Assembly: GCA_023251835.1 (NCBI GenBank)
Contig: JAHEXZ010000031.1
Coordinates: 1 to 43,936 of the forward strand
DNA: 43,936 nt
DNA from: Bacteroidota bacterium
Lineage (GTDB): Bacteria; Bacteroidota; Bacteroidia; 2-12-FULL-35-15
Direction of reading: 5' to 3'
This document shows positions 1-43,936 of the stretch, in pieces. Both the position numbers and the translations under genes were made by a program. The notes under the pieces are model-generated. The model was given only the letters and a program-made list of their open reading frames with translations. It was not told the origin of the DNA and did not search any database. Each line of letters opens with the position of its first letter. Position 1 is the first letter of the stretch.

Positions 1-137
1 TATATAGCTATTACTCTAAAGGTGTGGATATTAAAATTATATGGTACTACAAAGAAAAAGATGAAGATATAAGAGAGGCAGGTGAAGAGTATGCTAAATT
101 GGTTAATCTGCCTTTTGAATTTATATTGCGACACTAA
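1..137 (+). CDS. siaC: SiaC family (DUF1987) regulatory phosphoprotein, 3' end only
   Basis: Only the last 44 codons are in the window; the frame enters at base 3 and stops at TAA 135-137. The residues IIWYYKEKDEDIREAGEEY followed by LVNLPFEFI are the characteristic C-terminus of the SiaC/DUF1987 family. Proteins of this family are small and are phosphorylated by a SiaB-type kinase and dephosphorylated by a SiaA-type PP2C (SpoIIE) phosphatase. The partner genes normally lie next to siaC, so they are probably upstream, outside the window. Family assignment rests on motif recognition; the function in this organism is inferred. Confidence 0.7.
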   Translation, partial: YSYYSKGVDIKIIWYYKEKDEDIREAGEEYAKLVNLPFEFILRH

Positions 138-178
138 TTCTAATTCAAGTAGTTTTTAAAAAAAATGAGTTCATGAGC

Positions 179-1111
179 TTAGTTGAGCTTAAAGAACCAA
201 CTTGCCATAGGAATAGGAAAGCTAGTATCTTTACTAAATATTCCAGCAACTCCAAACTGAAAAGCCCTGTTAGGATTTGAAGAAAACCTGAAGCCGGGAA
301 TCATGATATAAACCTGGCTATTAGAGCTCCTGTAATAAAAATTTTCCAATACAAAAGAGGCCTTCTTTCCTAAACGTGCTGCTCCGGCAAAAGAGGCTAA
401 AAAAGCACTCCCTGTCCTATCTATTGTTCTTTTTCGTTCTATCGGAGCCCCATTACCATCGTAATACATTTCAACTACTACTTTTGGGTTAAAATCTACA
501 AGAAAACCATAACCACCGGAAACGCTCACGTTATAATTTCTATTACCATAAGTAAGACTGCTGAAGGCCAGACCTCCGGCAAATCTAAAACGCTCTATCC
601 ATGTACTTGTTCCTGCAATAAAGCCGGCCCCCCAATAAGTATTTTTACCAATTGGAGTAGAATATTTACCCGTAGCTGCAAATGGAGCAAAACCCCATGT
701 TGTCATTATACCTAAAGAAAAATGATCGGATACAGCCTTTTGAAATTCCGGCCCGGTAAGATTCAACATAATATACGTATCCTTCTTTTTTACAGTAAAC
801 CCATTTGTACTGATAAAATAACGGGTAGAAAAAACATCTTCACCAACATATACCCCCTCCTTCACATCTGACTGGCTTTCAAGCATTTTTATTTCTCTGA
901 TATCGCTTTTTGTTATATAGATTTTACCAATTGAAATTGTATTTATCAAAACTTCTCTTCCATCATCAGACAGTATTTCACCGATATATTCTGTTCCATT
1001 TTTTAAACTTATAACTTTTGTTTTACTGCTGTCTTTACCAACATTTTGGGCAGATAATTCAGCCAGACTAATCATCACTATTAGAAATAGAGTGGAAACT
1101 GTTTTTTTCAT
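179..1111 (-). CDS. Putative outer-membrane beta-barrel protein, function unknown
   Basis: The 310-residue protein begins with a signal peptide (about residues 1-21, ending LAELSAQ). Residues about 33-75 form a small beta-rich module (SLKNGTEYIGEI ... IGKIYITKSDIREI) of a type often seen at the N-terminus of Bacteroidota envelope proteins. The rest alternates glycine and aromatic residues as in a beta-barrel and ends in SWFFKLN, with an aromatic near the C-terminus as outer-membrane barrels usually have. It is transcribed away from the TonB receptor gene and converges on the siaC-like gene, with 41 bases between their stops. I do not recognise a specific family; a surface or porin-like role is inferred. 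Confidence 0.6.
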   Translation of the reverse strand: MKKTVSTLFLIVMISLAELSAQNVGKDSSKTKVISLKNGTEYIGEILSDDGREVLINTISIGKIYITKSDIREIKMLESQSDVKEGVYVGEDVFSTRYFISTNGFTVKKKDTYIMLNLTGPEFQKAVSDHFSLGIMTTWGFAPFAATGKYSTPIGKNTYWGAGFIAGTSTWIERFRFAGGLAFSSLTYGNRNYNVSVSGGYGFLVDFNPKVVVEMYYDGNGAPIERKRTIDRTGSAFLASFAGAARLGKKASFVLENFYYRSSNSQVYIMIPGFRFSSNPNRAFQFGVAGIFSKDTSFPIPMASWFFKLN

Positions 1112-1290
1112 GGGTTAAATTGTTTTCTGTATTGTCAATACAAAAATGCACCACCCATTCAACATGCCAAATGATAGTTATCAGATTATAACTTGATGTT
1201 TATCAACCTTTATAATATAAGATAAAAAGCCAGTTATAAAGTACCATTTCCATCAATACATTAAAGTTCATTAAAATAGTATAGTTTTTA

Positions 1291-1458
1291 TTACACAAAT
1301 TGTTTCAGCCATTCTTTTGCTCCCCTGTCGTCCGTGAAGCTTTTCATAGGTATTGGCGGGGGCTTGAACTTAAACAGTATATTATGAGCTTTGATATCCC
1401 CGGTTTTGCAACCATTGCCATAGCACAATAAATAAGTCTTTATGTGGTTGAATTCGAC
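1291..1458 (-). pseudogene. Remnant of a small protein with a SpoIIAA/STAS-like C-terminus
   Basis: The minus strand is open for about 55 codons between stops at 1459-1461 and 1291-1293, with no plausible start near the 5' end; the only ATG would give 18 residues (MKSFTDDRGAKEWLKQFV). That ending, an aromatic-T-D followed by A-x-x-WL-x-x-F, resembles the C-terminus of SpoIIAA-like/STAS small proteins common in Bacteroidota. I read it as the decayed 3' end of such a gene, possibly with a frameshift upstream. A chance open frame cannot be excluded. Confidence 0.35.
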
Positions 1459-1533
1459 TCATTAAATTTTGCTATATATTCAGGTAATGTATACTAATTT
1501 TCACACAAATCCCTAACGCTTCTTTAAAATACT

Positions 1534-1552
1534 ATTTAGAATTGTTCTAAAT
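1534..1552. promoter_or_regulatory. Fur-family-like operator (palindrome 1)
   Basis: ATTTAGAATTGTTCTAAAT is a 19-base inverted repeat with 8-base perfect arms around TTG. Read as 9-1-9 it has the geometry of a Fur-family box, with only the innermost pair unmatched. It lies just upstream of the -33 element of the TonB receptor gene. Fur-type iron control is the expected mode for a FecA-like receptor; the identity of the regulator is inferred. Confidence 0.5.
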
Positions 1553-1569
1553 ACCTAATTGTAGGTATT
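1550..1569. promoter_or_regulatory. Second palindromic operator overlapping the -33 region
   Basis: AATACCTAATTGTAGGTATT has perfect 8-base arms and a 4-base spacer. It shares three bases with the Fur-like palindrome and reaches into the predicted -33 TTG at 1568-1570, so a bound protein would block RNA polymerase. Its sequence differs from palindrome 1, suggesting a different regulator. Confidence 0.45.
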
Positions 1570-1598
1570 GTCATATTCTTTCTTTCCTTCTTTCTTTG
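1568..1598 (+). promoter_or_regulatory. Predicted promoter of the TonB-dependent receptor
   Basis: TTG at 1568-1570 and TTTCTTTG at 1591-1598 fit the Bacteroidota pattern TTG-(17-23)-TAnnTTTG with a 20-base spacer and one mismatch in the -7 element. Transcription would begin near 1605, leaving a leader of about 25 bases before the ATG at 1631. Confidence 0.4.
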
Positions 1599-1630
1599 CA
1601 CAGTTAATTTTTAAAACGAATTAAAAAACC

Positions 1631-3817
1631 ATGAAAGCATCAACTATAGGGTGTGCATCAGCATTATTGCTATTGAATTGCATAGGTTATTCACAAAATA
1701 ACGATACAGCAAAAATAAAAGAAATTCAACTTAATGAAATTATGGTAACCGCCATAAGAACTGTAAACGGAGTTGGTCATTTACCAGATGAAAAAGAGGG
1801 CATTCTTTATGCTGGTAAAAAGAACGAAGTCGTAATTGTGGACAGTATGGATGCAAACAAGGCTATCAATAACACACGACAATTATTGGGCAGAATCCCG
1901 GGGTTAAATATTGTTGAAACTGAAAGCGCAGGTTTTACGGCTAATGGCATTGCAACAAGGGGATTAAATCCGATTCAAAGTATAGAAATGAATACCCGTC
2001 AGAATGGATACAATGTCAGCGCTGATGTTTATGGATATAATGAAGCCTATTATTTACCGCCCATGGAAGCAGTCAGCAGAATTGAGATGGTGAGAGGTGC
2101 TGCATCATTACAATTTGGTTCTCAATTCGGAGGCTTAGTGAATTATGTAATAAAAAACGCTCCGGTAAATAAACCCATTGAGTTTACTACTTCTCAAACT
2201 ATAGGCAGCTTTGGGATGTACAATTCATTTAATTCTGTTGGAGGCACTTACGGAAAAGTCAGTTATTTCGGTTTCATTCAATACAGAAATATGGATGGTT
2301 ACAGGCCAAATAGCCAGCAATGGCAGCTGTCAGGCTTTGGCAAATTACAGTATAAGCCTTCCGAAAAAATGAATGTGGGAGTAGAATACTCCTTACTTCG
2401 CAATCGGATACAAATGCCAGGCGGCTTAACAGACAGTATGTTTAACGCAGACCCGAAAGGCTCGACCAGGGCAAGAAACTGGCTGCGCAGTCCATGGAAC
2501 ATTATTAATGCTTATGCTAACTTTAATCCTTCAGAAAATACTACTATCAGTTTTAAAACAACGTACCTGTTCAGCCACAGATCATTGGTATGGAGAAATG
2601 AAGATGGAGGTCCGGAAGCATTAGACCTTATAGATCCCGCAACCAATGCCTATGTTCCGAGAGAGGTAGGTAATGAAGATATGAATAGTTCTACCTCTGA
2701 GCTCAGGTTTTCTCATAAGTATAAATTAGGGAACCAAAATTCAACGCTGGCAGGTGGAATAAGATATGCTTATGCCTGGTTTAAGCGGCAAGGTGGTGGA
2801 GAAGGAACCACCGGAAGCGATTTTGATTTATCTATCACTGGCGATTGGGGATATAATTTAGATTTCACCACAACCAACGTTGCTCCATTTATTGAAAACA
2901 TTTTCAGAATCGGTAATAAATTTACTATTACACCGGGTTTAAGATTTGAGTACTTAAACAGTACCTTACAGGGGTATAAAATAGAAGATGACGTTATGCT
3001 AACAAGCGACCAGAGTCGCAATCGTTATTTCCCGCTGTTTGGAACTGGCTTGGAGTATAAAGCAACTTCCAACACAAATGTATATGCGAATTTCAGTCAG
3101 GCCTACCGCCCAATTGATTATAGCCAGTTAGAGCCAATTGGGGTAATATCCCGAATTGATCCGAATTTAAAAGATGCATATGGTTTCAACTCCGATTTCG
3201 GATACAGGGGTACGGTAAAAAATTACCTGAATTTTGATATCGGTGGTTTTTATATGCAATACAATAACAGGATTGGCTTGCTTCTTCAGATCGATTCAAC
3301 TACCGGAGAAGAATTTACAATAAGGACAAATATTGCCAATAGTGTTCACCAGGGTATTGAAAGTTATATTGAATTTGATTTTTTAAAATTTGATAATCCG
3401 GAATCTGATTATGGTTTAAGTGTATTTAATTCATTTGCATACGTTGATGCCAAATATACAAGCGGAGAATTTAAAGGAAAAAGAGTTGAAGCAGCAGCAC
3501 AAACCATCAACCGTATTGGTTTAACATATAGCAGTAAACATATCTCTTCTACATTACAAGTTAATTCTGTAGGAGATGCTTACGGAGATGCTTCAAACGT
3601 AAAAACAAGCGATGATCCTATTACAGGATATATACCGGCATATACGGTTGTAGATTTAAGCGCTACTTATAAAATAAATAATTACACTGTAAAGGCCGGT
3701 GTAAATAATCTTACTGATAAGGCTTATTTTACAAGAAGAACAGATGAATATCCGGGACCTGGTATAATACCTTCGGTTGGTCGGAGTATTTATTTTGGAA
3801 TAAGTGCTAAATTTTAA
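1631..3817 (+). CDS. FecA-like TonB-dependent outer-membrane receptor
   Basis: This 728-residue protein imports an iron chelate or similar substrate across the outer membrane using TonB energy. A signal peptide covers residues 1-21. A TonB-box-like stretch (EIQLNEIMVTAIR) is near residues 32-44. The plug follows to about residue 165, with RIPGLNI, a conserved RGLNP and RIEMVRGAASLQFG. A large beta-barrel makes up the rest and ends in IYFGISAKF with the terminal aromatic residue. Segments such as MPGGLTDSMF and ARNWLRSPWNI resemble the FecA/ferric dicitrate branch. It lacks the CarboxypepD_reg domain of SusC-type proteins and has no SusD neighbour. Two palindromic operators at the promoter support metal-dependent control. 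The substrate cannot be read from sequence. Confidence 0.88.
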   Translation: MKASTIGCASALLLLNCIGYSQNNDTAKIKEIQLNEIMVTAIRTVNGVGHLPDEKEGILYAGKKNEVVIVDSMDANKAINNTRQLLGRIPGLNIVETESAGFTANGIATRGLNPIQSIEMNTRQNGYNVSADVYGYNEAYYLPPMEAVSRIEMVRGAASLQFGSQFGGLVNYVIKNAPVNKPIEFTTSQTIGSFGMYNSFNSVGGTYGKVSYFGFIQYRNMDGYRPNSQQWQLSGFGKLQYKPSEKMNVGVEYSLLRNRIQMPGGLTDSMFNADPKGSTRARNWLRSPWNIINAYANFNPSENTTISFKTTYLFSHRSLVWRNEDGGPEALDLIDPATNAYVPREVGNEDMNSSTSELRFSHKYKLGNQNSTLAGGIRYAYAWFKRQGGGEGTTGSDFDLSITGDWGYNLDFTTTNVAPFIENIFRIGNKFTITPGLRFEYLNSTLQGYKIEDDVMLTSDQSRNRYFPLFGTGLEYKATSNTNVYANFSQAYRPIDYSQLEPIGVISRIDPNLKDAYGFNSDFGYRGTVKNYLNFDIGGFYMQYNNRIGLLLQIDSTTGEEFTIRTNIANSVHQGIESYIEFDFLKFDNPESDYGLSVFNSFAYVDAKYTSGEFKGKRVEAAAQTINRIGLTYSSKHISSTLQVNSVGDAYGDASNVKTSDDPITGYIPAYTVVDLSATYKINNYTVKAGVNNLTDKAYFTRRTDEYPGPGIIPSVGRSIYFGISAKF

Positions 3818-3854
3818 AAGATGAATGATTTTTAAAAAAGTTTAAAAAATAATC

Positions 3855-3960
3855 ATGAATTACTCTAATAAAAAATCTCTTATTGTATTGGGTTGTACTG
3901 ATTCTAAGCGGTTTTGCTACCGCAAACTCGCTAAGAACCAGTACAAATAATGGGGTATGA
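3855..3960 (+). pseudogene. Frameshifted signal-peptide gene remnant downstream of the receptor
   Basis: From ATG 3855 the frame reads MNYSNKKSLIVLG, a good signal-peptide start. At about 3890 the hydrophobic core and cleavage region (VLILSGFATANS) continue in the next frame, starting at 3895 and running to a TGA at 3958-3960. Without the shift this would be a typical signal peptide ending in ATA-N followed by about a dozen residues. The unshifted frame gives a 31-residue, charged, uninformative peptide. I interpret it as the 5' remnant of an exported protein once encoded behind the receptor. A sequencing error would restore the signal peptide but not a full-length gene. Confidence 0.45.
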
Positions 3961-3969
3961 GTGGAAGCA

Positions 3970-4665
3970 TTACAGGAGGGTTCTTAATTCCTTCAGACTT
4001 CTAATTTCATAGGTAATATTTTCAGTATGTGACTTACCGGAAGGATTAAAATAAACCTGATTTATTCCGGCATCGCGGGCACCAATTACATCGGCTTCCA
4101 TACTATCTCCTATCATAATAGAATTTACGGCACAAGCGTTTGTAACATTTAAAGAATACTGAAAAATACGAATATCCGGTTTTCTAAACCCTGCACGTTC
4201 AGATGTTATGATTTGATTAAAATAGTGTTGAATACCGCAATTTCTGATTTTTACATGTTGAGAGTCTTCGAAACCGTTGGTAATAATATGTAATGTATAC
4301 TTAGGTTTAAGGTAATCAAGTGTCTCCATAGTATGCGGAAACATATTTGTTTTCTGTGGAGCAATTAGCATATAATCATTAGCAATACCTTCGGCCAGTT
4401 GTTTGTTATTAATTCCAAATTTTTTCAGGGTTAGTTCAAAACGGGCATAGCGCAGGGTATTTTTATCAATTAATCCTTTGCGGTAATATTCCCACATTTT
4501 TTCATTAATGGAAAAATATTCTGCAAGAAACTGAGGTGTAGACTTAATTCCTTTAGCTGCAAATTCATATTTATCTGAAAGTTCGATAAGTGCCTCACGT
4601 GAGTTGGTCTCAAAGTCCCAAATGGTTTGGTCCAGATCAAAAAATATATGTTTGTACCCATTCAT
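3970..4665 (-). CDS. yjjG: YjjG family noncanonical pyrimidine nucleotidase (HAD superfamily)
   Basis: This 231-residue HAD-IA hydrolase removes phosphate from nucleoside monophosphates; YjjG enzymes are thought to clear noncanonical pyrimidine nucleotides. The nucleophile motif is FFDLDQTIWDF, with Asp10 and Asp12. Motif II (IITNGF) and motif IV (MIGDSMEADVIGA) are both present, with a KP lysine motif between them. The usual family motif has His where Gln13 stands here. The start codon directly follows the TAG stop of the upstream membrane-protein gene, so the two are probably translationally coupled. Two genes further upstream is upp, which fits a pyrimidine nucleotide theme. Confidence 0.85.
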   Translation of the reverse strand: MNGYKHIFFDLDQTIWDFETNSREALIELSDKYEFAAKGIKSTPQFLAEYFSINEKMWEYYRKGLIDKNTLRYARFELTLKKFGINNKQLAEGIANDYMLIAPQKTNMFPHTMETLDYLKPKYTLHIITNGFEDSQHVKIRNCGIQHYFNQIITSERAGFRKPDIRIFQYSLNVTNACAVNSIMIGDSMEADVIGARDAGINQVYFNPSGKSHTENITYEIRSLKELRTLL

Positions 4666-5124
4666 CTAAAACAGCAATTTGAATGAGGATATAGCAACTG
4701 ACCAGAATAGAATTGAGCCAAACATATATATGATTATGCGCTGTTTATCTTTGAAGTACCTTACAGCCAGAAAACAACCGATTGGTATGGAAAGAAAAGA
4801 AGGTGTAAGTAATGAAATACCAAGCAACCCAAAACGCTTTTTTACAATGACAATAAATTTATTTTTACGTGTGAAGTTTTTTTTCTTCCTGGTAGATAGA
4901 TTTTCAAGTTCTTTATGTGCTTTGCGTTTCTTATAGTAAGCAATGATTTTATCACTTGCATATACGAAAAAAGAAGAGCCTGTAAAACCGCCTAAGCATG
5001 TAATGGTAACTGTTTTGAAAAAAGAAAAGCCATATAATAAAGCGAGCGGTACCCCTCCAAAAACAAATTTAACGGTACTCATCAAAAACACCGATACTAC
5101 TTCCAACCATGATGATGGGTCCAT
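4666..5124 (-). CDS. Small integral membrane protein, function uncertain
   Basis: I chose the ATG at 5122-5124 (MDPSSWLEVVSVFLM), giving 152 residues. A longer open frame to 5235 exists, but it overlaps upp and its extra N-terminus is rich in Arg and Cys and looks non-coding. There are hydrophobic segments near residues 10-35, 37-52, 95-120 and 130-150, and a very basic cytoplasmic loop between them (KKRKAH ... RKKKNFTRKN). The stretch GLLGISLLTPSFLSIPIGCFLA resembles the small multidrug-export/DedA-like family signature, but the match is from memory. It lies 14 bases after upp and abuts yjjG, so it is probably co-transcribed with both. Confidence 0.6.
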   Translation of the reverse strand: MDPSSWLEVVSVFLMSTVKFVFGGVPLALLYGFSFFKTVTITCLGGFTGSSFFVYASDKIIAYYKKRKAHKELENLSTRKKKNFTRKNKFIVIVKKRFGLLGISLLTPSFLSIPIGCFLAVRYFKDKQRIIIYMFGSILFWSVAISSFKLLF

Positions 5125-5138
5125 CGTAGATACTTTTA

Positions 5139-5786
5139 TTATATCTTTTTGCCATAGGCAAGGTCTCCTGCATCGCCCAGGCCTGGTACGATATAAGACT
5201 TTGCAGTTAACTCTTCGTCTACAGCGCCACACCAAATGGTAACATTTTCGGGGAAATTTCTCCTGGCATACTCGAGACCTTCCGAACTCGCAATCAGGGT
5301 AACTATATTTGTGTGTTTTGGTATGCCTCTCAGCAACAATGCTTTATATGTCAATACTATTGAAGAACCTGTTGCAAGCATAGGGTCACACAGAATAAGT
5401 TCTTTTCCGGTTAAATCAGGGCTGGCAAGATATTCCAGCTGAATATCAAATGTTCCGTTTTTATGATGTCTGCGATAAGCTGAAATGAATGCATTTTCGG
5501 CTCTGTCAAAATAGTTTAATATTCCCTGATGAAGCGGCAATCCGGCACGTAAAATACTTGCAATAACAGGTTGCTCTTTAAGTGTTGAAACATTTGCAAT
5601 ACCAAGCGAAGTTGTAATTTCTTTTGTTTCGTACTCAACTGTTTTACTGATTTCATAGCTCATAATTTCGCCCAAACGTTCTACATTCCTGCGAAAACGC
5701 ATACTGTCCCTCTGGATATTTTCATCCCTGATTTCTGCAATATATTCATTAAATATTGAGTTTTGACTTCCTATAATGTGTACCAT
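5139..5786 (-). CDS. upp: Uracil phosphoribosyltransferase
   Basis: This enzyme converts uracil and PRPP to UMP in pyrimidine salvage. The PRPP-binding loop (LCDPMLATGSSIVLTY) and the C-terminal uracil-binding segment (IVPGLGDAGDLAYG) are both present. I chose the ATG at 5784-5786 (MVHIIGSQNS), giving 215 residues; an upstream ATG at 5814-5816 would add ten residues (MLILQINSFS) that do not look conserved. The gene sits between the glycan-modification operon and the nucleotidase, on the same strand. Confidence 0.93.
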   Translation of the reverse strand: MVHIIGSQNSIFNEYIAEIRDENIQRDSMRFRRNVERLGEIMSYEISKTVEYETKEITTSLGIANVSTLKEQPVIASILRAGLPLHQGILNYFDRAENAFISAYRRHHKNGTFDIQLEYLASPDLTGKELILCDPMLATGSSIVLTYKALLLRGIPKHTNIVTLIASSEGLEYARRNFPENVTIWCGAVDEELTAKSYIVPGLGDAGDLAYGKKI

Positions 5787-5852
5787 AGAGAAACTGTTGA
5801 TTTGTAGAATTAGCAATTAAACTATTTTCAATTATCACAATCTTGTCAGCAA

Positions 5853-6773
5853 TTATATCTTTTTACTGACCCACCTGACAATGCGTGACAATTTATTTTT
5901 TTTCAGTTGTAAATATACGCAATCTTTTGCTCCGAAATTTTTATAAAAACGGGCAACGCTTTCTACAGATGAACCACCAAAATCAAGCATATTAGGGGTT
6001 CCTGCATATTTACGAATAAAAAAATCAAACAAAAAGTGCATAGCACCATTACTTTTGCCGGAACTTGTTACTCCTCCTTTTAAATATACAAAACGATTTT
6101 TATTTTTCATAAGAAAAGCAGCGGCACACAAATGATTTTCCGTATTATATACAGCAAATGATTCGGCTTTGTTTTGCTCAACTATTGTATTCATTAAATG
6201 AAGCAATGTCTTATAGTTTTCTGCTTTAATTGTTGTTAATTCATCTCCTTTCGTTTTCCTAAACAGGTTTACAATTAGCTCGGGATAAATATTTGTTTCT
6301 ATTCTGAATCCAGCTTTGTCCGCTTTTTTTATATTCCGTTTAGCATTATCGGAATAGCCTTTATATATAATTTCATAGGAGGATTCTAAATTCAGCAACT
6401 GGTAATTGCGTTCTGTTTTTACAAAACCGGTTAAATCATATTTATGTGTATTGTATATACAAAAATCAATGTATTTATATTTTTCAGGAATCGACTTTAA
6501 AAACTCTTGGGGCAAACTGGTATTCAGATCATTTTGAGCGAATGCACCAAAATAGCGTGTAAAAAAGGGTTGGTATAAATAGTTAATCCCATATTTTGAT
6601 TTTGTTGCTAATGGAAATACGGCTTCATAATCATTCAGAATAAGTGCCGACCAATTTCTGCAAACAGCATCCAAATACCAGGAATAAACAAAAATGCAAG
6701 CATTGGGACTTTTGTCAATAAAAGAATCCCATTTTTTTTTGTCAATATTTTTATATTCAACGAAACGAATCAT
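5853..6773 (-). CDS. GNAT/FemAB-like acyltransferase
   Basis: This 306-residue cytoplasmic protein belongs to the double-GNAT group (Acetyltransf_6, FemAB-like), which transfers acyl or aminoacyl groups to sugars, lipids or peptidoglycan. The central basic segment YSDNAKRNIKKADKAGFRI is the typical Y-s-x-x-x-R-x-x-I-x-K-A motif of FemAB-like proteins. The C-terminal half contains LCAAAFLM ... FVYLKGGVTSSGKSNGAMHFL, also typical. It is last in the wecB operon, so an envelope glycan or lipid is the likely target. The acyl donor and substrate cannot be deduced. Confidence 0.72.
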   Translation of the reverse strand: MIRFVEYKNIDKKKWDSFIDKSPNACIFVYSWYLDAVCRNWSALILNDYEAVFPLATKSKYGINYLYQPFFTRYFGAFAQNDLNTSLPQEFLKSIPEKYKYIDFCIYNTHKYDLTGFVKTERNYQLLNLESSYEIIYKGYSDNAKRNIKKADKAGFRIETNIYPELIVNLFRKTKGDELTTIKAENYKTLLHLMNTIVEQNKAESFAVYNTENHLCAAAFLMKNKNRFVYLKGGVTSSGKSNGAMHFLFDFFIRKYAGTPNMLDFGGSSVESVARFYKNFGAKDCVYLQLKKNKLSRIVRWVSKKI

Positions 6774-6796
6774 TTAATTTTTACCCGTTGCTCATC

Positions 6797-7477
6797 CTAC
6801 AATAATCCTCCGTTCAAATCTATGCATGAACCTGTAAGATAAGGGGTCTGACGTATATATTCAAGGGTTTTATAGATGACTGAAGGATCTCCAAACTCTT
6901 TCAGTGCAATTTTTTCTTTAATTTTTTCCTGCAATTCCTGTGGTATTGTATTTATCATGCCTACCTTAAAATAACCAAGGTTGATATTATTAATAGTAAT
7001 ACCTTTCTGAGCATTTTCAAGAGCAATACTTTTAATCATAGCATTAATACCTGATTTAGAAGCAGCATACGCACTGGTACCCATAACACCAATATGGGAT
7101 ACAACCGATGAAAGGTTAATAATACGTCCGAAATTTTGATTACGCATTAATGGGAGAAGTGCTCGTATCATATAAAATGTACCGTTCAAATTCACATTAA
7201 TAACCTGTGCCCAATCATTCACATTAGCTGTGTGAGCAAATGAATTGTAGCTTATTCCGGCACAATTAATAAGAGTAATGTTTTTATGTTCGGCAACCAC
7301 TTCTTTTGCAAATTGCTCCACCTGGGCACTATCTGTTATATCCAGCTGGTAAATGTTATTGAGTGTATCTTTTGGCTTGTTTAAATAATAAGTACCAATT
7401 ACATTTTCTTTAGTTTGGCAATATGCCTTGTATAAAAAATTCCCAAGACCTCCCGTAATACCTGTAATTATTACCAT
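6797..7477 (-). CDS. Short-chain dehydrogenase/reductase (SDR)
   Basis: This 226-residue classical SDR has the NAD(P)-binding motif TGITGGLG at residues 5-12, the NCAG motif at 71-74, and catalytic Ser123/124, Tyr137 and Lys141 (YAASK). It ends with YLTGSCIDLNGGLL, the usual C-terminus of FabG-like enzymes. The gene starts 4 bases before the end of the deacetylase gene upstream, so they are one transcript. In this setting it may reduce a keto group on a sugar or on an acyl chain used to decorate the glycan. A housekeeping FabG role is less likely because no fatty-acid genes are near. Confidence 0.82.
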   Translation of the reverse strand: MVIITGITGGLGNFLYKAYCQTKENVIGTYYLNKPKDTLNNIYQLDITDSAQVEQFAKEVVAEHKNITLINCAGISYNSFAHTANVNDWAQVINVNLNGTFYMIRALLPLMRNQNFGRIINLSSVVSHIGVMGTSAYAASKSGINAMIKSIALENAQKGITINNINLGYFKVGMINTIPQELQEKIKEKIALKEFGDPSVIYKTLEYIRQTPYLTGSCIDLNGGLL

Positions 7478-7481
7478 TTGA

Positions 7482-8471
7482 TTAATCTATAAATTGAGCA
7501 GTATAAGTAGTAAAGTTATTGTTTTCCTTATTCTGTTCAACAAACTCCTCCAACTTTTGAATAGAATAACGTGATAAAGCTTTCGGATGTCCAATCACCA
7601 CCATATTTTCAGCATTTTTTTTCTGTAAATCTCTTAAAACTTTTTGTAATAGTTGTGCATTATAGCCATCTATTGAAACAGGATTATTTGTAAACCTTGT
7701 CAACAACTTCTTCCTATAACCAGGAGCAGGCATTGCTTTACCATCGCCCAGAGGTTTATGTAAATAGGGATTTTTGCGGCCTAATAAAAACAATTTCCAG
7801 AAAAACAGAGGAGAATTTTCTATTGAACTGATAGGCAATTCAGTAAAATATCCGTTTTTATTCTCCTTTGCCGGATCGCTTTCAAACTTATAAATAGTCT
7901 TATCCGGGGCCGTTCGGAAATCATATTCATAGTTTTCTGATACATAAAAACCATTTCTGAAAACACTGCTATCCAGTGTAATATTGTTCTGCTGAAAAAC
8001 CTTCTTTAATTTGTCGAAAGGTTGCAAACACCAGCCACCGGCACGAAAAGCAAAGACTGTTTTATTGGTTAACACTGTTAAAACTTGTTTATACCGATAT
8101 ACAATATCAGTAATTTCATTTTCATTAAAATCAGCCAACTTATATCGTTTTACATCAATTATCCAGCGTTCTCCGTTAAAATAGCTGTCTTCCCAATGCG
8201 GATGAATATGTAACTGAATATCATGTCCTGTATTGGCCAGATATTTTAACTGTTTGGTTATTGCAATATAATCTTTTTCCAATTGAGGATATTTTTTTCT
8301 GTATTCGTCCAGCTTTAAAATAAAACCACAATCTACAAAAAATGAAAAACGAACCTTATGTTTTTCTGCAATACGAATCAATTCAGAGGTTGGATAAATA
8401 ATACATTTTTCTACCGTACCATGGTTTTCACCAAAATAGATCTCATAATCGAGTGTGATGTATATGTTCAC
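7482..8471 (-). CDS. Polysaccharide deacetylase-like protein (NodB fold)
   Basis: The 329-residue protein begins MNIYITLDYEIYFGENHG, placing a metal-binding Asp at residue 8. It contains GHDIQLHIHPHW, with the paired histidines expected of carbohydrate esterase family 4, then the FRAGGW motif and a C-terminal VVIGHPK segment. There is no signal peptide, so it is predicted to act in the cytoplasm on an activated sugar or lipid-linked glycan. It is one of two deacetylases in this operon, with different sequences. Removal of N-acetyl groups is the expected chemistry; the substrate is unknown. Confidence 0.78.
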   Translation of the reverse strand: MNIYITLDYEIYFGENHGTVEKCIIYPTSELIRIAEKHKVRFSFFVDCGFILKLDEYRKKYPQLEKDYIAITKQLKYLANTGHDIQLHIHPHWEDSYFNGERWIIDVKRYKLADFNENEITDIVYRYKQVLTVLTNKTVFAFRAGGWCLQPFDKLKKVFQQNNITLDSSVFRNGFYVSENYEYDFRTAPDKTIYKFESDPAKENKNGYFTELPISSIENSPLFFWKLFLLGRKNPYLHKPLGDGKAMPAPGYRKKLLTRFTNNPVSIDGYNAQLLQKVLRDLQKKNAENMVVIGHPKALSRYSIQKLEEFVEQNKENNNFTTYTAQFID

Positions 8472-8542
8472 GCTTACAGATAATAAATTGTTACAAATCT
8501 ACGAAACAACCAATTTATTTTTTCTTTTGTCCGGCAATGGAA

Positions 8543-9436
8543 TTATTCTCCATAAGGGGTATACATACATATACCTTTTTCAGTATAATTTTTTATCATT
8601 ACTTCCAGCATTTGCTGCGCATCAATTAACATTGTTTTTGCTTCGCCCACCCAACCATTTACCAGAACACCTTCTTTTTCAAACATTGGTTTCAGGGCAT
8701 CGCAATTGCGTTTTGCAGAGTACTCGGGATTATGAACTTTTGTTCTCATCACAGAAACCTTTTTTTCTGCATCTACCATTTTTATTTCAAATATTTTCGA
8801 GTCGTATACGGGGTATTTGAAATCTACAGCATCTTCCAGCGTGTGAAGATTAACACAGGCACCATTCAGTGTAGTTCCCAACATGAGAATTTTACCACGT
8901 TTTTCACATAATTTTCTGAATGGCGAGAATTCGTTATATGGGGTTAGTTGTCCAAAGTGGGAATTGGTATAAAATTCTGCCAGTGGCCCTTTTGCACATA
9001 CAGAATCGGTAGGATGAAAACTTCGATATACTCCATCTAATTTCCGGAAATATTCAGTAATAATACCCATTTGTGAAGGAGTATTTTTTATATCAAAAAA
9101 GGGATGTTCCTCTAAGTATGTTTTATTTCTTCCTGCAGCAGGAAAAGCAGGAAAAAGTAAAGTGCCGGTTTCTCCAACTACATCAAATAATGCATCTACA
9201 ACAGTTTTGGTACCACCTTCTACAAATCCTATTTTACTCAGGCTGCTATGTGTTAATATCGAATCACCTTCGCGTATTCCTATATTTTTAAGGTCATCTA
9301 TCAACCTTTCTTTGGAAATCCCCGATTTATTCTGTTGCTGGAGTTGTAATTGCTTTTTACGTTGATTTTTTTTTATTTGTTTAGCCCATTCCAAGGCAAA
9401 TTCAGGAGCATATTTTAAAATCAGTTGTTTAATCAT
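8543..9436 (-). CDS. AAC(3)-fold acyltransferase (Antibiotic_NAT family)
   Basis: This 297-residue protein has the landmarks of the aminoglycoside 3-N-acetyltransferase/YokD fold: HSSLSKIGFVEGG, GTLLFPAF, a PSQMGIITEYFRK segment, SFHPTDSVCAKGP and MLGTTLNGACVNLHTLED. In surface-glycan clusters members of this family transfer acyl groups to amino sugars, and I expect that here rather than drug resistance. The context fits: two deacetylases in the same operon would produce free amines. It is 15 bases downstream of the neighbouring deacetylase gene. Confidence 0.8.
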   Translation of the reverse strand: MIKQLILKYAPEFALEWAKQIKKNQRKKQLQLQQQNKSGISKERLIDDLKNIGIREGDSILTHSSLSKIGFVEGGTKTVVDALFDVVGETGTLLFPAFPAAGRNKTYLEEHPFFDIKNTPSQMGIITEYFRKLDGVYRSFHPTDSVCAKGPLAEFYTNSHFGQLTPYNEFSPFRKLCEKRGKILMLGTTLNGACVNLHTLEDAVDFKYPVYDSKIFEIKMVDAEKKVSVMRTKVHNPEYSAKRNCDALKPMFEKEGVLVNGWVGEAKTMLIDAQQMLEVMIKNYTEKGICMYTPYGE

Positions 9437-9451
9437 AATTACAAGTTTTGC

Positions 9452-10756
9452 TCATTCTTTTGCATAATTTACCATTTCTTCATATACCTCTTTCCAGCCT
9501 GCCCAAAGTTTCAGACCGTTAAGTGTATCATTATGCCAAAGACTAATAAACTGGCCATTTACAGCTTTTACTTCATCAATCAATGGTCTTATTTTTTGCA
9601 TGGCCTCTTCAGGAAGCACATTCATGTAATATTTCAGCGTGCCTTCCATTACTGCAAAGGGGTGAATTTTCAATTTGGTTTCCAGCTCCATATCCAAGTC
9701 ATAAAAATTAAAAGCTGTACATATACTTGCCCTAAACCCCACCTGTGAAGCAAACCCCATGGTGTAATCATCTGTAATATCCAAATCAATCAGATTGCGA
9801 TACGTTTCGGGTAATGTTAATTTTAAGAAATGTTGACGACTTTTTGTAATATCACGATGCAACACTTTTGATAAGCGTTCCACTTCCTTCTTTAATTGTT
9901 CCCTGCTTTTATTTGAGCCATAAGAAGGGTGTATCCCCACCTGTGCATAATCACCAAGCATCTTTATGAGGGATTGAAATTTTTTACTTTCTATCGGTAA
10001 ATTTTTATCATTTACACCATAATCTCCAAGCAGAAAAAAGTAAATCGTTTTTAAACGATGCTTTTTTATTATTTCTAATTGAAAATTATAAGTGTCATAC
10101 GGATCTTTTTGCAAGCCGAGCAACACCTTTGTTCGTTCTGCCATTTCAAACAAATTCAGCTTAGACAATGACTTTAAGTAACCTCCGATGCTTCGTGTAA
10201 ACCCCTTTTCCCTATATGCATACGCATTATCTATGTCGATTGTGGAAATAAATTCATATTTTCTTTCAGGAAACACGATTTGAGGATATTTTTTCTGAAT
10301 CAGTTCTTTAATCCAAAGTATCCAGATATTTACCACGGGTTTATCCAGAAAACCATTCATATATGCAAGGCTGTCTTCGGCAATAAAACGGTCATGTTCA
10401 TCACGTATATGGGGCAAGTACTCTTCATAACGACTTACTAAGTAGAAACTGGCAGCAAATACATCAAAAGGCAATGCAGAAGCTTTTCCTGTAGCATAGA
10501 ATACTTTATTATTGTTGTAATCAAATACTGAAATATTTTGTTCGGTGATACCTGTCTCAAATAATAAATTACGTGATACAAAAAATAATTCATCACTTAA
10601 GGGGTTATTTGTATAGCTTAGTTTAACACCCTTGTGTTTCCTAAAATATTCTGAATCTGTTGTTAACTCAATATTAACACCCAATACATCAGTAAATATT
10701 AAATTTAAAATGTACTTTAAGCGATGAGTGATTTTATGGGAGTAAATAAGTAACAA
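9452..10756 (-). CDS. Polysaccharide deacetylase family protein with DUF7033-type N-terminus
   Basis: The 434-residue protein starts MLLIYSHKITHRLKYIL, a start I recognise from a Bacteroidota family that joins a DUF7033-like domain (about residues 1-130, with PFDVFAASFYLVSRYEEYL) to a NodB-like deacetylase domain. The metal-binding Asp is in ISTIDIDNAYAY, a histidine is in VGIHPSYGS, and a C-terminal SLWHNDTLNG segment supplies another. There is no signal peptide. The family commonly accompanies UDP-GlcNAc 2-epimerase genes, as here (wecB is 20 bases upstream), pointing to amino-sugar glycan processing. Confidence 0.8.
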   Translation of the reverse strand: MLLIYSHKITHRLKYILNLIFTDVLGVNIELTTDSEYFRKHKGVKLSYTNNPLSDELFFVSRNLLFETGITEQNISVFDYNNNKVFYATGKASALPFDVFAASFYLVSRYEEYLPHIRDEHDRFIAEDSLAYMNGFLDKPVVNIWILWIKELIQKKYPQIVFPERKYEFISTIDIDNAYAYREKGFTRSIGGYLKSLSKLNLFEMAERTKVLLGLQKDPYDTYNFQLEIIKKHRLKTIYFFLLGDYGVNDKNLPIESKKFQSLIKMLGDYAQVGIHPSYGSNKSREQLKKEVERLSKVLHRDITKSRQHFLKLTLPETYRNLIDLDITDDYTMGFASQVGFRASICTAFNFYDLDMELETKLKIHPFAVMEGTLKYYMNVLPEEAMQKIRPLIDEVKAVNGQFISLWHNDTLNGLKLWAGWKEVYEEMVNYAKE

Positions 10757-10776
10757 ATTGTTTTAATATTGGTTAA

Positions 10777-11925
10777 TCAGTGAACATATTTTAATATTTC
10801 TCCACAAATAAACTCAGCCGCTTTCCCATCTCCAAACAAAGCCGGAAAGTATAAGTCTTTTACCGTTATGAAATGGGTATATGCTTCTTTAATTTTTACT
10901 TCATCTGCATCAGTAATACGTGCAGCACCACAATTAATGAGTTCAATCCATTCGGTTTCTGAACGTAAAATAATACATGGTTTTTGAAAGAAGAAAGCCT
11001 CTTTTTGAACACCCCCTGAATCAGTTATCACCAGTGATGCATTTTTTTCAAGAGCGATTATTTCTAAGAATGAAACCGGTGGAATAATTAGTATATATTC
11101 ATTCGACTTAATTTTATTGTATAATTCAGGAGAAAGATTTACGGGCAATAATTTGGCTGTTCGCGGATGTAATGGTAAAATTATTTTTATTTTGTTTTCT
11201 GTTGCTATTGTATTAAGCACATTAAATAAAGCGTTTAAGCGTATAGGGTCATCCGTATTATTGTTTCTATGAATAGTTGCAAGAACAAACTTACCCGTTT
11301 GTAAAGCATATTCTTTTAAAACAGAGGTTTTTTGTTCTGCAATGCTGGAGAAATAAAGGCTGTTATCATACATTATGTCGCCACAGTGATAAATTTTAGG
11401 ATTATTAAATGAGTATGGGGGTAAAGTATTTTCTTCAAATCCTTCTTTTACCAGGTTATCATACCCCGCTTTTGTAGGAGAAAACAATAAGGTTGAAACA
11501 TGGTCGCACATGATACGATTGATTTCTTCCGGCATTGATTTGTTAAAGGATCGCAATCCTGCTTCAATGTGTATAACCGGAACCTGTATCTTAGATGCAG
11601 CTATTGCCCCGGCAAGAGTGGAGTTTGTATCTCCATACAGAACAATTGCATTAGGTTTTTCCTTCAATAAGATTTCTTCAATTCCGCTAATCATAGAGGC
11701 TGTTTGTTTTCCATGGCTGCCGGAACCTGTATTTAAATTATAATCAGGGGTTGGGATTTGCAGCTCATCAAAAAAAACCTGAGACATATTTTCATCATAA
11801 TGCTGGCCGGTATGAACAATAATCTCCTTTATTTCGTTATTAAACTTATCTTTAACAGCCCTGCTGAGCGCAGCAGCTTTTATAATTTGTGGTCGGGCAC
11901 CTATAATGGTTAATAGCTTAATCAT
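10777..11925 (-). CDS. wecB: UDP-N-acetylglucosamine 2-epimerase (non-hydrolysing)
   Basis: This enzyme interconverts UDP-GlcNAc and UDP-ManNAc for surface polysaccharide synthesis. The 382-residue protein has GARP at residues 9-12, VLYGDTNSTLAGA with Asp99, VIHIEAGLRS with Glu121, MPEEINR with Glu133/134, and ITDSGGVQKEA near the C-terminus, all conserved in WecB. It is the first gene of the minus-strand glycan operon. A sequence similar to a -7 element lies only a few bases before the start codon (reverse complement of 11931-11938), so the leader would be very short if that element is used. Confidence 0.93.
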   Translation of the reverse strand: MIKLLTIIGARPQIIKAAALSRAVKDKFNNEIKEIIVHTGQHYDENMSQVFFDELQIPTPDYNLNTGSGSHGKQTASMISGIEEILLKEKPNAIVLYGDTNSTLAGAIAASKIQVPVIHIEAGLRSFNKSMPEEINRIMCDHVSTLLFSPTKAGYDNLVKEGFEENTLPPYSFNNPKIYHCGDIMYDNSLYFSSIAEQKTSVLKEYALQTGKFVLATIHRNNNTDDPIRLNALFNVLNTIATENKIKIILPLHPRTAKLLPVNLSPELYNKIKSNEYILIIPPVSFLEIIALEKNASLVITDSGGVQKEAFFFQKPCIILRSETEWIELINCGAARITDADEVKIKEAYTHFITVKDLYFPALFGDGKAAEFICGEILKYVH

Positions 11926-11981
11926 GATGGTAAAGATAGAATTTTTAGGGTTTAGATTTAAAAATTAAGCCCGGTATCCGT

Positions 11982-11989
11982 TACATTTG
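11982..11989 (+). promoter_or_regulatory. Bacteroidota -7 promoter element for the T9SS adhesin gene
   Basis: TACATTTG matches the TAnnTTTG consensus exactly and lies 26 bases before the ATG at 12016. No clear -33 TTG is visible at the usual spacing. Confidence 0.4.
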
Positions 11990-12015
11990 TATTTGATTTT
12001 TAAATAGACGTGCAA

Positions 12016-13611
12016 ATGACAAAAAGGTTATTTGTTTTATTTGTTACAATTATTGTGTCTGGCTTTGTAAAGGCGCAAGTATTTTTGTATGAAAGCTTTG
12101 AAGAAACAAGTTTTCCACCAACAGGCTGGACAATTATAAACAGCGGTGCCGGAAACAACTGGATACAAAATACCACATCAACTTACGCCTCATCAGGAAG
12201 CAAATCTATGATGTATGCTTTTACCAGCTCTGCCCCTGCAGCAACATGGGCATTTACACCAGCCATTCAATTAGATTCTGCCGATTCTGTAATCATCACG
12301 TTCGACCAACGGGTAGGTCTTGCCATTTATGCCGAAGCAATGAAACTTACCGTGGGCAATGCACAAAATGTGGCATCACAAACTGCTATTCTCTATAATG
12401 ATAATAACTTAACCAATACTTCCTTTCTCCAACGTTCAGCAACCTATATTGCTGCTGCTTCAGGCATATACTATTTTGCTTTCAACTGCTATTCGCCAGC
12501 AGACAGGTATAAACTCTACATAGATAATATCCGGATTGAAAAACCCATGGCAAAAAATGCCGGTCTCGTCTCTTTAACTATACCCGAATCCGGTTGTTCA
12601 TTTGATTCATTAGAGACTATTGATATTGGTATTAAAAATACAGGAACAGATACTATAAGTAATTTTCAGGTAAATTATTCCATTAATGGTTCTGTGGCAA
12701 TTACAGAAACTATTTCATCTGCCATTGCCCCTGAAACTACTTTATCCTATACGTTTACCACACAGGCAGACCTCACAGCACCTGGTATATATACAATTAA
12801 AGCATATACAAGTCTTTCCGGTGATGGCGATCCATATAATGATACCCTCACAGAAACAACAGAACATATTGAGGGGGGAGTGTTTATAAAATCATCTGTT
12901 GAAGAAGTAATTATTCCTGACAATTCAACTTCAGGAGCATACTCTTCAATTTCTTTTTGCGGTTTACCAGCTGTTATGGATGGAACAACAGTTGGGATAG
13001 ACTATCTTAAAATTGATAGTATTAATCATAGCTGGATATCAGACCTCACTATTTACCTGCTATCACCGGCTAATGATAACCTAATGATTTCTGCTGGAAA
13101 TGGTGGCGGTGGTACCAATATTGTTAATGTTACTTTTATTGACACTGCCGCAACAAATGTTGGTTCAATAAGTACAAATGGCATTTCGTCAGGTTATTAT
13201 CATATTGAAAGTACAGCAGGATTGGCAGCTTTTAATACAGGACAAAATCCCAACGGCACATGGAAATTAAAGGTTGTGGATAACGCTACGGGAGATTTTG
13301 GGAAGATATGTAGATGGACACTGGCTTTTAAAGGCGCGACAGCAATTAACGAAGATAGTGTAGGAGAGTCCAGCCTGTCAGTATATCCGAATCCAACAGA
13401 TGAAAACATTACAATATACTTCAAAGATCACACCGGCACGTTAAATATAAAACTATTAAATAGTTCCGGGCAACTGATTTATAATGATGTTGTTAAACGA
13501 CAAGGTGGTTATATATCAGAATTGTCCCTAAAAAAATACGGAAAAGGAATTTATTTTTTGCAGGCAGTCACAGAAAACCGGGTTCTGACTAAAAAGATTG
13601 TTGTTTATTAA
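12016..13611 (+). CDS. T9SS-exported protein with choice-of-anchor/adhesin and P-domain modules
   Basis: Signal peptide [21 protein letters not shown] is followed by a cleaved-adhesin/choice-of-anchor J-like domain ([18 protein letters not shown] ... SKSMMYAF), a CARDB-like beta-sandwich (about residues 185-290) and a proprotein-convertase P-domain ([13 protein letters not shown] ... [18 protein letters not shown]). The last ~75 residues are a type A T9SS sorting domain ([15 protein letters not shown] ... GKGIYFLQ). I chose ATG 12016; a GTG two codons upstream at 12010 is also possible. The product is probably attached to or released from the cell surface. No catalytic domain is seen, so adhesion is the likely role. 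Its stop codon overlaps the pgk stop by four bases. Confidence 0.8.
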
Positions 13612-14798
13612 TTCTCTACAGCCTTTACTCCCGGTAAGCTGCCGCTTTCAATATATTCCAATAAAGCACCTCCACCGGTAGATACATAACTAACTTCATT
13701 AGCGAGGTTGTATTTATTGATAGCAGCAACAGAATCACCACCACCAATTAATGAATAAGCGCCTTTTTTGGTTGCAGCAACAATAGCATCAGAAACAGCT
13801 TTAGTGCCATGCTCAAAATTGTTCATTTCAAATACGCCCATTGGCCCATTCCATAAGATAGTTTTGGAGTTGGAAATGGTTTTTTCAAATTCCGATTCTG
13901 TTAAAGGCCCAATATCCAAGCCCATATAACCATCCGGAATAGTTTTTATATCCACAGTTTTTTTATTGGCATCATTCGAAAAAGCATCAGCAACCACTGT
14001 ATCCATAGGAATATAAATAGCAACCCCTTTTTCTTTAGCATCTTTCAATACTTTCAAAGCCACATCCAGCTTATCATCTTCCACAAGTGAGCTTCCCACC
14101 TTACCTCCTAAAGCTTTTACAAAAGTGTAAGCCATTCCTCCGCCAATAATCAGGTTATCTATTTTATCCATCAATTTGTCAATAATGAGAATCTTCCCGG
14201 AAACCTTTGCGCCACCGAGTATTGCTGTAAATGGTTTTTCTGCTTTGTTCATTACTTTATTGATGCTTGCAATCTCATTGGCCATCACATAACCAAATAC
14301 TTTATCGTTTGGGAAAAATTTTGCAATAACTGCTGTTGAGGCATGAGCACGGTGTGCTGTGCCAAAAGCATCATTCACATATACATCGCCCAAAGAAGCT
14401 AACTCTTTGGCAAAAGATTCTGTTCCCGCAGTTTCCTGCTTATAAAAACGGAGGTTTTCTAACAATAATACTTCGCCAGATTGAAGTTTCTTAGCACCAT
14501 TTTTTGCATCTTCTCCAATACAGTCATTGGCAAATAATACCGGCCTGTTTAGCAAACTGCTCAGATGGTTAACAATATGTTTAAGAGAGTATTTTTCTTC
14601 GGGTATATCTTTAGGTCTGCCCAAGTGCGACATAAGAATTACAGCACCACCGTCTGCTATAATTTTATTAATAGTAGGTATTGCTGCCCGGATTCGGGTA
14701 TCGTCTGTTATTGTGTATTTACTACCCAGCGGAACATTAAAATCAACACGAACCAGAGCCTTTTTGCCTTTAAAATTATAATTGTCAACAGTTTTCAT
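13608..14798 (-). CDS. pgk: Phosphoglycerate kinase
   Basis: This glycolytic and gluconeogenic enzyme interconverts 1,3-bisphosphoglycerate and 3-phosphoglycerate with ADP/ATP. At 396 residues it has the normal bacterial length. The N-terminal signature [10 protein letters not shown] includes Asp19 and Asn21, GPMGVFE sits in the C-terminal domain, and the nucleotide-binding GGGDS is at residues 352-356. It lies 63 bases downstream of fbp on the same strand, so the two may form a gluconeogenic unit. The gap contains short direct repeats of ATTCGTA. Confidence 0.96.
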
Positions 14799-14861
14799 AA
14801 TACTACGAATTACGAATTAGAGCAAATAACGAATAGTAAGTATATTATTCGGAGGAAAATT

Positions 14862-15878
14862 TTAAGCATCAACTGTTGAATATTTAAGCATATAAGAACA
14901 TGCTATATCAACCATATCGGCAGAGCCAATAAATAATGGGGTGCGCTGATGCAGCTCTTTTATATCCATATCCAGAATGCGGTGAAAACCATCTGTAGCT
15001 TTGCCTCCCGCTTGTTCTATTATAAATGCCAATGGATTACCCTCATATAATATGCGCAATTTTCCTTTTGGAGATTTGAAGGTGGTTGGATAGATATAAA
15101 TTCCGCCTGTAATCAGGTTACGGTGAACGTCTGCCACACATGAACCGATATAACGTGAAGAATATGGGCGGCTGGTTGAATCATCTTCTTCCTGGCAATA
15201 TTTGATGTATTTTTTTACTCCATCCGGAAAATGTACATAATTTCCTTCATTAATAGAGTATGTATGAGCGATTTTAGGTGTCTGCATGTTGGGGTGCGAC
15301 AAACAAAACTCTCCGATAGAAGGGTCTAACGTGAAACCATTAACACCTCTGCCAGTAGTATACACCATCATACAGGAAGAACCGTAAATTACATATCCGG
15401 CAGCTACCTGCTCCGTACCCCGCTGAAAGAAATCCTCCTGGGTTCCTGGCCCAGACAGAGACGTTCTGCGATAGATAGAAAAAATAGTTCCTACCGAAAC
15501 ATTTACATCAATATTAGAGGAACCATCTAATGGGTCTATTGCAACAACATACTTGGCATTCTTTGACATTTCATTGTTCACTATAATAATATCCTCATTT
15601 TCCTCTGATGCTATAGCACAGCATTCACCACCAACACTTAATGCAGCAATAAATTGATTATTGGCAAATACATCTAATTTTTTTACATTTTCCCCCTGAA
15701 CGTTCATTTCACCGGCATCGCCTAATATATCGGCTAAACCTGCTTTATTTACTTCGCGGTTTACAATTTTGGCTGCAATGCCAATGTCACGTAAAAGTCT
15801 TGACAGTTCCCCTTTAGAATAAGGGAAGTCGGCCTGCTTCTCAATAATAAATTGTCCTAATGTTTTTACCCTGCTCAT
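14862..15878 (-). CDS. fbp: Class I fructose-1,6-bisphosphatase
   Basis: This enzyme converts fructose 1,6-bisphosphate to fructose 6-phosphate in gluconeogenesis. It has 338 residues. The metal-binding signature [12 protein letters not shown] begins at Asp115, with acidic residues SEENED just before it at 91-96. A further conserved segment, GGIYIYP, is in the C-terminal half together with [17 protein letters not shown]. It is transcribed away from the aspartokinase gene; the spacer holds a large hairpin. A near-match to a -7 element, GATATTTG, occurs on the minus strand at 15902-15909. Confidence 0.96.
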
Positions 15879-15982
15879 TGTTTTAAATTTTTGAGTTCAC
15901 ACAAATATCGTAATTTTTTTGGATTAATGAAAGAGTAGATTTTCATGATATAATTTGGTATTTAAATATCTTTGTTGCGACA

Positions 15983-16057
15983 TTATACTTCGGTTGAATG
16001 AGTTTGCGATAGTTAGACAAGCTCACTAACCATTGCAAACTCATTTGCTCAGTATAA
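15983..16057. repeat. Nested palindromic element with TTATACTTCG/GCTCAGTATAA ends
   Basis: The element begins TTATACTTCG (15983-15992) and ends GCTCAGTATAA (16047-16057), whose outer bases pair (TATACT with AGTATA). Inside are perfect 11-base arms AATGAGTTTGC (15997-16007) and GCAAACTCATT (16035-16045), then ATAGTTAG (16009-16016) opposite CTAACCAT (16026-16033) with one mismatch. The whole can fold as one hairpin. The same end sequences recur at 18403-18422. It lies between the divergent fbp and aspartokinase genes. Confidence 0.65.
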
Positions 16058-16152
16058 ATTAAATAATTAAACAATCAGGCAGTTGGCAATTTTCCATAGT
16101 GGTTCTTATACTAATTGATTACTGCAAAGATTGTTAAACTATACAATAGATA

Positions 16153-17448
16153 ATGAAAGTATTTAAATTCGGTGGAGCATCAGTAAAAGATGCAGAAGCC
16201 GTAAAAAATGTAGCGACCATCTTAAAACAATACCCTGATGAGCGCATTATAGTGGTGGTATCAGCAATGGGAAAAACAACCAATGCGCTGGAACAATTAA
16301 CGAATGCTTTTTTTTATCACAATAAGAATGTAGAAACACTTCTCAATGAAATAAAAAAATATCATTTTGATATTATTGAACAGTTGTTTCCCGATAAAAA
16401 TCATCCGATTTACAATGATGTCAATAATGCTTTTATTGAGCTGGATTGGGCAATAGAAGGCGAGCCTACACATAGTTATGATCATGAGTACGATCAAATT
16501 GTTAGTATTGGTGAGCTTATTTCCACAAAAATTGTTTCTGCGTGCCTGAGTGAAGCAGGAATTGCCAATAAATGGCAGGATGCACGCGACTTTATTCAAA
16601 CTGACAATACCCATCGTGAAGGAAAAATAAACTGGGAGCTTACACAACAACTTGTAAACCACTCCACCTCACCCCTTTCCCCTCTCCACATGGAGAGGGG
16701 AAAGATGGAAAAAATTATTGTTACTCAGGGATTTATTGGGGGGACTTCGGAAAATTTCACTACTACTTTAGGACGTGAAGGTTCAGATTATACAGCCGCT
16801 ATCATTGCATATACAATGAATGCTGAAAGTGTAACCATCTGGAAAGATGTTCCGGGTGTTTTGAATGCCGACCCCAAGTGGTTTGAAAAAACGCAAAAAC
16901 TGGAGCAGATTTCCTACCAGGATGCTATAGAGCTGGCATATTATGGTGCTACGGTGATTCATCCCAAGACGATTAAGCCGCTTCAAAACAAGAAAATTCC
17001 ATTGTATGTAAAATCTTTTATTAATCCTGAAGAAGCGGGAACGGTTATTAATGATGTTCAATCTTCATTGCCCGTGCCTTGTTTTATTTTTAAGATAAAC
17101 CAGGTCTTAGCTTCTATTTCTCCTAAGGATTTTTCATTTATTGTTGAAGAGAATCTCAGTGATATTTTTAAACTATTTGCTGAAAGGCATATAAAAATAA
17201 ATATGATGCAAAATTCAGCCATCAGTTTTTCACTTTGTATTGATAACGATCCGTACAAACTGCCAGAATTAATAAAAACACTTCAAAAAGATTACAGAGT
17301 TCTTTATAATGAACAACTGGAACTAATCACCATACGCTATTATGATCAGGCAACCATTGACCGGGTGACTGCCAATAAAAAAATATTACTTGAGGTAAAA
17401 AGCAGGTATACAGCTCAAATGGTGGTGAAACCAGCATCATTTATGTAA
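16153..17448 (+). CDS. lysC: Aspartate kinase
   Basis: This enzyme phosphorylates aspartate, the first step to lysine, threonine, methionine and diaminopimelate. The 431-residue protein has the N-terminal KFGGASVKD motif, the GEL/STKIV region and TLGREGSDYTAAIIAY, and C-terminal ACT-type regulatory segments (about residues 310-425). It is a single-function enzyme with no homoserine dehydrogenase domain. About 16 codons (16660-16707, HSTSPLSPLHMERGKM) are encoded by an inserted palindromic repeat that keeps the frame and falls in a probable surface loop just before the strand KIIVTQGFIGG. The enzyme is probably active because all core motifs remain. Confidence 0.92.
   Translation: MKVFKFGGASVKDAEAVKNVATILKQYPDERIIVVVSAMGKTTNALEQLTNAFFYHNKNVETLLNEIKKYHFDIIEQLFPDKNHPIYNDVNNAFIELDWAIEGEPTHSYDHEYDQIVSIGELISTKIVSACLSEAGIANKWQDARDFIQTDNTHREGKINWELTQQLVNHSTSPLSPLHMERGKMEKIIVTQGFIGGTSENFTTTLGREGSDYTAAIIAYTMNAESVTIWKDVPGVLNADPKWFEKTQKLEQISYQDAIELAYYGATVIHPKTIKPLQNKKIPLYVKSFINPEEAGTVINDVQSSLPVPCFIFKINQVLASISPKDFSFIVEENLSDIFKLFAERHIKINMMQNSAISFSLCIDNDPYKLPELIKTLQKDYRVLYNEQLELITIRYYDQATIDRVTANKKILLEVKSRYTAQMVVKPASFM
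16675..16704. repeat. Perfect 30-base palindrome inserted in the lysC reading frame
   Basis: The arms CTTTCCCCTCTCCA (16675-16688) and TGGAGAGGGGAAAG (16691-16704) are perfect inverted copies with only CA between them. The C-rich left arm followed by a G-rich right arm is typical of intergenic repeats in Bacteroidota genomes. Here it is translated in frame as part of aspartokinase. Confidence 0.75.
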
Positions 17449-17467
17449 CCCTTTAAAAATTTAAGAT

Positions 17468-18394
17468 ATGAAAAGTAGTATTCTGGTAATAATTTTTATA
17501 ATAGAAGGAACTTTAGTTAACCTATTATATTCTCAAACTGCAAGTGCTTATTCTACGAGCGGTAATTATAAATATTGCGACCGTGATTTTAATGGTGCAA
17601 TAAGTGATTTTTCTAAAGCGATCGAATTGAATCCTGGGATTGATACCTTATATAATAGAAGGGGAGCTGCATATTCCGAAATACGAGATTATAACAGGGC
17701 AATTGACGATTTCACAAAAGCAATTGAACTTAATCCAAAGCAAGGTGATTTTTTTTACAATCGAGGATTGATGTATACCAATATAGGAAGTTACAAAAAG
17801 GCAATTGCTGATTTTTCCGAAGCTATAGACCTAAACTCCAGAGATGCTTCATCCTATAATGAAAGAGGATGCGTGTACGATGACCTGAAAAAGTATAAAA
17901 AGGCGATTGCAGATATTTCTATGGCAATAGAATTTGAACCTAAAAATTGTGATTATTTATATAACAGGGGTCTTGTATATAACCATTATAAACGTCATAA
18001 AATGGCAATTGCTGATTTCTCCCATGCTATAGAATTAGACCCTAAAAATGCCGACTATTATAATGATAGAGGAATTGCTTACAATTTGAGCACACTGGGC
18101 GACACCATTAAGGTTATTTCCGATTTTTCTACTGCTATTAAGCTGAATCCTAATGATTATAAGGCCTATTTCAACCGAGGATTAATATATGAATCTCAAA
18201 AAAAACAGGAGAAAGCCATGCAGGATTATTCCAAAGTTGTGGAATTAGAGCCTATTGAAGCAGAGGTTAATCAAACATTAGGAGATGTTTATTATCGTTT
18301 GAAAGAGTATGAAAAAGCCTGTAACAGTTATAACCGGGCTTCAAACCTTGGTAGTAAAAACGCCAGAAAAAAAGTAACTAAGCACTGTAGATAA
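17468..18394 (+). CDS. Exported tetratricopeptide-repeat protein
   Basis: The 308-residue protein starts with a signal peptide (about residues 1-22, ending LLYSQ). The rest is about seven TPR units of 34-36 residues with the consensus YNRGxxYxxxxxYxxAIxDFxxAIELxPK, plus a shorter final unit (ADVYYRLKEYEKACNSYNRA type). It is a solenoid scaffold, probably periplasmic, with no enzymatic domain. It follows the aspartokinase gene by 19 bases but is unlikely to be related in function. Specific partners cannot be inferred. Confidence 0.75.
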   Translation: MKSSILVIIFIIEGTLVNLLYSQTASAYSTSGNYKYCDRDFNGAISDFSKAIELNPGIDTLYNRRGAAYSEIRDYNRAIDDFTKAIELNPKQGDFFYNRGLMYTNIGSYKKAIADFSEAIDLNSRDASSYNERGCVYDDLKKYKKAIADISMAIEFEPKNCDYLYNRGLVYNHYKRHKMAIADFSHAIELDPKNADYYNDRGIAYNLSTLGDTIKVISDFSTAIKLNPNDYKAYFNRGLIYESQKKQEKAMQDYSKVVELEPIEAEVNQTLGDVYYRLKEYEKACNSYNRASNLGSKNARKKVTKHCR

Positions 18395-18402
18395 GTTACG
18401 TT

Positions 18403-18422
18403 TTATACTTCGCTCAGTATAA
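18403..18422. repeat. Minimal copy of the TTATACTTCG/CTCAGTATAA hairpin
   Basis: TTATACTTCGCTCAGTATAA is a hairpin with 7-base arms and a 6-base loop. Its two halves equal the two ends of the element at 15983-16057 joined directly. It lies in the 37-base gap between convergent genes and might also act as a bidirectional transcription stop, though no T-run follows. Confidence 0.55.
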
Positions 18423-18431
18423 TTACAGTCA

Positions 18432-18950
18432 TCACTTAACAGGCACAAACAATGCTTTTAGTTCGGTGGCTTGTTCCGGTTTCATTTTACCGGCCAGGAT
18501 AAGGCTTAGCTGCCTTCTGCGTAAAGCGCTATCATAACGCAATTTCTCTTCTTCCGTTTCAGGAATTAATTCGGGTACAGGTAGTGGAGAACCGTTTTGA
18601 TCAATTGCAACAAAAGTATAAATAGCTTCATTACATTTTATTTTTTCTCCGCTTACGCGATCTTCTACCCATACGTCAATAAATACTTCCATTGAGGAGG
18701 TGAATGCCCTGGATACTTTTGCCTGCAATGTTACTATGCTTGCATGAGCAATAGGATTGTTAAAAGACACGTTGTTCACTGCCGCTGTTACCACCACACG
18801 CTTACAATGCCTGTGGGCTGATATAGATGCAACAATATCCATCCATTGCAATAACATTCCACCAAATAAATTACCCATTATGTTGGTGTCATTGGGCAAC
18901 ACTATTTGTGTTTGTACCGCCAATGACTCTTTAGCTGTTTTAGCTTTCAT
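18432..18950 (-). CDS. Acyl-CoA thioesterase (hotdog fold, YciA/ACOT type)
   Basis: This cytoplasmic enzyme hydrolyses acyl-CoA thioesters. The 172-residue protein contains the hotdog-family signature LPNDTNIMGNLFGGMLLQWMD, in which the asparagine/aspartate and the NxxGxxxGG run line the active site, and the later segments AAVNNVSFNNPI and VEDRVSGEKIKCNEAIYTFVA. Length and motif order fit the YciA/ACOT group. It converges on the TPR gene and is divergent from hemJ. Confidence 0.87.
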   Translation of the reverse strand: MKAKTAKESLAVQTQIVLPNDTNIMGNLFGGMLLQWMDIVASISAHRHCKRVVVTAAVNNVSFNNPIAHASIVTLQAKVSRAFTSSMEVFIDVWVEDRVSGEKIKCNEAIYTFVAIDQNGSPLPVPELIPETEEEKLRYDSALRRRQLSLILAGKMKPEQATELKALFVPVK

Positions 18951-18967
18951 TCTTCAAATTTTTTTTT

Positions 18968-18975
18968 CAAAGATA
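18968..18975 (-). promoter_or_regulatory. Bacteroidota -7 element for the thioesterase gene
   Basis: On the minus strand the sequence reads TATCTTTG, an exact TAnnTTTG match, 17 bases upstream of the ATG at 18948-18950. No clear -33 TTG is seen at the standard spacing. Confidence 0.4.
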
Positions 18976-19045
18976 CAGAAATTGAACTCATTATTTTATG
19001 GATATTTTATCATATTGATTTGTAACTTCGTTCAAAAATATTGCT

Positions 19046-19594
19046 ATGGAAAATTTACACGGCTATTTAAAAGCCTTACATATTATTTTTATTGTAACCT
19101 GGTTTGCCGGCCTGTTTTATATTGTTCGTTTATTCATTTACCATACTGAAGCAGAAACAAAACCAGAGCCGGAAAAAAGCATTTTACAGAATCAATATAA
19201 AATAATGGAAAAACGTTTATGGTATGGTATTACATGGCCTTCTATGATTATTACCCTTATTTTAGGAAGTTGGATGCTTTGGGAAAATTCTGCGTTTCTT
19301 TATCAGGCTTACTTTGTTTTAAAATTATGCTTTGTTGGTGGGCTGGTATTATATCACATTCAATGTCATGTCATATTTAAGCAATTACAAAACAACATAA
19401 TAAAACACACCTCATTCAAACTACGTTTATGGAATGAACTGGCAACATTATTTTTGGTTGCCATTGTTTTTTTAATTGTGTTAAAAAGCAATTCCGGATT
19501 TATATGGGGGACGCTTGGATTGGTGGTATTTGCCGTTACTTTAATGCTGGCAGTAAAAATTTATAAAAGAAATAGAGAACGAAAAGAAAAATGA
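19046..19594 (+). CDS. hemJ: HemJ-type protoporphyrinogen IX oxidase (CopD-related membrane protein)
   Basis: The 182-residue protein has about four or five membrane helices. Its start matches HemJ: LKALHIIFIVTWFAGLFYIVRLFIYH, with His12, Arg28 and His33 in and after helix 1. MEKRLWYGITWPSM and VLKLCFVGGLVLYH supply further conserved residues in later helices. HemJ oxidises protoporphyrinogen IX in heme synthesis using a bound heme b. No other heme genes are near, and the neighbouring genes are unrelated housekeeping functions. A generic CopD-like protein is the alternative. Confidence 0.75.
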   Translation: MENLHGYLKALHIIFIVTWFAGLFYIVRLFIYHTEAETKPEPEKSILQNQYKIMEKRLWYGITWPSMIITLILGSWMLWENSAFLYQAYFVLKLCFVGGLVLYHIQCHVIFKQLQNNIIKHTSFKLRLWNELATLFLVAIVFLIVLKSNSGFIWGTLGLVVFAVTLMLAVKIYKRNRERKEK

Positions 19595-19640
19595 TTGACA
19601 TTTTTTTATCCCCCTTAATCCCCCTTTTCAATGGGGAATT

Positions 19641-19793
19641 TATACTGTGCACGGGATAAATTTCCGCATTGTTATATTTCAAAATGGCCAACCCAGATAC
19701 TTCGACAAGCTCAGTATGACTGGCACACGGGTCACTCTGAGCTTGTCGAAGAGTGTGGGCTGGATTGCGGAAATTTATCCCGTTTAATGTATA
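19641..19793. repeat. Large nested palindromic element
   Basis: Outer ends TATAC (19641-19645) and GTATA (19789-19793) are followed inward, after five bases on each side, by perfect 18-base arms beginning ACGGGATAAATTTCC (19651-19668 and 19766-19783). Further in, CCAACCCA pairs with TGGGCTGG with one mismatch. At the core are perfect 15-base arms CTTCGACAAGCTCAG (19700-19714) and CTGAGCTTGTCGAAG (19737-19751). A degenerate C-run/G-run repeat lies just before it at about 19609-19640. No reading frame is present. Confidence 0.75.
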
Positions 19794-19870
19794 GTTTTGT
19801 CTAAAGAGTATTTTTTTAGATAAGAAAAGATGGAATGAAGCAAAAAATAAATGCTATTGGGATTAATTAA

Positions 19871-20917
19871 TCACAGCCATTTTTTTCTTTTGAAATAATA
19901 TAACAATAAACTTATTGTGATAATGATGGCAGCCCAGGTTAATGGATATCCCCATTTTGAGTGAAGCTCCGGCATTTCATCAAAGTTCATCCCGTATACA
20001 CCAACTATAAAAGTTACCGGCACAAAGATGGTAGTAATGATTGTTAATACTTTCATTACTTCATTCATCCGGTTACTTACACTTGACAAATAAATATCCA
20101 TCATACCAGAAAGCAGGTCGCGAAATGTTTCTACAGTATCAATCACACGAACTGCATGGTCATGTAAATCGCGCAAATAAATATCCGTGCTGGGTTTAAT
20201 CAGTTCCGTTTCACTACGTTCTATATTATTGATCAATTCCCGCATAGGCCATACAGCTTTTCGTAGAAAAATCATCTCCCGTTTCATTTGATGAATATGC
20301 TTAAGAATATCTTTAGACGGCTCATCCGTTACTTCTTCTTCCAGCAATTCTATTTTGTCTCCTATTTTTTCAAGAATATTAAAATAACAATCAACTACGG
20401 CATCTAATAAAGCATAAGCCAGGTAATCTGCTCCCATTCTGCGAACACGGCCTTTACCTTGCCTCAGTCGCGTTCTTATCATATCAAAAGCATCGCCACC
20501 ATGTATTTCCTGAAATGAAATAACCAACCCATCCATCAACACAACGGTCAATTGTTCGGAATGTAGTTCTTTATCATAATAGATCATTTTCATAATTGCC
20601 ACTACATAGCTGTCATAATCTTCAAACTTGGCGCGTTGGCTGGGGTTTACAATATCCTCCAATGTAAGAGGATGAATATTAAAACGTTTACCAATATCTT
20701 CAATCAAGTCTACTTTATGTATCCCGTCTATATTTATCCACCTTATGGTGTTAGGTATAAAACAATCTAAACATTCAGAAAGTTTATAGAAATCTTTTTC
20801 AACAAAGGTTGACTCATTGTATTGAATGAGGGTAATCTTTACTTTTTCCTCTGTATCTTTTCCCTGATATACAATTGTTCCGGGAGGAGCTCCTGTTTTA
20901 TCCTGTACAATTTCCAT
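19871..20917 (-). CDS. corA: CorA family magnesium/cobalt transporter
   Basis: This protein forms a pentameric Mg2+ channel in the inner membrane. A large N-terminal cytoplasmic domain includes HPLTLEDIVNPSQRAKFEDY and a long helix. Two C-terminal membrane helices flank the signature YGMNFDEMPEL, with the GMN selectivity motif, and the protein ends in a basic KRKKWL tail. I chose the ATG at 20915-20917 (MEIVQDKTG), giving 348 residues. A start at 20974 would overlap the upstream gene rsmI and adds residues that do not resemble CorA. The 10-base gap to rsmI suggests one transcript. Confidence 0.93.
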   Translation of the reverse strand: MEIVQDKTGAPPGTIVYQGKDTEEKVKITLIQYNESTFVEKDFYKLSECLDCFIPNTIRWINIDGIHKVDLIEDIGKRFNIHPLTLEDIVNPSQRAKFEDYDSYVVAIMKMIYYDKELHSEQLTVVLMDGLVISFQEIHGGDAFDMIRTRLRQGKGRVRRMGADYLAYALLDAVVDCYFNILEKIGDKIELLEEEVTDEPSKDILKHIHQMKREMIFLRKAVWPMRELINNIERSETELIKPSTDIYLRDLHDHAVRVIDTVETFRDLLSGMMDIYLSSVSNRMNEVMKVLTIITTIFVPVTFIVGVYGMNFDEMPELHSKWGYPLTWAAIIITISLLLYYFKRKKWL

Positions 20918-20927
20918 ACTTAAATTT

Positions 20928-21620
20928 TTATTCGTTAATTTTCTTGTGGCTGACTTTATTACCTTCCAACACAATTACAATCTCGCCTTTTATTGTTTTA
21001 TTTTTGAAATAATCAAGTACATCTTGTAGGCTGCCTCGCTTAGTTTCTTCAAATATTTTGGTAAGCTCCCGTGATACGGATACTTTTCGTTCAGCACCAA
21101 AAAACTCAATAAATTCCTCCAATATCTTAATTAATCTGTATGGTGATTCATAAAAAATCATTGTGCGCTCTTCATCTTGTAATGATTTTATTTTTGTCTG
21201 ACGGCCTTTCTTCTGAGGTAAAAAACCTTCAAAACAAAAAGTATCGCAAGGCAAACCAGAATTTACTAATGCCGGAACAAATGCCGTTGGGCCAGGCAAA
21301 CACTCCACTTCTATATCTTGTTTAATACATTCTCTTACAAGAAAAAACCCGGGATCAGAAATAGCAGGAGTGCCGGCATCCGTGATTAAAGCAACACTTT
21401 CACCATTTGCAATACGTTCAGCAATCATTGCTGCTGTTTTGTGTTCATTATGCTGATGATGAGAAAACATTTTTTTGTTAATATTTAAATGTTTTAATAA
21501 AATCCCCGATTTACGGGTATCTTCCGCTATTATTAAATCTACCTCCTTTAATACACGTATTGCCCTAAGTGTTATATCTTCAAGGTTTCCGATGGGTGTA
21601 GGTACTATGTATAGTTTCAT
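20928..21620 (-). CDS. rsmI: 16S rRNA (cytidine(1402)-2'-O)-methyltransferase
   Basis: RsmI methylates the 2'-O of C1402 in the ribosomal P site using SAM. The 230-residue protein starts MKLYIVPTPIGNLEDITLRA and continues with IIAEDTRKSGILLKHL, ALITDAGTPAISDPGFFLV and the LPGPTAFVPALVNSGLPCDTF region, all RsmI signatures of the tetrapyrrole-methylase fold. It is slightly short at the C-terminus compared with E. coli RsmI. It is followed by corA with a 10-base gap. Confidence 0.95.
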   Translation of the reverse strand: MKLYIVPTPIGNLEDITLRAIRVLKEVDLIIAEDTRKSGILLKHLNINKKMFSHHQHNEHKTAAMIAERIANGESVALITDAGTPAISDPGFFLVRECIKQDIEVECLPGPTAFVPALVNSGLPCDTFCFEGFLPQKKGRQTKIKSLQDEERTMIFYESPYRLIKILEEFIEFFGAERKVSVSRELTKIFEETKRGSLQDVLDYFKNKTIKGEIVIVLEGNKVSHKKINE

Positions 21621-21639
21621 TTTAATTACAGTTAATAAT

Positions 21640-21658
21640 TCCCCCTTGAAAAGGGGGA
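21640..21658. terminator. Hairpin between the M28 peptidase gene and rsmI
   Basis: TCCCCCTTGAAAAGGGGGA has 8-base arms and a 3-base loop. It lies 18 bases past the peptidase stop codon on the minus strand. An AT-rich stretch follows but not a clear T-run, so a terminator role is possible but not certain. The C/G-rich arms also resemble the family of dispersed repeats. Confidence 0.35.
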
Positions 21659-21676
21659 GTTTGTTTCCGTTACTTT

Positions 21677-23005
21677 TTAGGGTTGCTGCAAACTATTAGT
21701 AAACTTAATTATGAGGTTATATACATTCTCGAACTCTTTCAAAGGCAGTGTTTCCGGTCTGTCATAAACATCATGATACGCTTTTATACCACCCATAGTA
21801 TAAATAAAGAATGCTTTTACACCCTTTTCGGAAAAATAATAATGGTCGCTGTTGGCAGCTTTTCCGCGTATTTTAATTTCTTTAAGATAATTGTTTTGTG
21901 CATTTATTGCTACAAGAGTATCGAACTCTTTTTTAAAAACCGAACCATTTACTACGGTAATACCCTCTTCACCGGTTCCCAGCAAATCCATATTAAATAC
22001 GAAACAAGTATTTCTAAGAGGTATTATCGGGTTTTCGGTATAATATTTTGACCCCAGCAGGCCTACCTCCTCACCTGCAAAAGCTATAAAAGCAATAGAA
22101 TATTTAGGTTTATTCCCAGGCATTGCATAATAATTTGCCAGGTTAAGCAACATTGCACAACCGCTGGCATTATCATTAGCTCCAGGGAAATAAACATTTT
22201 TACCCATTTTCCCTAAATGGTCGTAATGTGCAGAAAATATTATAAAAGAATCAGGGAACTCTGTCCCCTTCACATATCCAATAACATTTTGAGTAGTATG
22301 ATTGGGTATAAATTCATTCTCAATAACAATTGCGCCATGGCCTTTCATAGTATACAAGAAGCTGTCGGCAAGCACCTGTATTTTTACACATTTCTCAACA
22401 CTTTGAGACATACGCCAGATAAGTTTTATTACCACTTCAATCACATTTGTTCCAAAATACCCTTCTTTGACTTTTTTAAAATATTCTAATTTTAGTTTAT
22501 TTGTTACTCCACGGTCATCTACAATTACAAAAACATCTTTGGATTTTATTTTCTTTCTGAATTTTTCAAATTTTTTTGATGATGTAGTATATGTTGAATC
22601 AAAAACAATAGTAGAAAAGCTGCTATTTATTGCTGGTGAAGAAGATGCAACCAAAAAGTTTTTGCCGGCAATTCCTTTAAAGGACAGTGTTTTTTTACCA
22701 CTACAAAAATTGCAGTTAAAACTAATTTCTCCGGGAAAAGTATTTATTGGAAAACGAAACTGCTGATAATAATCGTCTCCAAATGTTTGCAGCGACAATT
22801 TCTGAAATTCGCCTTTTATATATTCAGCCGCAATCTTATCTCCATCATTTACGTATCCTCTTCCATGCATTCCGGGGGAAGCAAGCGTATCTACTATTTT
22901 TTTGGCATACAGATAAACTGAACGGCCAATTTCTTGTGGAAAAGCAGTTGCAATTACACCATAAGAAAACAAAAAAACAAAACACAGCTTCTTTAAAAAT
23001 TTCAT
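21677..23005 (-). CDS. Exported M28 family zinc aminopeptidase
   Basis: The 442-residue protein carries an N-terminal signal peptide (about residues 1-24, ending AFPQ). The M28 catalytic domain has the expected zinc-binding series: SAHYDHLG near residue 260, PGANDNASG with the bridging aspartate, AFAGEEVGLLGSKYY with the catalytic and metal Glu pair near 313, NMDLLG near 340 and NSDHYYF near 387. It lacks a T9SS sorting domain, so it is probably periplasmic or anchored by other means. It is 19 bases downstream of a conserved hypothetical gene. Confidence 0.88.
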   Translation of the reverse strand: MKFLKKLCFVFLFSYGVIATAFPQEIGRSVYLYAKKIVDTLASPGMHGRGYVNDGDKIAAEYIKGEFQKLSLQTFGDDYYQQFRFPINTFPGEISFNCNFCSGKKTLSFKGIAGKNFLVASSSPAINSSFSTIVFDSTYTTSSKKFEKFRKKIKSKDVFVIVDDRGVTNKLKLEYFKKVKEGYFGTNVIEVVIKLIWRMSQSVEKCVKIQVLADSFLYTMKGHGAIVIENEFIPNHTTQNVIGYVKGTEFPDSFIIFSAHYDHLGKMGKNVYFPGANDNASGCAMLLNLANYYAMPGNKPKYSIAFIAFAGEEVGLLGSKYYTENPIIPLRNTCFVFNMDLLGTGEEGITVVNGSVFKKEFDTLVAINAQNNYLKEIKIRGKAANSDHYYFSEKGVKAFFIYTMGGIKAYHDVYDRPETLPLKEFENVYNLIIKFTNSLQQP

Positions 23006-23024
23006 TAATCTGCTCCTGTAAATC

Positions 23025-23714
23025 TTATAAAAATCTACTTTTTACCAAATCTGATAAGCGTTTTACTATAGCACTGTTCTCTTTCCAATGATACAGTTTT
23101 TGAATATCTTCCAAATATAAAAGCGATGGTTCCAAAGTTTCACAGGTATTTAATTGCTGAATAGCTTCTTCATATTTTTCTCCGCTACCTTCAAACAATT
23201 CGCTTATATATTGAAACTTGTCATTAATCCCTATCCCTGATTTTAAATCAACCAATGTAGTTTTTGGAGAGTTACTTAATTTTTTATCTTCCGTTATTTC
23301 AGGAATTACATTGCTTTTATCAATGATTGATGTGAGTAAATCTTCAGTCAAATCATCAATTACAGAAACTTCAACAGTTAAGGATTGTTGTTCTGGTTTC
23401 TCTTGGTTTTCTATATTAGAAAAGTGTTTTTCAACAATTTTCTCCGACTCATCCTTTAATATATTATTTTGAGTTGGTGTTGTAACAGAAGCATTTTCAA
23501 TCAATTGGGCATTTGATTGATTTTCATTTGTTGTAACGCCAATTGTATTCAAATAATTGAGTATGACAACCTTTTTATAGAAATTTTCAACGCTATTAAG
23601 TACATTTTCCAACTCTGTTTTAGGAATATGTTCCTGTTTTTCGAAATCGTAAAAACGTTCTTTAAGCACGTTTATTAAATCGACTATCTCTTTTTTTAGA
23701 CCGATTGTATTCAT
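23025..23714 (-). CDS. Conserved Bacteroidota hypothetical protein
   Basis: The 229-residue protein has no signal peptide. An N-terminal helical region (about 1-60) is followed by an acidic, low-complexity linker (about 65-155). A compact C-terminal segment contains GINDKFQYISELFEGSGEKY and later YHWKENSAIVKRLSDLV. I recall this C-terminal pattern from many uncharacterised Bacteroidota proteins, but no function is known to me. Together with the M28 peptidase gene 19 bases downstream it forms a two-gene unit. Confidence 0.65.
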   Translation of the reverse strand: MNTIGLKKEIVDLINVLKERFYDFEKQEHIPKTELENVLNSVENFYKKVVILNYLNTIGVTTNENQSNAQLIENASVTTPTQNNILKDESEKIVEKHFSNIENQEKPEQQSLTVEVSVIDDLTEDLLTSIIDKSNVIPEITEDKKLSNSPKTTLVDLKSGIGINDKFQYISELFEGSGEKYEEAIQQLNTCETLEPSLLYLEDIQKLYHWKENSAIVKRLSDLVKSRFL

Positions 23715-23821
23715 GATATTTATTTTAACAGAGTGGATTTTTCAAAACGCTTTTTTGATTAGCTTTGTTGTATACTAACGAACAATAAAAATACACTAAA
23801 AATGCCAAATCGATAATTTAT

Positions 23822-23932
23822 TATACCGAAACAATTTAGATTTCCGAAAATTTAAAATCCCGCACGTGCGGGATTCGGCATAACTGAGAGTACGTTATCT
23901 TTACATTCGTAAATCTAACTGATCTCGGTATA
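23822..23932. repeat. Nested palindromic element upstream of tdk
   Basis: Outer arms TATACCGA (23822-23829) and TCGGTATA (23925-23932) enclose TTAGATTTCCGAA (from 23836) opposite TTCGTAAATCTAA (ending 23918), with one mismatch in 13. Inside is the perfect palindrome AATCCCGCACGTGCGGGATT (23856-23875), off centre. The layout, with TATAC/GTATA ends and nested stems, resembles the element at 19641-19793. It would also lie in or near the 5' leader of tdk. Confidence 0.6.
23896..23903 (+). promoter_or_regulatory. Possible -7 element for tdk within the hairpin element
   Basis: TATCTTTA differs by one base from TAnnTTTG and lies 60 bases upstream of the tdk ATG. It falls in the unpaired part of the palindromic element, so the repeat may carry the promoter. 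Confidence 0.3.
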
Positions 23933-23963
23933 GTTCAGAAAAATATAATCATTTTATTTTCAA

Positions 23964-24539
23964 ATGTTTTTAGAAAGTAACATTCATCCACAGCATCCTA
24001 AGGGCTCAATAGAGGTTATTTGTGGATCGATGTTTTCCGGAAAAACAGAAGAACTTATAAGGAGACTAAAACGCGCCCAATTTGCCAGACAAAAGGTAGA
24101 AATTTTTAAACCAGCTATTGACACTCGTTATGACGATGTTAAAGTTGTTTCCCACAATAGCAATTCTATTCATTCTACTCCGGTTCCTTCTTCAGGAAAT
24201 ATTTTATTGCTTGCCAATGATGTGCAGGTAGTAGGCGTTGACGAAGCGCAATTTTTTGACGATGGCTTAATAGAGGTTTGTAACAAACTTGCCGATAGCG
24301 GAATACGGGTAATTGTTGCCGGACTCGACATGGATTATTTGGGCAAGCCATTCGGCCCAATACCGGCATTATTAGCTATTGCAGAACATGTCACTAAAGT
24401 ACATGCAATATGTATGCGTTGCGGCAGCATTGCCAATTACTCTCACCGCATCACAGATGAATCTACATTGGTACTACTCGGAGAAACCAATAATTATGAA
24501 CCGCTTTGCAGGGATTGCTACTGCAGTGTAAAAAGTTAG
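23964..24539 (+). CDS. tdk: Thymidine kinase (type II)
   Basis: This salvage enzyme phosphorylates thymidine to dTMP. The 191-residue protein has the P-loop GSMFSGKT at residues 21-28, the VGVDEAQFF motif with the Walker B Asp/Glu, and the zinc lasso with CMRC (C150, C153) and CRDC (C182, C185). It is separated by only three bases from murF-alr and probably shares its transcript. Confidence 0.95.
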
Positions 24540-24542
24540 CGT

Positions 24543-27026
24543 ATGAATTATACGGTTGATAAGATTTTTTGTATAATTAAAGCTACAATCATAGGTAACG
24601 GAAACAAGAATGCCGGTATTAAAAATTTATTGATTGATAGCCGTAAGCTGAGTAATGCTGAAACGTCTTTATTCTTTGCTATAAAGGGCGAACGACACGA
24701 TGGACATGCTTATCTGAATGAACTGTATGAAAAAGGTGTACGGAATTTTGTAGTTTCGGAATTACCCAAATATACTGAGCAATTAACGGATGCTAATTTT
24801 TTATTAGTTAATGATACATTAAAGGCACTACAAAAATTGGCAGCTTTTCACCGCAGCCAGTTTAAAATACCGGTTATTGGCATCACCGGAAGCAATGGGA
24901 AAACTATTGTGAAGGAATGGCTATACCAGCTCATGCGTGAAGATAAAAATATTGTGCGTAGTCCTAAAAGTTATAACTCACAAGTTGGTGTTCCTCTCTC
25001 TGTATGGCAAATTACGAAAGAAAACAACCTGGGAATTTTTGAAGCAGGCATCTCTCAGCTTCAGGAGATGGAATCGCTTGAGGCTGTTATACAACCTACA
25101 ATTGGCCTTATAACAAACATTGGGCAGGCACACGATGAAAATTTTGAAAATCAAAAACAAAAGGTAAATGAAAAGTTAAAATTGTTTTTACATTCTGAAC
25201 TTTTGATTTACTGTAAAGATTATTTATTAGTACACAATGAAATTACTGTAAATAAACAATTCCAGGGGTTGAGCGTTTTTTCCTGGTCGCGAAAAACACG
25301 TGCCGATTTATTAATCGGGCGTATTACAAAAAGCGCAACAGATACTGAGATACAGGGTGTATATAAAAATGATTTTATACGTATCACCATCCCTTTCACG
25401 GATGAAGCCGGTATTGAAAATGCAATACATTGCTGGGCAACTATGCTTTACTTAGGATATGAGAATCCGGTAATTATGGAGCGTATGCGTTTATTAAGCC
25501 CTATAGCCATGCGGTTAGAATTGAAAGAGGGTATCAATAATTGTTCAATTATTAATGACAGTTATAACTCCGACTTAGGTTCATTATCTATTGCACTGGA
25601 TTTTTTAAATCAGCAAAAACAACATGCAAAAAAAACATTAGTACTTTCTGATATATTGCAAAGTGGCCGTAATGAAGAGATGCTTTATAAGGAGGTGGCT
25701 GAGTTAATTCATAAAAAAGGAGTATCGCGATTGATTGGTATTGGTGAAAGTATTTCAAGCCAAAAGCACCAGTTCAATATTGAGAAGGTATTTTATTCAT
25801 CAACGGATGCGTTCTTAAAACAATACACTAATTCTTTCTTTCGCGATGAAACTGTTTTACTTAAAGGTGCACGCGCATTTGGTTTTGAAACCATCAGCAG
25901 AATTATTCAGCAGAAAGCGCATGAAACGGTTCTGGAAATTAACCTGAATGCCATAGTACATAACCTTAATTACTTTCGTTCCAAGATTAAGGCTGACACA
26001 AAAATAATGGCCATGGTAAAAGCCTTTTCTTATGGAAGCGGTAGTTTTGAAATAGCTAATATTCTTCAGTTTCATCGTGTTGATTATTTGGCAGTGGCCT
26101 ATGCTGATGAAGGAATTGAATTGCGTAAAGCCGGAATAAGTATGCCTGTAATGGTAATGAATCCGGAAGAACAAAGTTATGAAGCAATGATTCAATATAA
26201 TCTGGAACCCGAAATATACAGCTTCCGGGTTTTAAATTTATTTGAAGAAACACTGAAACGCAGTGAATACCTTCATGGGAAACCTATTCCTATTCATATA
26301 AAGCTAGATACCGGAATGCACCGGTTAGGGTTTGAACCTGCGGAAATCAATGAATTGATTGTACGTATTAAGAACAACAAAAATATTATCATAAAATCTG
26401 TTTTTTCACACTTGGCGGCAAGTGACGAACCGGAACATGATAATTTTACGTGGCAACAAATAAAACAGTTCAATGAAATGAGTGAAGCAATAAAAGTGCA
26501 TTTCCCCTACCCAATAATGAAGCATGTTCTGAATTCAGCCGGCATCAGTCGTTTTCAGGATGCACAGTTTGATATGGTTCGCTTAGGTATAGGATTATAT
26601 GGTATTGGAGCTTCAATTGCTGAACAGCATCAATTACAAAATGTAAGCACGCTAAAAACAAGTATTTCACAAATTAAAAATATTCCTGCTAATGAAACCA
26701 TTGGCTATAGCCGTAAAGGAGTTGCTACACGCGATATTCAAATTGCGACAGTTCCAATAGGATATGCTGACGGGTTAAGCCGTAAACTGAGTGGTGGAAA
26801 AGGAAAAATGATGGTGAAAGGCAAACCGGCTGCAATCATCGGAAATGTATGTATGGATATGTGTATGATTGATATAACAGATATTAATGCCAATGAAAAT
26901 GATGAAGTAATTGTTTTTGGTGAATCTTATCCGATTAGTCAAATAGCAAAAGATGTAGGAACAATTCCGTATGAAATATTAACCAATGTTTCAAGAAGGG
27001 TGAAACGAATTTATTATCAGGAGTAG
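24543..27026 (+). CDS. murF-alr: Bifunctional MurF ligase-alanine racemase
   Basis: The 827-residue fusion supplies two cell-wall steps. Residues 1-~450 are UDP-MurNAc-tripeptide:D-Ala-D-Ala ligase, with ATP-binding GITGSNGKTIVKEW, NSQVGVPLSVW and INDSYNSD. Residues ~455-827 are alanine racemase, with the PLP lysine Lys493 in AMVKAFSYGSG, HIKLDTGMHRLGF, MVRLGIGLYGI, and IGYADGLSR near the C-terminus. The racemase makes D-Ala, and the ligase adds the D-Ala-D-Ala dipeptide. This fusion is common in Bacteroidota and rare outside it. In the MurF half the P-loop reads GKTIVKEW, close to the more usual GKTTTKE. Confidence 0.95.
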   Translation: MNYTVDKIFCIIKATIIGNGNKNAGIKNLLIDSRKLSNAETSLFFAIKGERHDGHAYLNELYEKGVRNFVVSELPKYTEQLTDANFLLVNDTLKALQKLAAFHRSQFKIPVIGITGSNGKTIVKEWLYQLMREDKNIVRSPKSYNSQVGVPLSVWQITKENNLGIFEAGISQLQEMESLEAVIQPTIGLITNIGQAHDENFENQKQKVNEKLKLFLHSELLIYCKDYLLVHNEITVNKQFQGLSVFSWSRKTRADLLIGRITKSATDTEIQGVYKNDFIRITIPFTDEAGIENAIHCWATMLYLGYENPVIMERMRLLSPIAMRLELKEGINNCSIINDSYNSDLGSLSIALDFLNQQKQHAKKTLVLSDILQSGRNEEMLYKEVAELIHKKGVSRLIGIGESISSQKHQFNIEKVFYSSTDAFLKQYTNSFFRDETVLLKGARAFGFETISRIIQQKAHETVLEINLNAIVHNLNYFRSKIKADTKIMAMVKAFSYGSGSFEIANILQFHRVDYLAVAYADEGIELRKAGISMPVMVMNPEEQSYEAMIQYNLEPEIYSFRVLNLFEETLKRSEYLHGKPIPIHIKLDTGMHRLGFEPAEINELIVRIKNNKNIIIKSVFSHLAASDEPEHDNFTWQQIKQFNEMSEAIKVHFPYPIMKHVLNSAGISRFQDAQFDMVRLGIGLYGIGASIAEQHQLQNVSTLKTSISQIKNIPANETIGYSRKGVATRDIQIATVPIGYADGLSRKLSGGKGKMMVKGKPAAIIGNVCMDMCMIDITDINANENDEVIVFGESYPISQIAKDVGTIPYEILTNVSRRVKRIYYQE

Positions 27027-27039
27027 GTTTTTCGGCTCA

Positions 27040-28092
27040 CTATATTCGCACACCCATTACTAGTATATCATCTATCTGTCCCTTATCGCCTTTCCATTCA
27101 GCAAGCACTTTTTCAAGAGTTAACCTTTGCTCCTGCATATTTTCCTGATGTATTTTTACTAACAATTCCTTAAATGGCTGGTAAAAGAATTTCACATTTT
27201 CCGGTCCTCCTTTCTGATCGACATAACCATCAGAAAACACATAGATACAATCCCCTTTTTCTATATTGACAGTATGATTAGAAAAGTGAGTTATCTTACT
27301 TCCCACAGAGATTCCCACAGATTTCCGATCAGCTTTAATTTCTGTGAGCACTCCGTTTCTAATTAAATATAAAGGGTTATGAGCACCGGCATACTGCAAT
27401 GTATGATTTTTATGATCTATCTTGCACAATGCTATGTCCATACCATCTTTAACAGATTCCAATTCAGTTGTTTGCTTTAATGATTTTATCACCTCATTAC
27501 TTAGTTCATTAAGAATCTGAGCCGGTTCCTCCAGTTTCTGTTCGGTGATAATCCGTTCAAGTAAATGATAACCCATTATGCTCATAAAAGCACCAGGAAC
27601 ACCATGACCAGTGCAATCAACTGCTGCAAACAATACACGGTATTCATCAATTTTATTTACCCAAAAGAAGTCGCCACTTACTATATTTTTAGGTTTAAAA
27701 AAAATAAAAGAATCGGGTAATATAGAATTTACATACTCCTGTGATGGAAGTATGGCTTGTTGAATTTTTTTTGCGTACTGAACACTATCTATAATTTCTT
27801 TATGGCTATATTCAACCTGATTTCTCAGTTTATCAATTCTTTCTTTTTCATGATGAATGGCAGTGCTTTGTTCCCACAGCATTTTTACTGTTTCTTCATT
27901 CTCTTTTTTCTGTGCTTCGAGCTTTGATTTTTCCTCTGTTATTTCCTTTAATTGTTCTTCCGTTTTCTTTTTTTCCTTGTATACCATTTCTGACATAGCC
28001 CACATTTGTTTATTTTTTTCTTCAAGTTCCTGCCTCAAAGAATCGAGTTTTTGCCTTTCGAGCATCAATTGTTCAGGGCTTAAATGTTCCAT
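27040..28092 (-). CDS. SpoIIE-type PP2C serine/threonine phosphatase with N-terminal coiled coil
   Basis: The 350-residue cytoplasmic protein begins with a long coiled coil (residues ~5-100) and then the linker IDSVQYAKKIQQAILP (about 101-116) that Bacteroidota SpoIIE proteins share. The phosphatase domain has SGDFFWV with Asp141, AAVDCTGHGVPGAFMS with Asp159, a YVFSDGYVDQKGG segment, and QIDDILVMGV with Asp341/342, so all metal ligands are in place. It lacks the sensor domains (HAMP, PAS, TPR, 7TM) usually attached to such phosphatases. It is last in the minus-strand array headed by the nSTAND-WD40 gene, and is likely an output that dephosphorylates an antagonist or SiaC-type protein. Confidence 0.85.
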   Translation of the reverse strand: MEHLSPEQLMLERQKLDSLRQELEEKNKQMWAMSEMVYKEKKKTEEQLKEITEEKSKLEAQKKENEETVKMLWEQSTAIHHEKERIDKLRNQVEYSHKEIIDSVQYAKKIQQAILPSQEYVNSILPDSFIFFKPKNIVSGDFFWVNKIDEYRVLFAAVDCTGHGVPGAFMSIMGYHLLERIITEQKLEEPAQILNELSNEVIKSLKQTTELESVKDGMDIALCKIDHKNHTLQYAGAHNPLYLIRNGVLTEIKADRKSVGISVGSKITHFSNHTVNIEKGDCIYVFSDGYVDQKGGPENVKFFYQPFKELLVKIHQENMQEQRLTLEKVLAEWKGDKGQIDDILVMGVRI

Positions 28093-28186
28093 ATTAATTG
28101 TTTATTATTGGGATACAATTGCAGCAATTAATGTTAAGTTAAAAGTAATAAGTGAAAATGCAAAAGGTTGAAAACTATCTATACCA

Positions 28187-29056
28187 TTATTCCTTTTTTA
28201 AAGCATCGAATTGTACTTTTATTTCAAGAGGAATAAGTTCGATTGGAAGATTAAAGTTAGTTATCTGTGGTGCCGTAATTTTTTTTGATTCATTATCAGC
28301 AGCAGCATCACTAATAAATAGTATGGGAGATTTTGCCGCTGCCCCCCCAACCTTTTTCCATATCTGCTGAACAAAAGGAAATGCCCAATCTGAAGCATTT
28401 TTGTAATAAACCACAGAAAGTTTACTAACATTCATTTGCTGAGCAGCATATTCTTCATAATCAATATCCGAGTCTTGCACAATAACCAACTTCACAAAAT
28501 TTAAAATACCGGAAAGCATTGTTTGTATTCTCACAACATCTTTTTCATCAGTTTGATTGCAAATCAAAAAAACATCTGCGGGAGAAGTAGTATATACTTT
28601 TTTTTTCTGCTGCCCCATAATAAGTTTTATATCTTCTACAAATTGAATGGCCGATGGAACACGTGACAAAATCATATTATTTGATAAATGGTGCTGCATA
28701 CGGTTAATAAAATCAAGCTGCTTTTTATCGGCATCTGAGTCATCAAATTTTCCGGGCATCCAGATAAATGTTTTATAACTCGAATCTTTTTCAATTTTTT
28801 CTCGTGCTTCATTAAAATGATATTCACTCACGGAAACACCATCAGGGTCTTCAAAATATTTTTTCCCAATAAAATGAATGGAGCAGGATGAGTTTTGTAT
28901 TTCTATCTTCACGCTTTCATTTGTGGCATTAACTGCATTATCAATCTGAGAAGATATGTCAAAACCTGCCCTCTGTAAAGTGATTAACAATCTCTTTTCC
29001 TGTTCACTCCTGCTGGTATTGTTTATGCTTAAAAAAACTTTGTTTTCACCATTCAT
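28187..29056 (-). CDS. Protein with two TIR-like domains
   Basis: The 289-residue protein has no signal peptide or membrane segment. Its first half begins ENKVFLSINNTSRSEQEKRL, continues with a short hydrophobic strand (CSIHFIGKKYF), and has the YKTFIWMPGKF ... QLDFINRMQ pattern of the TIR-like domain often attached to nSTAND NTPases. The second half (about residues 155-265) repeats the layout: ADVFLICNQTDEKDVVRI, KLVIVQDSDIDY, LSVVYYKNASDW and SPILFISD. A canonical TIR catalytic glutamate cannot be assigned by eye, so NADase activity is uncertain. It sits between the phosphatase gene and the two exported paralogues, in an array headed by an nSTAND NTPase gene, which suggests a signalling adaptor or effector. 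Confidence 0.6.
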   Translation of the reverse strand: MNGENKVFLSINNTSRSEQEKRLLITLQRAGFDISSQIDNAVNATNESVKIEIQNSSCSIHFIGKKYFEDPDGVSVSEYHFNEAREKIEKDSSYKTFIWMPGKFDDSDADKKQLDFINRMQHHLSNNMILSRVPSAIQFVEDIKLIMGQQKKKVYTTSPADVFLICNQTDEKDVVRIQTMLSGILNFVKLVIVQDSDIDYEEYAAQQMNVSKLSVVYYKNASDWAFPFVQQIWKKVGGAAAKSPILFISDAAADNESKKITAPQITNFNLPIELIPLEIKVQFDALKKE

Positions 29057-29123
29057 TAATGTGTCATTTTTATTGAAGAAATAACATTTTCAGATTACCC
29101 GGCAGACAAAGGCTGTTCAAAAC

Positions 29124-30029
29124 TTATTTTATCACATTAAATTTCCCCTTGTTAAGGGTTTTATTCTTTTTATCAAGAATAGAATACAGATAAATGCCAT
29201 TTGTCCAAATACCGGCATCTATATTAACAACACTGTCTTTTAATTTATATTGTCCAAGACGCTTACCATAAATATCAATTATTTCTATACTACAGGCTTC
29301 TTTATCTTGTATTGAAAAAGTTACATTCTCTTTTACAGGATTTGGATAAACACTTACCCAGGTTGTTGTTTTTGCATTTTCTTCAACACCCACCCATCCT
29401 GTAAAAGCTACATCATCAACATAAAAAGTGCTGCCTACTCTTGCCGGACTTTGATGTGCGCTGGAACCCAAAAAAATAGCAGCGGTATCAGGAATTTCAT
29501 CTGAATAATAAGTAAGGTTCATTTCAAACAAGCTGTAAAAAGAATTTTCGTAAATATCAGTTTCTCCAAAAGCAATAGTATCTGTTTTTACTCCATTCCA
29601 TTTTGTTAATAAAACCCTTGCTCCTGCAACATCGTCACCAACGGGGAGGTATTTATACCAGAGTGTTAATTTTTCAGGCCGGCTGAAATATGGAAATCCA
29701 TATTTATAAGAAGCCGGTGAAATGTTTATAAATCCGGTAAAAACAGCACCTACTGTATCATCGATTATATCAGGAGCAGGGTTGTTGCTTACGTAGATTG
29801 TTTTGAGTTTCAGAGCATAGCTACCAGAATGTTTATCTATTCCCGAAGCTTTAAAAGCAGAAACCGGATTAGGAGGGAATGTTGCTATCAGAAAATTAAG
29901 TGTTTGCCAGCCAACAGGACTTTCAGAAGTATAATAGGGCTCCCAATTTTCAAAACCGCCATTGGGCTGAGCTAAACAGTATGCGCTGTTGAATAAAATT
30001 ATTACAATTAATAATACTAATTTTTTCAT
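29124..30029 (-). CDS. T9SS-exported PCMD-like protein, paralogue B
   Basis: The 301-residue protein has a signal peptide (1-20, ending CLAQ), then PNGGFENWEPYYTSESPVGW, and a carbohydrate-binding-like beta sandwich of the PCMD/choice-of-anchor type with IDKHSGSYALKLKTIYV and STFYVDDVAFTGWVGVEE. It ends in a type A T9SS sorting domain (VYPNPVKENVTF ... NGIYLYSILDK). It closely resembles the next gene (30064-31005) over its whole length; the two are a tandem duplication. It is probably displayed on the cell surface; the ligand is unknown. Confidence 0.75.
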   Translation of the reverse strand: MKKLVLLIVIILFNSAYCLAQPNGGFENWEPYYTSESPVGWQTLNFLIATFPPNPVSAFKASGIDKHSGSYALKLKTIYVSNNPAPDIIDDTVGAVFTGFINISPASYKYGFPYFSRPEKLTLWYKYLPVGDDVAGARVLLTKWNGVKTDTIAFGETDIYENSFYSLFEMNLTYYSDEIPDTAAIFLGSSAHQSPARVGSTFYVDDVAFTGWVGVEENAKTTTWVSVYPNPVKENVTFSIQDKEACSIEIIDIYGKRLGQYKLKDSVVNIDAGIWTNGIYLYSILDKKNKTLNKGKFNVIK

Positions 30030-30051
30030 ATTCTTTGTTTACAAAATGGTA

Positions 30052-30062
30052 TTATACTTCGG
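30052..30062. repeat. Half copy of the TTATACTTCG repeat end
   Basis: TTATACTTCGG equals the left end of the element at 15983-16057 and lies in the 34-base gap between the two paralogues, just past the stop codon of the upstream one. No matching right end is present, so it may be a remnant or chance. Confidence 0.3.
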
Positions 30063-30063
30063 T

Positions 30064-31005
30064 TTATTTTATCACGTTATACTTACCTCTGGTCAATACC
30101 CTTTTTTCCCTGTCACTTATTTGATACAGATAAAGTCCTGTATCAAATAAGTGTATATTAATATTTACTTTACCATTTTCAAGAATATAATCGGCTACAG
30201 GTTTTCCGGAAATATCAATTATACGAACGTTGCAAGCATCTTTAAAAGATGTTTGAATTATGACATTATCTTTTGCAGGGTTAGGAAATACTTTTGTGTA
30301 ATTATCCTTTTTTTTTGTTTCATCAATTCCCACCCAACCGGTTAATTGTACGTCATCAACATATAGAATACTGTTTACACGGGCAGTAGAGAAATCATAA
30401 CTGGGTGAGAAGCCAATCACAGCAGAATCGGGTATTTCTTCCATATAATAATCTATAAATATCTCGAAAAAAGTATATACCGGTGTTGGTGATAATTTTA
30501 TTTTTCCTAATCCAACTGTGTCAGCACTTACGCCATTCCATTTTTTAAGAAAAACAACAATACCAGCCGAATCATTGCCAACAGGATTGTATTTTGCCCA
30601 AAAATTGAGTTTTTCAGGTCTGTCGGTATATGAAAGACCATATACCCAGGTTACTGGTGATAAATTTATTTTACCCGTAAAAACACCACCAGTTGTGTCG
30701 CCCAGAAGCCCTGCCAATGGATTGTTATTCACATAAATTGTTTTTAGCTGCAATGCATAGTTTCCTGAATGCTTATCTATACCTATTGCTTTAAAAGCAG
30801 AAAGTGGATTGGGAGGCGATGTTAACGATAAGAAATTGAGTGTTTGCCAGCCATCAGGATTCTCATATGAGAATTCGGTTGTCCAATTTTCAAAACCACC
30901 ATTCGGCTGGGCAATACTCTTATCAGCGTATAGAAACGCAATGAATACAAGTAAAAAAATATTTATTTGTTTAATCACAATAAAATTGTTTTTTAACAGA
31001 TGCAT
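30064..31005 (-). CDS. T9SS-exported PCMD-like protein, paralogue A
   Basis: The 313-residue protein has a signal peptide with a longer basic N-terminus (MHLLKNNFIVIKQ ...), cleaved near KSIAQ, then PNGGFENWTTEFSYENPDGW. The central beta-sandwich shares with paralogue B the runs PPNPLSAFKA, GIDKHSGNYALQLKTIYV and LYVDDVQLTGWVGIDE. The T9SS domain reads VFPNPAKDNVIIQ and ends GKYNVIK, while B ends GKFNVIK. Divergence is mostly in the middle loops, which would be the exposed face. The gene lies 48 bases downstream of the kelch lipoprotein gene. Confidence 0.75.
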   Translation of the reverse strand: MHLLKNNFIVIKQINIFLLVFIAFLYADKSIAQPNGGFENWTTEFSYENPDGWQTLNFLSLTSPPNPLSAFKAIGIDKHSGNYALQLKTIYVNNNPLAGLLGDTTGGVFTGKINLSPVTWVYGLSYTDRPEKLNFWAKYNPVGNDSAGIVVFLKKWNGVSADTVGLGKIKLSPTPVYTFFEIFIDYYMEEIPDSAVIGFSPSYDFSTARVNSILYVDDVQLTGWVGIDETKKKDNYTKVFPNPAKDNVIIQTSFKDACNVRIIDISGKPVADYILENGKVNINIHLFDTGLYLYQISDREKRVLTRGKYNVIK

Positions 31006-31053
31006 TAGCAGTTATTCTACGTATTTCATAAAAATATGTTCCTTACTATAACG

Positions 31054-32262
31054 CTATTGGCCATATACCCAGAAATCATTGAGGCTAACACCTCCATTAT
31101 TCCCCAGGTTTCCCAAACCAATGTAACCATTATTTCCAATTGAAAAACCAACGGCATATCCACGAGCTTCACCGGTAAAATCGTTTTTTTGTTGCCAGGT
31201 GTTTGATTCGGGGTCATATTCATAAAAATCTTTATAATTTATATTGCCATCAAAACCAGCAACAATGTACCCTTTAGTACCTATGGAAAACCCTGATGCT
31301 GCATAACGTGCGGCTCCTGGAAAATTGGTTTTAGCAGTCCATATATCCAATTCCGGATCATATTCCCAAAAATCTTTTTGTGCAAAACTTGAAGGACTGC
31401 TGCCCAATCCAAGATATCCTTTATTTCCTATTGAAAAACCTACCGCACCCTGACGCGATACAACAGCCGATTTTTCTGTCCACTGATCGGTTTGAGGATT
31501 GTACTCCCAAAAATCCTGAGGGAAGGTAAAATCTTCTTTACGGCCGGAACCTATATACCCTTTGTTTAGAATTGAAAAGCCGAATGCAAATTCTCTTTTA
31601 CCACCAGGAAACACAGCTTTCTGTAGCCATTGATTCTGCACCGGATCGTATTCCCAAAAATCATCATAATAATCAACTGTATTATAACCCAGTCCAACGT
31701 ACCCTTTGTTATTTATTGAAAAACCTACAGCATCAAACCGGGCAGCTCCTGGAAAATCTGTTTTTTGTGTCCATTGATTCAAAGCCGGATCAAACTCCCA
31801 AAAATCATTATATCTGTTATTGGTCATATCTGTTCCTGTACCAACATAACCTTTGCTTCCAATTGAAAAACCAATCGCATTTGTTCTTGTCCCCGGTTTA
31901 AAATTTATTTCACGGCACCATGTATTTGAAACTCCACCCTGAGTAATCTCTATATAAGAAGGAGGGCTTACTTCCTTATCGTTACAGGATTTAACATATA
32001 TTAATCCTGAATTTTTACCAAAATCAATAACGATAGAAGTAGTTCCCTGCCCTGAAGTTATTTTACAATCTTCAGGAACAGTCCATAAATAGTAGTTAGC
32101 GCCATCAACAGGAGCAATAGAATAAATAACACCAGTTTCTCCGGGACATAAATTTTTTGCACCAGAAATCAATCCCGGTATTGGGGGTATTTTATCCTTT
32201 TTACAGGCGATTAAAAACAATACTAAGAAAAATGATATATAAATTCGTTTTTCAAAAAACAT
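31054..32262 (-). CDS. Lipoprotein with PKD-like domain and six-kelch propeller
   Basis: The 402-residue protein has a lipoprotein signal peptide with lipobox LIAC (Cys20) followed by KKDK. A PKD-like beta domain (about residues 30-110, with GANYYLWTVPEDC) leads to six kelch repeats of about 48-50 residues with the consensus GFSIGxKGYxGxG then DFWEYDPxxNxWxxKxxFPG. Six units make a complete propeller. The protein is probably anchored in the outer membrane and binds protein or glycan. Its ATG overlaps the TAA of the upstream TPR/barrel gene by one base, so the two are coupled. Confidence 0.82.
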   Translation of the reverse strand: MFFEKRIYISFFLVLFLIACKKDKIPPIPGLISGAKNLCPGETGVIYSIAPVDGANYYLWTVPEDCKITSGQGTTSIVIDFGKNSGLIYVKSCNDKEVSPPSYIEITQGGVSNTWCREINFKPGTRTNAIGFSIGSKGYVGTGTDMTNNRYNDFWEFDPALNQWTQKTDFPGAARFDAVGFSINNKGYVGLGYNTVDYYDDFWEYDPVQNQWLQKAVFPGGKREFAFGFSILNKGYIGSGRKEDFTFPQDFWEYNPQTDQWTEKSAVVSRQGAVGFSIGNKGYLGLGSSPSSFAQKDFWEYDPELDIWTAKTNFPGAARYAASGFSIGTKGYIVAGFDGNINYKDFYEYDPESNTWQQKNDFTGEARGYAVGFSIGNNGYIGLGNLGNNGGVSLNDFWVYGQ

Positions 32263-33401
32263 TATCTAACTTTTTTTATTACATTTTTTAAAGTGTAAGA
32301 GATAGAGAGTCCTATTTCATATTTATTCATTTTTATAGAATTATCGACATAGAAATAGTCATTCACCAACACATTATTGTCGTATCTTTTTGCAGCACTC
32401 GTCAAACTATTTATTCCACCGGAATAGCGGGCATTGAAATATATTCCAAGATTTTTAAATTTAAAACCAACCCCAATGCCGGCAAGCCATTCGTAACTGT
32501 TTTTATTTCTTTGTGGCAACATATCGGCAACCTCAACTGACACATAATCTGTTTTATGTCCTGTATAAATATCTTCATCAGGATAATAAATGTCAGCGGT
32601 TCCCTTTGCCTGTAACATCCTCATATAGCCAACTCCAAGTGAGGCGTAAGCTGAAACATTTTTTTCTGTAAAGAAATATTTTTTCAAATACAATGGCACC
32701 TCAATAAAAGAGAGTTGTTCCATGTAATTCATTTTCCAGTCAGGCCTTCTAGTAAAACTCCTGTTATAAGAAATATTAAAATTAATGATGTCGGTATTTA
32801 AAGAGAGATTTTTTTTAAATTCATATTCAAGAATTAAATAATACAAGAGTACCGTTTTTTTTGTCTGATAAGGAACATTATAGTCAAGGTCATCAAGAAT
32901 AGAATATGTTTTTGTGCTTTTGAATTGAGGTTGCATTCCGGTATTTCGTAAGCCTATAGAAAATTGGGGATGTATATCAAACTTTTTTACTAAAACATCA
33001 AAATTTTCGTGATCATTATTTTCTTTTGATTCATAAAGAGGATTGTTTTTCAGCAATTTATATACTGTTTTTTCTGCCTGAACCAGATTATCCTGTTCCA
33101 GATAAGCTTTTGCAAGCAGCTCCAGAATAATTTCTTTCTTTTTCTTTGATAAATCACAATCTTCAAGCGTTTTTTCAAGTAATTGAACACAATTATCGTA
33201 ATCACCTCCGGCATAAAGTTCATCTGCCTGTTTCATATTTTGTTCACAGCTATTTTGTGCACTCATAGTGCTGAAACAACAAATAGAAAAGAGAATAAGA
33301 ATATAAAAGTGTGGGCGGACATCTCGTAAACCAATGGAAAAGATTTCTCGGCTTCGCTCGAAATGACAGGTTGAATACATTTTTAGAGTCTTTAGTCCCA
33401 T
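32262..33401 (-). CDS. TPR and outer-membrane beta-barrel protein
   Basis: The signal peptide lies unusually far in: residues ~30-48 (HFYILILFSICCFSTMSAQ). The first ~29 residues contain CHFERSREIFS, encoded by a dispersed repeat (33340-33370), so the annotated start at 33401 is uncertain, and no other in-frame ATG near the signal peptide is seen apart from 33380. After the signal, two TPR-like units (EQNMKQADELYAGGDYDNC ... LAKAYLEQDNLVQAEKTVY) precede a barrel of about 230 residues with alternating aromatic strands, ending IGLSISYTLKNV. It is likely an outer-membrane platform for the lipoprotein and secreted proteins encoded next to it. The nSTAND gene ends 21 bases upstream. Confidence 0.65.
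   Translation of the reverse strand: MGLKTLKMYSTCHFERSREIFSIGLRDVRPHFYILILFSICCFSTMSAQNSCEQNMKQADELYAGGDYDNCVQLLEKTLEDCDLSKKKKEIILELLAKAYLEQDNLVQAEKTVYKLLKNNPLYESKENNDHENFDVLVKKFDIHPQFSIGLRNTGMQPQFKSTKTYSILDDLDYNVPYQTKKTVLLYYLILEYEFKKNLSLNTDIINFNISYNRSFTRRPDWKMNYMEQLSFIEVPLYLKKYFFTEKNVSAYASLGVGYMRMLQAKGTADIYYPDEDIYTGHKTDYVSVEVADMLPQRNKNSYEWLAGIGVGFKFKNLGIYFNARYSGGINSLTSAAKRYDNNVLVNDYFYVDNSIKMNKYEIGLSISYTLKNVIKKVR
33340..33370. repeat. Dispersed repeat forming the N-terminal codons of the TPR/barrel gene
   Basis: The core TTTCTCGGCTTCGCTCGAAA and its flank ATGACAGG match a repeat that is very common in Bacteroidota genomes and that, read on the minus strand, gives the peptide CHFERSREI in spurious ORFs. 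Here it lies in the 5' part of a real gene. Confidence 0.6.
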
Positions 33402-33422
33402 TTAAAAAGTACCGAAATATTA

Positions 33423-36400
33423 TTATAAGTTATCACACGTTTTTTCGTACGGAATATCTTCTCCAACAATCAATTTCCAGTCGGACTCTGACACACTGGT
33501 TTTCAACAGTGCACATATTTTCTCTACCAGTTTTGAGCTGGAAGTTTCCCAAATTCTCACTGTTTTATCACCGCATCCGGCAATAATTTTATTATCATTA
33601 GTAAATATAATGCTTTTTATTTTGCTGTTATAATTTTTCAATTCTGTAGATCCACCGGTTGAACTATAATTATTGAAGAACGCATTATAGTTGTATAGTT
33701 TTATTGTTTTGTCTGAAGCAGTAGTTGCCACAAGAGAAAAATCTTTATTAAAAGTAACCTGTTCAATGGCTGTAGAATGTGCCTTAAATTCCGAATATTT
33801 AAACTGATTTGAATTGCTGTTTTTCATATCAAATAATCTTAATGTTCCATCTGAAAACCCAATGAGTAACGTGTTTTTTACTTTGTTAAAAGCCATACAC
33901 AATGGTTTAGAAGAGGGGTGGCTGAATATGAGTTTTTCTTCGCCTGTTTTACTATTCCAGAATGTTGTTTTTCCATTTTCCTGGGCTACAGCCAGTTCAT
34001 CCCCATTCAGATATACCATTGATTTAACTGCAGCAGCCACTTTAACTGCTTTTTCCTGTACAGGCTTTTGCTCTTGTATATTCCATTTAATTATTGTGCT
34101 GTCTTTTCCGGCAGTTATCAGGTAGTTTCCATCGTTACTAAATAAGGCAGTACGTATTAAACCTTTGTGACCTTTTAATTCTTTATAATCGGTTATTTTT
34201 ACATCTGCGCTATTCAGAATGTTTTTCAAATTCCAGACACAAACACTAAAATTATCATGGCCCGTAGCAAGGAAATCACCAGATGATGAAAAGAATACTG
34301 TATTTACGGGGGAGGTGGCCTTTATTTGTGCTAAAGAAGCAGGTACAGCCATTTCATAATTTTGTTTATATATTATACCATCTATACCCACTGAAATTAT
34401 TTGGCCTTGTATATTTGCCAGTGCACGTGTTTCTGTTTGTAGTCCGCTTATAATAGCATGTTTATTACTATCAAGAATAGCATAAGTATTTCTGAGTGCT
34501 TCATAAATAACGGGGTCTTCTTCTGTTCCGCCATTGTTTTTATGAAATAGATAAGCTTGTACAGCAAGTTGGCCTCCCAGTTCTTTATTTTTTTTATACA
34601 ATGTCGATTTTAATGCCAGGTTCTGTGCAACAGAAAGCATCTTTAATTTTCGTGATTTTAGTTCAGCCGTTTCAGCTTTGATCTTTTCCTGTTCGGCTTT
34701 AATTTTTTCCTGCTCTGCATTGGCTTTTTCTTTTTTTGCAACATCTCTTTGTTCCTGGACGTTTCTTTTTTCTGCTTCTGCTATTGATTTTGCTGACAGC
34801 GCTTCCTGTTTTGATAAATCTGCCTGCTGTTTGGCTGTTAATGCAATTTTTTCACTCTTCTCTGCTTTTTCTTTAAGAAGGAGTGCTGTATTTTTTGCTT
34901 TTATTGCCTCATGCTCTGAATTGAGCGCAAGTTGTTCTGATATTTTTGCTTCCTGGGTTTTCTGATTAGCTATTTCCTGCTGGAAAACAGCCTTGTTTCT
35001 TTCCTGGTATGCCAGGTAGGTAAAGCCCATCAGGACAAGTACAACAAAAGTTGTTATTGTTATTATTGTTCTGCGTTTGCGCTTTATTGTAGATTCGCTT
35101 ATGCGTATATAATCATTTGCAGAAGTAATAAAAAGCGTTGCCGCTTCTGTTTTTTGTTTAGAATCAGCATTGGTCGAATCATATTTTGCAATCAAATATG
35201 GGTTAGGATTTACTGCTTCATACCATGTTTTAAAATAACTTAAGGAGCCGGTAGTAAGTAAATAATCCTTTGATCGATTTTGTTCCTCCCACCTTTCCAA
35301 TTGTTTTTTAAAGTCATTAAATACCAGAGTATTTTCATAATCCTGTTTTGTCCAGTTAACCAGTTCAGTCCAGTTCCGAATCAATGATTCATGTGTAATA
35401 TCAAGAATATCACTATCCTTTAGCTGTATGGTTTCCGTATTAGCTGTAATAAAGGGTTTGAGTAGTGCATTTTCCGGCTCTCTATATACATTTACCAATC
35501 CTTCTATGAGGTGGGAATCTATTTTACCTCCGATTATTTGTTTGATTTCATATACAGAAGATCTATTTCTTACTGCCCTGCTATCGTTTATTTTGGTGAG
35601 ACAGGTAAAAATTTTCCGCAACATCTCATGCGCTTCCTGTTTAGAAATATCTTGTTCTATATGTTTCCGGCAATAATCAACGGAGATTTCAAAGAGTTCG
35701 CGTGCATGGGCATTCAATACATTGGACAAAGAAGCCCCTTCAAGTATTTTTTGTTTGAATAAAGGTAGCTGAATGTACCAGCGTATAAATATTTTTTTTT
35801 GATCTTCGGGAAGCAGGCTGCTTTCAATTCCACCCACTTTTGCATAATGAATAATGTCCATTTCTGCTGCTTCATCATCTATATGGGCTCTCCAGATACG
35901 GTTAAGTGCATGTTGCAGTATAGGAAGCTGATCCAGGCCATCGCCAAGTTCATTTATTAAGCGTTCAATAAGCCGGTTTGTTATTTTATTTCCTGAAAGC
36001 TTTGCCGGTTCAAGGATAGCGCGGTGTATTTCCTGCCGTTTAAGCCGGGGGACAAAAAACTGGCTATAAACAATAAGTTCGGGTAATCCTTTAAAAGCAG
36101 CACAATCACCAATATAATCGGAGCGCATGGTACAAACAATATATACCGGCAGGTTTTCTTTCTCTGAAATTTTTGTTGTTTCTATGATTAAATTAATAAG
36201 GGTAATTGCTTGTAAAGAGGGCTTTCCGTTATTAAAATTTTCTGCGTTTGTAAAGAGCTCTTCAAACTGGTCAACCAGAATCAACAGGTTTGCTCCCTTG
36301 TTTTTTAATTCCTTTTTGGTATCCTCATCAACCCTTATATAACTATTTGCTTTCGTGTCTATATAGTATTTCGACTCTTTGTATACTTTAACTAAAGAAG

Positions 36401-36749
36401 AGAATCCATAACTTAGCTCCTCCTCAAGATAGTTAATATCATTAAAGCCAAAGTAATTATTTAAAGTGTTTGTTAAGTTTGTTAATGGTGCCCTTTCCGG
36501 CCTAAAATCCACCACCATCCAGTTGTTAAAACGTGTTTTAAAAAAACCTGCTCTGGAACGAGGTATTAATCCTGCATAGATAATAGACGACTTTCCATCA
36601 CCGGATGCACCGGTTACCATTAAGAATTTTTTTTCCTGTAACTGGGAAATTATTTTGTCAATATGTTCCTCACGTCCTTTAAAAAAAATAGATTCTTCTT
36701 CATTAAAAGGACGTAAACCCGGATAGGGACATATTCTTTCTTTTTGCAT
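33423..36749 (-). CDS. Membrane-spanning nSTAND1 NTPase with coiled coil and seven-blade WD40 propeller
   Basis: The 1108-residue protein opens with CPYPGLRPFNEEESIFFKGR, the nSTAND1 signature. Walker A is GASGDGKSS (residues 47-55) and Walker B is LLILVDQFEEL (155-165). The NTPase and helical regions reach to about residue 540. A single hydrophobic helix (TIITITTFVVLVLMGFTYLA, about 558-578) preceded by KRKRR predicts an N-terminal cytoplasmic ATPase. A long coiled coil with QEKIKAEQEKIKAE repeats (about 580-700) follows, then seven WD40-type blades from about residue 773 to 1075. By the positive-inside rule the coil and propeller should be periplasmic. It is the first gene of the array and the likely sensor or hub. 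Specific ligand and output are unknown. Confidence 0.85.
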   Translation of the reverse strand: MQKERICPYPGLRPFNEEESIFFKGREEHIDKIISQLQEKKFLMVTGASGDGKSSIIYAGLIPRSRAGFFKTRFNNWMVVDFRPERAPLTNLTNTLNNYFGFNDINYLEEELSYGFSSLVKVYKESKYYIDTKANSYIRVDEDTKKELKNKGANLLILVDQFEELFTNAENFNNGKPSLQAITLINLIIETTKISEKENLPVYIVCTMRSDYIGDCAAFKGLPELIVYSQFFVPRLKRQEIHRAILEPAKLSGNKITNRLIERLINELGDGLDQLPILQHALNRIWRAHIDDEAAEMDIIHYAKVGGIESSLLPEDQKKIFIRWYIQLPLFKQKILEGASLSNVLNAHARELFEISVDYCRKHIEQDISKQEAHEMLRKIFTCLTKINDSRAVRNRSSVYEIKQIIGGKIDSHLIEGLVNVYREPENALLKPFITANTETIQLKDSDILDITHESLIRNWTELVNWTKQDYENTLVFNDFKKQLERWEEQNRSKDYLLTTGSLSYFKTWYEAVNPNPYLIAKYDSTNADSKQKTEAATLFITSANDYIRISESTIKRKRRTIITITTFVVLVLMGFTYLAYQERNKAVFQQEIANQKTQEAKISEQLALNSEHEAIKAKNTALLLKEKAEKSEKIALTAKQQADLSKQEALSAKSIAEAEKRNVQEQRDVAKKEKANAEQEKIKAEQEKIKAETAELKSRKLKMLSVAQNLALKSTLYKKNKELGGQLAVQAYLFHKNNGGTEEDPVIYEALRNTYAILDSNKHAIISGLQTETRALANIQGQIISVGIDGIIYKQNYEMAVPASLAQIKATSPVNTVFFSSSGDFLATGHDNFSVCVWNLKNILNSADVKITDYKELKGHKGLIRTALFSNDGNYLITAGKDSTIIKWNIQEQKPVQEKAVKVAAAVKSMVYLNGDELAVAQENGKTTFWNSKTGEEKLIFSHPSSKPLCMAFNKVKNTLLIGFSDGTLRLFDMKNSNSNQFKYSEFKAHSTAIEQVTFNKDFSLVATTASDKTIKLYNYNAFFNNYSSTGGSTELKNYNSKIKSIIFTNDNKIIAGCGDKTVRIWETSSSKLVEKICALLKTSVSESDWKLIVGEDIPYEKTCDNL

Positions 36750-36889
36750 TGCTTAAAATCAACAAACGGGACTAATTTTCCAAAGTACTTTTTACCTTGT
36801 ATTCTTCATACAATAATAACAAATTGAAAATTAATACACTACCGTTTTTTTATAAAAATTTGCAGGTTTTTTTCTTAAACCGAAATAGG

Positions 36890-36897
36890 TATATTTG
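36890..36897 (+). promoter_or_regulatory. Bacteroidota -7 element for the GldN-like lipoprotein gene
   Basis: TATATTTG matches TAnnTTTG exactly and lies 26 bases upstream of ATG 36924. No well-placed -33 TTG is seen, but a T-rich stretch occupies that position. Confidence 0.45.
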
Positions 36898-36923
36898 TTT
36901 GAATAATAATCCCAAAGGAAACC

Positions 36924-37469
36924 ATGAAAAAAAACATTTTAACAATCACCATTTCCGGACTTATTTGTTTTTTGATTTGTTGTAAACAAGAAAACAACAA
37001 AGAAAGTGAATCAACCGTTTCAATTGATACCACCAAAAAAGAGGTATGGGCAGAGTTGGTTGAAACCAATACTATGCTGGTAAAGCCGGAAGGTTGGGAT
37101 GATGAATATTGGAAATCCGTTCATAAAAATATGGATTGTCAACAATTGTTTAATACCATTTTAAAAGCAGTGCTTACGGGCAAGAAAAAAGCGTATGATA
37201 TATTTACAGATTCCGTATTAACAATTGATGAGGTAAAAGAAATGGTAAATACAGGTCAAACTGTTTCAGCAAATAAAGATACACAGGCTCCTACTATAAG
37301 TGCTGATGATTTATCGCTTATAAGGATGAGAGAGAAATGGATATTTGATAAAGAAAAGTTCAGCCTGGAAAAACAGGTTTCACGTATTGATCTTATCTAC
37401 AAAAAATTGGATGAGAATGGCGAATATATTGGCGACAAACCACTTTTTTATGTGCACCTGAATAATTAG
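36924..37469 (+). CDS. Small lipoprotein resembling GldN/PorN
   Basis: The 181-residue protein has a lipoprotein signal with lipobox LICC followed by KQEN. The C-terminal third (IRMREKWIFDKEKFSLEKQ, then DENGEYIGDKPLFYVHL) lines up with the end of GldN, a core component of the gliding/T9SS complex that has IRVKEDWFFDK and a similar closing tyrosine-rich strand. The middle also has a GldN-like AYDIFTDSVLTIDEVK segment. GldN itself is longer (about 300 residues) and is encoded next to gldKLM, none of which are here, so this is a divergent, stand-alone paralogue. The match is by eye from memory and needs a profile search. Confidence 0.5.
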   Translation: MKKNILTITISGLICFLICCKQENNKESESTVSIDTTKKEVWAELVETNTMLVKPEGWDDEYWKSVHKNMDCQQLFNTILKAVLTGKKKAYDIFTDSVLTIDEVKEMVNTGQTVSANKDTQAPTISADDLSLIRMREKWIFDKEKFSLEKQVSRIDLIYKKLDENGEYIGDKPLFYVHLNN

Positions 37470-37553
37470 GATGTACTCAGAGTTGGTATATAAAGCCTGT
37501 GAAATCGCTCTTTTTTCATACCTTCGCAGTGAAAATCATTAAAAATAAAGAAT

Positions 37554-38627
37554 GTGTTAGAAAAATTAGCCGCCATAAAAAGACGTTGGGAAGAAGTTGA
37601 GCAGAAGCTTTCGGACCCTAAAGTAATTGGCAATATGAGTGAATTTAAAAAATTTAATAAAGAATATAAGGATTTAACAGAGGTTGTAAATGCCTATCAT
37701 GAATACAAAAATGTGGTAGAGAATATTGATTTTAATAAAAATATTCTGGCTACCGAAAAAGATGAAGAGATGCGTGATCTGGCTAAAGTTGACATGGATG
37801 AGTTGGTTGTTAAGAAGGAGCAGATGGAAGACCAAATTCGCCAGATGCTCATCCCCAAAGACCCTGAAGATGCTAAGGATGTGGTGATGGAAATACGTGC
37901 CGGAACAGGTGGTGATGAAGCAAGTATTTTTGCGGGTGATTTATACCGCATGTATTCGCGTTATTGCGAGCGGAAAGGATTAAAGCTGGAAGTAGTTGAT
38001 TTTAATGAAGGAACTATGGGTGGCTATAAAGAAATAATTTTTAATGTAAGCGGTGAAAATGCGTACGGGATATTAAAGTTCGAAGGCGGTGTACATCGCG
38101 TTCAGCGTGTTCCTGAAACAGAAACACAGGGGCGCGTACATACATCGGCTGCTACGGTAATGGTGATGCCTGAAGCGGATGAAGTAGATGTAGTCATTAA
38201 TCCTGCCGATTTGGAAATACAGTTTGCACGTTCAGGAGGTGCTGGCGGACAAAATGTAAATAAAGTAGAGACAAAGGTAATGCTTACCCACAAGCCTACA
38301 GGTATTGTTGTTACCAGCCAGAAAGAACGTTCCCAGCTTGGTAACCGCGAAATAGCCATGAGGATGCTGAGAGCAAAGCTGTATGAAATTGAATTACAAA
38401 AACACCTGGAAAGCATTGCCAAAAAACGAAAAACAATGGTTGCCACCGGTGACCGCTCTGAAAAAGTACGTACTTACAACTATCCTCAAAACCGTATTAC
38501 CGACCATCGCATTAATTTAACACTGTATAACCTAACCCTTTTTATGGATGGTGACATACAGGAAATGTTGGATGCGCTTCAGTTGGCTGAAAATGCGGAA
38601 CGGTTGAAAGAAGGGGGTATGGTGTAA
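37554..38627 (+). CDS. prfA: Peptide chain release factor 1
   Basis: RF1 recognises UAA and UAG stops and releases the finished protein. The 357-residue protein has the codon-recognition PET (PxT class) at 187-189 and the catalytic GGQ at 231-233 in [14 protein letters not shown], both typical. The start is GTG at 37554. An ATG two bases earlier (37552) is in another frame and reaches a TAG stop after one codon (ATG TGT TAG), overlapping the GTG. The family normally starts MLEKL, as this frame does from GTG, so the GTG is the real start. It is preceded by an AT-rich leader. Confidence 0.95.
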
Positions 38628-38704
38628 AATCAAATAATGTTTTGTAAGTTTGAGTTACAAATTTCAATATTCTGAAATTAAATATAGTTGTTATGAAATA
38701 GCTA

Positions 38705-38769
38705 TCCCGAATTTAATTCGGGACTAACCCAAAATGCATATAGAACATTGTCTGTCTTCCGACAGGAAG
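38705..38769. repeat. Two small hairpins after prfA
   Basis: TCCCGAATTTAATTCGGGA (38705-38723) has 9-base arms. About 28 bases later CTGTCTTCCGACAGGAAG (38752-38769) can form either of two mutually exclusive stems: CTGTC with GACAG, or CTTCC with GGAAG. They lie in the 212-base gap between prfA and the T9SS propeller gene and resemble common intergenic repeats. The rest of the gap is AT-rich without visible genes. Confidence 0.5.
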
Positions 38770-38839
38770 GCCTCTGGCAATTAAAAAATAAATTAGATAC
38801 AGATAAAAAAATAATGTTTAACCTTTAAAATATGTTAAA

Positions 38840-41419
38840 GTGAAATTGATTTACAAAACATTAAAAAACGTATTGGCTATTGTAGTGGTTGTTTTTACAA
38901 TGGGTATAGCACAAGCACAATTTAGCTCAAAAGGTCCTTATGGTGGTTCTGTTACTTGTGCAACAACTGATACCTCTAATGCGGTTTACATAGGTACTGC
39001 AGAGGGTGGAGTATATGAGAGTACCAACAGTAATCTGGTAGCCTGGCGTGCACGGCCTGTAGGTTTAAAAAGTGGTAAAATTAAAGCTCTTGCTCATACA
39101 GGGAGTTATTTATTCACTGCCACAGCCGATAGTGGGGTGTTTATTTTCTCCGGTTATATGGGCAGTGACAGGTATTGGAAAAAAGCAAATAATGGTTTGA
39201 CGAACCTAAATACCACCTCTTTGGCAGCGTTAGATACAATTACAGTGCTGGTTGGTACTAATGGTGGCGGGATATTTAAAACCATTAATAAAGGTGTCAC
39301 ATGGACAAGCGTAAACAGTACACTTACAAATCTTATTATTACTGCTTTTGCAAAATCCGGAAATCGTATTATCCATACTTCTGCCGGTGGCGTATTTGCT
39401 TCTGACGATAATGGCGCTACCTGGTTTGATTTTAACGATATAAATACTAATAATATAAATACCGCAGCTATCTCTTACAATGCTGCAACAGATGAAATTT
39501 TAATAGCAAATAATACCGGTTTGTATATAGCTTCATTGGCCAGTTCCACGCTTAGTCCTGCATATACTACTGCTCAAACAGGTTTGCCGGTGAATACAAA
39601 TGTACGGGCTATCTCTAATGACGGAACCACCTGGTATATAGCTACAGATAATGGTGTGTTTACTTCGCCTGCGGGAGCAATTAGCTGGATAAGCAAGAAC
39701 AATGGTCTTACAACCCTTGATGTTACAGCTATCGTTCCTTTTATGGCAAATATTGTTGCAGGTACAAGTGGCGAAGGCGTTTTTCAAACTGCTGCCATTT
39801 CTCCTTTCTGGGTACAGAATAATAATGGTTTTAATAACATAGAAACATACGCTGTTGCAACAAGTGGTGCTACTATAGTGGCTGCTGCTACCGAAAAAGG
39901 TGTTTTTATAAGCACAGATACCGCTAACAGTTATACTCTTTCCAATGCTGGTTTGACAGATAGCCTGAATGTAACAGATATAACTTTTTTTGCTAACAAA
40001 CTGTATGCAGCTACGGCTAATGCCGGTGTGTTTGTCAGCACTGATACAGGAAATAGCTGGACAGTATTTAATACCGGGTTGAGCAGCAATTTACAGATGG
40101 AACAGATTGCGGCTTCGTCAACAAATATTTATACTTATAATTCAGCAGGGGAAGTATTTGTTTCTAATGGCTCATCAGCCTGGGCTGCAATTCAAACCGG
40201 TTTACCTGGCGGAGTACAACCTGCTTCATTTGCTTTTTATGGAACCACTGTTCTATTGGGAACATTAGGAAATGGGGCATATACTAAATCTGAATCAGGC
40301 GGTAGCTGGACAGCTTCTAATACAGGGCTTACAAATATGAATGTGACTTCCGTAACAGCATCAGAAGGCAAATTTTATGCAGGAACGGATGGTGCCGGTG
40401 TTTTTGTATCGGATGTTGCTGCAATTGGCTGGAGTGCTGCAACCGCGCTTTCTGTTCCTTTTACTGTTACTATAGGGCTTAATGGCAGCCGTATTCAGGC
40501 GATGGCAGCTTATGCCGGATATGTATTTGCCAGCTATAAAGGGGGGGTATTAGCTACTGCCGATAGTGGGGCAACATGGATAGAAGCGGGTAGTCAGTTT
40601 GATTTGCCAAGCTATAGTAATATTAATAAAATGTCATTTGTTACTACACATATCTTTGCTACTACAGAGCGTAATTCTTTGTATTCAAATGCATTGTCGG
40701 AATTACAGCTTAATAGTCACATAAGCGCTTCCACAAATACCTCCTGTTATGGAACGTGCAATGGAACTGCTACAATTCTTGCAATTGGTGGAACCCCTCC
40801 ATATACTTATATGTGGAGTAATGGCAGCACTACAAGTACCGTTTCCAACTTATGTGCACAAACATATACTGTAACGGTTACTGACGGAGTGTCGGCAACA
40901 AGCGCAAAAACAGTTACAATAGCTGAACCAACGGAGTTAATCCTGACTACTTCATCTACAACAAGCACTACGGGTTCAGATGGTACGGCAACAGCTACTG
41001 TATCAGGTAGTGTTGGGCCATATACTTATAGTTGGAATACCGGTGGAACTTCAGCTACTTTAACCGGCATAGGAGCCGGTAATTATATGATAACTGTTAC
41101 TGATGCCAATGGATGTATTGTTGCTGATACGGCCGTTGTTACAGGGGTGGTAGGCATTGATGAAACATTGAATAATATTGGCAGTTTTACTTTCTATCCA
41201 AATCCAACGGATGGTAATATAATGGTTAGTTTAAAAAATATTAAGGCAGATGTTAAAACTATTGCTATTTATGATTTAACAGGTAAATTGATGCGTTCTT
41301 TTGCTAATGCAGGCTGGCCGCAAACTGTTAAACTGTCAGTTAACTGTTCCGCAGGTATTTACCAGATCCGCGTAACTACAAATAAAGGAATCATTACACA
41401 AAAATTGATAATTCAATAA
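38840..41419 (+). CDS. T9SS-exported beta-propeller protein with SprB-type repeats
   Basis: The 859-residue protein starts at GTG 38840, since the nearest ATG (38832) is out of frame and stops after three codons. A signal peptide (KLIYKTLKNVLAIVVVVF ... AQAQ) is followed by about a dozen BNR/YCF48-like beta-propeller strands that repeat variants of VFVSTDTGNSWT and GTNGGGIFKTINKG. From about residue 625 two SprB-type repeats follow, e.g. CYGTCNGTATILAIGGTPPY and SWNTGGTSATLTGIGAGNY. The end is a type A T9SS domain (FYPNPTDGNIMVSL ... AGIYQIRVTT). It is probably a cell-surface adhesin or motility-related protein. Confidence 0.78.
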   Translation: MKLIYKTLKNVLAIVVVVFTMGIAQAQFSSKGPYGGSVTCATTDTSNAVYIGTAEGGVYESTNSNLVAWRARPVGLKSGKIKALAHTGSYLFTATADSGVFIFSGYMGSDRYWKKANNGLTNLNTTSLAALDTITVLVGTNGGGIFKTINKGVTWTSVNSTLTNLIITAFAKSGNRIIHTSAGGVFASDDNGATWFDFNDINTNNINTAAISYNAATDEILIANNTGLYIASLASSTLSPAYTTAQTGLPVNTNVRAISNDGTTWYIATDNGVFTSPAGAISWISKNNGLTTLDVTAIVPFMANIVAGTSGEGVFQTAAISPFWVQNNNGFNNIETYAVATSGATIVAAATEKGVFISTDTANSYTLSNAGLTDSLNVTDITFFANKLYAATANAGVFVSTDTGNSWTVFNTGLSSNLQMEQIAASSTNIYTYNSAGEVFVSNGSSAWAAIQTGLPGGVQPASFAFYGTTVLLGTLGNGAYTKSESGGSWTASNTGLTNMNVTSVTASEGKFYAGTDGAGVFVSDVAAIGWSAATALSVPFTVTIGLNGSRIQAMAAYAGYVFASYKGGVLATADSGATWIEAGSQFDLPSYSNINKMSFVTTHIFATTERNSLYSNALSELQLNSHISASTNTSCYGTCNGTATILAIGGTPPYTYMWSNGSTTSTVSNLCAQTYTVTVTDGVSATSAKTVTIAEPTELILTTSSTTSTTGSDGTATATVSGSVGPYTYSWNTGGTSATLTGIGAGNYMITVTDANGCIVADTAVVTGVVGIDETLNNIGSFTFYPNPTDGNIMVSLKNIKADVKTIAIYDLTGKLMRSFANAGWPQTVKLSVNCSAGIYQIRVTTNKGIITQKLIIQ

Positions 41420-41446
41420 TTTTTTCTGTTGTTCGCTCTGCTTCAA

Positions 41447-41466
41447 CTTAAAAATCCGGATTTAAG
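41447..41466. terminator. Possible bidirectional terminator hairpin
   Basis: CTTAAAAATCCGGATTTAAG has 6-base arms CTTAAA/TTTAAG around an 8-base loop and lies in the 58-base gap between two convergent T9SS genes. The stem is AT-rich, so it would be weak. Confidence 0.3.
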
Positions 41467-41477
41467 CTGTTGTCTGT

Positions 41478-43838
41478 TTAATACTTGATCAATCGAAGGG
41501 AGGCAGCGGAGTTGCCCGAAACAATTCTTAATGTATAAGCACCCTTTGCAAGTTTCAGGTCATCTGCGTTAATTGAAATACTGTGTTTACCCGATCTGTA
41601 ATAGGCACTCGTTTTCATTACTGTTCTTCCGAAAATATCAGTAAGCGTTATTGTAACGTTCTGTTCTGAATTTTGAGAAAAATATACCGTTGCAGTTTCA
41701 TTAAAAGGATTCGGTTGAGCAGAAATGCTCATAACTCCTTCGCGTTCTTCAATACCTGTATTTACATTTTCAACCGGTACAATACCATTAGTGCTGCAAA
41801 TGCTGTTTAAGCCGGCACTGTCAATAGCTTTGACGCTTATGTAATAGGTTTGTCCGGAGGAAAGTGTAAGCCCTGTTGCAGTAATGGAGGTGTTTTGATT
41901 GTTATCCGTCCAGTTAACAATATCAGTTGCCCCTGCACTTGTACCAATGGCATAAAAATAACTACTGATCCCGGAGTTAGAGTCTGCTGAGGTGGCCCAG
42001 TTTGCAGTAAGCGAGTTTAAAGAGTTTGTGGTGTCTATGTCATTGTTTATACCATCAATTACACCTTCACAGGAAGGCTCTGTCCAATCCACATTAATAT
42101 TCTGATAAGCAATGGTAGAAATATTACCCGCACTGTCATTTACAATTGATTTTATTTTTGCCGAAAACACAGAGGGGCTTGGATTCTGATAACGTATATC
42201 ATTAGTGGCAGCAGATCCTACGTTCACGGTGACAGATGCCGGACGGGAACGGTACACTTTCAGTTCATTGATATGTGCTTTGCAATTTCCTGTCCGAAAA
42301 GAAATATAATCACCCGATGTGGTCAAAACACCTGTATCTGTGTAGGTTCCCAGAAATATATCATCCCTGTAGATGTTAATCTTTCCGATAATGCGGTCGA
42401 AAATAATTTTATAATCATACCATTGTCCTAATACGGTTGCAATATCGGCAATGGTATGCATTAACGTGAAACTATTATTAATAACCTTATAAATTTCAAC
42501 GACACTTGTTTCCTGCCTTACATACATAAAGTAAGAGTTCCCCCTGTTGGAGAGAGCTCCGTTATCACTAAAAAAATGAAGCCCGAAACGATGTTGGCTG
42601 CTGCCATCAGCAGCAGGGTCCATCATAGCATAAAACTGGTACAAATAACGATTGGATAAATTCTGATTAAGTGAAGTATAAATATTGGAGTTGTTAACAG
42701 AAGTATCCTGTTGCACCAGCCTGCCGTTTGTTACCTGCCAGGTTCCGCTGCCACTGGGAACAGACCATACAAGTGAATTATAAGAATCGAAATTATCAGC
42801 GAAAAAACCTCTTGTTGCATTTGCATGCCATTCAGCACCATCATAGTCAAGTACCTGGTAATAGGATTTTTCCAATCCGCTTCCCCCGTTGTTATCTATG
42901 TCAGTAAAAGTGGCGGTAAAATTGCCGGTGACCCAATTGTTGGGAACGGTTATTGCAGTTGTGGGTGCTACATTTTCCTGTGTATTGAATGTATCGAGGC
43001 AGCCGGTAATGCCGATTCCTCCGGCAGCATTTAGCTCTGTTGTGCCAACACTATTGATTTGAGAGATGCCTGGAATTGTACCCTGGCCGGAACCGGATCC
43101 AGGGAAAACAATATAATCAATAATGCCCAGAGTGGTACCGCCCGTTCTTGCGTTGGAGTTAACACCTATCTGGCTGGCCAGGTAAATAGAACCTTCCCCC
43201 AGCTTGCCTGCAGGACCACTATCAGCATATACTGCATAACATCCCAGCCCTGTTATGGTATTATATACATAACCAATATCACCAATGCTAATACCTCCAG
43301 CCTGCACTACAGCATGAGGTAAAACAAAAAAAGGTAGGGCTTCTGAATTTGCGTATCGCAGCGGATTGGTTGATGTGTAAGAACTATTCACCAGTGAAGT
43401 AGTGGATACATACATTCCGGGATAGGGGTCTCCCGAACCCTGGATAATAGGGTTACCGTTATTGTCAGTAACCACTCCCCACCAGTTGCCCGGTGAACCG
43501 GCATTTGCCGTATAATCCAAACCACTATCATTTGGCCCGTATGCTCGCGGGCTTCCATCAGCATCTATAGCCATTTTAGCTTTAAACATAATTGCACCAG
43601 AGGCATCGTGCTGGTAGACATCAAAATTTTGAATGGTGGTTATATACGTTTTACTGCAATTGACTGACTGCGCAATTGCATAATTATCAGTGGCTATTAT
43701 CCCCATGGGAGTTTCTAAAAATGTATTGAAGTATCCTTCGGCTTCAGCTTTATAGGAGTCAAATATTGTGTTATTTTGGGCGATGGTTATGCTTTCCCAG
43801 GTAAGTAAGAAAAGAAATAGGAAAGGTAGTTTTTTCAC
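41478..43838 (-). CDS. T9SS-exported GH75 chitosanase-like multidomain protein
   Basis: The 786-residue protein has a signal peptide (1-20, ending TIA-Q). Residues about 75-255 resemble glycoside hydrolase family 75 (chitosanase): FKAKMAIDADGSPRAYGPND, GDIGYVYN, then CYAVYADSGPAGKLGEGSIY with candidate catalytic Asp206 and Glu215. Next comes a LamG/concanavalin-like domain (about 345-540, with FFADNFDSYNSLVWSVPSGS), an immunoglobulin-like/fibronectin-type segment (about 600-690, with SGQTYYISVKAIDSAG), and a T9SS domain (AQPNPFNETATVYF ... AKGAYTLRIVSG). It would hydrolyse chitosan or another partly deacetylated polymer outside the cell. The GH75 call is from memory of family motifs and should be verified. 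Confidence 0.68.
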   Translation of the reverse strand: MKKLPFLFLFLLTWESITIAQNNTIFDSYKAEAEGYFNTFLETPMGIIATDNYAIAQSVNCSKTYITTIQNFDVYQHDASGAIMFKAKMAIDADGSPRAYGPNDSGLDYTANAGSPGNWWGVVTDNNGNPIIQGSGDPYPGMYVSTTSLVNSSYTSTNPLRYANSEALPFFVLPHAVVQAGGISIGDIGYVYNTITGLGCYAVYADSGPAGKLGEGSIYLASQIGVNSNARTGGTTLGIIDYIVFPGSGSGQGTIPGISQINSVGTTELNAAGGIGITGCLDTFNTQENVAPTTAITVPNNWVTGNFTATFTDIDNNGGSGLEKSYYQVLDYDGAEWHANATRGFFADNFDSYNSLVWSVPSGSGTWQVTNGRLVQQDTSVNNSNIYTSLNQNLSNRYLYQFYAMMDPAADGSSQHRFGLHFFSDNGALSNRGNSYFMYVRQETSVVEIYKVINNSFTLMHTIADIATVLGQWYDYKIIFDRIIGKINIYRDDIFLGTYTDTGVLTTSGDYISFRTGNCKAHINELKVYRSRPASVTVNVGSAATNDIRYQNPSPSVFSAKIKSIVNDSAGNISTIAYQNINVDWTEPSCEGVIDGINNDIDTTNSLNSLTANWATSADSNSGISSYFYAIGTSAGATDIVNWTDNNQNTSITATGLTLSSGQTYYISVKAIDSAGLNSICSTNGIVPVENVNTGIEEREGVMSISAQPNPFNETATVYFSQNSEQNVTITLTDIFGRTVMKTSAYYRSGKHSISINADDLKLAKGAYTLRIVSGNSAASLRLIKY

Positions 43839-43936
43839 AATAGTTTAAAAATTTAAGGGTTAATTTTTAATACCTGTTGGGTAAATGTAAAACATAAAAG
43901 TCCAAAAGTCAATAGCAGGCTTAAATAAAAGAGCTG
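43839..43936. other. Non-coding end of window upstream of the GH75-like gene
   Basis: These 98 bases hold the probable promoter of the minus-strand gene. The minus strand reads TACATTTA about 50 bases upstream of the ATG, one base off the TAnnTTTG consensus. No gene is visible. Confidence 0.4.

Follow-up and report, generated by a model that had tools for sequence, protein, structure and literature searches.

Repeats of the BoxC/PIT/TM kind are intrastrand-triplex repeats (Holder et al. 2015, PMC4666352). They have been described since the 1990s, no function is accepted for them, and their spreading route is not established. The TMECO repeats of E. coli are "always located intergenically", are often lost between strains, show no promoter or terminator activity, and are tied to local sequence instability; an isolated strand can form a triplex, and triplex formation in vivo is unsupported (PMC4666352). 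In the same paper, the repeats were counted in 262 proteobacterial genomes, and TMECO no. 17 is given as CCCTCTCCC TGA GGGAGAGGG TTA GGGTGAGGGG. Palindromic repeats read in frame within conserved genes include the Rickettsia palindromic elements (RPEs) and intragenic REPs with GTAG/CGTC tags (PMC3733652). RPEs are 105–146 nt long (PMC2229807) and end in CGTC (PMC3733652).

The DNA analyzed here (the window) was a stretch of 43,936 nucleotides from a 4.1-Mb genome (171 contigs) of an uncultured Bacteroidia genus with named relatives among metagenome assemblies (for example, SW_35, palsa_966, and Kiruna_bin-09443). The gene lysC was identified at 16153–17448 on the plus strand from its ORF, family models, and invariant residues. 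It consisted of one uninterrupted frame encoding a monofunctional aspartate kinase of 431 aa. The product scored above the cut-offs of the profile models Pfam AA_kinase and NCBIfam TIGR00657 (275 bits for the latter, cut-off 209), its fold matched 3c1m and 2j0w, and all the invariant residues of 36 LysC relatives were kept. A second aspartokinase frame of 450 aa, 30% identical to the LysC of the window, was found at G000:C126:1766–2857; LysC may therefore not be the only aspartokinase of the genome. The original prediction had described a palindromic repeat tolerated in an essential enzyme; tolerance in a conserved enzyme was supported, and in view of the second frame the enzyme may not be essential.

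An inverted-repeat search located two 14-nt arms around a 2-nt center at 16675–16704 (CTTTCCCCTCTCCA-CA-TGGAGAGGGGAAAG), between the conserved LysC motifs TDN...REG and TQGF.GGTSENFTTTLGREGSDYT. Inverted repeats with arms of at least 14 nt were absent from 40 dinucleotide shuffles of the window. The repeat had been predicted to be a 30-base perfect palindrome, translated in frame between conserved motifs of the aspartokinase. The frame and the position were confirmed; the inverted repeat is real, but 28 of its 30 bases pair, the central CA is unpaired, and it is at the core of a longer element with three arms and 34 nt (CCTCACCCC-TTT-CCCCTCTCC-ACAT-GGAGAGGGG, 16667–16700). This element, designated as type A, lies on the minus strand. 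On the plus strand, it was made up of the outer third arm CCTCACCCC (16667–16675), the inner C-rich arm CCCCTCTCC (16679–16687), the loop ACAT (16688–16691), and the inner G-rich arm GGAGAGGGG (16692–16700). On the minus strand, stems A and B were CCCCTCTCC and GGAGAGGGG, separated by the loop ATGT and followed by the loop AAA and stem C (GGGGTGAGG).

The outer arm mirrored the inner arm. Its interpretation as a direct repeat was discarded; as a mirror repeat, it pointed to the triplex family. An Rfam scan of 16100–17500 for known RNA families gave only chance-level matches, far under the gathering scores. According to the ITxF definition of class II (three stems of 6–15 nt, triads C-G-G, T-A-A, or T-A-T with at most one mismatch, and loops of 1–6 nt), the lysC element scored 9/9/9 triads with zero mismatch; the A of the outer arm CCTCACCCC corresponds to T on the purine strand and yields the permitted T-A-T triad. 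TMECO no. 17 of E. coli obtained the same score, also without mismatch.

The mirror-image third arm indicated a class II intrastrand-triplex repeat, and on its sequence structure the lysC element is predicted to belong with the BoxC/PIT/TM repeats. The two share three 9-nt G/C-rich arms (C-rich, G-rich, and mirror G-rich) with short loops and the base pattern CCTCTCC / GGAGAGG / GGGTGAGG; both occur in dozens of copies, including pairs in inverted orientation, and their copy number varies strongly among relatives. Because the strict TMECO consensus (CCCTCNCCC-N3-6-GGGNGAGGG-N3-GGGNGAGGG) had 0 matches among the retrieved copies of the own genome, the element is assigned to the broader structural class, as a related variant rather than as a TMECO. 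Unlike the TMECO of E. coli, the element has a Bacteroidota host, and the lysC copy and four or five others lie within genes, in frame.

The original prediction drew a parallel with RPEs, and it held for a coding-compatible repeat that survives in a loop. Like RPEs (PMC2229807, PMC10969869), the element is palindromic, in frame in a conserved enzyme, and tolerated in a loop. Kinship did not follow: the element is 34 nt long against the 105–146 nt given for RPEs in PMC2229807, it lacks the CGTC end (PMC3733652), it has a three-arm mirror structure, it comes from a different phylum, and it is unrelated to RPEs, which have families of their own. Membership of the RPE family was dropped on length and tag, and almost no weight is left to it. 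The GTAG/CGTC intragenic REPs (PMC3733652) are likewise short palindromes in frame in conserved genes, with repair-gene hosts in both cases (uvrA in PMC3733652; uvrA and mfd in this genome), and neither LysC nor ThiC is mentioned in the main text of that paper. Unlike these REPs, the lysC element is three-armed, and neither GTAG nor CGTC was present within 16655–16710 on either strand.

The census of the own genome combined pattern searches with retrieved stretches. The core CCCTCTCC-N2-10-GGAGAGGG had 31 copies, and the reversed control had 0. With core loops of 2–10 nt allowed, 29 of the 31 copies had, at a distance of 1–6 nt to one side of the hairpin, a mirror-image third arm of at least seven class II triads, compared with 1.7% of random and 9.6% of shuffled own flanks. 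The choice of A or T in the outer arm was near-constant (CCTCACCCC or CCTCTCCCC), matching T-A-T or T-A-A triads. Every own copy had stop-free frames, from 2 to 6 of the six. Within the genus, the core was found in 32 of 36 genomes with a maximum of 79 copies, and its loop differed by species (AATT was common in genome G008; GAA or TTC in G015). Across the Bacteroidota, the three-arm pattern was present in 85 of 395 genomes, representing 62 of 171 genera, against a control of nearly 0.

The nearest relative of the window LysC (locus L007, 84% identical, with 99% support for the pairing) was without the element, and its loop was ADKHLLPALSKTKGAVVV compared with VNHSTSPLSPLHMERGKMEKIIV in the window. 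The plus-strand translation of the element gave the 12 residues T172–G183 (TSPLSPLHMERG). The distance from TDN to TQGF was 38 residues in the window and 33 in L007, a net difference of +5; the addition of about 16 residues, as first proposed, was thus too high. Insert-free distances across the class were 27–35 residues. As 12 residues are encoded and the net gain over L007 is five, native loop codons were lost too. An alignment of relatives had been expected to display a precise gap; L007 was element-free, and the nearest empty site had diverged too far for the exact limits of the insertion in lysC to be placed. The cleanest empty site in LysC was that of L016 versus L024 (27 nt), which concerns type B, a second repeat described below.

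The AlphaFold model of the window LysC had a mean pLDDT of 89, and its sole segment below 50 was formed by residues 177–184 (codons at 16681–16704, plus strand), between the helix 161–171 and the strand preceding TQGF. The model of the element-free L007 had no segment below 50 and a longer helix (161–177). From the comparison of the two models, the element appears to have taken the place of the helix end and the turn.

If the segment were a native functional loop under selection, for instance for regulation, the palindrome would be a by-product. Loop length does vary among relatives (the 27–35 residues above, without inserts), but 30 further copies of the motif were scattered over the genome without any shared protein, the sister L007 did not have it, and in G008 it was reversed and gave another peptide, which makes a native loop very improbable. 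Relatives with the segment as native sequence had been named in advance as the observation that would speak against an insertion, and L007 had a different loop. Judged by these alignments, the segment is not native to the protein, and the element would have displaced part of the native loop. The main reading, with a probability of about 0.86, is that the segment is one copy of a G/C-rich, 34-nt BoxC/PIT/TM-type repeat dispersed through the genome, which inserted into lysC at the expense of part of a variable surface loop and has been retained. The absence of stops, the preserved frame, and a position in a flexible turn away from the conserved motifs would account for its retention; the inserted peptide is presumably neutral for the enzyme.

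A search for other copies, especially in genes, had been recommended, and it was productive: five of the 31 own copies were clearly intragenic and in frame (LysC, ThiC, Mfd, KBL, and UvrA). A sixth was located close to the beginning of a 133-aa frame of doubtful status, and GpmI had a further in-frame copy at one mismatch. The coding fraction of the sampled DNA was about 84%, and five of 31 was far below that expectation; arrivals in genes were evidently removed or avoided for the most part, and the survivors are in frame. For KBL, all 31 other orthologues matched in the genus were shorter by the length expected for an empty site. The site was empty in 25 of the 25 orthologues read, which had VNGKDV, VSTGEEV, or close variants against the own VKSPLSMGRGDGGEV, and the insert was 9 residues net when compared with L172. 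ThiC had two inserts, adding 11 and 7 residues; among its relatives, a type B element was found at the first site in G003 and repeat-like inserts at both sites in G021. The UvrA frame (L059:2223–5219, own contig C92; 999 aa) apparently contained three in-frame repeat inserts. The inserts in UvrA and Mfd echo the remark in PMC3733652 that intragenic REPs favor repair genes.

The same LysC loop was occupied in other genomes of the genus. In G008 (L009), it contained a type A element in reverse orientation and hence a different peptide. Type B (TCCCCCTT..AAGGGG..GGGGAT), which also obeys the triplex rule, was found in the loop of G015 (L010), G035 (L016), and G011 (L019), and, with a nested repeat (CCTGTCCTGAGCTTGCCGAAGG), in that of G006 (L015) and G031 (L017). 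Cyanobacterial small dispersed repeats, which are very small, have been reported to insert into each other. Type B was multi-copy in G035, G011, G006, and G031. In the 5.4-Mb genome of G015, the type B pattern matched nothing but the lysC element, which may therefore be a relic or may have come with transferred DNA. The long loops of L012 and L133 resolved no triplex repeat and were not counted as such.

In a tree from which the loop columns had been left out, parsimony gave seven changes at the LysC loop; L012, in which no triplex repeat was identified, was among the rows scored as inserted. On the loop sequences, at least three acquisitions (window, G008, and type B) can safely be proposed. 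The type B copies had position, orientation, and phase in common, and so they might represent a single old gain with later losses. A single ancient insertion in the LysC of the genus, followed by loss, overwriting, or gene conversion between repeats, would account for this agreement among G015, G006/G031, and G011/G035, and would draw on the ease with which palindromes are deleted, TMECOs being often lost between strains (PMC4666352). The type A copies of the window (plus) and G008 (minus), however, were in other parts of the tree and differed in sequence or orientation, and seven changes were required by parsimony, so one insertion for the whole genus is rather unlikely, if worth keeping in view. 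Recurrent entry into this loop probably reflects structural tolerance and not a target sequence.

The arrival of the repeat in lysC most likely took place by template switching during replication or repair at a single strand in the hairpin or triplex, or alternatively through a transposase of single-stranded DNA supplied in trans. In the latter case, the palindrome could be a non-autonomous REP that depends for its movement on a REP-associated tyrosine transposase (RAYT; Y1_Tnp). Three Y1_Tnp matches were present in the own genome, and the number of type A copies in 36 genomes correlated with that of Y1_Tnp (rho 0.48, p 0.003, uncorrected for kinship). Mobilization of this kind was kept as a candidate in view of this correlation but judged unlikely, given that the three own Y1_Tnp genes were flanked by palindromes other than type A, that G011 had 31 type A copies with zero detectable Y1_Tnp, and that the GTAG/CGTC tag was absent at the element. 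The three genes (L051, L052, and L053, on own contigs C124, C81, and C33) each had a different flanking palindrome, namely a GACTCCGGCCGGAGTC array, AAGCGTAGCG..CGCTACGCTT, and TGCACTGAAAGTGCA. Copying driven by Y1_Tnp is no more plausible than template switching at a hairpin or triplex. The best-supported reading is that the repeat is passive and coding-compatible, reaches genes occasionally, and can persist when it is in frame and within a flexible loop. The pattern of presence and absence suggests that the element may be mobile at present.

Other repeats were observed in the window. An intergenic inverted repeat at 19688–19763, with 33-nt arms that were 82% complementary, was built on CTGAGCTTGTCGAAG, the motif nested in the LysC insert of G006 and G031. 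A type B-like hairpin (AATTCCCCCTTGAAAAGGGGGAGTT) was located at 21637–21661, just upstream of the gene at 20928–21620. The perfect 20-nt palindrome at 23856–23875 (AATCCCGCACGTGCGGGATT) belonged to another repeat family and had a near-identical copy, with one base different and identical 12-nt flanks, on own contig C9 (L070:4998–5017). A perfect 16-bp inverted repeat with an 8-nt spacer (30114–30153) was within the coding sequence 30064–31005, whose product has a C-terminal sorting-type domain. The ORF at 32262–33401 starts with MGLKTLKMYSTCHFERSREIFSIG... (33300–33401), which resembles another repeat translated at a gene start; the true start may be downstream.

Three findings are new, no earlier report of them being found in the part of the literature covered: a triplex-type repeat lying in frame within genes, the spread of this kind of repeat in the Bacteroidota, and the recurrent occupation of a single LysC loop. 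Triplex-type DNA would here contribute to protein sequence, a role that RPEs and REPs have in other phyla. The copies in KBL, ThiC, and LysC, together with their empty orthologues, provide alignable insertion sites, which make the arrival, target deletion, and loss of triplex repeats directly testable. It is tentatively proposed, as a possibility short of even odds, that triplex repeats are effectively mobile and keep landing in genes of this Bacteroidia genus, and that the loops of LysC and ThiC are shared recurrent sites where new loop sequence arises. If this is true, triplex-forming DNA would be a source of new protein loop sequence, at sites shared by unrelated repeat families.
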